The position numbers and the translations under genes were made by a program. 40,708 bases of DNA from an uncultured Eubacteriales bacterium (GTDB lineage Bacteria; Bacillota; Clostridia; Oscillospirales; Acutalibacteraceae), in NCBI GenBank assembly GCA_900316495.1, contig ONDC01000003.1:1380-42087 (forward strand), written 5' to 3'. The notes beneath the pieces are model-generated. The model made no database searches and was not told the origin of the DNA. It saw only the letters and a program-made list of their open reading frames with translations. Numbering within the stretch: the stretch's first letter is position 1; each line of letters begins with the position of its first letter. This document shows positions 1 through 40,708 of this stretch, piece after piece.

Positions 1-1316
1 ACAAGCACGCCGCCCTTGATGACGGATGTGACAACGCCTTCAAAGACAACAGGCTCCTTGTCCTCGGTGGACTGCTCGACGGTCTCGCTCTCGACCTCGG
101 ATTCATCCTCGTCGTCGCGGCGGCGGCGTCTGGTGGTTACCTTGGGAGAAGCGGCGATCATCTTGTCCATGGTCTTTTTGGATTCAAGAATCTTCTTGGA
201 AAGATAGATATAGCCTTCCTGGTCATTGGTCTTGAGGATGATCAGTTCAAGCTCATCGCCAACCTTGACAAGGTCTTCGGGCTTCGCGTTGGGATCATCA
301 GTGAGTTCTTTCAGCTCTACAATGCCGGACTGTTTTCTTCCGACATCTACATATACCTCAGTCGGTGTAATGCCGACGACCGTACCCTTGACTACCTTTC
401 CGTTAATATTTGAATTCTTGAAAGACTCCTCCAAGAGTTCTTCAAAGTTTTCATTGTTGTTCTGGATTTCGCTCATGGTTGATAGGACCTCCTTAATTAT
501 GTCAGCCGGCGTCGATGCGCCTGCTGTAACACCTATGTTGTTGGCCGCTCTGACCTCGTCGACCGGCAGATCGGCTGCCGTCTGGATCAATACGCTCCGG
601 CAGTGACCAGAGCAGATGTGGAACAGCTTCGCTGTATTGGAGCTGCTCAATCCGCCTATGACGATCATCAGATCACATTTTTCAGACAGCTCCGCGGCCT
701 CCTGCTGTCTGCTTTGTGTCGCACTACATATTGTATCAAATAAAGTTGCGTTTGTACAGTCTTTTTTGAAAATTTCTAAACATTTTTTCCAAATCTCCGT
801 ATTGAAGGTGGTCTGTGCGACAACTGATACAGAAACTTCCTTTAGCTCCGGATGATTTTTGAGCAATTCAGACAATTCCGCATCATCGCGGAAGGTATAA
901 GCGGCATTGCTGCACCGGCTCTTGATGCCCAGTACTTCCGGGTGCTCCGAATTGCCGGCAATCAATATTATATCACCCTTTTGCGATGCTTTGGTGACAA
1001 TACTATGAATTTTTGATACAAACGGGCAGGTTGCATCCTGAATGACAAGATTTTTCTCCCGAAGCTCGTTGTACACCGGCAGTGGAACGCCATGCGAACG
1101 GATGACCAGCACATGATCCTGCGGCACCTCGTCGGGCGTATAGGCAATCACCACTCCCCTATCGGCGAGCTTCTGGACAACCTGATCGTTGTGAATGATC
1201 GGACCGAGCGTACAGACCTTCTTGCCCTCGTCCAACAGGGAATTGACCAGCTCAATGGCGCGGTTGACGCCGAAGCAGAAGCCGGCGGTTTTGGCGAGTT
1301 TAATGCTCTTGTTCAT
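1..1316 (-). CDS. ispH: Bifunctional HMBPP reductase (IspH) / ribosomal protein S1 fusion, partial
   Basis: This is one continuous reading frame that leaves the window at base 1, so 438 codons are visible. Residues 1-280 are IspH, the [4Fe-4S] enzyme that makes IPP and DMAPP in the last MEP-pathway step. The three cluster cysteines are present (C14 in GFCFGV, C97 in DATCPFV, C197 in TICSAT), as are the SHG and SSNT substrate motifs and the C-terminal GASTP. From about residue 281 the frame runs on without a stop into S1 RNA-binding repeats (for example VVKGTVVGITPTEVYVDVG). A charged linker with five arginines followed by an acidic run (about residues 393-420) separates the first S1 repeat from the second (VVFEGVVTSVIKGG). 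The start follows cmk by nine bases with GAGGTG upstream. Such fusions are known in Clostridia. The number of S1 repeats cannot be seen here. Confidence 0.95.
   Translation of the reverse strand, partial: MNKSIKLAKTAGFCFGVNRAIELVNSLLDEGKKVCTLGPIIHNDQVVQKLADRGVVIAYTPDEVPQDHVLVIRSHGVPLPVYNELREKNLVIQDATCPFVSKIHSIVTKASQKGDIILIAGNSEHPEVLGIKSRCSNAAYTFRDDAELSELLKNHPELKEVSVSVVAQTTFNTEIWKKCLEIFKKDCTNATLFDTICSATQSRQQEAAELSEKCDLMIVIGGLSSSNTAKLFHICSGHCRSVLIQTAADLPVDEVRAANNIGVTAGASTPADIIKEVLSTMSEIQNNNENFEELLEESFKNSNINGKVVKGTVVGITPTEVYVDVGRKQSGIVELKELTDDPNAKPEDLVKVGDELELIILKTNDQEGYIYLSKKILESKKTMDKMIAASPKVTTRRRRRDDEDESEVESETVEQSTEDKEPVVFEGVVTSVIKGGVL
474..494 (-). promoter_or_regulatory. Internal ribosome binding site and ATG for a separate S1 protein
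   Basis: Inside the ispH-rpsA frame, AAGGAGGT (487-494) lies about ten bases upstream of an in-frame ATG (474-476), exactly at the domain junction. The new product would begin MSEIQNNNENFEEL and contain only S1 repeats. The Shine-Dalgarno match is eight bases, but it also encodes the conserved Lys-Glu-Val near the IspH C-terminus, so part of the match is forced by protein sequence. The spacing is slightly long. The match and the ATG are seen; internal initiation is inferred. Confidence 0.5.
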
Positions 1317-1325
1317 GACAGCACC

Positions 1326-2000
1326 TCACACGCGGGCATCAAGCTTATTGCGGATGGTATCCACCACCAGTTGCACCGACTGCTCAAAGTCGATCTCGGA
1401 GGTATCGATCAGAATGGAATCAGCCGCGGGTCTGAGCGGAGAAATCGGCTTGTGGGTGTCGAAGTAATCGCGCTCCCTGATGTCCGCCAGAACCACCTCG
1501 TAATCCGCCTCCATGCCCTTTTCGATCAGCTCCTTGTAGCGGCGCTGCGCCCTGACCTCGGGAGAAGCCGTGAGGAAGATCTTGACCTCAGCGTGAGGAA
1601 GGACGACGGTGCCGATGTCTCTTCCGTCCATGATGATGTTGTTGCTTCGCGCGATCTCCTGCTGCATGTCCGACAGACACTGGCGCACCTTCGGAATCGC
1701 TGAGACGATCGGCGCGCAGCGCGTGACCTCGCGCGTGCGGATGACTCTGGAGACATTCTCCCCGTTGAGATAGATCTTCTGCTCGCCGTCCTCGTACTTC
1801 AGCTCGATGTCGAGCATGGGAAGAATCGAGCCGACCTTCTCCGCGTCGTCGGGGTCAATCCTGTGCTGCATGACATAAAGCGCCGCCGCGCGGTACATGG
1901 CGCCCGTGTCCACATAGACAAATCCCAGCCGGCGGGCGGCTTCGCGGGAGATTGAGCTTTTGCCGGCTCCGGAAGGTCCGTCAATTGCTACGTTAATCAT
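1326..2000 (-). CDS. cmk: Cytidylate kinase
   Basis: This 224-residue kinase phosphorylates CMP and dCMP to the diphosphates in pyrimidine nucleotide salvage. The P-loop GPSGAGKSS sits at residues 8-16, followed by the family signature YVDTGAMYRA and, further on, DGRDIGTVV and the lid-region RAQRRYKEL. The length is normal for the family. I chose the ATG at 2000 (MINVAIDGPSG), which overlaps the upstream flavoprotein stop by eight bases (ATGATTAA); an upstream in-frame extension adds residues without homology. Translation is probably coupled to that gene. Cmk next to ispH-rpsA is a common Clostridia arrangement, usually with plsC between them; plsC is absent here. Confidence 0.95.
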   Translation of the reverse strand: MINVAIDGPSGAGKSSISREAARRLGFVYVDTGAMYRAAALYVMQHRIDPDDAEKVGSILPMLDIELKYEDGEQKIYLNGENVSRVIRTREVTRCAPIVSAIPKVRQCLSDMQQEIARSNNIIMDGRDIGTVVLPHAEVKIFLTASPEVRAQRRYKELIEKGMEADYEVVLADIRERDYFDTHKPISPLRPAADSILIDTSEIDFEQSVQLVVDTIRNKLDARV

Positions 2001-3252
2001 ATGAGTAATACCCCATCCTTTCTGCTGCGGCAATCCCCGCGCACCGTCCGGTCGAAAACGCGATCTGCAGGTTGAACCCGCCCGTATGCGCGTCCACGTC
2101 GATCACCTCGCCCGCGAAGTACAAGCCCTCGATCAGCCTGGACTGCATGGTTTTCGGGTCAATCTCGCCGACGCTCACGCCGCCCGAGGTGATAATCGCC
2201 TCGTCGATCGGTCGGAAGCCTGTGACGGTAAATTCCAGATTTTTGAGAATTCCCGCGAGCGCCAGCCGCTGTTCACGGCGTATCGAATTGACCTTTGTGG
2301 TGTAAGGAATGCCTGTTCTTTTTATTATAACAGAAATAATCTTCTGTGGCAATAGTTTTGAGAGAGAATTTACAAAATCTTTGTTAATATTTTCCGAAAA
2401 ATCTCTTTGAATCCGGCTGTCAAGCTGTTCGAGGCTGAGAGCCGGCTTTAAGTCGATGGAAATACGATACCGCTTGGACGGGTCGCGCATGTGGGAGCTG
2501 GCACTGAGAATCACCGGGCCGGACATGCCGAAGTGGGTGAAGAGCATTTCTCCGAAGTCCTTGTAGATCACCCTTCCGCTGTCCGCCTCCGTCACACGGA
2601 TGGCGACGTTTTTCAGCGAAAGCCCTTGCGCTTCGGCGCATTCCTTTCCCTCGATGACCAGCGGCACAAGGGACGGCTTCGGACTGACCACCGTGTGACC
2701 GACGCTCCGGGCAAAGAGATAGCCGTCGCCCGTGGAGCCTGTGAGCGGATAGGATTTCCCGCCCGTGGCGACGATGCAGCAGGAACAGGGAACCTCTCCC
2801 CCATCCCGCGTCTGAACGCCGGTAATGCTGCCGTTCTGTGCCGTCAGCCCTGTCACCGTGTCGCGTATCACATGCACGCCGCTTTGACGGCAGAATCCGA
2901 TGAGCGCGTTATTGACGTCGGCCGCCTTGTCCGAAACGGGAAACACCCTGTTTCCCCTCTCCACCTTGAGCGGAACGCCGTGACCTTCAAAGAACTCCAT
3001 CACGTCGCGGTTGGAGAACCTTGCGAAACTGCTGAAAAGGAATTTCGGATTGACCGGAACATTGGCGAAGAATCCGTCCCGCGTGCAGTCGTTGGTGACG
3101 TTGCAGCGTCCCTTTCCGGTGATGAGCAGCTTTTTGCCGTTGCGCGGGTTCTTTTCGATAAGGGCGACGCTCGCGCCGGTCGAAGCGGCGCTTCCGGCTG
3201 CCATCATTCCGGCGGGACCGCCGCCGATCACCACAATATCGTAAGCCGTCAT
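1993..3252 (-). CDS. HI0933/BaiN-family FAD-dependent oxidoreductase
   Basis: This 419-residue flavoprotein has an N-terminal dinucleotide-binding motif (VIGGGPAGMMAAG, about residues 8-20), the family motif GKKLLITGKGRCNVTN at about residues 40-55, and the C-terminal FAD contact GEVIDVDAHTGGFNLQIAFSTG. These place it in the HI0933/YhiN group, which includes BaiN-type proteins of Clostridia. The substrate is not established for most members and I do not assign one; the neighbourhood (cmk, ispH-rpsA) gives no clue. The ATG overlaps the stop of the upstream RpiR-type regulator by four bases (ATGA), so the two are probably translationally coupled. Confidence 0.9.
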   Translation of the reverse strand: MTAYDIVVIGGGPAGMMAAGSAASTGASVALIEKNPRNGKKLLITGKGRCNVTNDCTRDGFFANVPVNPKFLFSSFARFSNRDVMEFFEGHGVPLKVERGNRVFPVSDKAADVNNALIGFCRQSGVHVIRDTVTGLTAQNGSITGVQTRDGGEVPCSCCIVATGGKSYPLTGSTGDGYLFARSVGHTVVSPKPSLVPLVIEGKECAEAQGLSLKNVAIRVTEADSGRVIYKDFGEMLFTHFGMSGPVILSASSHMRDPSKRYRISIDLKPALSLEQLDSRIQRDFSENINKDFVNSLSKLLPQKIISVIIKRTGIPYTTKVNSIRREQRLALAGILKNLEFTVTGFRPIDEAIITSGGVSVGEIDPKTMQSRLIEGLYFAGEVIDVDAHTGGFNLQIAFSTGRCAGIAAAERMGYYSYD

Positions 3253-4118
3253 ATGTCCTCCTCCGGCTTCTGATAGATGTCGTACTCGTCCCAGATTTCC
3301 TCCAGCCGCCGGAAGGTGTCGGACACCTCGCTCTGGTTGCGCTTGATGGCGGCGACGATCAAAGCGTTGATCACACTCATGGGCGCCACAAGGGAATCGA
3401 CAATCGACAGCATATCGCTCTTTGCCAGCAGCGCGCAGGCGGCGTACTTCACCAGCGGAGACGACATTGTGTCGGTAATGGCGATGATATTGGCGCCCTT
3501 GGCATTGGCGAATTTCAGCGCTGCAATCGCGCTGTTGCAGTAGCGCGGAAAGCTGATGCCGATCACGCAGGCCTTGCTGTCGACGTGCATCATCTGGGCG
3601 AGCGTGTCGCTCTCGTTGGAAGGGTCAATCACCACGACGTTTTTGAAAATCAGCTTCAGGTAATACCCAAGGAACACCGCGAGCGCTTCGGCGCTTCTTG
3701 CGCCAAGTATGTAAATCCTGTCCGCGCTGCAGATCATCCCGACCGCCTTGTCAAAATGCTCGTTGGACGCCTCGCTGAGCGTGCGCCGGATCTTGTCCAC
3801 ATCGGAGGTCAGGACGTCCTCCAGAATTTCGTCGTCCTTGATGCGGCTGCACGCCACGTCGATTCTCTGCACCGAGGTCAGGCGGTTGCGGATCATCTCC
3901 TGAATCGCCTTCTGCAGTCCCGGATAGCCGTCGTAGCCCAGCTCGGTCGCAAAACGCACGACAGTGGATTCGCTCACGCCGACGGTCTTGCCCAGCGTGG
4001 AGGCGGTCATGAAGGCCGCCTTGTCGTACTTTTCACAAATATAATCCGCAATAGCCTTCTGCCCCTTGGAGAAGCCGGCATAGCCGGTATTCAGGGCATT
4101 GATAAGCGAATTACTCAT
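3249..4118 (-). CDS. MurR/RpiR-family transcriptional regulator
   Basis: This 289-residue protein has an N-terminal HTH_6 DNA-binding domain (about residues 1-78, with VGVSESTVVRFATELGYDGY as the recognition part) and a C-terminal SIS sugar-phosphate-binding domain (about residues 120-260, including DRIYILGARSAE). RpiR proteins sense phosphosugars and usually control sugar or cell-wall amino-sugar catabolism. No sugar gene lies beside it: it overlaps a flavoprotein gene and heads an apparent operon with cmk and ispH-rpsA, so its targets may be elsewhere. GAGGG lies just upstream of the ATG. A 16-base palindrome 25-40 bases upstream is a candidate autoregulatory operator. Confidence 0.9.
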   Translation of the reverse strand: MSNSLINALNTGYAGFSKGQKAIADYICEKYDKAAFMTASTLGKTVGVSESTVVRFATELGYDGYPGLQKAIQEMIRNRLTSVQRIDVACSRIKDDEILEDVLTSDVDKIRRTLSEASNEHFDKAVGMICSADRIYILGARSAEALAVFLGYYLKLIFKNVVVIDPSNESDTLAQMMHVDSKACVIGISFPRYCNSAIAALKFANAKGANIIAITDTMSSPLVKYAACALLAKSDMLSIVDSLVAPMSVINALIVAAIKRNQSEVSDTFRRLEEIWDEYDIYQKPEEDI

Positions 4119-4142
4119 TTCAATCCCTCACATCACCGTCAT

Positions 4143-4158
4143 GCTTTTCAAAAAGCAA
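4143..4158. promoter_or_regulatory. Palindrome upstream of rpiR-type gene, candidate operator
   Basis: The sequence TGCTTTTCAAAAAGCA has two perfect seven-base arms around a two-base centre. It lies 25 to 40 bases upstream of the regulator start, where an operator overlapping its promoter would be expected. The symmetry is seen; binding by the regulator is inferred. Confidence 0.4.
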
Positions 4159-4177
4159 TACAGTGTAATAGTAACGC

Positions 4178-4214
4178 AAAAGGCACTCGCATAAATCTGA
4201 AAGATGCGAATGCC
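4178..4214 (-). terminator. Intrinsic terminator after smpB
   Basis: An 11-bp stem with one G-U pair (arms 4204-4214 and 4182-4192, 11-base loop) is followed on the minus strand by TTTTGCGTT. It begins six bases beyond the smpB stop codon and likely ends the dnaX-ybaB-recR-smpB transcript. Confidence 0.8.
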
Positions 4215-4220
4215 GTGCTT

Positions 4221-4691
4221 TTATTGATTTTTCTGCTTCAGGGCGCGGTCGATGGCGCGCTTTGCGTCGCGCTTTGCCGCGTCCTCCCTCTTGTCGTAGA
4301 GCTTCTTGCCCTTGCAGAGACCGATCTGCACCTTGACCAGCGAGCCTTTAAAGTAAAGCGACAGCGGGACAATGGAATAGCCCGCCTGCTTCACGCAGCT
4401 GTAAAGATGCGCAATCTCCTTCCTGTGCAGGAGCAGCCTTCTCACGCGCAGAGGGTTGACGTTGAAAATATTGCCATGGTCGTAGGGGCTGATGTGCATT
4501 CCCTTGATGTAGAGCTGTCCCTCCTCAATGGCGCACCACGCCTCCTTGATATTGACCTTGCCCTGCCGGAGGGATTTGACCTCCGTGCCGGTCAGCTCGA
4601 TACCCGCTTCATACGATTCCTCGACAAAATATTCATGATATGCCTTTTTGTTCTGGGCAATGCTGCGGTTGGCGTTTTTGTCCTTGGACAT
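4221..4691 (-). CDS. smpB: SsrA-binding protein SmpB
   Basis: This 156-residue protein binds tmRNA and helps rescue stalled ribosomes by trans-translation. The family core is intact: NKKAYHEYFVEESYEAGIEL near the N-terminus, GTEVKSLRQGKVNIKE, the segment MHISPYDHGN, and a basic tail (KREDAAKRDAKRAIDRALK) that would enter the decoding centre. The length matches the family. It follows recR by 11 bases and is followed by a strong terminator, so it is probably the last gene of the dnaX operon. The tmRNA gene itself is not in this window. Confidence 0.97.
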   Translation of the reverse strand: MSKDKNANRSIAQNKKAYHEYFVEESYEAGIELTGTEVKSLRQGKVNIKEAWCAIEEGQLYIKGMHISPYDHGNIFNVNPLRVRRLLLHRKEIAHLYSCVKQAGYSIVPLSLYFKGSLVKVQIGLCKGKKLYDKREDAAKRDAKRAIDRALKQKNQ

Positions 4692-4702
4692 TCTGAATCA
4701 CC

Positions 4703-5302
4703 TCATAATTCGCTGCGTCCGTCAAGCGCACGTTTGAGTGTGACCTCGTCGGCGTATTCCAGGTCGCCGCCGACCGGAATGCCGTAAGCAAGCCGCGTCA
4801 CCTTCACGCCGAGCGGCTTGATGAGCCGGGAAAGATACATCGCCGTCGCCTCGCCCTCCACGGTGGGATTGGTCGCCATGATGACCTCTTTCACTCCCCC
4901 CGCGTGGATGCGCGCCAGCAGCTCCTTGACGCAGAGCTGCTCCGGACCGATGCCGTCCATCGGCGAAATGCATCCGTGAAGGACGTGATAAACCGCGTTG
5001 AATTCGTGCGTGCGCTCCAGCGCGATAACGTCCTTCGGCTCCGCCACCACGCAAATGATGGATCTGTCCCTTGCGTCGTTGGCACAGACGGGGCAAAGCT
5101 CTCCGTCGGTCAGGTTGCAGCAGAGCTTGCACTTGCGTATCTTTTCCTTCGCCTCAAGGATGGCGTGGGCGAATGCCTCCGCCTCTGGCTTCGGCAGGTC
5201 AAGCACGTAAAGCGCCAGTCGCTGCGCGCTCTTTTTGCCGATGCCGGGAAGTCTCTCAAACTGCTCTATCAGCTTCGTGAGCGGCGCTACACGGTAAGCC
5301 AA
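4703..5302 (-). CDS. recR: Recombination mediator RecR
   Basis: This 199-residue protein, with RecO, loads RecA on SSB-coated single-stranded DNA during gap repair. It has the helix-hairpin-helix [13 protein letters not shown] (about residues 18-30), a zinc finger with C58, C61, C70 and C73, a Toprim domain starting [10 protein letters not shown], and the C-terminal [15 protein letters not shown] motif. The start is a TTG immediately after the ybaB stop codon, with no gap, so it probably depends on translational coupling. The order dnaX-ybaB-recR is conserved across Firmicutes. Confidence 0.97.
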
Positions 5303-5656
5303 TCAGAATCCCATTCCCGGAAGCGACAGACCGCCTGTCACGGCGTTCATCTTTTCTTCCTTGTCGGCGTTGATGCTGCGGATGACCTCATTGACGGCGC
5401 CTGTGATCATGTCGGCGAGCATTTCCGGATCCTCCGGGTCGATGGCTTCGGGGCTGATGGTGAGATTGGTGATCTCAAGCTTGCCGAGCATGGTGACGGT
5501 GACGGCGTTGCCGCCTGTGCTGACGGTGTATTCCTTCTGGTCAAGCTCCGCCGAGACCTTCTCCATTTCCTCCTGTATCTTCTGAGCCTGCTTTGCGATC
5601 TGGCTCATGTTGGTTGCCTGGCCTGAGCCGTAGCCCTTGGGTAATCTTGATTTCAT
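5303..5656 (-). CDS. ybaB: YbaB/EbfC-family nucleoid-associated protein
   Basis: This 117-residue protein belongs to the small DNA-binding family found between dnaX and recR in most bacteria. A central region with MSQIAKQAQKIQEEMEKV begins an N-terminal coiled helix, and the conserved GGNAVTVTMLGKLEITNLTI strand segment follows. The glycine-rich lead (KGYGSGQATN) is typical of Clostridia versions. AGGAGG lies nine bases upstream of the ATG. The gene is 17 bases from the dnaX stop and directly abuts recR. Family members bind DNA as dimers; their exact role is not settled. Confidence 0.92.
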   Translation of the reverse strand: MKSRLPKGYGSGQATNMSQIAKQAQKIQEEMEKVSAELDQKEYTVSTGGNAVTVTMLGKLEITNLTISPEAIDPEDPEMLADMITGAVNEVIRSINADKEEKMNAVTGGLSLPGMGF

Positions 5657-5673
5657 TGTAAAATTCCTCCTGA

Positions 5674-7353
5674 TTAATCTTCTTCCACATCGATGCCCGC
5701 TTCCTGCGCCCGCTTCATGATTTTTTCAGCGAAGGAAGCCGGAGAATCGCCGGACGAATTGTTTTCGTTTGAAGTATATTGAACGGCTCCCGACGGGGTA
5801 TAAGGTCCCAGACGGCAGTCGATTCCGGAGATCTGACTGACAAGATTCCTGATGGAATTCTTGACCTGATCGTTGCGCAGCATTTCCCTCCCGAAGCTGC
5901 CCACTTCAATGAGAAGATACTTCCCGTTGACGAACGCTCTCGTGTCGGCAAGCACGCTGTAGGCCGCCGGATTGGTCTGCTGAAGTCCCTCCATGACGCG
6001 GCTCCAGTCGGGATAGAGCTTCGCGCCGTCGCTCAGTTCGCGGACGTTCTGGGAAACGCCGCTCTTTTCGGCGGGCGCCTTGGCTCCCGGCTCGGAGGTA
6101 CTGCCGTAAATGGGAACGCTCTGCGCCATTGGTCTTCCCTGCGGCAGTCCGGAACGCACCTTGCGTTCCAGCGACTCGATACGGGAGAGCAGCGATTGAA
6201 GGGTCGCGGTCATATTGGGTGAGGATGGCTGTCCGACAGGCTGCGGAGGCGGCGAGGCCGGCGTGCCGTTGTCGGGAATGCCGCATATTTTTATGAGCGC
6301 GGTTTCCATTTCCACGCGCTTGTTGACGCCCCGCGCCATCTTCTCGTAGGAGGCCTGAAGGAGATTGAGAATTTCAATCGCCCTCGCGGCGGTGAACTGC
6401 GAAGCCATCTGCTTTAGCTCGGTCAGCTCGGCTTCGGAGGCGACGATCAGTCCGTCGCAATCCTTCACCGTGCAGAGGATCATAATGCTGCGGAAATAGC
6501 CGATCAGCTCGTCGCAGAGCCGTATCATGTCCTTGGAATTCGCGTAAAGCTCACTGATCAGCCGCATTAACGCCGCCGGATCGCGTCTGGCGACGTCGCC
6601 GGCCATCTCGTTGATGTAGCCGCTGCCTGCCATTCCCACGGTTTCACAGACGGTCAGGGCGTTGACCTGACGGCTCTTCCCCATCGCCTGATCCAGCAGG
6701 GAAAGCGCGTCGCGCATGCCGCCGTCGGCAAGCCGCGCGATCATCAGCCCCGCCTCGTCGTCCAGATCCCCGCCCTCCTGCCGCGCGATGTATTTCAGCC
6801 TGTCGCAGATCGCCTGGGGCGTGACGCGGTGGAAGTCGAACCGCTGGCAGCGGGAGAGAATGGTAGCCGGCAGCTTGTGCGGCTCGGTGGTCGCCAAGAT
6901 GAAAATGACGTAGGACGGCGGCTCCTCAAGGGTTTTAAGCAGGGCGTTGAACGCCTCCGTGGTGAGCATATGCACCTCGTCCACAATGAACACGCGGTAC
7001 TTCGCCTGCGCGGGCGTGTAGCGGATCTCCTCCAGAAGGTCGCGGATGTCCTCGATCTTGCGGTTGGAGGCGGCGTCCATTTCGGTGACGTCCATGATGC
7101 TCTCGTCCTCGATGCCGCGGCAGATCTCGCATTCCCCGCAGGGATTGCCGTCCACAGGGTGCAGACAGTTGACCGCCTTGGCAAAAATCTTCGCGCAGGT
7201 GGTCTTGCCCGTGCCGCGGGAGCCGGTGAAGAGATAGGCGTGGGCAACCCTTCCAGTGATCAGCTCGTTTTTGAGCGTTTCGGTGACATGGGGCTGTCCG
7301 ACTACGTCGGCAAATGTCTTGGGGCGCCATTTACGGTATAGCACCTGATACAT
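5674..7353 (-). CDS. dnaX: DNA polymerase III subunit gamma/tau
   Basis: This 559-residue protein is the ATPase of the clamp-loader complex. It shows the Walker A motif GSRGTGKTT (about residues 44-52), a zinc module with C63, C72, C75 and C78, the DExx-type Walker B VFIVDEVHML, the sensor ATTEPHKLP and SRC arginine finger. A proline-rich linker (about residues 360-430) leads to a C-terminal tau-like region. I start at the ATG at 7353 (MYQVLYRKWRPKTF) because GGGGAGGG lies nine bases upstream and homology begins there; an upstream in-frame extension reaches into the SRP RNA gene and is not credible. The SRP RNA immediately upstream is the classical Firmicutes arrangement, and dnaX may use read-through from its promoter. 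Confidence 0.96.
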   Translation of the reverse strand: MYQVLYRKWRPKTFADVVGQPHVTETLKNELITGRVAHAYLFTGSRGTGKTTCAKIFAKAVNCLHPVDGNPCGECEICRGIEDESIMDVTEMDAASNRKIEDIRDLLEEIRYTPAQAKYRVFIVDEVHMLTTEAFNALLKTLEEPPSYVIFILATTEPHKLPATILSRCQRFDFHRVTPQAICDRLKYIARQEGGDLDDEAGLMIARLADGGMRDALSLLDQAMGKSRQVNALTVCETVGMAGSGYINEMAGDVARRDPAALMRLISELYANSKDMIRLCDELIGYFRSIMILCTVKDCDGLIVASEAELTELKQMASQFTAARAIEILNLLQASYEKMARGVNKRVEMETALIKICGIPDNGTPASPPPQPVGQPSSPNMTATLQSLLSRIESLERKVRSGLPQGRPMAQSVPIYGSTSEPGAKAPAEKSGVSQNVRELSDGAKLYPDWSRVMEGLQQTNPAAYSVLADTRAFVNGKYLLIEVGSFGREMLRNDQVKNSIRNLVSQISGIDCRLGPYTPSGAVQYTSNENNSSGDSPASFAEKIMKRAQEAGIDVEED

Positions 7354-7389
7354 CGCACAACACCCTCCCCTCATAAAAACGCGGACAAT

Positions 7390-7569
7390 AAAATAAGACA
7401 GAACCCTCATGCACATCGTCACACGGACACCAGATTGACTGCGGCGCACAGGGCAGACCGCTTAATGCTGCTCGGTTCCCCGCCTGACATGGTTCACAGC
7501 GCCCTGCCGCACAGGATCCGGCATCCGCATGTCGATATGCACGAATGTATTCTGTCTTGAAAAGGCAAC
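7390..7569 (-). ncRNA. ffs: Signal recognition particle RNA (scRNA / 4.5S-like)
   Basis: The minus strand carries the SRP helix 8 signature: GUGAACC, then GUCAGG, a CGG-GGAA-CCG tetraloop hairpin, AGCAGC and UUAAG (about 7455-7497). The flanks fold into one long helix: AGGGC with GCCCU, UGCGGC with GCCGCA, CCGGAU with AUCUGG, CGGAU with GUCCG, and UGCAUAUCG with CGAUGUGCA. The outermost pair GACAGAA (7550-7556) with UUCUGUC (7397-7403) is followed by UUAUUUU and probably ends transcription. A strong promoter places the 5' end near 7569. The total is about 180 bases, between the usual small (about 100) and large (about 265) bacterial types. The RNA binds Ffh and directs membrane protein targeting. 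Its place just before dnaX is conserved. Confidence 0.9.
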
Positions 7570-7575
7570 TATAGT

Positions 7576-7604
7576 ATTATAAACCATCGTTTACAAAAAA
7601 TCAA
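7576..7604 (-). promoter_or_regulatory. Promoter of SRP RNA (TTGATT-17-TATAAT)
   Basis: On the minus strand TTGATT (7599-7604) and TATAAT (7576-7581) are separated by 17 bases. This is a near-consensus vegetative promoter with predicted start at about 7569. Together with the galM promoter and SRP RNA it explains the 387-base stretch 7354-7740; bases 7605-7675 hold nothing else I recognise. Confidence 0.8.
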
Positions 7605-7675
7605 GTTTTTTTTGCTGTCGATTGTAAATTTTTTGTATACGCCAAGGAACGTGCCGCTGTTGCAGGAGAAAGCGA

Positions 7676-7704
7676 TTGATTTTCTCCTCCGTCTGTGATA
7701 TGCT
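7676..7704 (+). promoter_or_regulatory. Promoter of galM (TTGATT-17-TATGCT)
   Basis: TTGATT (7676-7681) and TATGCT (7699-7704) are 17 bases apart, about 30 bases before the galM start, divergent from the SRP RNA promoter. Confidence 0.6.
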
Positions 7705-7740
7705 GAAAAAGAAATCCCCCACAGGAAGGACGGATGACCT

Positions 7741-8745
7741 GTGACAACCATAACGCGGAACAGCTTCGGCAAAATCAGCGGCAGGGAAATACTCCGATAC
7801 ACGCTTTCCGACGACGCGCTATCCGTATCGGTGATGCCATACGGCGCGTCGGTACAGAGAATCGTCTATCGGGGGCGGGACATGATTCTCTCTCTGCCGG
7901 AGGCGGAGCTATACCCAAAATTCAGCGCCGGCTGCATCGGCGCGGTGGTGGGGCGCTATGCCGGCCGTATTGCCGACGGACGCTTCACCCTTGACGGCAG
8001 GGAATACCGCCTGTCACGCAATCAGGGCGGCAACCACCTGCACGGCGGCAGGCACGGCTTTCACACAAAGCGCTGGAGCGGCGGGATCGCGGAGGATGCG
8101 GACGGCGGCGTAAAATTCACCCTTCTCTCCCCCGACGGCGACGAGGGCTATCCCGGCAATCTGCGCGTAAGCGTCACCTATCGCCTTACGGACGGAGATT
8201 GCCTTGCCATCGCCTATGAAGCGTCCTGCGACCGCGACACGGTTCTCAATCTCACCAATCACTGCTATTTCAACCCCAACGGCGTGGACAATTCACCGCC
8301 TGCGCTCCGCAGGCATGACGAAAGCGACAACCGCGACATCGAAATGACCATCTTCGCCGACCGGGTAGTGGAGCTTGACAGGGAAATCCCCACCGGGCGG
8401 CTGCTTCCTGTGGAGGGAACGGCGTTCGACTTCCGCGCGCTGCGAAGACTGGCGGACGGCGCGGACGCGTCGTTCAGGGGCTATGATCACACGCTGCTAT
8501 TCTCCCCTCACGCGCCCGAACAGCCGGTCGCCTCCGCTCGGGGCATGAAAAGCGGCGTCAGGATCGACTGCTTCACCGATCAACCCGCCGTGCAGCTTTT
8601 CACCATGGGCAATCCCGGCAGCCTGTTTGCCTTCGAGACGCAGCACCTCCCCGACAGTCCGAACCATCCGGACTTCCCAAGTACGGTTCTCAAAGCAGGT
8701 GAAGTTTTCAGAAGCGAAACCCGGTATCGCTTTACGCAGGAATAA
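7741..8745 (+). CDS. galM: Aldose 1-epimerase (mutarotase)
   Basis: This 334-residue enzyme interconverts alpha and beta anomers of aldoses such as galactose and glucose. Family motifs are in order: GGNHLHGGRHGFHTKRW (first histidine region), DGDEGYPGNL, NLTNHCYFN (second catalytic histidine), the GYDHTLLF aspartate region, and FETQHLPDSPNHP with the catalytic base glutamate near the C-terminus. The likely start is GTG at 7741, with AGGAAGG 11 bases upstream; an ATG seven bases earlier is in another frame and gives only a short product. The gene stands alone, with its own promoter and terminator, as a monocistronic insertion between two minus-strand blocks. No other galactose gene is nearby. 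Confidence 0.93.
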   Translation: MTTITRNSFGKISGREILRYTLSDDALSVSVMPYGASVQRIVYRGRDMILSLPEAELYPKFSAGCIGAVVGRYAGRIADGRFTLDGREYRLSRNQGGNHLHGGRHGFHTKRWSGGIAEDADGGVKFTLLSPDGDEGYPGNLRVSVTYRLTDGDCLAIAYEASCDRDTVLNLTNHCYFNPNGVDNSPPALRRHDESDNRDIEMTIFADRVVELDREIPTGRLLPVEGTAFDFRALRRLADGADASFRGYDHTLLFSPHAPEQPVASARGMKSGVRIDCFTDQPAVQLFTMGNPGSLFAFETQHLPDSPNHPDFPSTVLKAGEVFRSETRYRFTQE

Positions 8746-8747
8746 GC

Positions 8748-8789
8748 GTTCCCTTCGTCAGACCGCAGTCCGACGAAGGGAACTTTTTT
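8748..8789 (+). terminator. Intrinsic terminator of galM
   Basis: A perfect 12-bp stem (8748-8759 with 8772-8783) is followed by six T residues. It starts two bases after the galM stop codon. Confidence 0.93.
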
Positions 8790-8814
8790 ATTTAATTATA
8801 TTCAACTCAAAGAA

Positions 8815-8985
8815 TTATTTGTCCTTCTCGGAAAGGCTGTGCTTGACTCTGTCGCTTTCCTCGGCGCGCTTGGCGTCGTTGAAGCGGTCGACGGTGCCGA
8901 CCAGATAGCCTGTGATGCGGCGGATGCGCTCGAATTCCACGCCCTCGCCGATGGTTGTCTTTGTCTCTTTGGTCTGCTTATTCAT
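8815..8985 (-). CDS. Stand-alone glycyl-radical domain of class III ribonucleotide reductase (56 aa)
   Basis: This 56-residue protein contains the glycyl-radical signature RRITGYL (radical glycine G26) followed by RFNDAKRAEESDRVKHS. From memory this matches the last 40 or so residues of full-length NrdD such as the E. coli enzyme (RRVCGYL, then FNAGKQEE and RRVKH). The neighbouring large NrdD lacks this region, so the peptide probably supplies the radical in trans and would be activated by the radical-SAM enzyme NrdG, which is not in the window. GGAGGT lies eight bases upstream of the ATG. It is 63 bases downstream of nrdD in the same direction and probably shares its transcript. The length and clean start argue against a frameshift. 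Assignment to the domain is firm; trans function is inferred. Confidence 0.85.
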   Translation of the reverse strand: MNKQTKETKTTIGEGVEFERIRRITGYLVGTVDRFNDAKRAEESDRVKHSLSEKDK

Positions 8986-9048
8986 GATAAATACCTCCGA
9001 ATAGTCTGATAAAGTGATGGGATGAACGTTAAAAAACGTCGATAAGGA

Positions 9049-11355
9049 TTAATCTATTCCTACAAAGTGCGGCATATTGGGATATTTCTTTCTCAGCTCC
9101 CTGAGCTTTTCCACTGAAACGCCCTCGCCGCTGTGTCTGCCGCATCTTGGACAGCAATTGCCGATCACGCCGGTATAGCCGCAGATCGGGTCGCGGTCTA
9201 CCGGATGGTTGATGGAGCCGTAGCCGATGCCGACCTCCTTCATGTACTTGATGACCGTCTCGAACGCGTCGATGTTGTTGCACATATCGCCGTCAAGCTC
9301 GACGTAGCTGATGTGTCCGGCGTTGCAGAGGGCATGGAAGGGTGCCTCGAGACGCAGCTTTTTGAAGGCGGAAATGTTGTGGTACACCGGGATGTGGAAG
9401 GAGTTGGTATAGTATTCGCGGTCGGTAACGCCCTCGATGCTGCCGTATTTCTTCGCGTCGATCTTGACGAAGCGTCCGCTGAGTCCCTCGGCGGGCGTGG
9501 CAAGCAGGGTGAAGTTCAGCCCCGTCTCCGCCGATTTCTTGTCCATGCGTCCGCGCATGTATCTGATAATGTCAAGCCCCAGCTGATAGCTTTCTTCGCT
9601 TTCGCCGTGGTGCTGACCGGTCATCGCCTTGAGGGTTTCCGCCAGACCGATGAAGCCGACGCTGAGCGTGCCGTGCTTGAGCACCTCGGCAACGGAATCG
9701 TCAATGTCCAGCCCGTCGCTGTCGATCCAAACGCCCTGTCCCATGAGGAAGGGATAATTCCTCACCTTCTTGGAGCATTGAATCTTAAAGCGGTGGAGAA
9801 GCTGCTTGAAAACAAGGTCAATTCTGGAATCCAGCATGCTGTAGAAGAGGTTCCAGTCGCCCTTCGCCTCAATGCCGATTCTCGGAAGATTGATGGTGGT
9901 GAAGCTGAGATTTCCTCTGCCGCAGGTGATCTCGCGGGAGCGGTCGTGAACGTTGCCCATGACGCGGGTGCGGCAGCCCATATAGGCAACCTCGGTGTTG
10001 TAATCGCCGGGCTTGTAGTACTGCAGGTTGAAGGGCGCGTCAAGGAAGCTGAAATTCGGGAAGAGACGCTTCGCGCTGACCTTGCAGCTCAGACGGAAGA
10101 GGTCGTAGTTGGGATCCTCCTTGTTGAAGTTGACGCCCTCCTTGACCTTGAAGATCTGCACCGGGAAGATCGGCGTCTCGCCGTTCCCCAGACCCGCGTC
10201 GGTGGCGAGCAGCAGGTTGCGCATGACCATTCTGCCCTCGGGCGAGGTGTCGGTGCCGTAGTTGATGGAGCTGAACGGAACCTGCGCGCCGGCTCTTGAA
10301 TGCATGGTGTTGAGGTTGTGGATCAGTCCCTCCATTGCCTGATAGGTCGCCCTGTCCGTCTCGGTGAGGGCGGTGTCAAACGCGCTGTCGTTGAGCTTTC
10401 TGATCTCGTCCTCAGAGAGCGCCGCCACCACGCCGGGGAGCTTGCCCTCGGCTCTCATGGCAAGAAGCCGCTGCTCCATGCCGTCCTTGTTGGAGATGCG
10501 GACGATGTCGCGCGGCATATCCCTTTCAAGACAGGCGACGGCTTCCTCCGACGCGCTTTCTGAGACGTCGTAGCGGTATTTCAGATACAGCCCCAGCGCC
10601 TTGAAGTACTCCTTGATGAAGGTCTTGGCAACGCCCGGCGCCATGGAATAATCGAAATTGGGAACCGACTGACCGCCGTGCATTTCGTTCTGGTTCGCCT
10701 GAATCGCGATACAGGCGAGGGCAGAATAGCTCTGGATGCTCATCGGCTCGCGCAGGTGACCGTGACCGGTGGAGAAGCCGTCCTTGAAGAGCTTCAGCAG
10801 GTCGATCTGACAGCAGGTCTCTGTCAGCATGTAGAAATCCTTGTCGTGAATGTGAATGTCTCCGCCGTTGTGCGCGTCGGCGATGTCCTTGTCAAGAATG
10901 CTGTTGTCGACAAAGTACTTGGCGCTTTCAGAGCCGTATTTGAGCATGGTGCCCATTGCGGTATCGGTGTCGATGTTGGCGTTCTCGCGCTTGATGTTGG
11001 AATCCTTTGCGTCCACGAAGGTCAGGGACTTGAAGATGTCCATGAGATCCTTCTCGGTCTGGCGCAGCTTGCTGCGCTCGGCGCGGTAGAGGATGTACGC
11101 CTTGGAGGTCTTGGGAAGGTCGTTGGCAATCAGCACCTCCTCCACAATATCCTGTACCTGCTCGACGGTGGGGATGGTGTGAGGCGGAATCTTGGCTAAA
11201 ACCTGATTGGTGAGGGAAAGCACCTTTTCTTCGGTGATCTCCTCATCGGAAACGGCGTTTCCTGCCTTTCTGATCGCGTCGCGAATCTTCGCCGCGTTGA
11301 ACTTGACGGTCTGACCGCTCCGCTTTACAATAAATTCGGGATTTTCCGGCAACAT
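9049..11355 (-). CDS. nrdD: Anaerobic (class III) ribonucleoside-triphosphate reductase, catalytic chain without glycyl-radical domain
   Basis: This 768-residue chain reduces ribonucleotides to deoxyribonucleotides under anaerobic conditions. An N-terminal ATP cone (about residues 5-95, FIVKRSGQTVKFNAAKI) gives allosteric control. The ten-stranded barrel follows, with GHLREPMSIQSYSALAC, MHGGQSVPNFD and the cysteine motif MGCRTRV, a probable active-site loop. The C-terminus has the zinc-site cysteines (ICGYTG, NCCPRCG) and then ends at HFVGID. The usual RxxGY radical motif after the zinc site is missing and is found on the next gene. I chose the ATG at 11355 because AGGAG lies seven bases upstream; an in-frame ATG eight codons earlier lacks such a site. 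The promoter carries paired NrdR boxes. NrdG is not encoded nearby. Confidence 0.95.
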   Translation of the reverse strand: MLPENPEFIVKRSGQTVKFNAAKIRDAIRKAGNAVSDEEITEEKVLSLTNQVLAKIPPHTIPTVEQVQDIVEEVLIANDLPKTSKAYILYRAERSKLRQTEKDLMDIFKSLTFVDAKDSNIKRENANIDTDTAMGTMLKYGSESAKYFVDNSILDKDIADAHNGGDIHIHDKDFYMLTETCCQIDLLKLFKDGFSTGHGHLREPMSIQSYSALACIAIQANQNEMHGGQSVPNFDYSMAPGVAKTFIKEYFKALGLYLKYRYDVSESASEEAVACLERDMPRDIVRISNKDGMEQRLLAMRAEGKLPGVVAALSEDEIRKLNDSAFDTALTETDRATYQAMEGLIHNLNTMHSRAGAQVPFSSINYGTDTSPEGRMVMRNLLLATDAGLGNGETPIFPVQIFKVKEGVNFNKEDPNYDLFRLSCKVSAKRLFPNFSFLDAPFNLQYYKPGDYNTEVAYMGCRTRVMGNVHDRSREITCGRGNLSFTTINLPRIGIEAKGDWNLFYSMLDSRIDLVFKQLLHRFKIQCSKKVRNYPFLMGQGVWIDSDGLDIDDSVAEVLKHGTLSVGFIGLAETLKAMTGQHHGESEESYQLGLDIIRYMRGRMDKKSAETGLNFTLLATPAEGLSGRFVKIDAKKYGSIEGVTDREYYTNSFHIPVYHNISAFKKLRLEAPFHALCNAGHISYVELDGDMCNNIDAFETVIKYMKEVGIGYGSINHPVDRDPICGYTGVIGNCCPRCGRHSGEGVSVEKLRELRKKYPNMPHFVGID

Positions 11356-11453
11356 AATCAACTCCTGTGTGAATTTCATATCGATCCGCGGCGCGGCGCA
11401 CCCTGATGGCTTGCAACCCGCGGAGAAACGGGCTTTTTTATTGGCTCCCGCCT

Positions 11454-11482
11454 ATTATAACACAACATATACGTAATTGCAA
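11454..11482 (-). promoter_or_regulatory. Promoter of nrdD (TTGCAA-17-TATAAT)
   Basis: On the minus strand TTGCAA (11477-11482) and TATAAT (11454-11459) are 17 bases apart. The predicted start near 11447 gives a GC-rich leader of about 90 bases containing two CCGCGG repeats. One NrdR box occupies the spacer of this promoter. Confidence 0.75.
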
Positions 11483-11506
11483 GTGTTTTTTTACTATATA
11501 TTGATT
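11460..11506 (-). promoter_or_regulatory. Pair of NrdR boxes
   Basis: The upstream box core CAATATATAG (11494-11503) matches the NrdR core CwATATATwG fully. The downstream core GTATATGTTG (11463-11472), followed by TGT, matches at eight of ten positions. They start 31 bases apart, three helical turns, the spacing known for cooperative NrdR binding. The second box sits between -35 and -10, consistent with repression when dATP is sufficient. Motifs and spacing are seen; NrdR binding is inferred. Confidence 0.72.
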
Positions 11507-11507
11507 T

Positions 11508-11525
11508 TTAAAGAAATTTCTTTAA
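11508..11525. promoter_or_regulatory. 18-bp perfect palindrome upstream of the nrdD promoter
   Basis: TTAAAGAAATTTCTTTAA is a perfect 18-bp palindrome lying just upstream of the first NrdR box, about 60-80 bases before the predicted start. It may be a second operator or an AT-rich upstream element. Confidence 0.35.
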
Positions 11526-11542
11526 TTATTTTTCGGTGGAAA

Positions 11543-11582
11543 ACAGGCGGCAACGCCGTACAATACAGCGTTTGCCGCCTGT
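11543..11582 (-). terminator. Hairpin terminator after the DUF3006 gene
   Basis: Arms 11568-11582 and 11543-11556 pair over 14 bp with one bulged base around an 11-base loop; a short T run and CC follow on the minus strand. A nine-base direct repeat GTGGAAAAC flanks the hairpin. It probably ends the tepA-to-DUF3006 transcript and insulates nrdD. The T run is short, so termination could be partial. Confidence 0.6.
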
Positions 11583-11611
11583 GGAAAACTTAAAATTTTT
11601 TTATTTTTTCG

Positions 11612-11833
11612 TCAGTTTTCAAACAGCTCGTCCTCTTTGCGACGGTTGCCGGCGCGGGCAGCCTCCGCCGCCTTGCCGTTGACGGTAATCACACCCTCGT
11701 CGTCGATGTCCAACTTGTCGCCCTCGCGCAGCGAGGCGGGCAGCTCGCCTTTGGGTATGGCGAACATCCTGCGATCCTTGTCCTCGCAGATGGCATAAAT
11801 GCCGTCAAGTCTGTCTACTGTGAGATGTCTCAT
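11612..11833 (-). CDS. DUF3006 domain protein (73 aa)
   Basis: This 73-residue protein has the DUF3006 pattern: an N-terminal VDRLDGIYAICED strand pair, then FAIPKGELPASLREGDKLDI. The C-terminus is charged and probably flexible. The family is small, cytoplasmic and of unknown function. It frequently sits beside a secreted MBL-fold ComEC-like protein, as it does here, 24 bases upstream. AAGGAGG lies nine bases before the ATG. The two-gene association suggests related function, but nothing in the sequence says what it is. Confidence 0.8.
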   Translation of the reverse strand: MRHLTVDRLDGIYAICEDKDRRMFAIPKGELPASLREGDKLDIDDEGVITVNGKAAEAARAGNRRKEDELFEN

Positions 11834-11857
11834 AGTGGTGATTCCTCCTTCAAAACG

Positions 11858-12814
11858 CTATTTAGCCACGATAACCGAAATGTTTTTGCCGTCGGATTCA
11901 AAGATTATATCCCCGTCAAGGTCGGTGCGGTAAACCTTACAGTCCATCGCGCGAAGCCGCTTGAGAATTTCGTTCTTCGGATGACCGTACTTGTTGTCCT
12001 CCCCGACAGAAATCGCCGCGTAGCGGGGGTTGACCTCATTGAGGAACGCCTGTGAATTGCCGTCCCTGCCGCCGTGATGGGAGACCTTGTAAATATCCGC
12101 GCTGAGATCGTAGTCGAGGGTAATGAGCTGCCGTTCCACTAACTTGGAGGCGTCGCCGCCGGTAAGCACCGACACGTCCCCGTAGGTGAACTTCAGCACG
12201 ATGGAATAGTCGTTCAGATCCTCGTACTTCGCGCCCTTTGCGGGGGAAAGCACCAGCATCGTCACGCCGTCAAGATCGTATTCCGTGCCGGGAACCGGGC
12301 GGGTAATCTTCAGCTTCTTTTTCTTGATCGCTGTCAGCACCTCGGTGTAGGTCATGGTGGTGGGAGTAAGCTCCTTGGATGTCTGCGGCATCATGACGTG
12401 GTCGATGGTAATGTCCTTGCTTTTGATCACAGTGTCCATGCCGCCGATGTGGTCGGAATGCGGGTGAGTGCCGATGATCCAGTCCAGATGGGATACGTCG
12501 GCTTTGCGAAGGTAATCGAGAACCGTGTCCCCCATCCCGTTTTCGCCGCAGTCGATGAGAACGTTGCGCCCGCCGCACTGCATGAGAACGGCATCGCCCT
12601 GCCCCACGTCGATGACGTGCATTTTCAGCCTGGCGTCGCCCTCGATGGCGTCGCCGGATACCTCGTAGCCCAGCATTCCGAAAATCTCGTTGAGCCACGC
12701 GTCCGCCTCATCCTCGGTGCAGCCGGTGACAAAAGCCGACGTCACGAGAATCCATACCGAAAGCGCCGCCGTGATGACGGCGCGAAGAGATCTTTTGCCT
12801 TTGGGAAATGTCAT
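11858..12814 (-). CDS. MBL-fold hydrolase lipoprotein, ComEC/Rec2 C-terminal-domain-like
   Basis: The 318-residue protein starts with a basic, hydrophobic segment ending in the lipobox VTGC at about residue 32, so it is probably anchored on the outer face of the membrane. The rest is a metallo-beta-lactamase fold of the ComEC C-terminal type: HVIDVGQGDAVL, LIDCGE, the metal motif THPHSDHIGG, and later SVLTGGDASK and YKVSHHGGRDGN. In ComEC this domain is proposed to be a nuclease acting on the non-transported strand of DNA during uptake; here the channel part is absent, so this may be a free extracellular hydrolase. The ATG overlaps the ygiQ stop by four bases (ATGA). Substrate unknown. Confidence 0.88.
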   Translation of the reverse strand: MTFPKGKRSLRAVITAALSVWILVTSAFVTGCTEDEADAWLNEIFGMLGYEVSGDAIEGDARLKMHVIDVGQGDAVLMQCGGRNVLIDCGENGMGDTVLDYLRKADVSHLDWIIGTHPHSDHIGGMDTVIKSKDITIDHVMMPQTSKELTPTTMTYTEVLTAIKKKKLKITRPVPGTEYDLDGVTMLVLSPAKGAKYEDLNDYSIVLKFTYGDVSVLTGGDASKLVERQLITLDYDLSADIYKVSHHGGRDGNSQAFLNEVNPRYAAISVGEDNKYGHPKNEILKRLRAMDCKVYRTDLDGDIIFESDGKNISVIVAK

Positions 12815-14742
12815 GAATGGTTGCCTTTCTTTTTGCTCTTGCTTTTGTTTTTTTGTATGCTGCGGATGGGACTTTTCCTGCCTCCGCTCTTATTCTGCGC
12901 GCCGGCGGTTTTCCCGCCCTTGGCGGCGGTCTGCGTCTGCCGGTACCTCTGCGAGGGACGGATCAGGCAGGAGGGGGAGGTGCCGATGAGGTCGGTGCGT
13001 CCCGCCTTGATGAGCGCCTGCTCCACAATGTCGTGATTTTCCGGACGGAAATACTGCAGCAGCGCTCTTTGCAGCGCTTTTTCCTCCGGCGTGCGCGGCA
13101 CGTAGACCTTCTCCAGCGTATAAGGGTCGAGACCGGTGTAGAAAACGCAGGTGGAAATGGTGCCGGGCGTCGGATAGAAATCCTGCACCTGTTCGGGGTG
13201 CAGATGCTCCTTTTTGAGGAACAGGGAAAGCTCGATCGCGTCGTTGACCGTGCTGCCGGGGTGGGAGCTCATGAGGTACGGCACAAGGAACTGCTTCTTC
13301 CCTATCTCACCGGTAATGCGGTAGAATTCCTTCGCAAATTTCCTGTAGACCTCAAAGTGCGGCTTGCCCATGCGGTCAAGCACCTGTGTGGAGCAATGCT
13401 CCGGGGCGACCTTGAGCTGTCCGCTGACGTGGTATTCGATCAGCTCCCGCATGACCTGCGGGTCCTTTTCCAGAATTAAGTAATCGAAGCGTATGCCGGA
13501 GCGGACAAAAACCCGCTTGACCTTCGGAATCGCCCGCACGCGGCGCAGCATTTCCAGAAACTCGCTGTGATCGACCTGCAGCGCGGGACAGGGCGACGGC
13601 GCAAGGCAACGCCTCCCGCCGCGGCACATGCCCGCCTTGTCCTGCTTTTTGCAGGAGTGAATGCGGAAATTGGCCGTCGGTCCGCCCACATCGTGAATGT
13701 AGCCCTTGAAGCCCGGTTTGTGCGTCAGCATTTCCGCCTCGCGAACCACCGAGTCAATGCTGCGGGTGGAGATCTGCCGTCCCTGATGGAAGGCGAGCGA
13801 GCAGAAGGCGCACGCGCCGAAGCAGCCGCGGTTGTGGATGATGGAGAATTCCACCTCCTTAATCGCGGGAACGCCGCCGAGCGGTTCGTACATCGGGTGA
13901 TACGTCCGCTCATAGGGCAGCTCATAGACCCAGTCGAAGTCCTCGGTGGAAATGGGACGCATCGGCGGATTCTGCACCAGTATCACGTCGCCGTGGCGCT
14001 GGATGATTCTCCTGCCGTGAACCGCGTCCTGCTCGTCCTGCTCGATGCGGCAGGAGACGGCGTATTCCCTCTTGGAGGCACGTACCTGTTCGTAGGACGG
14101 ACACTCCGCAACCGACGAGGGAACATATTGTGAAACGGGAATGGCGACGCAGGTGCCGCGGATGTCGGTGATGGAGGACACATCCTCGCCGTTTGCGAGA
14201 CGCTCCGCAATTTCCATCATGGAATATTCCCCCATGCCGTAGGAGAGAATATCCGCGCCGGATTCGATGAGGATCGAGGGCTTCACCTCGTCGTCCCAGT
14301 AGTCGTAATTGGCGAACCGGCGGAGGGAGGCCTCCAGACCGCCGATAATGACCGGCACGTCCGGAAAGGCTTTCCGGCAGAGCCGGCTGTAGACAATGGT
14401 CGCGCGGTCGGGACGTCTGCCAGGCTTCCCTCCGGGAGAAAACGCGTCCTCGCTGCGCTTCTTTTTGGCGGCGGTGTAATGCGCCACCATGGAATCGATG
14501 TTCCCCGCCGTCACTAAATATCCCAGACGCGGCTTTCCGAACTGCGTGAAGCCGTCAATGCTTCTGACGTCGGGCTGCGGCAGAACCGCCACACGGTAGC
14601 CCTTTGCCTCCAGCACGCGGGAAATGATCGCCACTCCGAAGCTCGGATGATCCACGTAGGCGTCGCCCGAAACATAGACGAAATCCACGTAATCCCAGCC
14701 GAGCCTGTCTATATCGCTTTTTGAAACAGGCAGAAATGACAA
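12811..14742 (-). CDS. ygiQ: YgiQ-family radical SAM protein
   Basis: This 643-residue protein has the family N-terminal region (FLPVSKSDIDRLGWDYVDFV), a B12-binding-like segment, and the radical SAM cluster cysteines in HNRGCFGACAFCSLAFHQGR at about residues 303-320. The conserved KPGFKGYIHDVGGPTANF and a further cysteine group (SCKKQDKAGMCRGGRRC) follow. The C-terminus is basic and low-complexity (KSGGRKSP, then KNKSKSKKKG). The biochemical role of YgiQ is not established. The start is a TTG at 14742 with AGGGG seven bases upstream. It follows ftsK by 18 bases and overlaps the MBL lipoprotein gene. Confidence 0.93.
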   Translation of the reverse strand: MSFLPVSKSDIDRLGWDYVDFVYVSGDAYVDHPSFGVAIISRVLEAKGYRVAVLPQPDVRSIDGFTQFGKPRLGYLVTAGNIDSMVAHYTAAKKKRSEDAFSPGGKPGRRPDRATIVYSRLCRKAFPDVPVIIGGLEASLRRFANYDYWDDEVKPSILIESGADILSYGMGEYSMMEIAERLANGEDVSSITDIRGTCVAIPVSQYVPSSVAECPSYEQVRASKREYAVSCRIEQDEQDAVHGRRIIQRHGDVILVQNPPMRPISTEDFDWVYELPYERTYHPMYEPLGGVPAIKEVEFSIIHNRGCFGACAFCSLAFHQGRQISTRSIDSVVREAEMLTHKPGFKGYIHDVGGPTANFRIHSCKKQDKAGMCRGGRRCLAPSPCPALQVDHSEFLEMLRRVRAIPKVKRVFVRSGIRFDYLILEKDPQVMRELIEYHVSGQLKVAPEHCSTQVLDRMGKPHFEVYRKFAKEFYRITGEIGKKQFLVPYLMSSHPGSTVNDAIELSLFLKKEHLHPEQVQDFYPTPGTISTCVFYTGLDPYTLEKVYVPRTPEEKALQRALLQYFRPENHDIVEQALIKAGRTDLIGTSPSCLIRPSQRYRQTQTAAKGGKTAGAQNKSGGRKSPIRSIQKNKSKSKKKGNHS

Positions 14743-14760
14743 AGCCTCACCCCTTTTCCG

Positions 14761-17700
14761 TCAGAGCTTCTTGATCCATGGAGACGACATCACATCGTCA
14801 AACAGATCGTCATCGTCGTCATCATAACTGTTGTGATTCGTTGCGGGTTTGTCCTTTTTCCTCTTGGGAGCGGGCGTTGTATCCGGCTCGAAGAAGGAAT
14901 GGAGATCATCGTCCTCCCCGGAAGGCGCATTGTCCGGCTCATCGCGCGGCGGAACGGGTTCCGGCGCGGGGCGCGCTTCCGCGCGGTACCCCGGCAATAT
15001 CTCAGACACGGGCGGAACCGCTTCTTCCTCCCACTGGCCATCCTCGGTCGTATCGGAGGAAACGCGGAGGTCGCCGCCGAATTCCGTTGCGATCTCTGAA
15101 AAGGTCTGCGTCGGAAGCTCCTCCCACGGGGGAACGTCGTCCGGCTGGGCGCGACTCGTTTTCCTGCCCCCGGAAAAATCAAAGAAGTCGTCGATTTGCT
15201 CCGGCTCGTCGTCAAAGAACACGGAGAAATCTCTTGTGGAGGAAGAATCCTTTGCGGGGCGGTTCGCCTTGGAAGTGTCAGAGGACGTGGAGGCCGTTTG
15301 ACGCGGGGGCTTCTGCGGCTGACTATGGCTGACGGCCCCCTCGCCGCTCTCCTGACGCTCGGCTTCGAGCGCCTTGGCGCGCGCCGCCTTCTTTTCACGA
15401 AGATACGCGGCAATATCCCTTACCTCGTTCGCGGGCTTCTCCTCCTTCTGAGGTTCCTCGCTTTCGAATTCCACGTCGATCACGCCGTCATCCGTTTCCG
15501 CGTCGGACGGTTCGTCCGCTTCCTCCTCTTCCGACGCTTCGACGCTCGGCTCCTCATCCGGATCGTCCGGAGCGGCGGTCATTTCGTCGTCGGTATAGTC
15601 ATCCTCTTCCTCATAAAAACCGTCATTAAAACCGTCATTCTCGGCGTTGAAGAATTCCGACTGACGCGCGGAGATTTCCTCATGTCCCGCGTCGAGGGTC
15701 TGGGCGGCAAATTCGCTGTTGTTCCGGAGCAGGGGATCATTCTTGCCGGCGTGAGTGTGCGCCATGGTCATTTCCAGCCATTGTGTCCTTGTGATAAGGA
15801 CGGCGCGCGGCTTGGAGCCTTCATGGGGTCCGATGATGCCGTGCTCCTCCAACTGATCGATGATCCTTCCCGCGCGTGCATATCCCACGCCCAGACGGCG
15901 CTGGAGCATGGAGGTGGAAGCCTGTCCCGCTTCGGTGACGACCTCCACGGCCTTCTCGAAGAATTCATCCTTGCCCTCAAATTCAGCCGAACCGTCACCG
16001 GAGCCGTCGAGGGAATTGCGCTCGATTTCGTCGGCGATGCTGTCATCATATTCCGCAAGGCCGTTCTGCTTGACAAAGCGGATGACTCTCTCCACCTCGT
16101 CGTCATCCACAAAGCAGCCCTGCACCCTGATGTGCTTGCTCGAGCCCATCGGGTGATAGAGCATATCGCCGTAGCCGATGAGGTTTTCCGCGCCGCCCTC
16201 GTCCAGAATGGTTCTTGAATCGACCTGAGAGGAAACGGCGAGGGCGATACGGCTGGGAATGTTGTTCTTGATGGTGCCGGTGATCACGTCGACGGAAGGC
16301 CGCTGCGTGGCAAGCACCATGTACATGCCGGCGGCTCGCGCCATGGCAGCGAGTCGGGCGATCGCGTCCTCGACCTCCTTGGGCGAGGCGATCATCAGAT
16401 CCGCCATTTCGTCTATGACAATGACGATGCGGCACAGCTTGCCAAATTCCCCGGACTGCGCCGCAAGGCGGTTGTAGCCGTCGATATTCCTGACGCCGCG
16501 CTCCTTGAGCATGGTGTAACGCTTGAGCATTTCACTGACCGCCCACTGGAGAGCGCCTGCCGCCTTTTTCGGCTCGCAGACAACGGGAACCAGCAGATGC
16601 GGGATGCCGTTGTACATATCGAATTCGACCGACTTCGGGTCGATCAGCACCATGCGCACCTCGTCGGGGGAATATTTGTAGAGAAGGCTGATCAGCATGG
16701 AGTTGACGCACACCGATTTACCGGAGCCGGTGGAGCCGGCGATGAGTAAATGGGGCATTTTGCTGAGGTCGCAGAGCACGATATTGCCCTCGATGTCCTT
16801 GCCGAGCGCCACCGTCAGCGAGCCCTTCGCCTCGGCGAATTCCGTCGAGCCGATGATCTCCCTGATGCGCACCATCTGCTTGTTCTGATTGGGGATCTCG
16901 ATGCCGACAGCCGCCTTTCCCGGAATCGGCGCCTCGATTCTGATCGACTGCGCGGCAAGGCGCAGGGCAATGTCGTTGGAAAGATTGGTGATCTTATTGA
17001 TCTTGACGCCGGGCGCGGGCTTGATTTCATATCGCGTAACGGTCGGTCCGCGGCTGATGTCCGAGATTGATGCCTTCACGCCGTATTCCTCCAGCGTCCT
17101 GATCAGCTTTTCGGCGGTTTCGGTCAGCTCCTGAATGTCGTTGGCGGAGTTGACGTTTTTGGAGGGAATGAGCAGTCTGACGGTCGGATACTTGTATTCC
17201 TTTTCGTCGGGCTCTTCGGGAGAGCCGTCTCCTTCGTTCACCTGCTTGGAAAAAGCGTCGCTCTCCGCCTTGATTTCTTCGGCCTTGGTGAGCTTTTTCT
17301 TCTTCTTTTTCAGCGACACCGCCTTGACAATCTCGCTCAGACTGTCCTCCTCCGGATGGGAATCAGCCGCCTCCTCTGCCGGAAGATCGGACAAATCAGA
17401 CTCCTCCCCGGGAACCTCTACAGAGATCCCGTCGTCGTCGGACTCCTCCTCCTGAAAGAAGTCGGATGTGTCAAAGACGGTCTTGACGTCCATCTCGCCG
17501 TCAAACAGTCTCCGATAAAAGCCCGGATCAAACAGGGATTTGATCACGCGCTTGGTTTTGTTAAACAGCTCCATCGGTCCGGTTCTGGTGAGCACCATAA
17601 TCAGCGCCGTCATCATAATGACAGTAATAATCGCCGCGCCGGTTTTTCCGGCTATCAGCATAAACATCTCGCCGAAAAAACCTCCGAGAAAGCCGGAGCC

Positions 17701-18423
17701 GCCCACCTTCTCTCCGTCGCTGAACATCTGAAGAAACAATTGTCCCCAACTAAACGAAAGCTCGTTGTAAACATTCCGGTAGCTGTCGGACTGAATCAGA
17801 ATATATCCCAGCACATCGGAGGTCAGAATGATTCCCGCTGTCGGACGGATAATATGAAGTATTTCATCTTCGCTGATCTGTTTACTGAGCAGATAACCGA
17901 AAAAAATCAGAAGACTCGCCCAAAGGAACGCTTTAAAGCCCAGCATGCCCAGAATAATCCGATGCCCCCAGTTCCACGCATTTTCACCGGGAAAGAAGGT
18001 CAGAGCAAGCAGGATCACCGAAAACATCCAGACGCCAATCGATCTGGCTTGCTTTTTCCAGCTGATCTGCAAGCTGATGTCGGAGCCGTCGCTGTTTACG
18101 GAATACTCGCTTTCATCTGCCTGCGCGGTAAACGCGTCATCGTCCGGCTTTTTTTCCGGCGGCGTTTTGGGCTTGCTTACCGGCTCGGAACGCTCTTCGC
18201 CGGCTTCCTTCATCACGTCCTCTAATCTGATCTGGTTGCCGGCAGAGATCTCCACCGTTCTGCCTCCGCTGAGTCCCTTTTTCTTTTTTAAACTGACGCC
18301 GGATTTGTTTGCGTCAGGAGAAGCGCCTCCCCCCTTGGGATTCTTTCTCTTTCCGGCTTTCTTTCCGGAGGAAGGCCTTCCCGACGAAGTGCCCTTCTTT
18401 TTGTTTCCTGAATTTTCTGACAT
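14761..18423 (-). CDS. ftsK: DNA translocase FtsK/SpoIIIE with long acidic C-terminal extension
   Basis: The 1220-residue protein pumps DNA through the division or sporulation septum. A basic, lysine-rich lead is followed by about four membrane segments (roughly residues 125-300), an acidic linker, and the motor: alpha/beta region LIPSKNVNSANDIQ, Walker A GSTGSGKSVCVNSML at about 562, Walker B VIVIDEMADLM at about 666, and RIALAVSSQVDSRTILDEGGAENL. The winged-helix gamma domain (GQASTSMLQRRLGVGYARAG) ends near residue 885. Most family members stop there; this one continues for about 335 residues of acidic, proline-containing, probably disordered sequence ending SPWIKKL. GAGGT lies 11 bases before the ATG. 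It follows uppP by 28 bases. Confidence 0.95.
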   Translation of the reverse strand: MSENSGNKKKGTSSGRPSSGKKAGKRKNPKGGGASPDANKSGVSLKKKKGLSGGRTVEISAGNQIRLEDVMKEAGEERSEPVSKPKTPPEKKPDDDAFTAQADESEYSVNSDGSDISLQISWKKQARSIGVWMFSVILLALTFFPGENAWNWGHRIILGMLGFKAFLWASLLIFFGYLLSKQISEDEILHIIRPTAGIILTSDVLGYILIQSDSYRNVYNELSFSWGQLFLQMFSDGEKVGGSGFLGGFFGEMFMLIAGKTGAAIITVIMMTALIMVLTRTGPMELFNKTKRVIKSLFDPGFYRRLFDGEMDVKTVFDTSDFFQEEESDDDGISVEVPGEESDLSDLPAEEAADSHPEEDSLSEIVKAVSLKKKKKKLTKAEEIKAESDAFSKQVNEGDGSPEEPDEKEYKYPTVRLLIPSKNVNSANDIQELTETAEKLIRTLEEYGVKASISDISRGPTVTRYEIKPAPGVKINKITNLSNDIALRLAAQSIRIEAPIPGKAAVGIEIPNQNKQMVRIREIIGSTEFAEAKGSLTVALGKDIEGNIVLCDLSKMPHLLIAGSTGSGKSVCVNSMLISLLYKYSPDEVRMVLIDPKSVEFDMYNGIPHLLVPVVCEPKKAAGALQWAVSEMLKRYTMLKERGVRNIDGYNRLAAQSGEFGKLCRIVIVIDEMADLMIASPKEVEDAIARLAAMARAAGMYMVLATQRPSVDVITGTIKNNIPSRIALAVSSQVDSRTILDEGGAENLIGYGDMLYHPMGSSKHIRVQGCFVDDDEVERVIRFVKQNGLAEYDDSIADEIERNSLDGSGDGSAEFEGKDEFFEKAVEVVTEAGQASTSMLQRRLGVGYARAGRIIDQLEEHGIIGPHEGSKPRAVLITRTQWLEMTMAHTHAGKNDPLLRNNSEFAAQTLDAGHEEISARQSEFFNAENDGFNDGFYEEEDDYTDDEMTAAPDDPDEEPSVEASEEEEADEPSDAETDDGVIDVEFESEEPQKEEKPANEVRDIAAYLREKKAARAKALEAERQESGEGAVSHSQPQKPPRQTASTSSDTSKANRPAKDSSSTRDFSVFFDDEPEQIDDFFDFSGGRKTSRAQPDDVPPWEELPTQTFSEIATEFGGDLRVSSDTTEDGQWEEEAVPPVSEILPGYRAEARPAPEPVPPRDEPDNAPSGEDDDLHSFFEPDTTPAPKRKKDKPATNHNSYDDDDDDLFDDVMSSPWIKKL

Positions 18424-18451
18424 ATTATCTAATTACCTCAAAAAATGAAAT

Positions 18452-19408
18452 TCACTTGCCGAAGGAAAACGTCGTTCCGAGGATGCTTTCCACGGACGCC
18501 ACAATGATGACGACTATTCCAAGAATCAGGCAGTAATAGCCAAAATAATGGAACTTGTCATTGGCAACGATCCACTTCAGAAATTTAATGGCGAGAACGC
18601 CGACAACCGCCGAGACAATCACGCCGACGATAATCGCGGCAATGGTGGAGCCGCTGACAGCCGACCAATCGGTGTCCTTTACCTCGAGCAGATTCGCGGC
18701 AAGCACGGCGGGGATTCCCATGATAAAGGAGAATTCCAGGGCGGTATTCTTTTCCGCGCCGGTGAGCATACCCATCGTGGTGGTGGTGCCGGAGCGGCTG
18801 ATGCCGGGCATGGCGGCAATGCACTGTCCGATACCCATGGCGCAGGCGTTCCGCATGGTGATCACGCCGTCCTTGTTTTTGGGCGAATGGCCAATGCGGC
18901 ATTCAAACACCGTCGCCAGCAGAATGAGAATGCCGGTTATGGTAAAGAAAATTCCCTCCGCCATGATACTGTTGTCGTTGGAGAAATACTCTGCCAGATC
19001 GGAGAACTTCTTGACAGGCTCGCCGCCGGTTTCAAGCCCCATCCAGCCCAGCACAGGCAGGAAGAGAAGTATCGCGAACGCGGAGGCGACCACCACAAAA
19101 ATAACCATCCGGCGCTCCTTGTTCATCTGATCCAGCTTCCAGACGAATTTTCCCGTGAAAATCTCCCTGCACATGCCGAAAAATTCCAGGATCATTTTCC
19201 AGATGATCTCACGGTAGACGATAAAGACGGCAAGCAGCGTGCCGAAATGCAAAAAGAGCGACAGCGCCTGATTGCCCACGTCGCTGGTGCCGCTGGAGGT
19301 GGAGGGCAGAACGTGCTGCGCGAGCGAAAGATGTCCGCTGCTTGAAACAGGCAGGAATTCGGTCAATCCCTGTATGATTCCCTGAATAATGGCTTCCCAG
19401 ATGTTCAT
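18452..19408 (-). CDS. uppP: Undecaprenyl-diphosphate phosphatase UppP (BacA)
   Basis: This 318-residue integral membrane enzyme dephosphorylates undecaprenyl diphosphate to recycle the lipid carrier of peptidoglycan synthesis; overexpression is known to give bacitracin resistance. Both catalytic motifs are present: IIQGLTEFLPVSSSGHLSL (residues about 9-27, including the catalytic glutamate and serines) and MPGISRSGTTTTMGM. Several hydrophobic helices span the rest. The protein is a little longer than the usual 270-290 residues because of a loop around residues 120-145. GAGG lies upstream of the ATG. It sits between tepA and ftsK in an apparent envelope operon. Confidence 0.96.
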   Translation of the reverse strand: MNIWEAIIQGIIQGLTEFLPVSSSGHLSLAQHVLPSTSSGTSDVGNQALSLFLHFGTLLAVFIVYREIIWKMILEFFGMCREIFTGKFVWKLDQMNKERRMVIFVVVASAFAILLFLPVLGWMGLETGGEPVKKFSDLAEYFSNDNSIMAEGIFFTITGILILLATVFECRIGHSPKNKDGVITMRNACAMGIGQCIAAMPGISRSGTTTTMGMLTGAEKNTALEFSFIMGIPAVLAANLLEVKDTDWSAVSGSTIAAIIVGVIVSAVVGVLAIKFLKWIVANDKFHYFGYYCLILGIVVIIVASVESILGTTFSFGK

Positions 19409-19494
19409 AGATTATGTACCTCTTTCTTCAATATAATTAAGATTATTATGTAAACCAAGATTTGCGTCGTGCAAACCATTGGTTCATAAGAGAA

Positions 19495-20232
19495 TTAATC
19501 CCGTCCGCCCGACTCGATCATCGAATAAAGCGCAGCGATCGCGCTGCTGAGCGATCCCAGCTCGTCGATAAGCCCCTCCCTGACCGCCTGCTCTCCGTCA
19601 AGAACGGTTCCGATGTCCATGACAAGCTCCCCCGTCCGGCGGGACAGCTCGTTAAAGCGCGCGGCGGTCATGCCGGAATTGGCTTCGACAAAGCGGCTGA
19701 TGCGCTCCTGCATTTTTTCAAAATAGGTCATGGTCTGCGGCACGCCAAGCACCAGCCCGCTCATTCTGACCGGATGGATGGTCATGGTCGCCGACGGCAC
19801 GATAAAGGAGCGCTTCGCCGACACCGCAAGCGGCACGCCGATGGAATGTCCGCCTCCCAGCACAAGTGAAACGGTGGGCGTTTTCATCCCGGAAATCAGC
19901 TCCGCCAAGGCAAGTCCCGCCTCCACATCCCCGCCGACGGTGTTCAGCAGAATGATCAGCCCCTGGATGTCCTCCGCTTCCTCGACCGCCACAAGCTGCG
20001 GCATGATATGCTCGTACTTGGTGGTTTTGGCGGGAGACGGAAGCTCCTGATGCCCCTCGATCTGACCGATCACGGAAAGGCAGTGAATGATATGCTTGCC
20101 CTTCGCGGAGGTGATGGTGCCGGTCTGCTCGATCTGGCTGAGCTCCTCCTTGGAAAAGCCCTCCCCGGAGGACAGATCATTTTCTCCCTCGCATTTTTCG
20201 CCGTTTCCGAAGCCCTCAGTATTTTCTGACAT
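19495..20232 (-). CDS. tepA: ClpP-like serine protease, TepA/YmfB type
   Basis: This 245-residue protein is a ClpP-fold peptidase. The glycine-rich oxyanion region LLNTVGGDVEAGLALAELI, the nucleophile serine in GGGHSIGVPLA, and the histidine in ATMTIHPVRMSG are all visible. An acidic N-terminal lead of about 30 residues is poorly conserved. The TepA name comes from the B. subtilis protein that sits next to spoIIIE; it was linked to protein translocation and signal-peptide degradation. The position two genes from ftsK supports this. The Shine-Dalgarno is weak (AAGGAT about 14 bases upstream) and lies within an inverted repeat, so initiation may be regulated. Confidence 0.85.
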   Translation of the reverse strand: MSENTEGFGNGEKCEGENDLSSGEGFSKEELSQIEQTGTITSAKGKHIIHCLSVIGQIEGHQELPSPAKTTKYEHIMPQLVAVEEAEDIQGLIILLNTVGGDVEAGLALAELISGMKTPTVSLVLGGGHSIGVPLAVSAKRSFIVPSATMTIHPVRMSGLVLGVPQTMTYFEKMQERISRFVEANSGMTAARFNELSRRTGELVMDIGTVLDGEQAVREGLIDELGSLSSAIAALYSMIESGGRD

Positions 20233-20247
20233 AAGAAAAAATCATCA

Positions 20248-20294
20248 TCCTTCAAACATAATGCAGATTTTGTATAATGATAGTATTTGAAGGA
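20248..20294 (-). promoter_or_regulatory. Inverted repeat in the tepA leader
   Basis: TCCTTCAAA and TTTGAAGGA form a perfect nine-base pair separated by 29 bases between the tepA promoter and start codon. In RNA the 3' arm includes the only Shine-Dalgarno-like bases (AAGGA) before tepA, so the hairpin could limit translation. Confidence 0.4.
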
Positions 20295-20315
20295 CTGAGA
20301 AATATATACTTTACG

Positions 20316-20344
20316 ATTATAGCATAATATTACAGTCAATTCAA
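20316..20344 (-). promoter_or_regulatory. Promoter of the tepA-uppP-ftsK operon (TTGAAT-17-TATAAT)
   Basis: On the minus strand TTGAAT (20339-20344) and TATAAT (20316-20321) are 17 bases apart, with a predicted start near 20309. This gives a leader of about 77 bases. No terminator is obvious until 11543. Confidence 0.72.
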
Positions 20345-20371
20345 TAAAAAATTGCAAATAATTTATGACAC

Positions 20372-20407
20372 AAAAAACGGCGCCTGCGAAAGAAACAGAC
20401 GCCGTTT
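20372..20407 (-). terminator. Intrinsic terminator after the 61-aa membrane protein gene
   Basis: A 12-bp stem with one G-U pair (20396-20407 with 20375-20386) is followed on the minus strand by a T run. It lies 10 bases beyond the stop codon. Confidence 0.85.
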
Positions 20408-20417
20408 CGTCAATCCG

Positions 20418-20603
20418 TTACGAAAAAATCAGCAAGATACCCATCAGCATGGAGACAACCGTGAGAATGGCGATCTCCGGAATGTTCTCAATCAGAAACG
20501 CGGGTTTTGTGAGATGGAAAAATCTGGCGCACGCCATAAGCAGATGAATGGCAAGGCCTATGACAAGTATCGACGTGCCAGTCGCAAGCTTGATGGTTTC
20601 CAT
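20418..20603 (-). CDS. Small two-helix membrane protein (61 aa), unknown
   Basis: I do not recognise a family. The 61-residue product has two clear hydrophobic helices (about residues 8-27, GTSILVIGLAIHLLMACARF; and about residues 43-61, IAILTVVSMLMGILLIF) joined by a short loop with HLTKPAFLIENIPE. The start is the ATG at 20603 with GGGGTG eight bases upstream; an in-frame GTG three codons earlier is less likely. It has its own terminator and a possible promoter, so it is probably monocistronic. Small size and two helices could fit a membrane-complex modulator, but nothing ties it to its neighbours. Confidence 0.6.
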   Translation of the reverse strand: METIKLATGTSILVIGLAIHLLMACARFFHLTKPAFLIENIPEIAILTVVSMLMGILLIFS

Positions 20604-20646
20604 TTCTAACACACCCCAATTCTCAGATTTTTCAGTCTATGCAGCC

Positions 20647-20652
20647 ATTATA
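20647..20652 (-). promoter_or_regulatory. Possible -10 element for the 61-aa membrane protein gene
   Basis: A perfect TATAAT lies 44-49 bases upstream of the ATG on the minus strand. The matching -35 (ACACAA, 17 bases away) is poor. Confidence 0.35.
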
Positions 20653-20677
20653 AATCCGTTATGTTATGATTGTGTGA

Positions 20678-20739
20678 ACAAAGAGTGATAAATGTTTATA
20701 AAATGTAAAACACATCAATTTTTTAAGAAATTATCACTC
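20678..20739 (-). terminator. Probable terminator overlapping the end of metH
   Basis: GAGTGATAA, which contains the metH stop, can pair with TTATCACTC 40 bases downstream (arms 20731-20739 and 20683-20691), followed by TTTGTT. The loop is long and AT-rich, so the assignment is moderate. Confidence 0.45.
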
Positions 20740-23130
20740 ACATCCGAAAATTGTCTGACAGTAGCGAACCGAAGCCATCGCGTCACGGCAATAAGCGTCC
20801 GCGCCGATCTGCATGGCGTAGTCCTCGGTCAGCACCGCTCCTCCGACAAAGATTTTCACTCCGGGCGCTTCCCTGCGGAGCAGGCGTATGGTTTCCTCCA
20901 TGCGGACGACCGTGGTGGTCATCAGCGCGCTGAGTCCGACCGCCTTGATGTCGTATTTCTTAACGGCGTCCAGCACTGTTTCGGCGGGCACGTCCCTGCC
21001 GAGGTCGATCACGTCAAACCGGTAGTTTTCCAGCAGCACCCTGACGATATTCTTGCCGATGTCGTGAATGTCGTCCTTGACGGTAGCCAAGATCACCCGC
21101 CCGATTTTTTCGTCGGAGCCGGAGCCGGCAAGCACCTCCTTGAGCACCTCAAAGGACGCCTTCGCCGCTTCTGCGCTCATGAGCAGCTGCGGAAGGAACA
21201 CGGTTCCCTTTTCAAAGCCGTCCCCCACCTCGTTGAGGGCGGGGATCAGCTCGTCCCGGATCAGCTCCATAGGGTCAGTCACGCCGCCGGAGGTCAGCTT
21301 TTCCCTGACGAGGGAGGCGGCTACATCATTCAGACCGGCGATAATCGCCGCCTTCAGGCTCATGGCTTCCGCGGGCTTCGGGGCGGACGTCTCGGGGGCG
21401 GCGCTGTAGCGCGCGATATAGTCGCCGCAGCCCGCGTCGCAGCCGCAAAGCGCCCGGTAGGAATAATAGGCGTTCATCATGGCCTCCGACTTGGGATTGA
21501 TGATGGCGCAGTCGAGTCCCGCGCTGAGCGCGCAGGTGAAAAAGACCGAATTGATGATCTCCCGCTTCGGCAGACCAAAGGAAATATTGGACACGCCGAG
21601 GGTCGTGCAGACTCCCAGCTCCTTTTTGACACGCCGCAGCGTTTCAAGGGTCACATTCGCGGATTCCGGTTCGGCGCTGACCGTCAGCGTCAGTCCGTCG
21701 ATCACGACGTCCTTGCGTGGAATGCCGTATTCCGCCGCCGTGTCGATGATTCGGCGGGCAATCGCCACGCGTCCCTCCGCGGTGGCGGGTATGCCGCTGT
21801 CGTCCAGCGCAAGACCCACGACCGTTCCGCCGTATTTCCTCACCAGCGGGAAAACGGCGCGCATGGATTCCTCTTTGCCGCTGACCGAATTGATGAGCGG
21901 CTTGCCGTTGTACCGGCGGAGCGCCTGCTCCATCGCATCGACATGGGAGGTGTCGATCTGCAGCGGAAGGTCGATGACCGCCTGTAGCCGCGTGACCGCC
22001 TTGACAAGCATGGCAGGCTCGTCGATGCCCGGCATACCTACATTCACGTCGAGCAGCTGTGCGCCCGCGTCCTGCTGGGCGATTCCCTCGCCGAGGATGT
22101 AGGAGATCTCGTCGTTTTTCAACGCCTCCTTGAAGCGCTTCTTGCCGGTCGGGTTGATGCGTTCCCCCACGATCAGAGGGGTCTCCCCTATCCTGACCGC
22201 GTGGGTGTAGGACGACACAAGGGTAATCCCCTTGTCGCAGACCGTTTGCGCGGGGAATTCGCGGCAGGCGGTGATCATTTCGCGTATATGCAAGGGAGTG
22301 GTGCCGCAGCAGCCGCCCATGACGCTAAGCCCCAGCGCGGCGGCCTTCCGCATGGAGGAGGCAAAGGACGCGGGGTCAACGTCAAAGTAGGTCGCGCCGT
22401 CCTTCTGCTTCGGAAGTCCGGCGTTGGGATTGAAGATGAGCGGCAGCGAGGAGATTTCGGAAAACCGACGGATCACGGGATAAAGCTCGTCGGGACCGAG
22501 TCCGCAGTTGAGGCCGTAGGCATCTACCCTGAGTCCCTCCAGAAGGGCGGCGACCGCTTCACAGTCGGCTCCCGTGAAGGTCTTGCCCGACGCGTCGAAG
22601 GCGCAGGTGACAAAGACCGGCAGCGATGTGTTCTCCTTCGCGGCAAGCACGGCTGCTTTGACCTCGTAGGTCGCGCCCATCGTCTCGATCAGGATGAGGT
22701 CGGCGCCCGCCCTTTCGCCGCAGACCGCCATTTCCGCAAACAATGCGTAAGCCTCGTCAAAGCTGAGGTCGCCCATCGGCTCGATCAGCCGTCCGATCGG
22801 CCCCATGTCCATGGCAACGAATTTTTCATCAGGGTTGTCCGAAAGCGACCGGGCCGCCTTCGCGCAGGAAACGGCGGCGGAAATGACCTGCTCCGGCGAA
22901 TAACCTGTCTCCCGGAGCTTGCAGGCGTTCGCGCCGAAGGTGTTGACCGTGGCAATGTGGCAGCCGCAGTCGTAGTATGCCTTGTGAATCGAGGTGATAA
23001 GATCCGGATGGGAGAGATTCAGCAGCTCGGGCAGCTCGCCGGGCTTCAGTCCGCTGACCTGCAGCATGGTTCCCATGGCACCGTCAAAAAATAGCATCTG
23101 TTTGCCGAGCAGGTCGGTTATGTTCTTCAT
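20734..23130 (-). CDS. metH: Cobalamin-dependent methionine synthase lacking the activation domain
   Basis: This 798-residue enzyme transfers a methyl group from methyltetrahydrofolate to homocysteine through B12. The homocysteine domain (about 1-300) has FFDGAMGTMLQ and the zinc cysteines in GLNCGLGP and GGCCGTTPLHI. The folate domain (about 320-560) has GERINPTGKKRFKEAL. The B12-binding part includes the cap and DDIHDIGKNIV, whose histidine is the lower cobalt ligand. The protein ends there, about 400 residues short of E. coli MetH, without a SAM-binding activation domain; that domain is the product of the next gene upstream. The ATG at 23130 has AGGTG upstream, and an earlier in-frame start would add unrelated residues. 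Confidence 0.95.
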   Translation of the reverse strand: MKNITDLLGKQMLFFDGAMGTMLQVSGLKPGELPELLNLSHPDLITSIHKAYYDCGCHIATVNTFGANACKLRETGYSPEQVISAAVSCAKAARSLSDNPDEKFVAMDMGPIGRLIEPMGDLSFDEAYALFAEMAVCGERAGADLILIETMGATYEVKAAVLAAKENTSLPVFVTCAFDASGKTFTGADCEAVAALLEGLRVDAYGLNCGLGPDELYPVIRRFSEISSLPLIFNPNAGLPKQKDGATYFDVDPASFASSMRKAAALGLSVMGGCCGTTPLHIREMITACREFPAQTVCDKGITLVSSYTHAVRIGETPLIVGERINPTGKKRFKEALKNDEISYILGEGIAQQDAGAQLLDVNVGMPGIDEPAMLVKAVTRLQAVIDLPLQIDTSHVDAMEQALRRYNGKPLINSVSGKEESMRAVFPLVRKYGGTVVGLALDDSGIPATAEGRVAIARRIIDTAAEYGIPRKDVVIDGLTLTVSAEPESANVTLETLRRVKKELGVCTTLGVSNISFGLPKREIINSVFFTCALSAGLDCAIINPKSEAMMNAYYSYRALCGCDAGCGDYIARYSAAPETSAPKPAEAMSLKAAIIAGLNDVAASLVREKLTSGGVTDPMELIRDELIPALNEVGDGFEKGTVFLPQLLMSAEAAKASFEVLKEVLAGSGSDEKIGRVILATVKDDIHDIGKNIVRVLLENYRFDVIDLGRDVPAETVLDAVKKYDIKAVGLSALMTTTVVRMEETIRLLRREAPGVKIFVGGAVLTEDYAMQIGADAYCRDAMASVRYCQTIFGCE

Positions 23131-23162
23131 GGAGATTTCACCTGTCTTACTGATAGTTTGTA

Positions 23163-23849
23163 TTAAACGCGCCGGAATATACAGTCCGTATTCGGACAAT
23201 CGGCGCATTTGCCGCTGGCACAGCCTCCGCGTTGACCTTTCGGCGTGCGGGAAATGCCGATGACGGCAGACACCGATTTCATGGGGGTCATCTGACCGCC
23301 GGCGCTGACGGCGATACCGGTGTATTTATAGGCGTTGAGCGCGCCGGTCAGCGAATGCTGGCAGGCCAGCGAAAAATCGCCGTAGCCGGGACTGAACCGC
23401 GGCAGCAGAAAGCAGCCTTCCCGCGCGTACCGCTGCTCAAGCGCCGCGCATTCGCGGTCGCAATACAGCTCGATCAGCGCGGCGGCAGCCCCCTGCAGTA
23501 GGACGGCATAGCTCATCCTGACGGCGGAATACCGGCTGATCAGCAGATCCACCCCGCTGCCGAGGGTGGCGGCAAAGAGCAGCGCCCTTTCGCAGCCGGA
23601 AAGATGCGCCGCCAGCGAAGCGCTGCGGAATGCCATGCCGTCAACGCGGCATACGTCTCCGTCAATGACAAGGGAACACTCGCGCGTGATGCACTTTGGC
23701 AGCGACGCTTCGCCCACCTGCCCGACGGCGCTGACCGCTTCGTCCAGCATCGCGCCGGAACAGTCCTCCGCGCTGCGGATTCCCGAATAGCGCAGCACCT
23801 CGCCTATGTCGGCGTCGGAGTACCATTTGCCGGGCGTCACTTCATGCAT
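23163..23849 (-). CDS. Stand-alone methionine synthase reactivation-domain protein
   Basis: This 228-residue protein resembles the C-terminal SAM-binding activation domain of MetH: the motif RFSPGYGDFSLACQ and MTPMKSVSAVIGIS match the RxSPGYG and TPxxSVSA elements of that family. It presumably remethylates cob(II)alamin when MetH is oxidised. A four-cysteine tail, C210-x4-C215-x2-C218-x4-C223, follows the domain and looks like a metal or iron-sulfur site that could hold electrons for reactivation; this is an inference. It overlaps the metF stop by 13 bases and precedes metH by 32 bases. Confidence 0.88.
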   Translation of the reverse strand: MHEVTPGKWYSDADIGEVLRYSGIRSAEDCSGAMLDEAVSAVGQVGEASLPKCITRECSLVIDGDVCRVDGMAFRSASLAAHLSGCERALLFAATLGSGVDLLISRYSAVRMSYAVLLQGAAAALIELYCDRECAALEQRYAREGCFLLPRFSPGYGDFSLACQHSLTGALNAYKYTGIAVSAGGQMTPMKSVSAVIGISRTPKGQRGGCASGKCADCPNTDCIFRRV

Positions 23850-24718
23850 ATTCTGTCGGCTCCCACGATACAGGAGAGATTGAGCATGATTTTCTCCGCG
23901 ACGTCCGGCTTGTTCATGGTGTAGAGGTGGATGCCCTTTACGCCGTTGGCAATCAGGTCGATGATCTGCTCGGTCGCGTAGGCGATGCCCGCCTGCTTCA
24001 TTGCCTCGGGATTCTCGCCGAATTTATCGGCAATGCGGCGGAACCGCGTGGGCAGCGTCGCGCCGGACAGCTTGCAGCTCCGGACAATCTGCGCGGAATT
24101 GGTCATCGGCATGATGCCCGCGATAATGGGAACGTCGATGCCCTTTTTCATGGCGCGGAACATAAAGCTGTAGAACGCGGTGTTGTCAAAGAACATCTGC
24201 GTGGTGAGAAAATCCACGCCGCAGTCCACCTTGGTTCTGAGATGGTCAAGATCGCGCTCCATGCTCTCACATTCCACATGTCCCTCGGGATAGCATGCCG
24301 CGCCGATACAGAAGTCCCCGTGGCGCTTGATCTCGGTGACAAGCTCGCTCGCATAGGTAAAATCGCGCGGCTTGTCCCTGTTTTCCTCAGGAATATCCCC
24401 CCGCAGGGCGAGAATGTTCTCGATGCCGTATGCCTTCAGCTTCTCGATGGCTTCGGCGACCTCTTCGCGGTCCGAGGACGCGCAGGTGAGGTGCGCGAGG
24501 GCGGTGTTGCCGGTTTCGTTTATGTAGCGCGCGATCTCGACGGTCTGGCGGGAGGTTCCGCCGCCCGCGCCGTAGGTGACGCTGACAAAGTCGGGATTGA
24601 GGTCGCAGATCGCTCTTGCCACCGCCTTGGTCTTGTCAAGATTCATGTAGCTCTTGGGCGGGAAGATCTCGCACGAAAAGATCGCCTGATTTTCCCTGAT
24701 GATGTCCTTTATCTTCAT
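23837..24718 (-). CDS. metF: 5,10-methylenetetrahydrofolate reductase
   Basis: This 293-residue FAD enzyme makes 5-methyltetrahydrofolate, the methyl donor for MetH. The N-terminal catalytic glutamate motif FSCEIFPPKS, SVTYGAGGGTSRQTVEIA, HLTCASSDREE, LALRGDIPEE and the DFLTTQMFFDNTAFYSF region are all in place. The length matches the bacterial enzyme. It is followed directly by the reactivation protein and metH, giving a complete methyl-transfer module. Electron donor (NADH or ferredoxin) cannot be told from this sequence, and no metV partner is adjacent. Confidence 0.96.
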   Translation of the reverse strand: MKIKDIIRENQAIFSCEIFPPKSYMNLDKTKAVARAICDLNPDFVSVTYGAGGGTSRQTVEIARYINETGNTALAHLTCASSDREEVAEAIEKLKAYGIENILALRGDIPEENRDKPRDFTYASELVTEIKRHGDFCIGAACYPEGHVECESMERDLDHLRTKVDCGVDFLTTQMFFDNTAFYSFMFRAMKKGIDVPIIAGIMPMTNSAQIVRSCKLSGATLPTRFRRIADKFGENPEAMKQAGIAYATEQIIDLIANGVKGIHLYTMNKPDVAEKIMLNLSCIVGADRICMK

Positions 24719-24734
24719 GCTGTCGTTTCCTCCG

Positions 24735-25298
24735 TCAGTGAATTTTGCTCATTTCCTGCATAAGTCTGCCGATGGGCAGTCCCATGACGTTGTAATAATC
24801 GCCGATAATGCCGCTGATAAAAACCGCGCCGCCGCCCTGAATGGCGTAGCCGCCCGCCTTGTCACGGTATTCGCCGGTGGCGATGTAATCCCGGATCTGG
24901 CGGTCGCTGAGCGGATAGAAATGCACCTCGGTGGCTTCAACGAATTTGTTTACCGTGAGATCGCTGTTGACAATCGTCACGCCGGTGTAAACCGTGTGCG
25001 TCCTGTCGGAGAGCGCGGAAAGCATGCGGTAGGCGTCCTCCTCGTCCCTCGGCTTGCCGAATTTCCTGCCGTCAAGACTGACGATGGTGTCCGCGCCGAT
25101 CACAACACTGCCCCTGCACGCGTCCAGACGGGCGACGGCGAGCGCCTTTCTCTCGCTGAGAATCAGAGCGGCAACGCCTGGCTCCGTGTCCTCCGGAATA
25201 TTCTCGTCCGCGTCGCTTGTGACGACCTCAAATTTTAACCCTGTCAGATTCAGCAGCTCCCGCCGTCTCGGGGAGCCGGATGCAAGTATCAGCTTCAT
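24735..25298 (-). CDS. maf: Maf-family nucleoside triphosphate pyrophosphatase
   Basis: This 187-residue housecleaning enzyme hydrolyses non-canonical or modified nucleotides such as dTTP/UTP analogues. The signature LASGSPRRRELL begins at residue 4, VVIGADTIVSLDG and KPRDEEDAYRML follow, and DYIATGEYRDKAGGYAIQG provides the catalytic and base-contact region. The length is typical. AAAGGA lies upstream of the ATG. It is 45 bases from the Cys-rich gene before it and 16 from metF after it, so it is probably in the same transcript. Maf near sporulation or septum genes is usual in Firmicutes. Confidence 0.95.
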   Translation of the reverse strand: MKLILASGSPRRRELLNLTGLKFEVVTSDADENIPEDTEPGVAALILSERKALAVARLDACRGSVVIGADTIVSLDGRKFGKPRDEEDAYRMLSALSDRTHTVYTGVTIVNSDLTVNKFVEATEVHFYPLSDRQIRDYIATGEYRDKAGGYAIQGGGAVFISGIIGDYYNVMGLPIGRLMQEMSKIH

Positions 25299-25343
25299 TT
25301 TTCAAACGTCCTTTGTTATCATGATCATTCAATACAACAGCCG

Positions 25344-25565
25344 TCAGATCTGAAAATCCTCCGGGCGGAATGCCGGAAGAAGCGGCTGCTCCTTCGGCTC
25401 GCGCAGCGTCGGCTCATAGCGGAACGAGGCGCAGCCTGAACAGTTTTCGGGATTTTTGCCCCTTTCACATATCATTGTACCCGGTTCCGCAGGGTTGTCA
25501 ATAGCATAAAGGCAATATTTACATGAGGGAATGATGTTTTTTCCGTAGAGCTTTGATAAATTCAT
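25344..25565 (-). CDS. Small Cys-rich protein (73 aa), probably metal binding
   Basis: I do not recognise a named family. The 73-residue product has five cysteines: C15-x2-C18, C33, and C42-x2-C45, in the pattern of a small zinc or iron-sulfur fold, within CKYCLYAI, MICERG and NCSGCASF. The C-terminus is proline-rich and ends in RPEDFQI. The ATG overlaps the ylbJ stop by four bases (ATGA), suggesting coupled translation. It is followed by maf. No signal peptide or membrane segment is visible, so it is probably cytoplasmic. Confidence 0.7.
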   Translation of the reverse strand: MNLSKLYGKNIIPSCKYCLYAIDNPAEPGTMICERGKNPENCSGCASFRYEPTLREPKEQPLLPAFRPEDFQI

Positions 25566-26695
25566 CGCTTGATTCTCTCCTTTTCTGAGGGAAGGCAAAT
25601 CACGCTCATCAGGCACATGAGCAGCATGATACAGCCGAAGCCGGTCGATACGCGGGAAAAATCCGTCGGCATGCCGCCGATCACCTTCACCGACGCGGGA
25701 AGGGTCGCCATGGAGAACCACGGCAGCTTCAGGGCAAGCGAGACGATCAGGCTGCAGATCGCTCCCTGCAAAAGCCGGATCAGAAGGTAAACCGCCTTGT
25801 TCGGGCGGATACTGCGGCAGACGGCAAAATTCTGGAAATGAACGGACAGTCCGCCAAAGCCTGCGACAAAGGCGGTGAGGGGAATGCCCCCGCGCACCGA
25901 CAGGATTACGCCGCCCGTCACCTCGGCGGCGCAGGGCAGCAGCAGACTTCCCGCATCACTCATGCCAAAGCGTGCCGTCAGCCTGCCAAGCCACTCATTG
26001 AGTCCCGTTGCGTTCAGCATGGCGATAAGCACCTGAAACAGAAGGATGAAGCTGCACATGTGCAGCAGCGCGGAAGCAGCGTCGGCGGCCGACTGCACAA
26101 ACGCGTCCCCGCCCTGCGAAGAACATGGCGCCCGAAACCGTCCGGCGTGTGACCCGGCAAACCCTCCCGCGATCATCCGGTAGCCTATTCCAATTATTAT
26201 ACATGAAAACGCCTGCGTTGTCAATATCAACAGCCCAAAGGATTTATTTTTGTAAAGCTCCGCGCCGATCATGCCGATGGCAAAGCCGGGACCGGAGCAG
26301 AAGGCGATGGCTGCAAGGCGCTCCCCCTCCTGACGGGTGATCCTTCCCTCGGTAACGAGCGTCTCCGCCGCCCTTGCTCCGGCGGGATAACCGCCCACAA
26401 ACGCGGTCAGCAACGCCACGCCGCACACGCCCGGAAGTCCGAAGAGAAAGCGCACCGGTCTGTTCAGCAATCCTCCCGCAAGCTCCGCCGCGCCGCTTTT
26501 CACCACGTACTGCGACACGAACATCATCGGAAACAGCGAAGGGATGACGCTGAAGGCACACAGCCTGACACCCCTGCGCACCGCCTCCGCCGCGTCAGAG
26601 GAATACAGCACCAGCATAGCAAACGCCACGACTGAAAACACGCCTGCCAGAAAAGCGGCCGATGGCGTTCGTTTGACATATAGCTTAATCCGCAT
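25562..26695 (-). CDS. ylbJ: Sporulation integral membrane protein YlbJ-like
   Basis: This 377-residue protein has about eight hydrophobic segments and two nucleoside-recognition (Gate) regions, the first with SVIPSLFPMMFVSQYVV and the GGYPAGARAAE motif, the second with GGIPLTAFVAGFGGLSVHFQ. The pattern fits YlbJ, required for spore cortex formation in B. subtilis and expressed under sigma E. The ATG at 26695 has AGGTG eight bases upstream; an upstream in-frame extension lacks homology. It is divergent from yqfC, another sporulation gene. A transporter of related Gate type cannot be fully excluded. Confidence 0.85.
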   Translation of the reverse strand: MRIKLYVKRTPSAAFLAGVFSVVAFAMLVLYSSDAAEAVRRGVRLCAFSVIPSLFPMMFVSQYVVKSGAAELAGGLLNRPVRFLFGLPGVCGVALLTAFVGGYPAGARAAETLVTEGRITRQEGERLAAIAFCSGPGFAIGMIGAELYKNKSFGLLILTTQAFSCIIIGIGYRMIAGGFAGSHAGRFRAPCSSQGGDAFVQSAADAASALLHMCSFILLFQVLIAMLNATGLNEWLGRLTARFGMSDAGSLLLPCAAEVTGGVILSVRGGIPLTAFVAGFGGLSVHFQNFAVCRSIRPNKAVYLLIRLLQGAICSLIVSLALKLPWFSMATLPASVKVIGGMPTDFSRVSTGFGCIMLLMCLMSVICLPSEKERIKR

Positions 26696-26710
26696 AGCAT
26701 TCACCTGAAC

Positions 26711-26764
26711 TGTAAAGGAAGTTACTTTACATAATTTGAACTTACAAAGTAAATCCACTTTACA
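26711..26764. promoter_or_regulatory. Repeated CTTTACA motifs between ylbJ and yqfC
   Basis: TGTAAAG (26711-26717), CTTTACA (26725-26731) and CTTTACA (26758-26764) form an inverted pair and a direct repeat 33 bases apart in the ylbJ-yqfC divergent region. They could be operator half-sites. The repeats are seen; function is inferred. Confidence 0.35.
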
Positions 26765-26796
26765 GAAATATGCCGCCTTCGGCAAAAACATAACGT

Positions 26797-26824
26797 GCTA
26801 TTTTCCTCCCGCGTCGCATATACT
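26797..26824 (+). promoter_or_regulatory. Candidate sigma E-type promoter for yqfC
   Basis: CATATACT (26817-26824) matches the sigma E -10 consensus CATACAMT at seven of eight positions. The -35, GCTATTT 13 bases earlier, is poor. B. subtilis yqfC is a sigma E gene, which motivates the call; the predicted 5' leader would be only about 15 bases. Confidence 0.3.
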
Positions 26825-26845
26825 AAAAAAACAGGAGTGAGCGCC

Positions 26846-27124
26846 ATGAAAGACAACGACAATTCGCTTTCCGACAGATTTCTGCGAAAGCTGATGAACC
26901 ATTCGCCGAGCTTCGGGCGCGGGGAGTGCAGGATCACGATTGAGATGGGAAAGGGTCTGCTCATCGAGGGATGTAAAGCAATCTGCAATTACAGCGATGA
27001 AAGGATTGTTCTGCTGACCTGTTCAAGAAGCGTGGTGATCGAGGGCTGCGGTCTGAGCATCTGCCGGATGATCGAGAATTCGGTAGTGATCTGCGGCGGC
27101 ATTTTTTCCGTGAGCTTTACATAA
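26846..27124 (+). CDS. yqfC: YabP/YqfC-family sporulation protein YqfC
   Basis: This 92-residue protein matches the YabP/YqfC family of small mother-cell sporulation proteins: ECRITIEMGKGLLIEGCKAI and ERIVLLTCSRSVVIEGCGLS carry the two similar strand repeats, and the C-terminus VVICGGIFSVSFT is typical. The ATG at 26846 has AGGAGTG upstream. It is followed by yqfD 14 bases later, the conserved order. The usual next gene, phoH, is absent here. The molecular function is not known. Confidence 0.9.
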   Translation: MKDNDNSLSDRFLRKLMNHSPSFGRGECRITIEMGKGLLIEGCKAICNYSDERIVLLTCSRSVVIEGCGLSICRMIENSVVICGGIFSVSFT

Positions 27125-27138
27125 CGGAGGGGTGTTTT

Positions 27139-28323
27139 ATGAAAGGCATCTTCAAAAAGACAGTCTGCTTTGAAATAACCGGAGGGTGTGCCGAGCGTTT
27201 TCTGAATATCGCGTCCCGGCGATGGCTGAATGTCTTCAACGTCAATCACCGGGACGGCAAAACCTTCGCGTTCAGCACAGCCAGGGAATTCCCCGCGCTC
27301 TGCGCCGTCGCGGAAAAAACGGGCTGCCGTCTCGCGATCATCTCGCGGTATGGGATTCCCTATTATACGGAGAAATACCGCGACCGTTGGGGCTTCGCGG
27401 TGGGATTTGCGGTTTTTTTAGGGTTGCTGTATGTGCTGTCGCTCTTTGTGTGGTCGGTGGATGTGGAAAATCTCCCCGAGGAATGCGCGGTCAGCGTCAG
27501 CGATATTCTTTATGACGAGGGAATCCGCGTGGGCGTCTTATGCTCCTCCATCGATGGAAAAACATTGCAGATGGTGTTGGAGGATAGGCTGCCGGAATTC
27601 GATATGGTCAGGGTTTCACGCATGGGCTGTTGGGCAAGGGTGCAGCTCAGCACGGCGGTGCCGGTCAGAAAGCCCCTTGAAGGACATGAGCCGTGCGACC
27701 TGATCGCAAAGGAAAGCGGTCAGATCGTCTCCGCGACTGCCTCAAAGGGTACGATCTTTGTGAAGGACGGGGACATCGTCGTACCGGGCGACGTGCTGAT
27801 CAGCGGCGTATTCGACTCGCTGGAGGAAAGCATTGTGATGGTTCACGCCACGGGAGAGGTCAAGGCGCTGGTCGACAAAACCTTTTCGGAAATAGTGCCC
27901 TATGAACAGATCGTCACCGAGCCGACAGGACACATTGTCAATATCAACCGCCTGATGGCGTTCGGTCTGGAGATTCCCCTCTTCGGCTCGCTTCCAAAGG
28001 GCAATTACAGCAGAACATATGACGAATATCCGCTGCGACTCCTGGGATTTGAATTTCCCCTTACCATCCGTCGGGAACAGTGGCACGAGCTGTGCTACGT
28101 CAAAAAGCAGTTTACCGCCACGGAATGTGTGGAACAGGCGGAAAAGGAGCTTTCGCGTCAGATCAGCAAGGCGGAACACATCGGGATCGTCAGCAGCGAA
28201 CGCACCGTCAATGAAACCGAAACCGGCGTTCGTGTGACGAGGTACGTCACCTTTCTTAAGGATATTGCCGAGGAAAGGCCGCTCCTTGTGGAACCGAATC
28301 CCGTCGGGGATTCGTCAGAATAG
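27139..28323 (+). CDS. yqfD: Sporulation protein YqfD
   Basis: This 394-residue protein has an N-terminal cytoplasmic domain (GGCAERFLNIASRRWLNVFN), one transmembrane segment at about residues 88-110 (GFAVGFAVFLGLLYVLSLFV), and a long extracytoplasmic region with repeated strand motifs such as FVKDGDIVVPGDVLISGVFD. YqfD is a mother-cell sporulation protein in Bacillus, with unclear biochemical role. GGAGGGG lies upstream of the ATG. It forms a two-gene unit with yqfC and is followed by a strong hairpin. Confidence 0.9.
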   Translation: MKGIFKKTVCFEITGGCAERFLNIASRRWLNVFNVNHRDGKTFAFSTAREFPALCAVAEKTGCRLAIISRYGIPYYTEKYRDRWGFAVGFAVFLGLLYVLSLFVWSVDVENLPEECAVSVSDILYDEGIRVGVLCSSIDGKTLQMVLEDRLPEFDMVRVSRMGCWARVQLSTAVPVRKPLEGHEPCDLIAKESGQIVSATASKGTIFVKDGDIVVPGDVLISGVFDSLEESIVMVHATGEVKALVDKTFSEIVPYEQIVTEPTGHIVNINRLMAFGLEIPLFGSLPKGNYSRTYDEYPLRLLGFEFPLTIRREQWHELCYVKKQFTATECVEQAEKELSRQISKAEHIGIVSSERTVNETETGVRVTRYVTFLKDIAEERPLLVEPNPVGDSSE

Positions 28324-28325
28324 CG

Positions 28326-28363
28326 CTTCACCGCAGACATCGCTGATGATGTCTGCGGTGAAG
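28326..28363. terminator. Bidirectional hairpin between yqfD and the uracil-DNA glycosylase gene
   Basis: A perfect 16-bp stem (28326-28341 with 28348-28363) with a six-base loop lies between two convergent genes, two bases after the yqfD stop. The T runs on both sides are weak, so it may act as an mRNA-end stabiliser as well as a terminator. Confidence 0.7.
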
Positions 28364-28378
28364 TTGTGTAAATGACAA

Positions 28379-28957
28379 TTACATATCGTATGTTTCGGGA
28401 CAGACCTCCATGATCTTGTCGCGCAGGAGCAGGAAGTCGTTGAATGCGTCGGGCTTCTGACCGGGATTGCGGAGAAGGGCTGCCGGGTGAAGCGTCGCCA
28501 TCATCAGGGTACCCTTTTTTTCGATGAACTGACCGTGCTGGCGGGTGATCTTCATGTTGGGATCCATCAGCTTCATGCCGGCGATTCTGCCCAGACAGAC
28601 GATGATCTTCGGGCGCATGATGGCAAACTGATTGCGCAGCCAGCCGATACACGCCTCCTGTTCCTCCGGAAGCGGATCGCGGTTCTGCGGAGGTCGGCAT
28701 TTGACAATATTGGCAATGTAGACGTTGCGTTCGCGGGAGAGATCGACCGCGTCGAGCATGGTGTCCAGCAGCTTGCCGGCGCGTCCCACAAACGGCTCGC
28801 CCTGCAGATCCTCGTTTTCTCCGGGACCCTCCCCCACAAACAGCACCTTCGCCTTCGGGTTCCCCACGCCGAACACCACATTGTGTCGTCCCTGACAAAG
28901 TCCGCATCTCATGCATTGCATGCATTCTCTTCTTAATTCTTCAAAATCCTGAATCAT
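28379..28957 (-). CDS. Family 4 uracil-DNA glycosylase (iron-sulfur)
   Basis: This 192-residue enzyme removes uracil from DNA. The catalytic motif GEGPGENED (residues 42-50) and [14 protein letters not shown] are characteristic of family 4 UDG. The four cluster cysteines are probably C15, C18, C87 and C103, as in the thermophile enzymes. The C-terminal motif [11 protein letters not shown] matches the HP leucine loop. It is 28 bases downstream of addA and likely co-transcribed with the AddAB genes. The length is close to the family norm. Confidence 0.92.
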
Positions 28958-28985
28958 CCTGACTGATTCTCCCTTGCAAAATTTG

Positions 28986-31900
28986 TTATTTTACCTCGAT
29001 GAGCCTGTCTGTATAAAATGAATACAAATAAATGCCCTTGACCGGCATTTCAAGAACACGCTCCATCGCGTAGCGGTAGAGCCGGAGCTGCGTGCCGTAA
29101 TGCTCGACAAGCCTGTCAGGGTCGGCAATGCGGTCGGTCTTGTAATCGAGAATCACCGCGCCGTCGGGATAGACCAGCACGCAGTCACACTCTCCCTCCA
29201 GGACAATCGGCTCGTCGCCGACGTCCGATTCCGTGACAACCGATGTGTGTTCCCTGTCCAGAATCACCGAAAACTCCCGCTCGCGCAGAATTTCATCCGC
29301 CCCCGCCAGCATCGGCTTCATCCGGGAAAAGAAGGCGACGATCTTCCCGGTGTCGACGGCGTTTGCCTCGTCCTCCGTGAGGAAGCCGTATTGTTTCAAC
29401 CGTTCAAGCTCCTGCTCCGGCGATTCGGCGGCGGCGCGGAAATTGGCAAATTCCATGTATTTGTGCAGCGCCTTTCCCCTCTCGGTGGGCGTGAGTCCCC
29501 CGCTCATCAGGAAGGACGGGCGGACAAGACTGATTGAGTCGCCGGAATGCTCCTGCCGGGTCAGCTCTGAGGCGGTCACCTTTGTCGGAACGCCCGCAAG
29601 ATGATCATACGGATAACGGAACGCAAGGCGCTCCCGGATCGCCGCCATAAGCGCCTCGTCCGGCGCGGCGACGGATTCCTCCGGCGCTTCAGCGGTTGCG
29701 GTTTCATCCGGCGCGTCCTGTCCGGCGTCCTCCTCTCCTTCCACGATCACAGCCTTCAACCGGCAGCAAGCCTCGGGAACCGCCTCGACGCATATGTCGG
29801 AAATGTCCCGCAGACATCCGCAGTCCGGGTGGCGTATCGCTGCCATTGCCAGCCACGCGGCGAAGGAATTGCCCTGTAACATCGCAAACGGCGGAATCCC
29901 GCAGTCTTCCGTGGAATGGTAAACCGCGATCGCCGCGTCGTTGACACATGACTTGACCGAACGCGGTGTGGCGACCATGATGAGCTTCTCCTTGGCGCGG
30001 GTGAGGGCGACATAGAGAATCCGCATTTCCTCGCTGAGACTCTCCGAGTGGGAGCGCTCGATCATGGCGCGGCGTATCTGGGTTTCGTACCACGCGCCGT
30101 TCTCCTTGAGCTTCATGCCGACGCCTAAATCGCTGTGGGTGATCACGCCCCCCGCGTCTCCGTCCTTCTTGAACTGCGTGCCAAGTCCGGCGATGATGCA
30201 GACGGGAAATTCCAGCCCCTTGGATTTGTGAATCGTCATGATCCTCACCACGTCGGAATTCTCCGTCACGGAGACAGCGCCGGGAAGATCCTCCCCCTGC
30301 TCGAGCATTCTGTCCACCGTGGAGATGAACGCCCCCGCCCCGAAGGAGCCGGAGCCTTCGCACTTGGCGGCAAATTCACAAAGAAGGCGGATGTTGGCGC
30401 GGCGTATGTCACCGTTCGGCATGGCGCCGACAGCGGCAAGATAACCCGTCGAATAACAGATTTCCTCTATCAGCCGGTCGGCGGGCTGCGTGGCGGCAAG
30501 CAGTCTGAACTGCTCCATGCCCGTCAGGAACGAGGCGCATTTCGCGTCGCCGTCCTTCGCCATCGACATGACAGCGCCGTAAAGCGGCGCGGAAGGCTCC
30601 TTCAGCCGAATCCGCGCCATTTCGTCCGGGGAAAAGCCGTAAATCGGGGACATCATGACGCATATCAGCGGAATATCAAGAAGCGGATTGCTGATGACCC
30701 GCAGGAGAGACAGAATGACGTTGGACTCGTCGGTGTCAAGCAGACCTCCGTCCGTGGAGATCCACGAGGGAATGCCCTTCGATTCGAGCGCGTCGGCATA
30801 GCTTTTGCCATTCGTACTGACTCCGCGCCGGAGGATGCAGAAGTCGCTGTACCGCGCGGGACGCAGCTCTCCCGTCGCCTTATCCGTGACCCGGAAGCCC
30901 TCCGAGAGCATTCGGGAAATGAGCGAGGCGATATACGCCGCCTCATATTCGGCTCCGCTCAGCTCATGCCCCCTTGGACGGGAAAGAAAATGCAGCTCGG
31001 CGGTCATTTCATCCGACGCGGGATACACCGCACGGGCGGCAAGCTCCTGAGAGACGTCGTACCTCACGCCCCCCATTTCCGGCGACATGATCTGCCGGAA
31101 AATGTAATTGATTGCCTCCGTCACCTCGCTGCGGCTGCGGAAATTTGCCCCCAGGGTAATCAGGGCAGGATAACGGGGTTTTTCAGGGGTGTAGGGCGCA
31201 TACCTGCCGAATTTTTCCATAAACAGCTCCGGTACCGCCTTGCGGAAGCGATAGATGCTCTGCTTCATATCGCCGACCATGAACATATTCACACCATCGG
31301 TCAGTTCGCGTTTATCTGAATTTTCGGGATTGCGTGCCACCGCCGAAAAGATCAGGCTTTGCACCGCGTTGGTGTCCTGGTACTCGTCGAGCATGATCTC
31401 ATCGAATTGCTCCGTCAGGGCGACTGCCGTATCGGTCTTGCAATAGGCGCTCAGAAGGTCAGTCGGGGACGGTGCTTGTTCGCCATCATGTAAAGTTTCT
31501 TTCCTTTGCACAAGCAGATTGACCGCCATATGCTCCAAATCGGTAAAGTCCAGAATGCGCCTTCTTGCCTTGGCTTCCGCCATTGCCGCGTAATATTCCC
31601 GCAGCAGCGCCATCAGCTTCTTTACCATTCTACCCGTAAAGGCAATTTCCTTTGCAAATTCTTCCGTGTCGGATACGACATAGGAGCGTATCTCCTTCAT
31701 GATCTGATCCACTACGGAACGGGCAGCCTTGGCAATTTCCGCTTCAGGGGGAAGGCGGCTGATTCTTCCGAGGGGAGTGATCTGGGCTTCCGTCGATTTT
31801 TGAAAAAGGTCATCCCAGTCCCCGCTGACAGCGGCCTTTTGGATTCCGGTGAGTATCTCGCGGTCTTGCTCGAAGGAGGGAAGGTATTTCTCGGAGAGCT

Positions 31901-32627
31901 TTTCGTCCGACGCGGAGACGTCACAGGCGATGGCGTTGCAGGCAAGAGCATATGCCGCCGCCCTTTCCACATATTGCAGTACCGACCTGCCCCACACCGT
32001 TTCAGCCGGATTTTCCGCGGAATAAGCGTTTTGAAGCGCGGTCATCCTGTCCTCCGGGAACGGGAAGGAGCCTATGTAGAAATCAAGACTTTTGAGAAGC
32101 TCCGACAGCTCGCTGTCGTTTTTATCGCCGATAAGCTGCTCCACCAGCTCGAAGAAATCCTCGTCCCCCTCGGCGTAGTTTCGCTCCAGCACGTCGTTGA
32201 TGCACTCGTCCTTGAGTATTTTCAGCTCGGACTCGTCGGCAATGCGAAAATCGGGGGCAATCTCTAATTTATAGAAATTGTCCCTCACAAGTCTGCTGCA
32301 AAAGGAATCGATCGTGCAGATCGGCGCCTTCCTGATCAATATCATCTGCCGGCGCATGCGGGCGTCCCACGGGTCCTGCTCCGCCTTTTTCTGCAGCTCC
32401 GCTGTAATGCGCTCCTTCATTTCCGCGGCGGCTGCCCTTGTGAAGGTGACAATCAGCAGTCTGTCCGCGTCGCAGTATCTGTCAGGATCGTCGCTCGTCA
32501 GCCGTTCAATGACACGCTGCACCAGCACGGCGGTCTTGCCCGAACCGGCTGCCGCCGAGACAAGCAGCGTCCCCCCCGCGGCGTCGATAGCGCTGCGCTG
32601 CTGCGGCGTCCAAATTCTCTCACCCAT
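28986..32627 (-). CDS. addA: ATP-dependent helicase/nuclease subunit AddA
   Basis: This 1213-residue UvrD-type helicase and nuclease processes double-strand breaks. It shows the Walker A SAAAGSGKTAVLVQRV (about residues 23-38), helicase motifs LLIVTFTRAAAAEMKERI, DEYQDTNAVQSLIF and MTIHKSKGLEFPV, and a C-terminal RecB nuclease motif VILDYKTDRI near residue 1165. The start overlaps the addB stop by eight bases, typical of coupled addB-addA. In Clostridia, AddAB replaces RecBCD. Together with the downstream uracil glycosylase this is a DNA-repair operon. Confidence 0.96.
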   Translation of the reverse strand: MGERIWTPQQRSAIDAAGGTLLVSAAAGSGKTAVLVQRVIERLTSDDPDRYCDADRLLIVTFTRAAAAEMKERITAELQKKAEQDPWDARMRRQMILIRKAPICTIDSFCSRLVRDNFYKLEIAPDFRIADESELKILKDECINDVLERNYAEGDEDFFELVEQLIGDKNDSELSELLKSLDFYIGSFPFPEDRMTALQNAYSAENPAETVWGRSVLQYVERAAAYALACNAIACDVSASDEKLSEKYLPSFEQDREILTGIQKAAVSGDWDDLFQKSTEAQITPLGRISRLPPEAEIAKAARSVVDQIMKEIRSYVVSDTEEFAKEIAFTGRMVKKLMALLREYYAAMAEAKARRRILDFTDLEHMAVNLLVQRKETLHDGEQAPSPTDLLSAYCKTDTAVALTEQFDEIMLDEYQDTNAVQSLIFSAVARNPENSDKRELTDGVNMFMVGDMKQSIYRFRKAVPELFMEKFGRYAPYTPEKPRYPALITLGANFRSRSEVTEAINYIFRQIMSPEMGGVRYDVSQELAARAVYPASDEMTAELHFLSRPRGHELSGAEYEAAYIASLISRMLSEGFRVTDKATGELRPARYSDFCILRRGVSTNGKSYADALESKGIPSWISTDGGLLDTDESNVILSLLRVISNPLLDIPLICVMMSPIYGFSPDEMARIRLKEPSAPLYGAVMSMAKDGDAKCASFLTGMEQFRLLAATQPADRLIEEICYSTGYLAAVGAMPNGDIRRANIRLLCEFAAKCEGSGSFGAGAFISTVDRMLEQGEDLPGAVSVTENSDVVRIMTIHKSKGLEFPVCIIAGLGTQFKKDGDAGGVITHSDLGVGMKLKENGAWYETQIRRAMIERSHSESLSEEMRILYVALTRAKEKLIMVATPRSVKSCVNDAAIAVYHSTEDCGIPPFAMLQGNSFAAWLAMAAIRHPDCGCLRDISDICVEAVPEACCRLKAVIVEGEEDAGQDAPDETATAEAPEESVAAPDEALMAAIRERLAFRYPYDHLAGVPTKVTASELTRQEHSGDSISLVRPSFLMSGGLTPTERGKALHKYMEFANFRAAAESPEQELERLKQYGFLTEDEANAVDTGKIVAFFSRMKPMLAGADEILREREFSVILDREHTSVVTESDVGDEPIVLEGECDCVLVYPDGAVILDYKTDRIADPDRLVEHYGTQLRLYRYAMERVLEMPVKGIYLYSFYTDRLIEVK

Positions 32628-35600
32628 CGTTCTCCTCCTGCATTAGCTCCAAAGTGTCTGTCATGCTCTTTTTGACAATGCTCCTGCCGGCGCATTTCTG
32701 CTCCTGTGTGCAAATGATGCGGTACTCGCAGAATTCGCACGCGTCATAGCTGCCCTTCGCGGGACTGGCGCTGATCTCGCCACGGTGAAGCGCCTCCCCC
32801 ATCTCCCGCAGCAGCGAACGGATATAGGCGCGGATCACGCTGAATTGCTGTGGGTCGGCGACATAGGTCGCGCTGGCACGGAAGGTCTCTCCGCCCTTCA
32901 CGCTGGCGTTGTCATTCTTGTCAACCTTCTTCTGCATGCCGATTTCCATGGCGTTGATCACATCGGCGTCATCCACGATCAGACCGTTGTTTTTAAGCAT
33001 TTCCCTGTGTTCGTCCTCGACAGAGGTCTTTCCCCTCTCCCCGGCTATTTTTTTGAGCGAAGCAGGGGAATAAATCACACCCGCCGGAGCATACCCCTCT
33101 CCGCCCAACGCACTGTCGCAGAGAATGTCGAGATAAATGAGCATCTGCATGTTCAGCCCGGAGAGAACGTCGCTCAGCACAAATTCCTTGCTGCCGGTCT
33201 TGTAATCAACCACACGGATATACTTCACGCCCTCCCTGCTGTAAACATCCACACGGTCGATGGTCCCGCCCACGCTGATATGTGTGCCGTCGGAGAGTGG
33301 GAGCTGCAGGGGCTTTAATTCCGAACCATCAATCGGCAGCTCGAAGGAGGCGGGCACAAACAGGCTTTTGGCAAATTCCTCCCCTAACTGTCTGATCAGC
33401 ACGGAAAGCGACTGCGTAAGGCGCTTGAACAGGTAAAGGAACCGCGCCGACTTCATGTCCGTGCCACCCATGACCTCATTCAGGTAATCTGTGAGACAGC
33501 CTTCAATCAGTCCTGTGAGATCGTCCATCGCGGCAAGCTGCCCTACATCATGCTCGCGCAGCATCTTTTCAAGGACATAATGCACCACGCTGCCGTATTC
33601 CATGGGATTCAGTTCAGCTCTGCGACGCGGCGCAGCCTTCATGCCGTACTGACAGAAGTATTTGAACTGGCAGCTGTAGAAGCACTCCGCCTTCGAGGCG
33701 GAAATGTGGATGTTCCTCCCGAAGAGCGAAAGGGCATTTCGTTTATCTTGTAAAGTCTGTTGGCTTTGCGACAATGCGGAGCGGGACACCGCCTGTCTGA
33801 CAACCGCTAACCGATCGGCGTATTTTTCCATTCCCTCAAAGGTCGCCGACAAGGCGCGGGAAAGCTCGGAATCGTCGCCAGCAAGGGACGCGGCAAGGAG
33901 GAAGCCCGCGTCGTCGTTTTCAATCATATTAAGCGTGATGTTCTCGCCGCGTGACAGCCTTTTGCAGTCAGGAACAGCGCGGATAAGTTCGTTAACGATC
34001 TCAGAGCTGTAAAGCTGTTCGCCGTTACATGAGCGGCTGTAGGTCACATAGAGATAATCCGACGCGCAGGTCAGCGCGGCATAGGCGACAAACTGTTCGT
34101 TCATCGCCGTGTCAGCGGAATCGCCCGCAAGGGGGAGCTTCATGCTGATCAGCAGCTTGCGCTCGTTCTCGGTGAACACGCCGGACGATTCGGGGAGCAG
34201 CGGGAACACGCCCTCGTTCGCGCCCAGAACAAAGACCGCCTTGACACCTGCCGTCCGCATTCTGTCCGCGGAGCCGAAGACGACTTCATCCATTCCCTGC
34301 GGAATCTCGCCCACATCGGACAACCCAAGCATGAGCGTCAGCAGATCGGAGAATTCGCGGAAGGATATTCTGGCGTCTCCAAGGATGGCTGATAGCTGGT
34401 CAAGGACGTTCATGAGCAGGTTCCACACCTGTCCCTGCGCCTCCGCGTCCTGCGGCGAGAGCTTGGGCAGCATGCGTTCCACGCATTCCCCGCAGCCCGC
34501 TTCATCAATCAGTCGGTAAACCGCTGCCGCCATATCCCTGCCGCTTGCGTTTTCATCCCTGACAGCGGCTTCAAATGTGTTAAGTAATTCGACTATACAA
34601 TGCTTCGTGCCGTTGATTCTCTCCAGTTCTTCCTTTTCCGCTTCCTCCTCACGGTCTGTATAGCCATAGGGGGACTGCGTGAAGTCCTCCTTCCATTTCT
34701 TACCGCTTATGCTCCAGACAAAGCAGTAATTTTCAAGCCGCGCCACGTCCACCATGCTGACGTCGCGCAGCATGCCGGTTTTCAACCAGCGCAGTATGTC
34801 CTCGCTCCGCCAGCGGCCGTTGATGACGTCGAGCGCCGCCATCACGAACCGAACAAGCGGAAGGTCTGTCACGACCGATCGCCTGTCACAAAAGCAGGGA
34901 ATGCCCTGCAGATCGAGCGCGCGGAGTATCTGGTTTTTGTAGTCGGTATCCGTGCGGCAGATCACGGCAAAATCCCGCCATCTCATTCCCTGTTCCCGCA
35001 CGAGTCGTCTGATCTCGCGGGCGGTGAACTCCGCCTCGTCGTATTTGTCCTCCGCCTCGTAAATCACAACCGCATCGGTCTTCTCCGTAAAGGGCTCCCG
35101 ACGCTTTGAGCGGAAGAGTCCCGCCTCCACGGACATCAACGCATCTGAGTGAAAACGCTCATGTCCCGCGAGCGTTTCAAATGTTACGTCGCTGTCAAAT
35201 TCGCTGAGCGAGCGAATGGTCTGGCGTACTGTGGCAAAGAGGTCGTCGGGCAGACTGTGTTCGTCTTGCATTACCGGTTCCTCACAGCAGAGCGTCATCT
35301 CAAAGGCGTCGCATTGTGAAATGATGGGCTGTAAAACAGCCAATTCCTGCCGCGTAAACCCTGTAAAGCTATCTGCAATTACAGTCATTCCGCCGAAATA
35401 ATCGGTCGTTTTCAGGCTTTTGGCAAGGCGAGTGAGGTCGTCAAGGGGATCAATCGAGCCGATATTCTCTATCACAGCGTTGTAAGCCCCGAAAATCAGG
35501 GACAGCTCCTTCAGCTTTTGCGAGAGGATGGATTCCTCCGTCAATTCCGCCGTATCCTTCAGCAATTCCGGGGTAATGGCGCAGGATTTGAATTCAGAAA

Positions 35601-35976
35601 CCGCCATGAGCATATTCTGAATGAGGTCCTGCCGCTTTCTGCTGCCGGAGTAGAGCGAAAGATAATCCTGCACCTGGGTCATTGCGACGTTCATAACGGC
35701 GGCTCGTCCGGCATGATTCAGGCGTTTTCCCGCAAATCCGCCTGTTTCACGTGAAACTTTCCGTGAAAGTCTTGTAAAGCTATATACCTCAACAGCGTCC
35801 GCAAGGCTTGCGGGGAGCATTTGAAGCATAGCGCGTTCGGTTTCAAATGAAAACTGCTCCGGCACGAGAAGCGCTGCCCTTTTCCCCTGTCTGACAAGCG
35901 CGGCGGCGCGGTTTCTTGCGTAACTCGTCTTGCCGCTGCCTGACGTGCCGATGACAAACCTGATGCTCAAGCTCAT
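32620..35976 (-). CDS. addB: ATP-dependent nuclease subunit AddB
   Basis: This 1118-residue subunit pairs with AddA. An inactivated helicase-like domain starts with GTSGSGKTS (about residues 9-17), then SFTRLSRKVSRETGGFAGKR. The C-terminal nuclease has VVDYKTGSKEF, and four cysteines, one in CQFKYFC and three in CEFCEYRIIC, correspond to the [4Fe-4S] site of AddB. The start is uncertain: I took ATG at 35976, but a TTG at 35970 has a better spaced GGGGG. A TTG at 35988 also opens the frame. The promoter lies about 40-70 bases upstream. Confidence 0.95.
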   Translation of the reverse strand: MSLSIRFVIGTSGSGKTSYARNRAAALVRQGKRAALLVPEQFSFETERAMLQMLPASLADAVEVYSFTRLSRKVSRETGGFAGKRLNHAGRAAVMNVAMTQVQDYLSLYSGSRKRQDLIQNMLMAVSEFKSCAITPELLKDTAELTEESILSQKLKELSLIFGAYNAVIENIGSIDPLDDLTRLAKSLKTTDYFGGMTVIADSFTGFTRQELAVLQPIISQCDAFEMTLCCEEPVMQDEHSLPDDLFATVRQTIRSLSEFDSDVTFETLAGHERFHSDALMSVEAGLFRSKRREPFTEKTDAVVIYEAEDKYDEAEFTAREIRRLVREQGMRWRDFAVICRTDTDYKNQILRALDLQGIPCFCDRRSVVTDLPLVRFVMAALDVINGRWRSEDILRWLKTGMLRDVSMVDVARLENYCFVWSISGKKWKEDFTQSPYGYTDREEEAEKEELERINGTKHCIVELLNTFEAAVRDENASGRDMAAAVYRLIDEAGCGECVERMLPKLSPQDAEAQGQVWNLLMNVLDQLSAILGDARISFREFSDLLTLMLGLSDVGEIPQGMDEVVFGSADRMRTAGVKAVFVLGANEGVFPLLPESSGVFTENERKLLISMKLPLAGDSADTAMNEQFVAYAALTCASDYLYVTYSRSCNGEQLYSSEIVNELIRAVPDCKRLSRGENITLNMIENDDAGFLLAASLAGDDSELSRALSATFEGMEKYADRLAVVRQAVSRSALSQSQQTLQDKRNALSLFGRNIHISASKAECFYSCQFKYFCQYGMKAAPRRRAELNPMEYGSVVHYVLEKMLREHDVGQLAAMDDLTGLIEGCLTDYLNEVMGGTDMKSARFLYLFKRLTQSLSVLIRQLGEEFAKSLFVPASFELPIDGSELKPLQLPLSDGTHISVGGTIDRVDVYSREGVKYIRVVDYKTGSKEFVLSDVLSGLNMQMLIYLDILCDSALGGEGYAPAGVIYSPASLKKIAGERGKTSVEDEHREMLKNNGLIVDDADVINAMEIGMQKKVDKNDNASVKGGETFRASATYVADPQQFSVIRAYIRSLLREMGEALHRGEISASPAKGSYDACEFCEYRIICTQEQKCAGRSIVKKSMTDTLELMQEENDG

Positions 35977-36017
35977 TCCCCCATTCAATTCATAAGGATC
36001 AGGCGATCATTAATCAT

Positions 36018-36046
36018 AAAATATCACATTATCTCCGAAAAATCAA
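36018..36046 (-). promoter_or_regulatory. Promoter of the addB-addA-udg operon (TTGATT-17-TATTTT)
   Basis: On the minus strand TTGATT (36041-36046) and TATTTT (36018-36023) are 17 bases apart, giving a predicted start near 36011, about 35 bases before the addB start. Confidence 0.6.
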
Positions 36047-36068
36047 GCGCGAATCAGACGACGTCCCA

Positions 36069-36677
36069 TTATCGGGACTTTCGGGAGAGCGCTCGCCTGA
36101 ATTCCTCGTAAAGCTCAACGCACTTGAATTTAATTTCATAGCCGTCGCTCTCCACGAGCGTCATCTGCTCGGGACTGAGTACGTCGCTGAGCTGCGCCTC
36201 CTCCTCGCTGGCGGCGGAAATGCAGAGCGGCGGGAACATCACACACCACCAGTTGTGTCCTCCGCCGTCACCGATCACCACCCGAAGCGCCTGATATTCA
36301 CCGGCGGGCAACGTAACACTCCCGTAGGAGCGCGTCGTGAAATAACTGGTTTCCAACGAAACGCTGACAGGGTACGCATAGCCGTCGTCAAATATCACCT
36401 TCTGCGCCTCCTCCTGAAGCAGAGAGAGGTGGTTCCTTGCATCTTCGACTGCTTCTTCCTTTGTGGCGGCGTGTGAAAACATCTTCTCGCTCACCGATAA
36501 AATCCTGTCGCGCACCTTCAGCTTCAACGCCTGATCTTCCGCGCTGTCGGAATTGGCAAGCACATGCAGCCGCAGCACGCTGTCGCGGATCTCCGAGCAT
36601 TCGGTATTGAGCGAGGCGATACTCAGCAGCACCGCAAAGACAAGCCCCAGACAAACAGAAATTTCCAATCTTTTCAT
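36069..36677 (-). CDS. spoIIR: Stage II sporulation protein R
   Basis: This 202-residue secreted protein is made in the forespore and signals to SpoIIGA in the mother-cell membrane to process pro-sigma E. The N-terminal hydrophobic segment (ISVCLGLVFAVLLSIASL) is a signal or anchor. The family core follows: IRDSVLRLHVLANSDSAEDQALKLKVRD, SYGSVTLPAGEYQALRVVIG, and the hallmark GGHNWWCVMFPPLC. The start is the ATG at 36677 with GGAGG 11 bases upstream. The gene follows ispE in the same direction; an 18-bp palindrome lies between them. Confidence 0.95.
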   Translation of the reverse strand: MKRLEISVCLGLVFAVLLSIASLNTECSEIRDSVLRLHVLANSDSAEDQALKLKVRDRILSVSEKMFSHAATKEEAVEDARNHLSLLQEEAQKVIFDDGYAYPVSVSLETSYFTTRSYGSVTLPAGEYQALRVVIGDGGGHNWWCVMFPPLCISAASEEEAQLSDVLSPEQMTLVESDGYEIKFKCVELYEEFRRALSRKSR

Positions 36678-36704
36678 GTAAACAATATCCTCCGCACCGA
36701 ATTT

Positions 36705-36722
36705 TTGCGAATCGATTCGCAA
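36705..36722. promoter_or_regulatory. 18-bp perfect palindrome upstream of spoIIR
   Basis: TTGCGAATCGATTCGCAA is perfectly symmetric and lies 28-45 bases before the spoIIR ATG. The symmetry is seen; operator function is inferred. It has no T run and does not look like a terminator. Confidence 0.45.
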
Positions 36723-36771
36723 GAATTATTGACGGAGGATGGATGATTATTCATGTATTTTGCATTTCTTC

Positions 36772-37662
36772 TCAATTATCTGAAACAACCCGGCACCCGC
36801 AGCCTTCCGCATGCGTGACAAAGGTATTTGTGTAGGTCTTTTTAAGCGTAAAGGCACATTGCTTTGCAACTTCCGTGCTGTCAAAAATGCCGAACACCGT
36901 CGTTCCGCTGCCCGTCATACAGGCGCCGAGCGCACCGCCCGAAAGCATGGCGGTTTTGATGGTTTCACATTCCTCAATCCGCAGCACCTGCTCGAACACG
37001 TTGCCTACATGGTCGGCGACGCCCTCTACGTCCTGCGCCGCCAACGCTTTTTGCATGGCAGCCGCGTCGGGGCGGTTGAGAAGCGAGGAATCGCAGCCGT
37101 CTACCGCAGCGTATGCTCTTCCGGTGGACACGCCCACATCCGGCTTGCAGAGAAGAATCGCCGGCTGCTCGGCAAAATCCGACAGCTGCGGCAGGCTTTT
37201 GAGAATCTCCCCCTTGCCTTCCGCCAGCATCGTGCCGCCTGTGATGCAGAAGGGAACGTCCGCGCCCACCTTTTCGCCGATTTGCCACAGCTCTTCGTCG
37301 GAAAAATGAGTGCCGCAAAGACGGTTCATGGCAATAATGACCGCCGCCGCATCAGCGCTGCCGCCCGCCATTCCCGCCTCCATGGGAATGTTTTTCTCCA
37401 TTCCGATTTCCGCGCCTTTATCGGAGATACCCGCGTATTCAAAAAAGCGTTTTGCCGCCTTATAGGCGGTATTGCTTTCGTCATCCATCAGTAAAGCCGA
37501 TGAACTTTTCACGTGTATTCCTGTGCTGTCAGTCAGCTTTACAGTCACCTTGTCGTACAGTCCCACCGACTGCATGATCATCACGAGATCATGATACCCG
37601 TCAGGGCGCTTTCTCAGAATGTCAAGTGTGAGATTGATTTTGGCGTATGTGTGAATCAGCAT
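36772..37662 (-). CDS. ispE: 4-diphosphocytidyl-2-C-methyl-D-erythritol kinase
   Basis: This 296-residue GHMP kinase phosphorylates CDP-ME in the MEP pathway to isoprenoids; IspH in the same window acts last in that pathway. YAKINLTLDILRKRPDGYHDL at the N-terminus, the ATP-binding loop PMEAGMAGGSADAAAVI, GADVPFCITGGTMLAEGKGE and the C-terminal MTGSGTTVFGIFD are all intact. The ATG at 37662 has AGGAAGG upstream; a longer in-frame start reaches into the aminotransferase end. It is followed by spoIIR. Confidence 0.95.
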   Translation of the reverse strand: MLIHTYAKINLTLDILRKRPDGYHDLVMIMQSVGLYDKVTVKLTDSTGIHVKSSSALLMDDESNTAYKAAKRFFEYAGISDKGAEIGMEKNIPMEAGMAGGSADAAAVIIAMNRLCGTHFSDEELWQIGEKVGADVPFCITGGTMLAEGKGEILKSLPQLSDFAEQPAILLCKPDVGVSTGRAYAAVDGCDSSLLNRPDAAAMQKALAAQDVEGVADHVGNVFEQVLRIEECETIKTAMLSGGALGACMTGSGTTVFGIFDSTEVAKQCAFTLKKTYTNTFVTHAEGCGCRVVSDN

Positions 37663-37682
37663 GGTGTTCCTTCCTTTCATGC

Positions 37683-38858
37683 TCATAGCAGGTTGTTTTC
37701 TTTGAGGAATTGCCCGATTCTTCTCAGCGCCTCGTTGATATGCGCGGTGGAATAGGCGTAGGAGACCCGGATAAAGCCCTCGCCGCAGGCGCCGAAGGCG
37801 TTGCCGGGGACAACGGCGACGTGCTTTTCCCTGAGCAGACGCTCGCAGAATTCCTCCGAGGTCAGTCCGGTGGCGGCTATGCTCGGGAACACGTAGAACG
37901 CCCCCTCCGGCTCGAAGCAGTCAAGCCCCAGCTCGCGGAAGCCGCGCACGATGAGCCGCCTTCGCATGTCGTATTCGTCGCGCATTTTAAGGATGTCCTC
38001 GTCGCCGTTGCGGAGGGCTTCGATGGCGGCGTGCTGCGAGGTGGTCGGCGCGCACATGATGGCGTACTGATGCACCTTTGTCATGACGGCAATAATCGGC
38101 GCGGGACCGAGGGCATAGCCCAGCCGCCATCCTGTCATGGCGTAAGATTTGGAAAAGCCGTTGACCACGACCGTGCGTTCCTTCATCCCGTCGAGGGAGG
38201 CAATGGAAACGTGCGGCTGCCCGTTGTAGGTCAGCTCGGAATAGATCTCGTCGGCAAGCACAAAAATATCGGTTCCGCGCAGTACGGCGGCAATTTCCTC
38301 CAAATGCTCTCTCCGCATGACCGCGCCGGTCGGATTGTTCGGGAAGGGCAGAATCAGCAGACGGGTTCTGTCCGTGATACGTTCCCGGAGCGCCTGGGCG
38401 GTCAGCCGGAATTCATCCTCGCGGCGGGTGACAAGGGGAACCGTCCGCGCCCCCGCCAGCCGCGCGATAGGATCATAGCACACAAAGCTTGGCTGCGGCA
38501 CCAGCACCTCGTCGCCTGGATTCACCAGCGTGCGGATCGCCAGATCAATCGCCTCGGAGCCGCCGACCGTGACCACGATCTCCGACCTGAAATCGTAATC
38601 CAGCCCGAATCTCCGGCTGTAATAGCCGCAGATCTCCCGGCAGAGCGCGGTGAAGCCCCTGTTAGGGGAATAGCCCGTGCGCCCCTTCTGCAGGGAGTCG
38701 ATTGCGACGTCCCTGACGTGCCACGGGGTCGGGAAGTCCGGCTCGCCCACCGAGAGCGAGATAACGTCCTCCATCTCGGCGGCAATGTCAAAGAATCGGC
38801 GGATTCCTGACGGCGGAATGCGGAGGGCTGTCCGGTTCAGCAAGGAATCATAATTCAT
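37683..38858 (-). CDS. PLP-dependent class I/II aminotransferase
   Basis: This 391-residue enzyme has the fold I aminotransferase features: SVGEPDFPTP near the N-terminus, the pyridoxal-contacting PFPNNPTGAV, LADEIYSELTYNG, and the Schiff-base lysine K237 in NGFSKSYAMTGWRLGYA. The closest general group is the aspartate/aromatic or PatA-like aminotransferases; substrate is not clear. It overlaps the upstream Lrp/AsnC regulator stop by four bases (ATGA), so the regulator probably controls or senses the same amino acid. Confidence 0.92.
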   Translation of the reverse strand: MNYDSLLNRTALRIPPSGIRRFFDIAAEMEDVISLSVGEPDFPTPWHVRDVAIDSLQKGRTGYSPNRGFTALCREICGYYSRRFGLDYDFRSEIVVTVGGSEAIDLAIRTLVNPGDEVLVPQPSFVCYDPIARLAGARTVPLVTRREDEFRLTAQALRERITDRTRLLILPFPNNPTGAVMRREHLEEIAAVLRGTDIFVLADEIYSELTYNGQPHVSIASLDGMKERTVVVNGFSKSYAMTGWRLGYALGPAPIIAVMTKVHQYAIMCAPTTSQHAAIEALRNGDEDILKMRDEYDMRRRLIVRGFRELGLDCFEPEGAFYVFPSIAATGLTSEEFCERLLREKHVAVVPGNAFGACGEGFIRVSYAYSTAHINEALRRIGQFLKENNLL

Positions 38859-39337
38859 TCTATTACGTCAGCTCCTCTTTCATCGCTCTGTGAGGACAGT
38901 ATAACGCCGTCCTCCTTGTATTTTTTGAGCACAAAGGTTGTGGTGGTGGAGGTGACAGAGTCCAGCGGCGCGAGTCTCTTGGCGACAAAGAGGGCAATCT
39001 CCTGAAAGGTGCGTCCCGTGACGCAGACGGAAAAATCGTACCCGCCGCTCATGAGGCTGACCGATTCCACCTCGTCGAAGCCCATCACTTCCTCTGCGAT
39101 GGCTTCAAAGCCGGTGTCCTTGCGGGGCGTCACCTTCAGTTCGATGATGGCGGTCACCTTGTCGGTCCGCTCCAGCTTCTCCCAGTTAATGATGGTCTTG
39201 TAGCCGCAGAGTACGCCGCTCCTTTCGTATGCCGCGATTCTCTCGCCCACCTCGTCAGCGGTCATGCCGGTCATGGCGGCGATCTCCGCATTGGAAAGAC
39301 GGGGATTGTCATTGAGTATCGTCAGAATTGCATCCAT
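38855..39337 (-). CDS. Lrp/AsnC-family transcriptional regulator
   Basis: This 160-residue regulator has an N-terminal winged HTH (LSNAEIAAMTGMTADEVGERIAAYERSGVLCG, split across about residues 13-45) and a C-terminal RAM ligand domain (TAIIELKVTPRKDTG, SLMSGGYDFSVCVTG). Lrp/AsnC proteins respond to amino acids. Coupling to an aminotransferase supports a role in amino-acid metabolism. The ATG at 39337 has AAGGAGC eight bases upstream. Confidence 0.93.
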   Translation of the reverse strand: MDAILTILNDNPRLSNAEIAAMTGMTADEVGERIAAYERSGVLCGYKTIINWEKLERTDKVTAIIELKVTPRKDTGFEAIAEEVMGFDEVESVSLMSGGYDFSVCVTGRTFQEIALFVAKRLAPLDSVTSTTTTFVLKKYKEDGVILSSQSDERGADVIE

Positions 39338-39365
39338 AAACAAAAGCTCCTTTATTATTTTCTTC

Positions 39366-40304
39366 CTACAGCATTTTCTTTTTCTTCAGAATGACCATGG
39401 ACGCGACGCAGATAATCAGCGTGATCACGCAGACGATGGCAAAGCCGGCGCGGGATTCGCCGAACGGCATGCCGGACGACGGGACGTTCATTCCGTACAG
39501 ACCGGAGATGATCGTGGGAATCGCCATGACCAGCGTGATGGAGGTGAGGTATTTCATGACGTTGTTCAGCTTGCTGTCGATGATGGAGGAGATCAGCTCC
39601 CGCGTGCCGTTCAGAATATCGCGGTAAATGGCGGTCATTTCAATTGCCTGCCGGTTCTCGACGATCAGATCGTCTAAAAGCTCCTGATCGTCTGGGTACT
39701 GCTCGAGGCGGGTGTACCGCGTCAGACGGTTGAGCACGCCGCTGTTGGCGTTGAGAGACGTGGCAAAATACACCAGCGTGGACTCCAGCTCGTGCAGGTC
39801 GATGAGGTCGGTATCGGTGGTTTTGTCGCCGACGCGTTCTTCTATCTCGGTGCGCATCTTGTCGATGGTGCGAAGGGTGGACTGATAGAATGAGATAGTG
39901 CGGGCGATAATCTGATAGATGAAGCGCATTTTCTTCTTGGTGCTGAAATCCTTGATGCGCTTGCTGATAAAATCGTTGAGAATGGGCGTTTCCACGGTGC
40001 AGACGGTGATGATGGCTGTCTGAGTGATGAGAATGCCCAGCGGGATGGTGGTGTGACGGTTCTTGTCGTGTCTCACCTCCACCGAGGGAATGTCGATGAG
40101 AATCAACGTATAGCCGTCCTCCAGTTCGATACGGGAGCTTTCCTCATCATCAAGCGCCGCCATGATGTCGGCTTCGTCGATGTCGAAGTGACCGGCGATC
40201 TCGGCGACCTCATTGTAGGAGGGATCGACCATATTGACCCAGCATCCGTCCGTTATTTTATCAATTTCACGCAATACCTTGTTGTCGGTACGGTAAAGAT
40301 TCAT
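39366..40304 (-). CDS. corA: CorA-family magnesium/divalent cation transporter
   Basis: This protein of about 312 residues is a pentameric Mg2+ channel. A long cytoplasmic domain (about residues 1-250, largely helical) precedes two membrane segments; the first ends in the selectivity motif YGMNVP, and the C-terminus is a short lysine-rich tail (KKKKML). The ORF opens with two adjacent ATG codons; GAAGG lies eight to eleven bases upstream of them. It is 28 bases upstream of the Lrp gene, so it may share its transcript. Confidence 0.94.
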   Translation of the reverse strand: MNLYRTDNKVLREIDKITDGCWVNMVDPSYNEVAEIAGHFDIDEADIMAALDDEESSRIELEDGYTLILIDIPSVEVRHDKNRHTTIPLGILITQTAIITVCTVETPILNDFISKRIKDFSTKKKMRFIYQIIARTISFYQSTLRTIDKMRTEIEERVGDKTTDTDLIDLHELESTLVYFATSLNANSGVLNRLTRYTRLEQYPDDQELLDDLIVENRQAIEMTAIYRDILNGTRELISSIIDSKLNNVMKYLTSITLVMAIPTIISGLYGMNVPSSGMPFGESRAGFAIVCVITLIICVASMVILKKKKML

Positions 40305-40381
40305 CATAGTAGTAACCTTCTTTATGGGGCATTCTGTCCGAATGTATCAAAACATCGTTATGCCGTTCTGCAATTTCATTC

Positions 40382-40410
40382 ATTATAACATACCTGTGAG
40401 ATAAAATCTA
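40382..40410 (-). promoter_or_regulatory. Possible promoter of corA
   Basis: A perfect TATAAT (40382-40387, minus strand) lies about 75 bases upstream of the corA start. The -35 at 17-base spacing (TAGATT) is weak. Confidence 0.4.
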
Positions 40411-40467
40411 CAGTTTTCAAAGATTTTTTACCGGGAGATCAAATGGAATCCGATAAAGCTGAGAATT

Positions 40468-40484
40468 ATTAACTTTCTGTTAAT
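40468..40484. promoter_or_regulatory. Inverted repeat at the lipoprotein gene promoter
   Basis: ATTAAC and GTTAAT form a six-base inverted repeat with a five-base spacer that touches the first base of the -35 element, a position suited to a repressor or activator. Confidence 0.3.
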
Positions 40485-40512
40485 TGACTTTTTATAAAAA
40501 TTATTATAGAAT
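40484..40512 (+). promoter_or_regulatory. Promoter of the terminal lipoprotein gene (TTGACT-17-TAGAAT)
   Basis: TTGACT (40484-40489) and TAGAAT (40507-40512) are 17 bases apart, with a predicted start near 40519, about 60 bases before the start codon. Confidence 0.75.
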
Positions 40513-40579
40513 GATAAACGATATTTTAATAAATTATCCTATTCGTGTTTTTCATTGCCATCATAAGGAGACTGATAGA

Positions 40580-40708
40580 ATGACATTCACAAAAAAGGCC
40601 ATTTGTTTCATTGCTGTTTTAGCGATTTTTTTCTCACTTTCAGCCTGCGATATGCCAATGACAGTGGTAGGCAGCATTCCGGATCCGACTGAAACCGTAA
40701 AGGTGTTT
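40580..40708 (+). CDS. Lipoprotein, N-terminal part, runs off the window
   Basis: Only the first 43 codons are visible. MTFTKKAICFIAVLAIFFSL is a type II signal peptide, and the lipobox LSAC puts the lipidated cysteine at residue 22, followed by DMPMTVVGSIPDPTETV. The mature protein would be tethered to the outer face of the membrane. AAGGAGA lies about ten bases upstream of the ATG and a strong promoter about 70 bases upstream. The function cannot be judged from the visible part. Confidence 0.8.
   Translation, partial: MTFTKKAICFIAVLAIFFSLSACDMPMTVVGSIPDPTETVKVF

Follow-up and report, generated by a model that had tools for sequence, protein, structure and literature searches.

Organization of the nrdD locus

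We analyzed a stretch of 40,708 nucleotides of contig ONDC01000003.1 from an uncultured Eubacteriales bacterium, hereafter called the window. Its minus strand carries a gene for a class III ribonucleotide reductase (NrdD) and, 63 bases after the nrdD stop, a gene for a small glycyl-radical peptide (Table 1). The mechanically called nrdD reading frame begins at 11379 and encodes 776 residues; the length used here is counted from the ATG at 11355.

Table 1. Features of the nrdD region, in positions of the window
Feature	Position	Strand	Remark
NrdD catalytic chain, class III ribonucleotide reductase	9049..11355	minus	768 aa, without glycyl-radical loop
nrdD start and stop	ATG at 11355; stop 9049-9051	minus	AGGAG 6 nt upstream of the ATG
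Candidate thiyl-radical cysteine Cys461, in MGCRTRV	9973..9975	minus	motif located in sequence
28-residue C-terminal tail of NrdD after CPRCGR, HSGEGVSVEKLRELRKKYPNMPHFVGID	9052..9135	minus	found in 17 genus genomes
Glycyl-radical peptide, 56 aa, motif RRITGYL	8815..8985	minus	PF13597, 532-562 of 562
Gly26 codon of the peptide, predicted radical glycine	8908..8910	minus	glycine invariant in alignments
Peptide ribosome-binding site GGAGGT	8993..8998	minus	7 nt before ATG; from sequence
Promoter-like TTGCAA-17-TATAAT, extended -10, upstream of nrdD	11454..11482	minus	consensus scan
Terminator-like hairpin of 16 pairs after the peptide gene	8748..8783	minus	consensus scan

The large chain matched the Pfam NRDD family (PF13597) at profile positions 1-531 of 562 (E 9.6e-190) and the peptide at positions 532-562 (E 8e-08), one profile being shared out exactly between the two proteins. 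The NCBIfam NrdD models agreed, and the equivalog NF005497 scored 1053.6 bits with NrdD against a cut-off of 764. A Pfam profile search also placed an ATP-cone (PF03477) in the 768-residue protein, and its nearest solved structures by sequence were the NrdD proteins of Prevotella copri (8p23), S. thermophilus (9d3x) and T4 (1h78). The peptide had no match up to E 1 to PF01228 (Gly_radical), the radical domain of pyruvate formate-lyase. The NrdD motifs MGCRTRV, CGY and CCPRC were found, with C725, C734, C735 and C738 as candidate zinc cysteines. Cys461 is the candidate thiyl-radical cysteine, a role established for NrdD. No RxxGY follows CPRCGR in the 768-residue sequence; the motif lies in the separate peptide instead.

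The preliminary description of this DNA had proposed an NrdD split into a catalytic chain and a 56-residue peptide, which is borne out by the division of PF13597 and by the survey of the genus given below. The 768-residue chain that it described, without RxxGY and ending about 30 residues past the zinc cysteines, agrees with the 28-residue tail after CPRCGR, and the separate reading frame 63 bases downstream indeed has its own GGAGGT and ATG. The profile search that it suggested returned the NRDD family for both proteins, in complementary parts.

The tail of NrdD takes the place where fused NrdD proteins continue into the radical loop, and its first residues look like the first residues of the peptide in a sequence comparison. 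The C-terminal tail of the large chain is the GEGVSVEKLREL tail.

Around the gene pair, seven promoter-like sites were found in the region against 1.5 in shuffled sequences, a count that alone is no evidence of function. The hairpin lies between convergent genes, the peptide gene and 7741-8745 (plus strand); its class was not above chance, with one terminator-like site found against 3.4 in shuffles. An NrdR-box-like pattern had a single match at 721-736, with three mismatches and away from nrdD.

Occurrence of the split in the genus and in relatives

Split NrdD and peptide were present in 18 of 18 genus genomes examined, the peptide of one (G004) being cut by a contig end. The survey for the same gene pair proposed in the preliminary description was positive: NrdD ended at profile position 531-542 in 24 of 60 relatives, and all 24 had a separate peptide, with G004 counted among them from a separate check of the genus pairs. 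Both chains were also found in every one of 24 further genomes picked as split, 11 of which were shared with the first set. The split form was found in isolates and in metagenome-assembled genomes (MAGs), under several phylum labels, most genomes compared being MAGs. The two-piece reductase occurs in many uncultured gut bacteria; Massiliimalia timonensis (L106) also carries such a pair. Among 75 standalone peptides in named contigs, five had no large chain in the stretch fetched.

In quick trees, fused forms (L197 is one such locus) and split forms were adjacent, and the state had switched several times; the larger tree retained 100 of 137 rows after thinning. A single split clade without later change was rejected by the AU test (p 1.8e-41; quick tree of 41 chosen rows), a result compatible both with several fissions and with a single fission combined with refusions or transfer. 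Distant split branches have tail motifs in common, for example Y.GD..EE.DR, as judged by eye, and this points to some common origin of the split.

Reading frames and selection

Among 103 split pairs, the peptide gene lay in the three relative frames in 41, 34 and 28 cases. The gap was 1-552 nt (median 36), and no genes overlapped. A ribosome-binding match of at least 4 nt preceded the peptide in 101 pairs, a raw count in which the best-matching start codon was taken. The contigs L084/L102, L086/L101 and L091/L100 are each represented twice in this set, and L120 and L123 share one peptide. The genus pairs occupied all three frames as well (8, 3 and 7 of 18). In the genus comparison, pN/pS was 0.06 around the peptide motif, indicating strong purifying selection, and 0.18 for the tail, for which 18 genus tails were compared; the tail comparison is inflated by relatedness.

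The peptide of the window is in frame with NrdD, with one stop between them, as expected if NrdD were a damaged gene or an assembly error and the peptide its cut-off 3' end. However, the frame varies within the genus, both the tail and the peptide are under purifying selection, and the same division recurs in isolates and across several phylum labels, leaving this explanation with virtually no probability. We consider it hardly more credible that stop read-through, frameshifting, an intron or an intein still yields a fused product. Passages of PMC3653736 do describe introns and inteins that interrupt some phage nrdD genes, but the gaps, at 63 nt in the window and at the median length, are too short for such elements, the frame differs among pairs, and the peptide gene is equipped with separate start signals. 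In the 63-nt gap, the search for a splicing element gave no Rfam intron, the lone Rfam match scoring 16 bits, far under its gathering score. Since the peptide occurs in any frame and is under strong purifying selection in the genus, error, read-through, frameshifting and an intron are excluded; the variable frames likewise dispose of a sequencing error joining the two frames, which the preliminary description had considered.

Other reductases and NrdG

No second NrdD was found in the window's own genome, and no further full-length NrdD among the 18 genus genomes. The large chain of class I and II reductases (PF02867) had no match in these 18 genomes, eight of which are at least 90% complete. 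As the own genome is 86.9% complete, the absence of other reductases there leans on the genus mates. A working full-length NrdD elsewhere, named in the preliminary description as an observation against the split enzyme, was accordingly sought and rejected for the genus, together with a class I or II reductase. Outside the genus, PF02867 matched in 6 of 24 split genomes and a second NrdD was present in 6; the two-chain enzyme is therefore not everywhere the sole reductase. The activase NrdG is encoded in the own genome (G000:C136:12227-12673; TIGR02491, 145.6 bits against a cut-off of 126.1) and was above the cut-off in 11 of 11 genus mates tested.

Predicted structure

AlphaFold modeling was performed on one artificial chain in which the stop was read as serine and the linker helped docking. 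This read-through chain gave a pLDDT of 87.3 and a pTM of 0.85, with P. copri NrdD as the best match (Foldseek against 8p23_B, rmsd 8.8 Å over the whole chain). Residues 764-799, comprising the tail end, the linker and the peptide start, were below pLDDT 50; the peptide from residue 801 onward ranged from 57 to 81, and the ten-residue block with the glycine averaged 58. Of the modeling proposed in the preliminary description, the overall fold thus came out compatible with class III reductases, whereas the placement of the glycine block was predicted with low confidence.

In alignment A4, used for the fold, split rows were trimmed before the tail and peptides were trimmed to the motif; L065, a near copy of L064, was omitted from another alignment, A5. 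The window peptide stood alone in the untrimmed alignment, in which MAFFT had matched the catalytic tail to the radical loop.

Free radical loops in phages and bacterial genomes

A radical loop without a catalytic chain was present in 73 of 79 IMG/VR records tested. These were drawn from the best 80 of 375 virus relatives ranked by likeness to the split peptides, so this proportion is no frequency for viruses; L268, which has no motif, was left out. The 79 loci correspond to 69 distinct peptide cores, and none of the records is given a completeness of at least 90%. The phage peptides listed retain the radical glycine and most of the loop. In bacterial genomes, surplus loop copies were found in tandem (G124), in prophages (G128 and G375) and as an orphan (G365), and additional peptide copies also flank NrdD in some loci.

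Genomes with an intact NrdD can encode an unlinked two-domain protein that ends in an NrdD radical loop. Among the matches listed, 20 of 20 of these proteins stood alongside a full-length NrdD; G172 and G382, both 99% complete, differ. Their NrdD stops right after the junction and its own loop is gone, no PF02867 match was found in either, and the sole radical loop found is that of the unlinked two-domain protein. G172 and G382 would therefore represent natural trans pairs of another kind, judging from their sequences, and their loop losses look like separate events. The fold of the two-domain protein was predicted with low confidence (pLDDT 63, pTM 0.36) and allows no more to be read than a beta-alpha-beta-beta pattern for the N-domain. 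The two-domain proteins of intact-NrdD genomes resemble YfiD/GrcA and have, in form, a full-length partner.

A proposed two-chain reductase with a separate radical part

As the peptide is the sole loop found for the sole reductase found in the genus, the economical reading of these sequences is that it serves as an obligatory subunit of NrdD. We consider it highly probable that the pair forms an obligate two-chain class III reductase with a separate radical part. The ATP-cone, the barrel and the zinc-finger stub would belong to the 768-residue chain, as would the thiyl-radical cysteine and the sites for substrate and effectors, and the glycyl-radical loop would come from the 56-residue peptide. 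The peptide would dock in the place of the C-terminal loop of a fused NrdD, and NrdG, encoded elsewhere in the genome, would form the radical on Gly26 within the complex. The glycyl radical would then generate the large-chain thiyl radical at every turnover. Oxygen cuts glycyl-radical proteins at the radical glycine. Because this glycine is here predicted to lie on the peptide, oxygen damage would cost 56 residues and not the whole enzyme. The oxygen-sensitive part is made separately and is probably replaceable, YfiD being the only precedent from which we infer replacement after oxygen damage.

The predicted enzyme shares with the class III NrdD proteins of T4, Prevotella copri and Streptococcus thermophilus the ATP-cone, the NRDD barrel, MGCR, a putative zinc-finger stub, RRITGYL and an NrdG in the genome, but its radical loop comes from a gene of its own and its large chain ends in a conserved tail that is new. 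In literature passages on class III reductases, the radical glycine lies within the catalytic chain. YfiD/GrcA and the phage-encoded Y06I of T4 are likewise small free proteins with a glycyl-radical loop (passages of PMC8683613). The enzyme repaired by YfiD, however, carries a loop itself, whereas no full-length partner was found in the window's genome; the window peptide, moreover, belongs to NRDD and not to PF01228. The same passages name YfiD/GrcA and Y06I, both for pyruvate formate-lyase, as the only validated spare parts and allow that others may exist. According to passages of PMC4520616 and PMC9669993, the catalytic chain is also divided over two genes in the class II reductase NrdJa/NrdJb, an enzyme of a different class. 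Interrupted phage nrdD genes are also in pieces; the passages of PMC3653736 count 6 cases, attribute them to introns, inteins or unexplained fragmentation, and do not name a separate radical-loop gene. A split NrdD was undescribed in the open-access literature searched.

An ordinary constitutive heteromer, arisen by neutral gene fission and with a peptide that is never exchanged and has no oxygen-related purpose, is a serious though less likely possibility. The compact operon layout, with its short median gap, agrees with it, and neighboring fused and split forms with several swaps are expected if both work equally well. An unexchangeable subunit is, however, not expected to circulate alone, as the loops do in G128, G375, G365 and most virus records tested; the tandem copies of G124 and the loop proteins unlinked to NrdD in G172 and G382 also speak against it. 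The abundance of chain-less loops in the virus records tested, together with the existence of phage proteins that act as inhibitors, would also suit free peptides, at least those of phages, that are decoys occupying NrdG or the docking site and controlling or inhibiting the host enzyme. This we regard as improbable: the phage peptides listed keep the radical glycine together with most of the loop, features of no use to a decoy, and virus replication requires dNTPs.

The chances are about even that the loop proteins are an exchangeable radical cofactor of anaerobic ribonucleotide reductase that circulates among bacteria and phages, an estimate raised slightly, from just below even, by the trans pairs in G172 and G382. 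Split hosts would have a chain with an empty site and a renewable subunit. Genomes with an intact NrdD would hold the two-domain protein as a repair spare, which in some relatives (G172 and G382) would have turned into the sole radical source once NrdD had lost its loop. Gut phages would bring their own copy of the radical subunit so that dNTP synthesis of the host continues or resumes during infection, as T4 does with Y06I for pyruvate formate-lyase.

A natural obligate separation, if true, would make the radical domain usable as a reagent on an essential enzyme, and would allow NrdG activation, docking, inter-chain radical transfer and oxygen repair to be measured apart. It bears on the question, raised in passages of PMC8683613, of spare parts for glycyl-radical enzymes beyond pyruvate formate-lyase. 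The radical peptides that stand free in phage records would be a new way for phages to support the nucleotide metabolism of their hosts.

Gene pair in the window

The glycyl-radical loop of the ribonucleotide reductase NrdD was encoded by a gene of its own (table). A profile search shared the 562 positions of PF13597 out over the two proteins with a cut at 531/532, and NCBIfam NrdD models were cut between both proteins in the same region. The split was present in all 18 genus genomes examined, including the window's own (17 parsed in detail; in G004 the peptide gene was cut off by the contig end). These results bear out the preliminary description, which had claimed a separate radical peptide beside NrdD. 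In related genomes, NrdD ended at profile position 531-542 in 24 of 60 relatives, and a separate peptide was found in 24 of these 24. Both chains were likewise found in 24/24 genomes of a second set, which was picked as split and shared 11 genomes with the first. The NrdG gene of the own genome was on a different contig from nrdD. Hairpins of the type in the table were not more frequent in the region than in shuffles.

Features of the nrdD region in the window
Feature	Position	Strand	Remark
NrdD, 768 aa	ATG 11355 to stop 9049-9051	minus	
Glycyl-radical peptide, 56 aa	8985-8815	minus	second gene, 63 bases after NrdD stop
Promoter-like site	11482-11454	minus	upstream of nrdD
16-pair hairpin	8783-8748	minus	downstream of peptide gene
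Small 73-aa ORF	11612-11833	minus	upstream of nrdD
Presumed metallo-beta-lactamase-like (ComEC-like) protein	11858-12814	minus	adjoining the 73-aa ORF, upstream of nrdD

Reality and possible origin of the split

Among 103 split pairs (three contigs included twice), the peptide was in frame 0, 1 and 2 relative to NrdD in 41, 34 and 28 cases, respectively. The genes never overlapped and were separated by 1-552 nt (median 36); a ribosome-binding match of at least 4 nt preceded the peptide in 101 of the 103, with the start codon picked for the best match. Within the genus, the 40 peptide codons flanking the motif had a pN/pS of 0.06 (17 sequences, 136 pairs), and the NrdD tail one of 0.18 (18 sequences, 153 pairs). 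A sequencing or assembly error joining the two frames, which the preliminary description had considered, is ruled out by the varying frames and low pN/pS. Read-through, frameshift and intron are excluded because the frames vary, the peptide has its own start signals and selection acts on it; an Rfam search added no intron, its single 16-bit match lying well under the gathering threshold.

The start of the NrdD tail resembled the start of the peptide (..GEGVSVEKLREL.. against ..GEGVEFERIRRI..). The best ungapped score between tail start and peptide junction averaged 26.0 over the 103 pairs, compared with 13.6 for shuffled tails, and exceeded the 95th percentile of shuffles in 71% of pairs, a share not readable as a probability because the pairs are related. 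MAFFT paired the tail with the radical loop unprompted. This likeness fits a partial duplication of the nrdD 3' end, after which the first copy would have lost its radical loop.

Distribution and phylogeny

In a scan of named genome contigs, the best 80 of at least 591 relatives comprised 75 standalone peptides and 5 fused forms (one cut by a contig end). A large chain lay within the fetched stretch for 70 of the 75, and none was found there for loci L125, L150, L154, L169 and L174. Records without a MAG or uncultured label that carried the pair included Massiliimalia timonensis (L106), Oscillospiraceae MH27-2 (L143), Scatolibacter rhodanostii (L176) and bacterium 1XD42-1 (L117); the pair was also present in a Subdoligranulum variabile record and under MAG labels such as Bacilli, Tenericutes, Fibrobacter, Anaerobiospirillum, Lachnospiraceae and Butyricicoccus, which may be wrong.

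In two NrdD core trees, the split form was scattered over more than one clade. Parsimony gave 9 split/fused changes in each; well-supported branches forced 5 in one tree and 4 in the other, and a single split clade was rejected by the AU test (p 1.8e-41). The fused chains L235 and L238, nested within the window's otherwise split clade, are possibly refusions.

No description of NrdD with a separate radical-loop gene was found in the parts searched of the open-access PMC literature, where the direct phrase matched no paper (PMC11226230, PMC11528403, PMC9669993, PMC9531940, PMC4390871, PMC12662201, PMC8683613, PMC8365446, PMC12288474 in part, and PMC3653736, section 9). An earlier mention may exist elsewhere, most subscription journals being outside the search.

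Two-domain loop proteins

A further family (L060-L079, L219-L221, L311) joined a new N-domain to the NrdD radical loop and was unlinked to NrdD. Twenty standalone genes had been fetched as second matches; their surrounding stretches held no NrdD core motif, and full-length NrdD was listed in all 20 of their genomes (G307 and G154 included). Alignment A5, with 23 sequences of 79-102 aa (19 of the 20, three more bacterial and one viral), showed a common N-domain of about 50 aa, predicted with modest confidence as beta-alpha-beta-beta. In five members tested, it matched no Pfam or NCBIfam family except NrdD models. Because one NCBIfam NrdD model aligned to a member over residues 3 to 86, the N-domain is possibly a degenerate duplicate of the part of NrdD that precedes the loop. 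In this it would resemble YfiD, the pyruvate formate-lyase (PFL) spare part, which repeats a strand of PFL according to an excerpt of PMC8683613. The two-domain proteins are candidate spare parts for ribonucleotide reductase. They also occurred in the genomes of L235 (G253) and L238 (G235).

The three additional bacterial members were informative. In two genomes of genus g88, both 99% complete (G172, L331; G382, L332), the only other NrdD match lay on another contig and stopped directly after the junction, ending in ..TERVERIKL and ..HDRIPRIKV, whereas fused relatives read ..FERIRRITGYL. Neither genome had PF02867, and the only radical loop found was the two-domain protein, which would form an unlinked trans pair with the truncated chain. 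A spare part thus seems to have turned into the sole radical source in these two genomes. G254, also g88, had a fused NrdD and a two-domain protein. Besides a two-domain protein, G185 had a loop-less NrdD, followed by a frame that by eye reads like NrdG, as well as two more NrdD matches that spanned the full profile.

Phages and extra copies

An IMG/VR scan gave 375 relatives; among the best 80 by likeness, 77 were standalone loops whose fetched stretch held no catalytic chain, 2 came with a chain and 1 lacked the motif. Across whole virus records (L251-L330; 79 of the best 80 searched), the radical loop was the only match in 73, and 6 also held a catalytic chain, ending at 531 in 6/6. Of the 39 records that reached 30 kb or more, 36 lacked the chain. 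Records may be fragments, and none was rated 90% complete. The 79 loci, a sample chosen by likeness, represented 69 distinct cores, and one (L311) was of the two-domain type.

Of ten neighbour proteins taken at seven loci, 7 matched phage families, including terminase (L254), endolysin (L257), replication initiator (L255) and tail fibre (L211), and 3 matched nothing. Two bacterial orphan copies were identical to virus ones (L211 in G128 to L318; L214 in G375 to L304), and both hosts were split. In Eggerthella phage EL753P1 (L246), a loop-less NrdD with the annotation nrdD was followed by hypothetical proteins, and the radical-loop peptide frame was interrupted in the deposited record.

Other arrangements were also observed. 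Loci L217 and L212 had two radical-loop peptides for a single NrdD, in tandem 3' of it in G124 and one upstream and one downstream in G083. At L224 (G036), on the reverse strand, the loop lay in a 192-aa frame that extended well beyond it into an additional C-terminal part; this 59% complete genome showed no NrdD core match.

Other reductases and proposed function

Neither PF02867, which marks the large chain in reductases of classes I and II, nor a further NrdD match was found in the 18 genus genomes (own genome, 86.9% complete, G001-G011 and G012-G017; eight at least 90% complete). A full-length NrdD serving elsewhere as the working enzyme, raised earlier as an objection, was not found in the own genome or its genus mates. 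Outside the genus, PF02867 matched in 6 of 24 split genomes, and second NrdD matches occurred in split genomes G019, G023, G048, G098, G147 and G365.

A model of the read-through chain reached pLDDT 87.3 and pTM 0.85, with P. copri NrdD as best match; the block holding the glycine scored 58. As far as seen, the split NrdD is the sole reductase of the genus. The large chain, with Cys461 presumably the thiyl site, and the peptide would reassemble a standard class III enzyme, in which NrdG would install the radical on peptide Gly26; by analogy with YfiD, the peptide may be swapped after oxygen cleavage.
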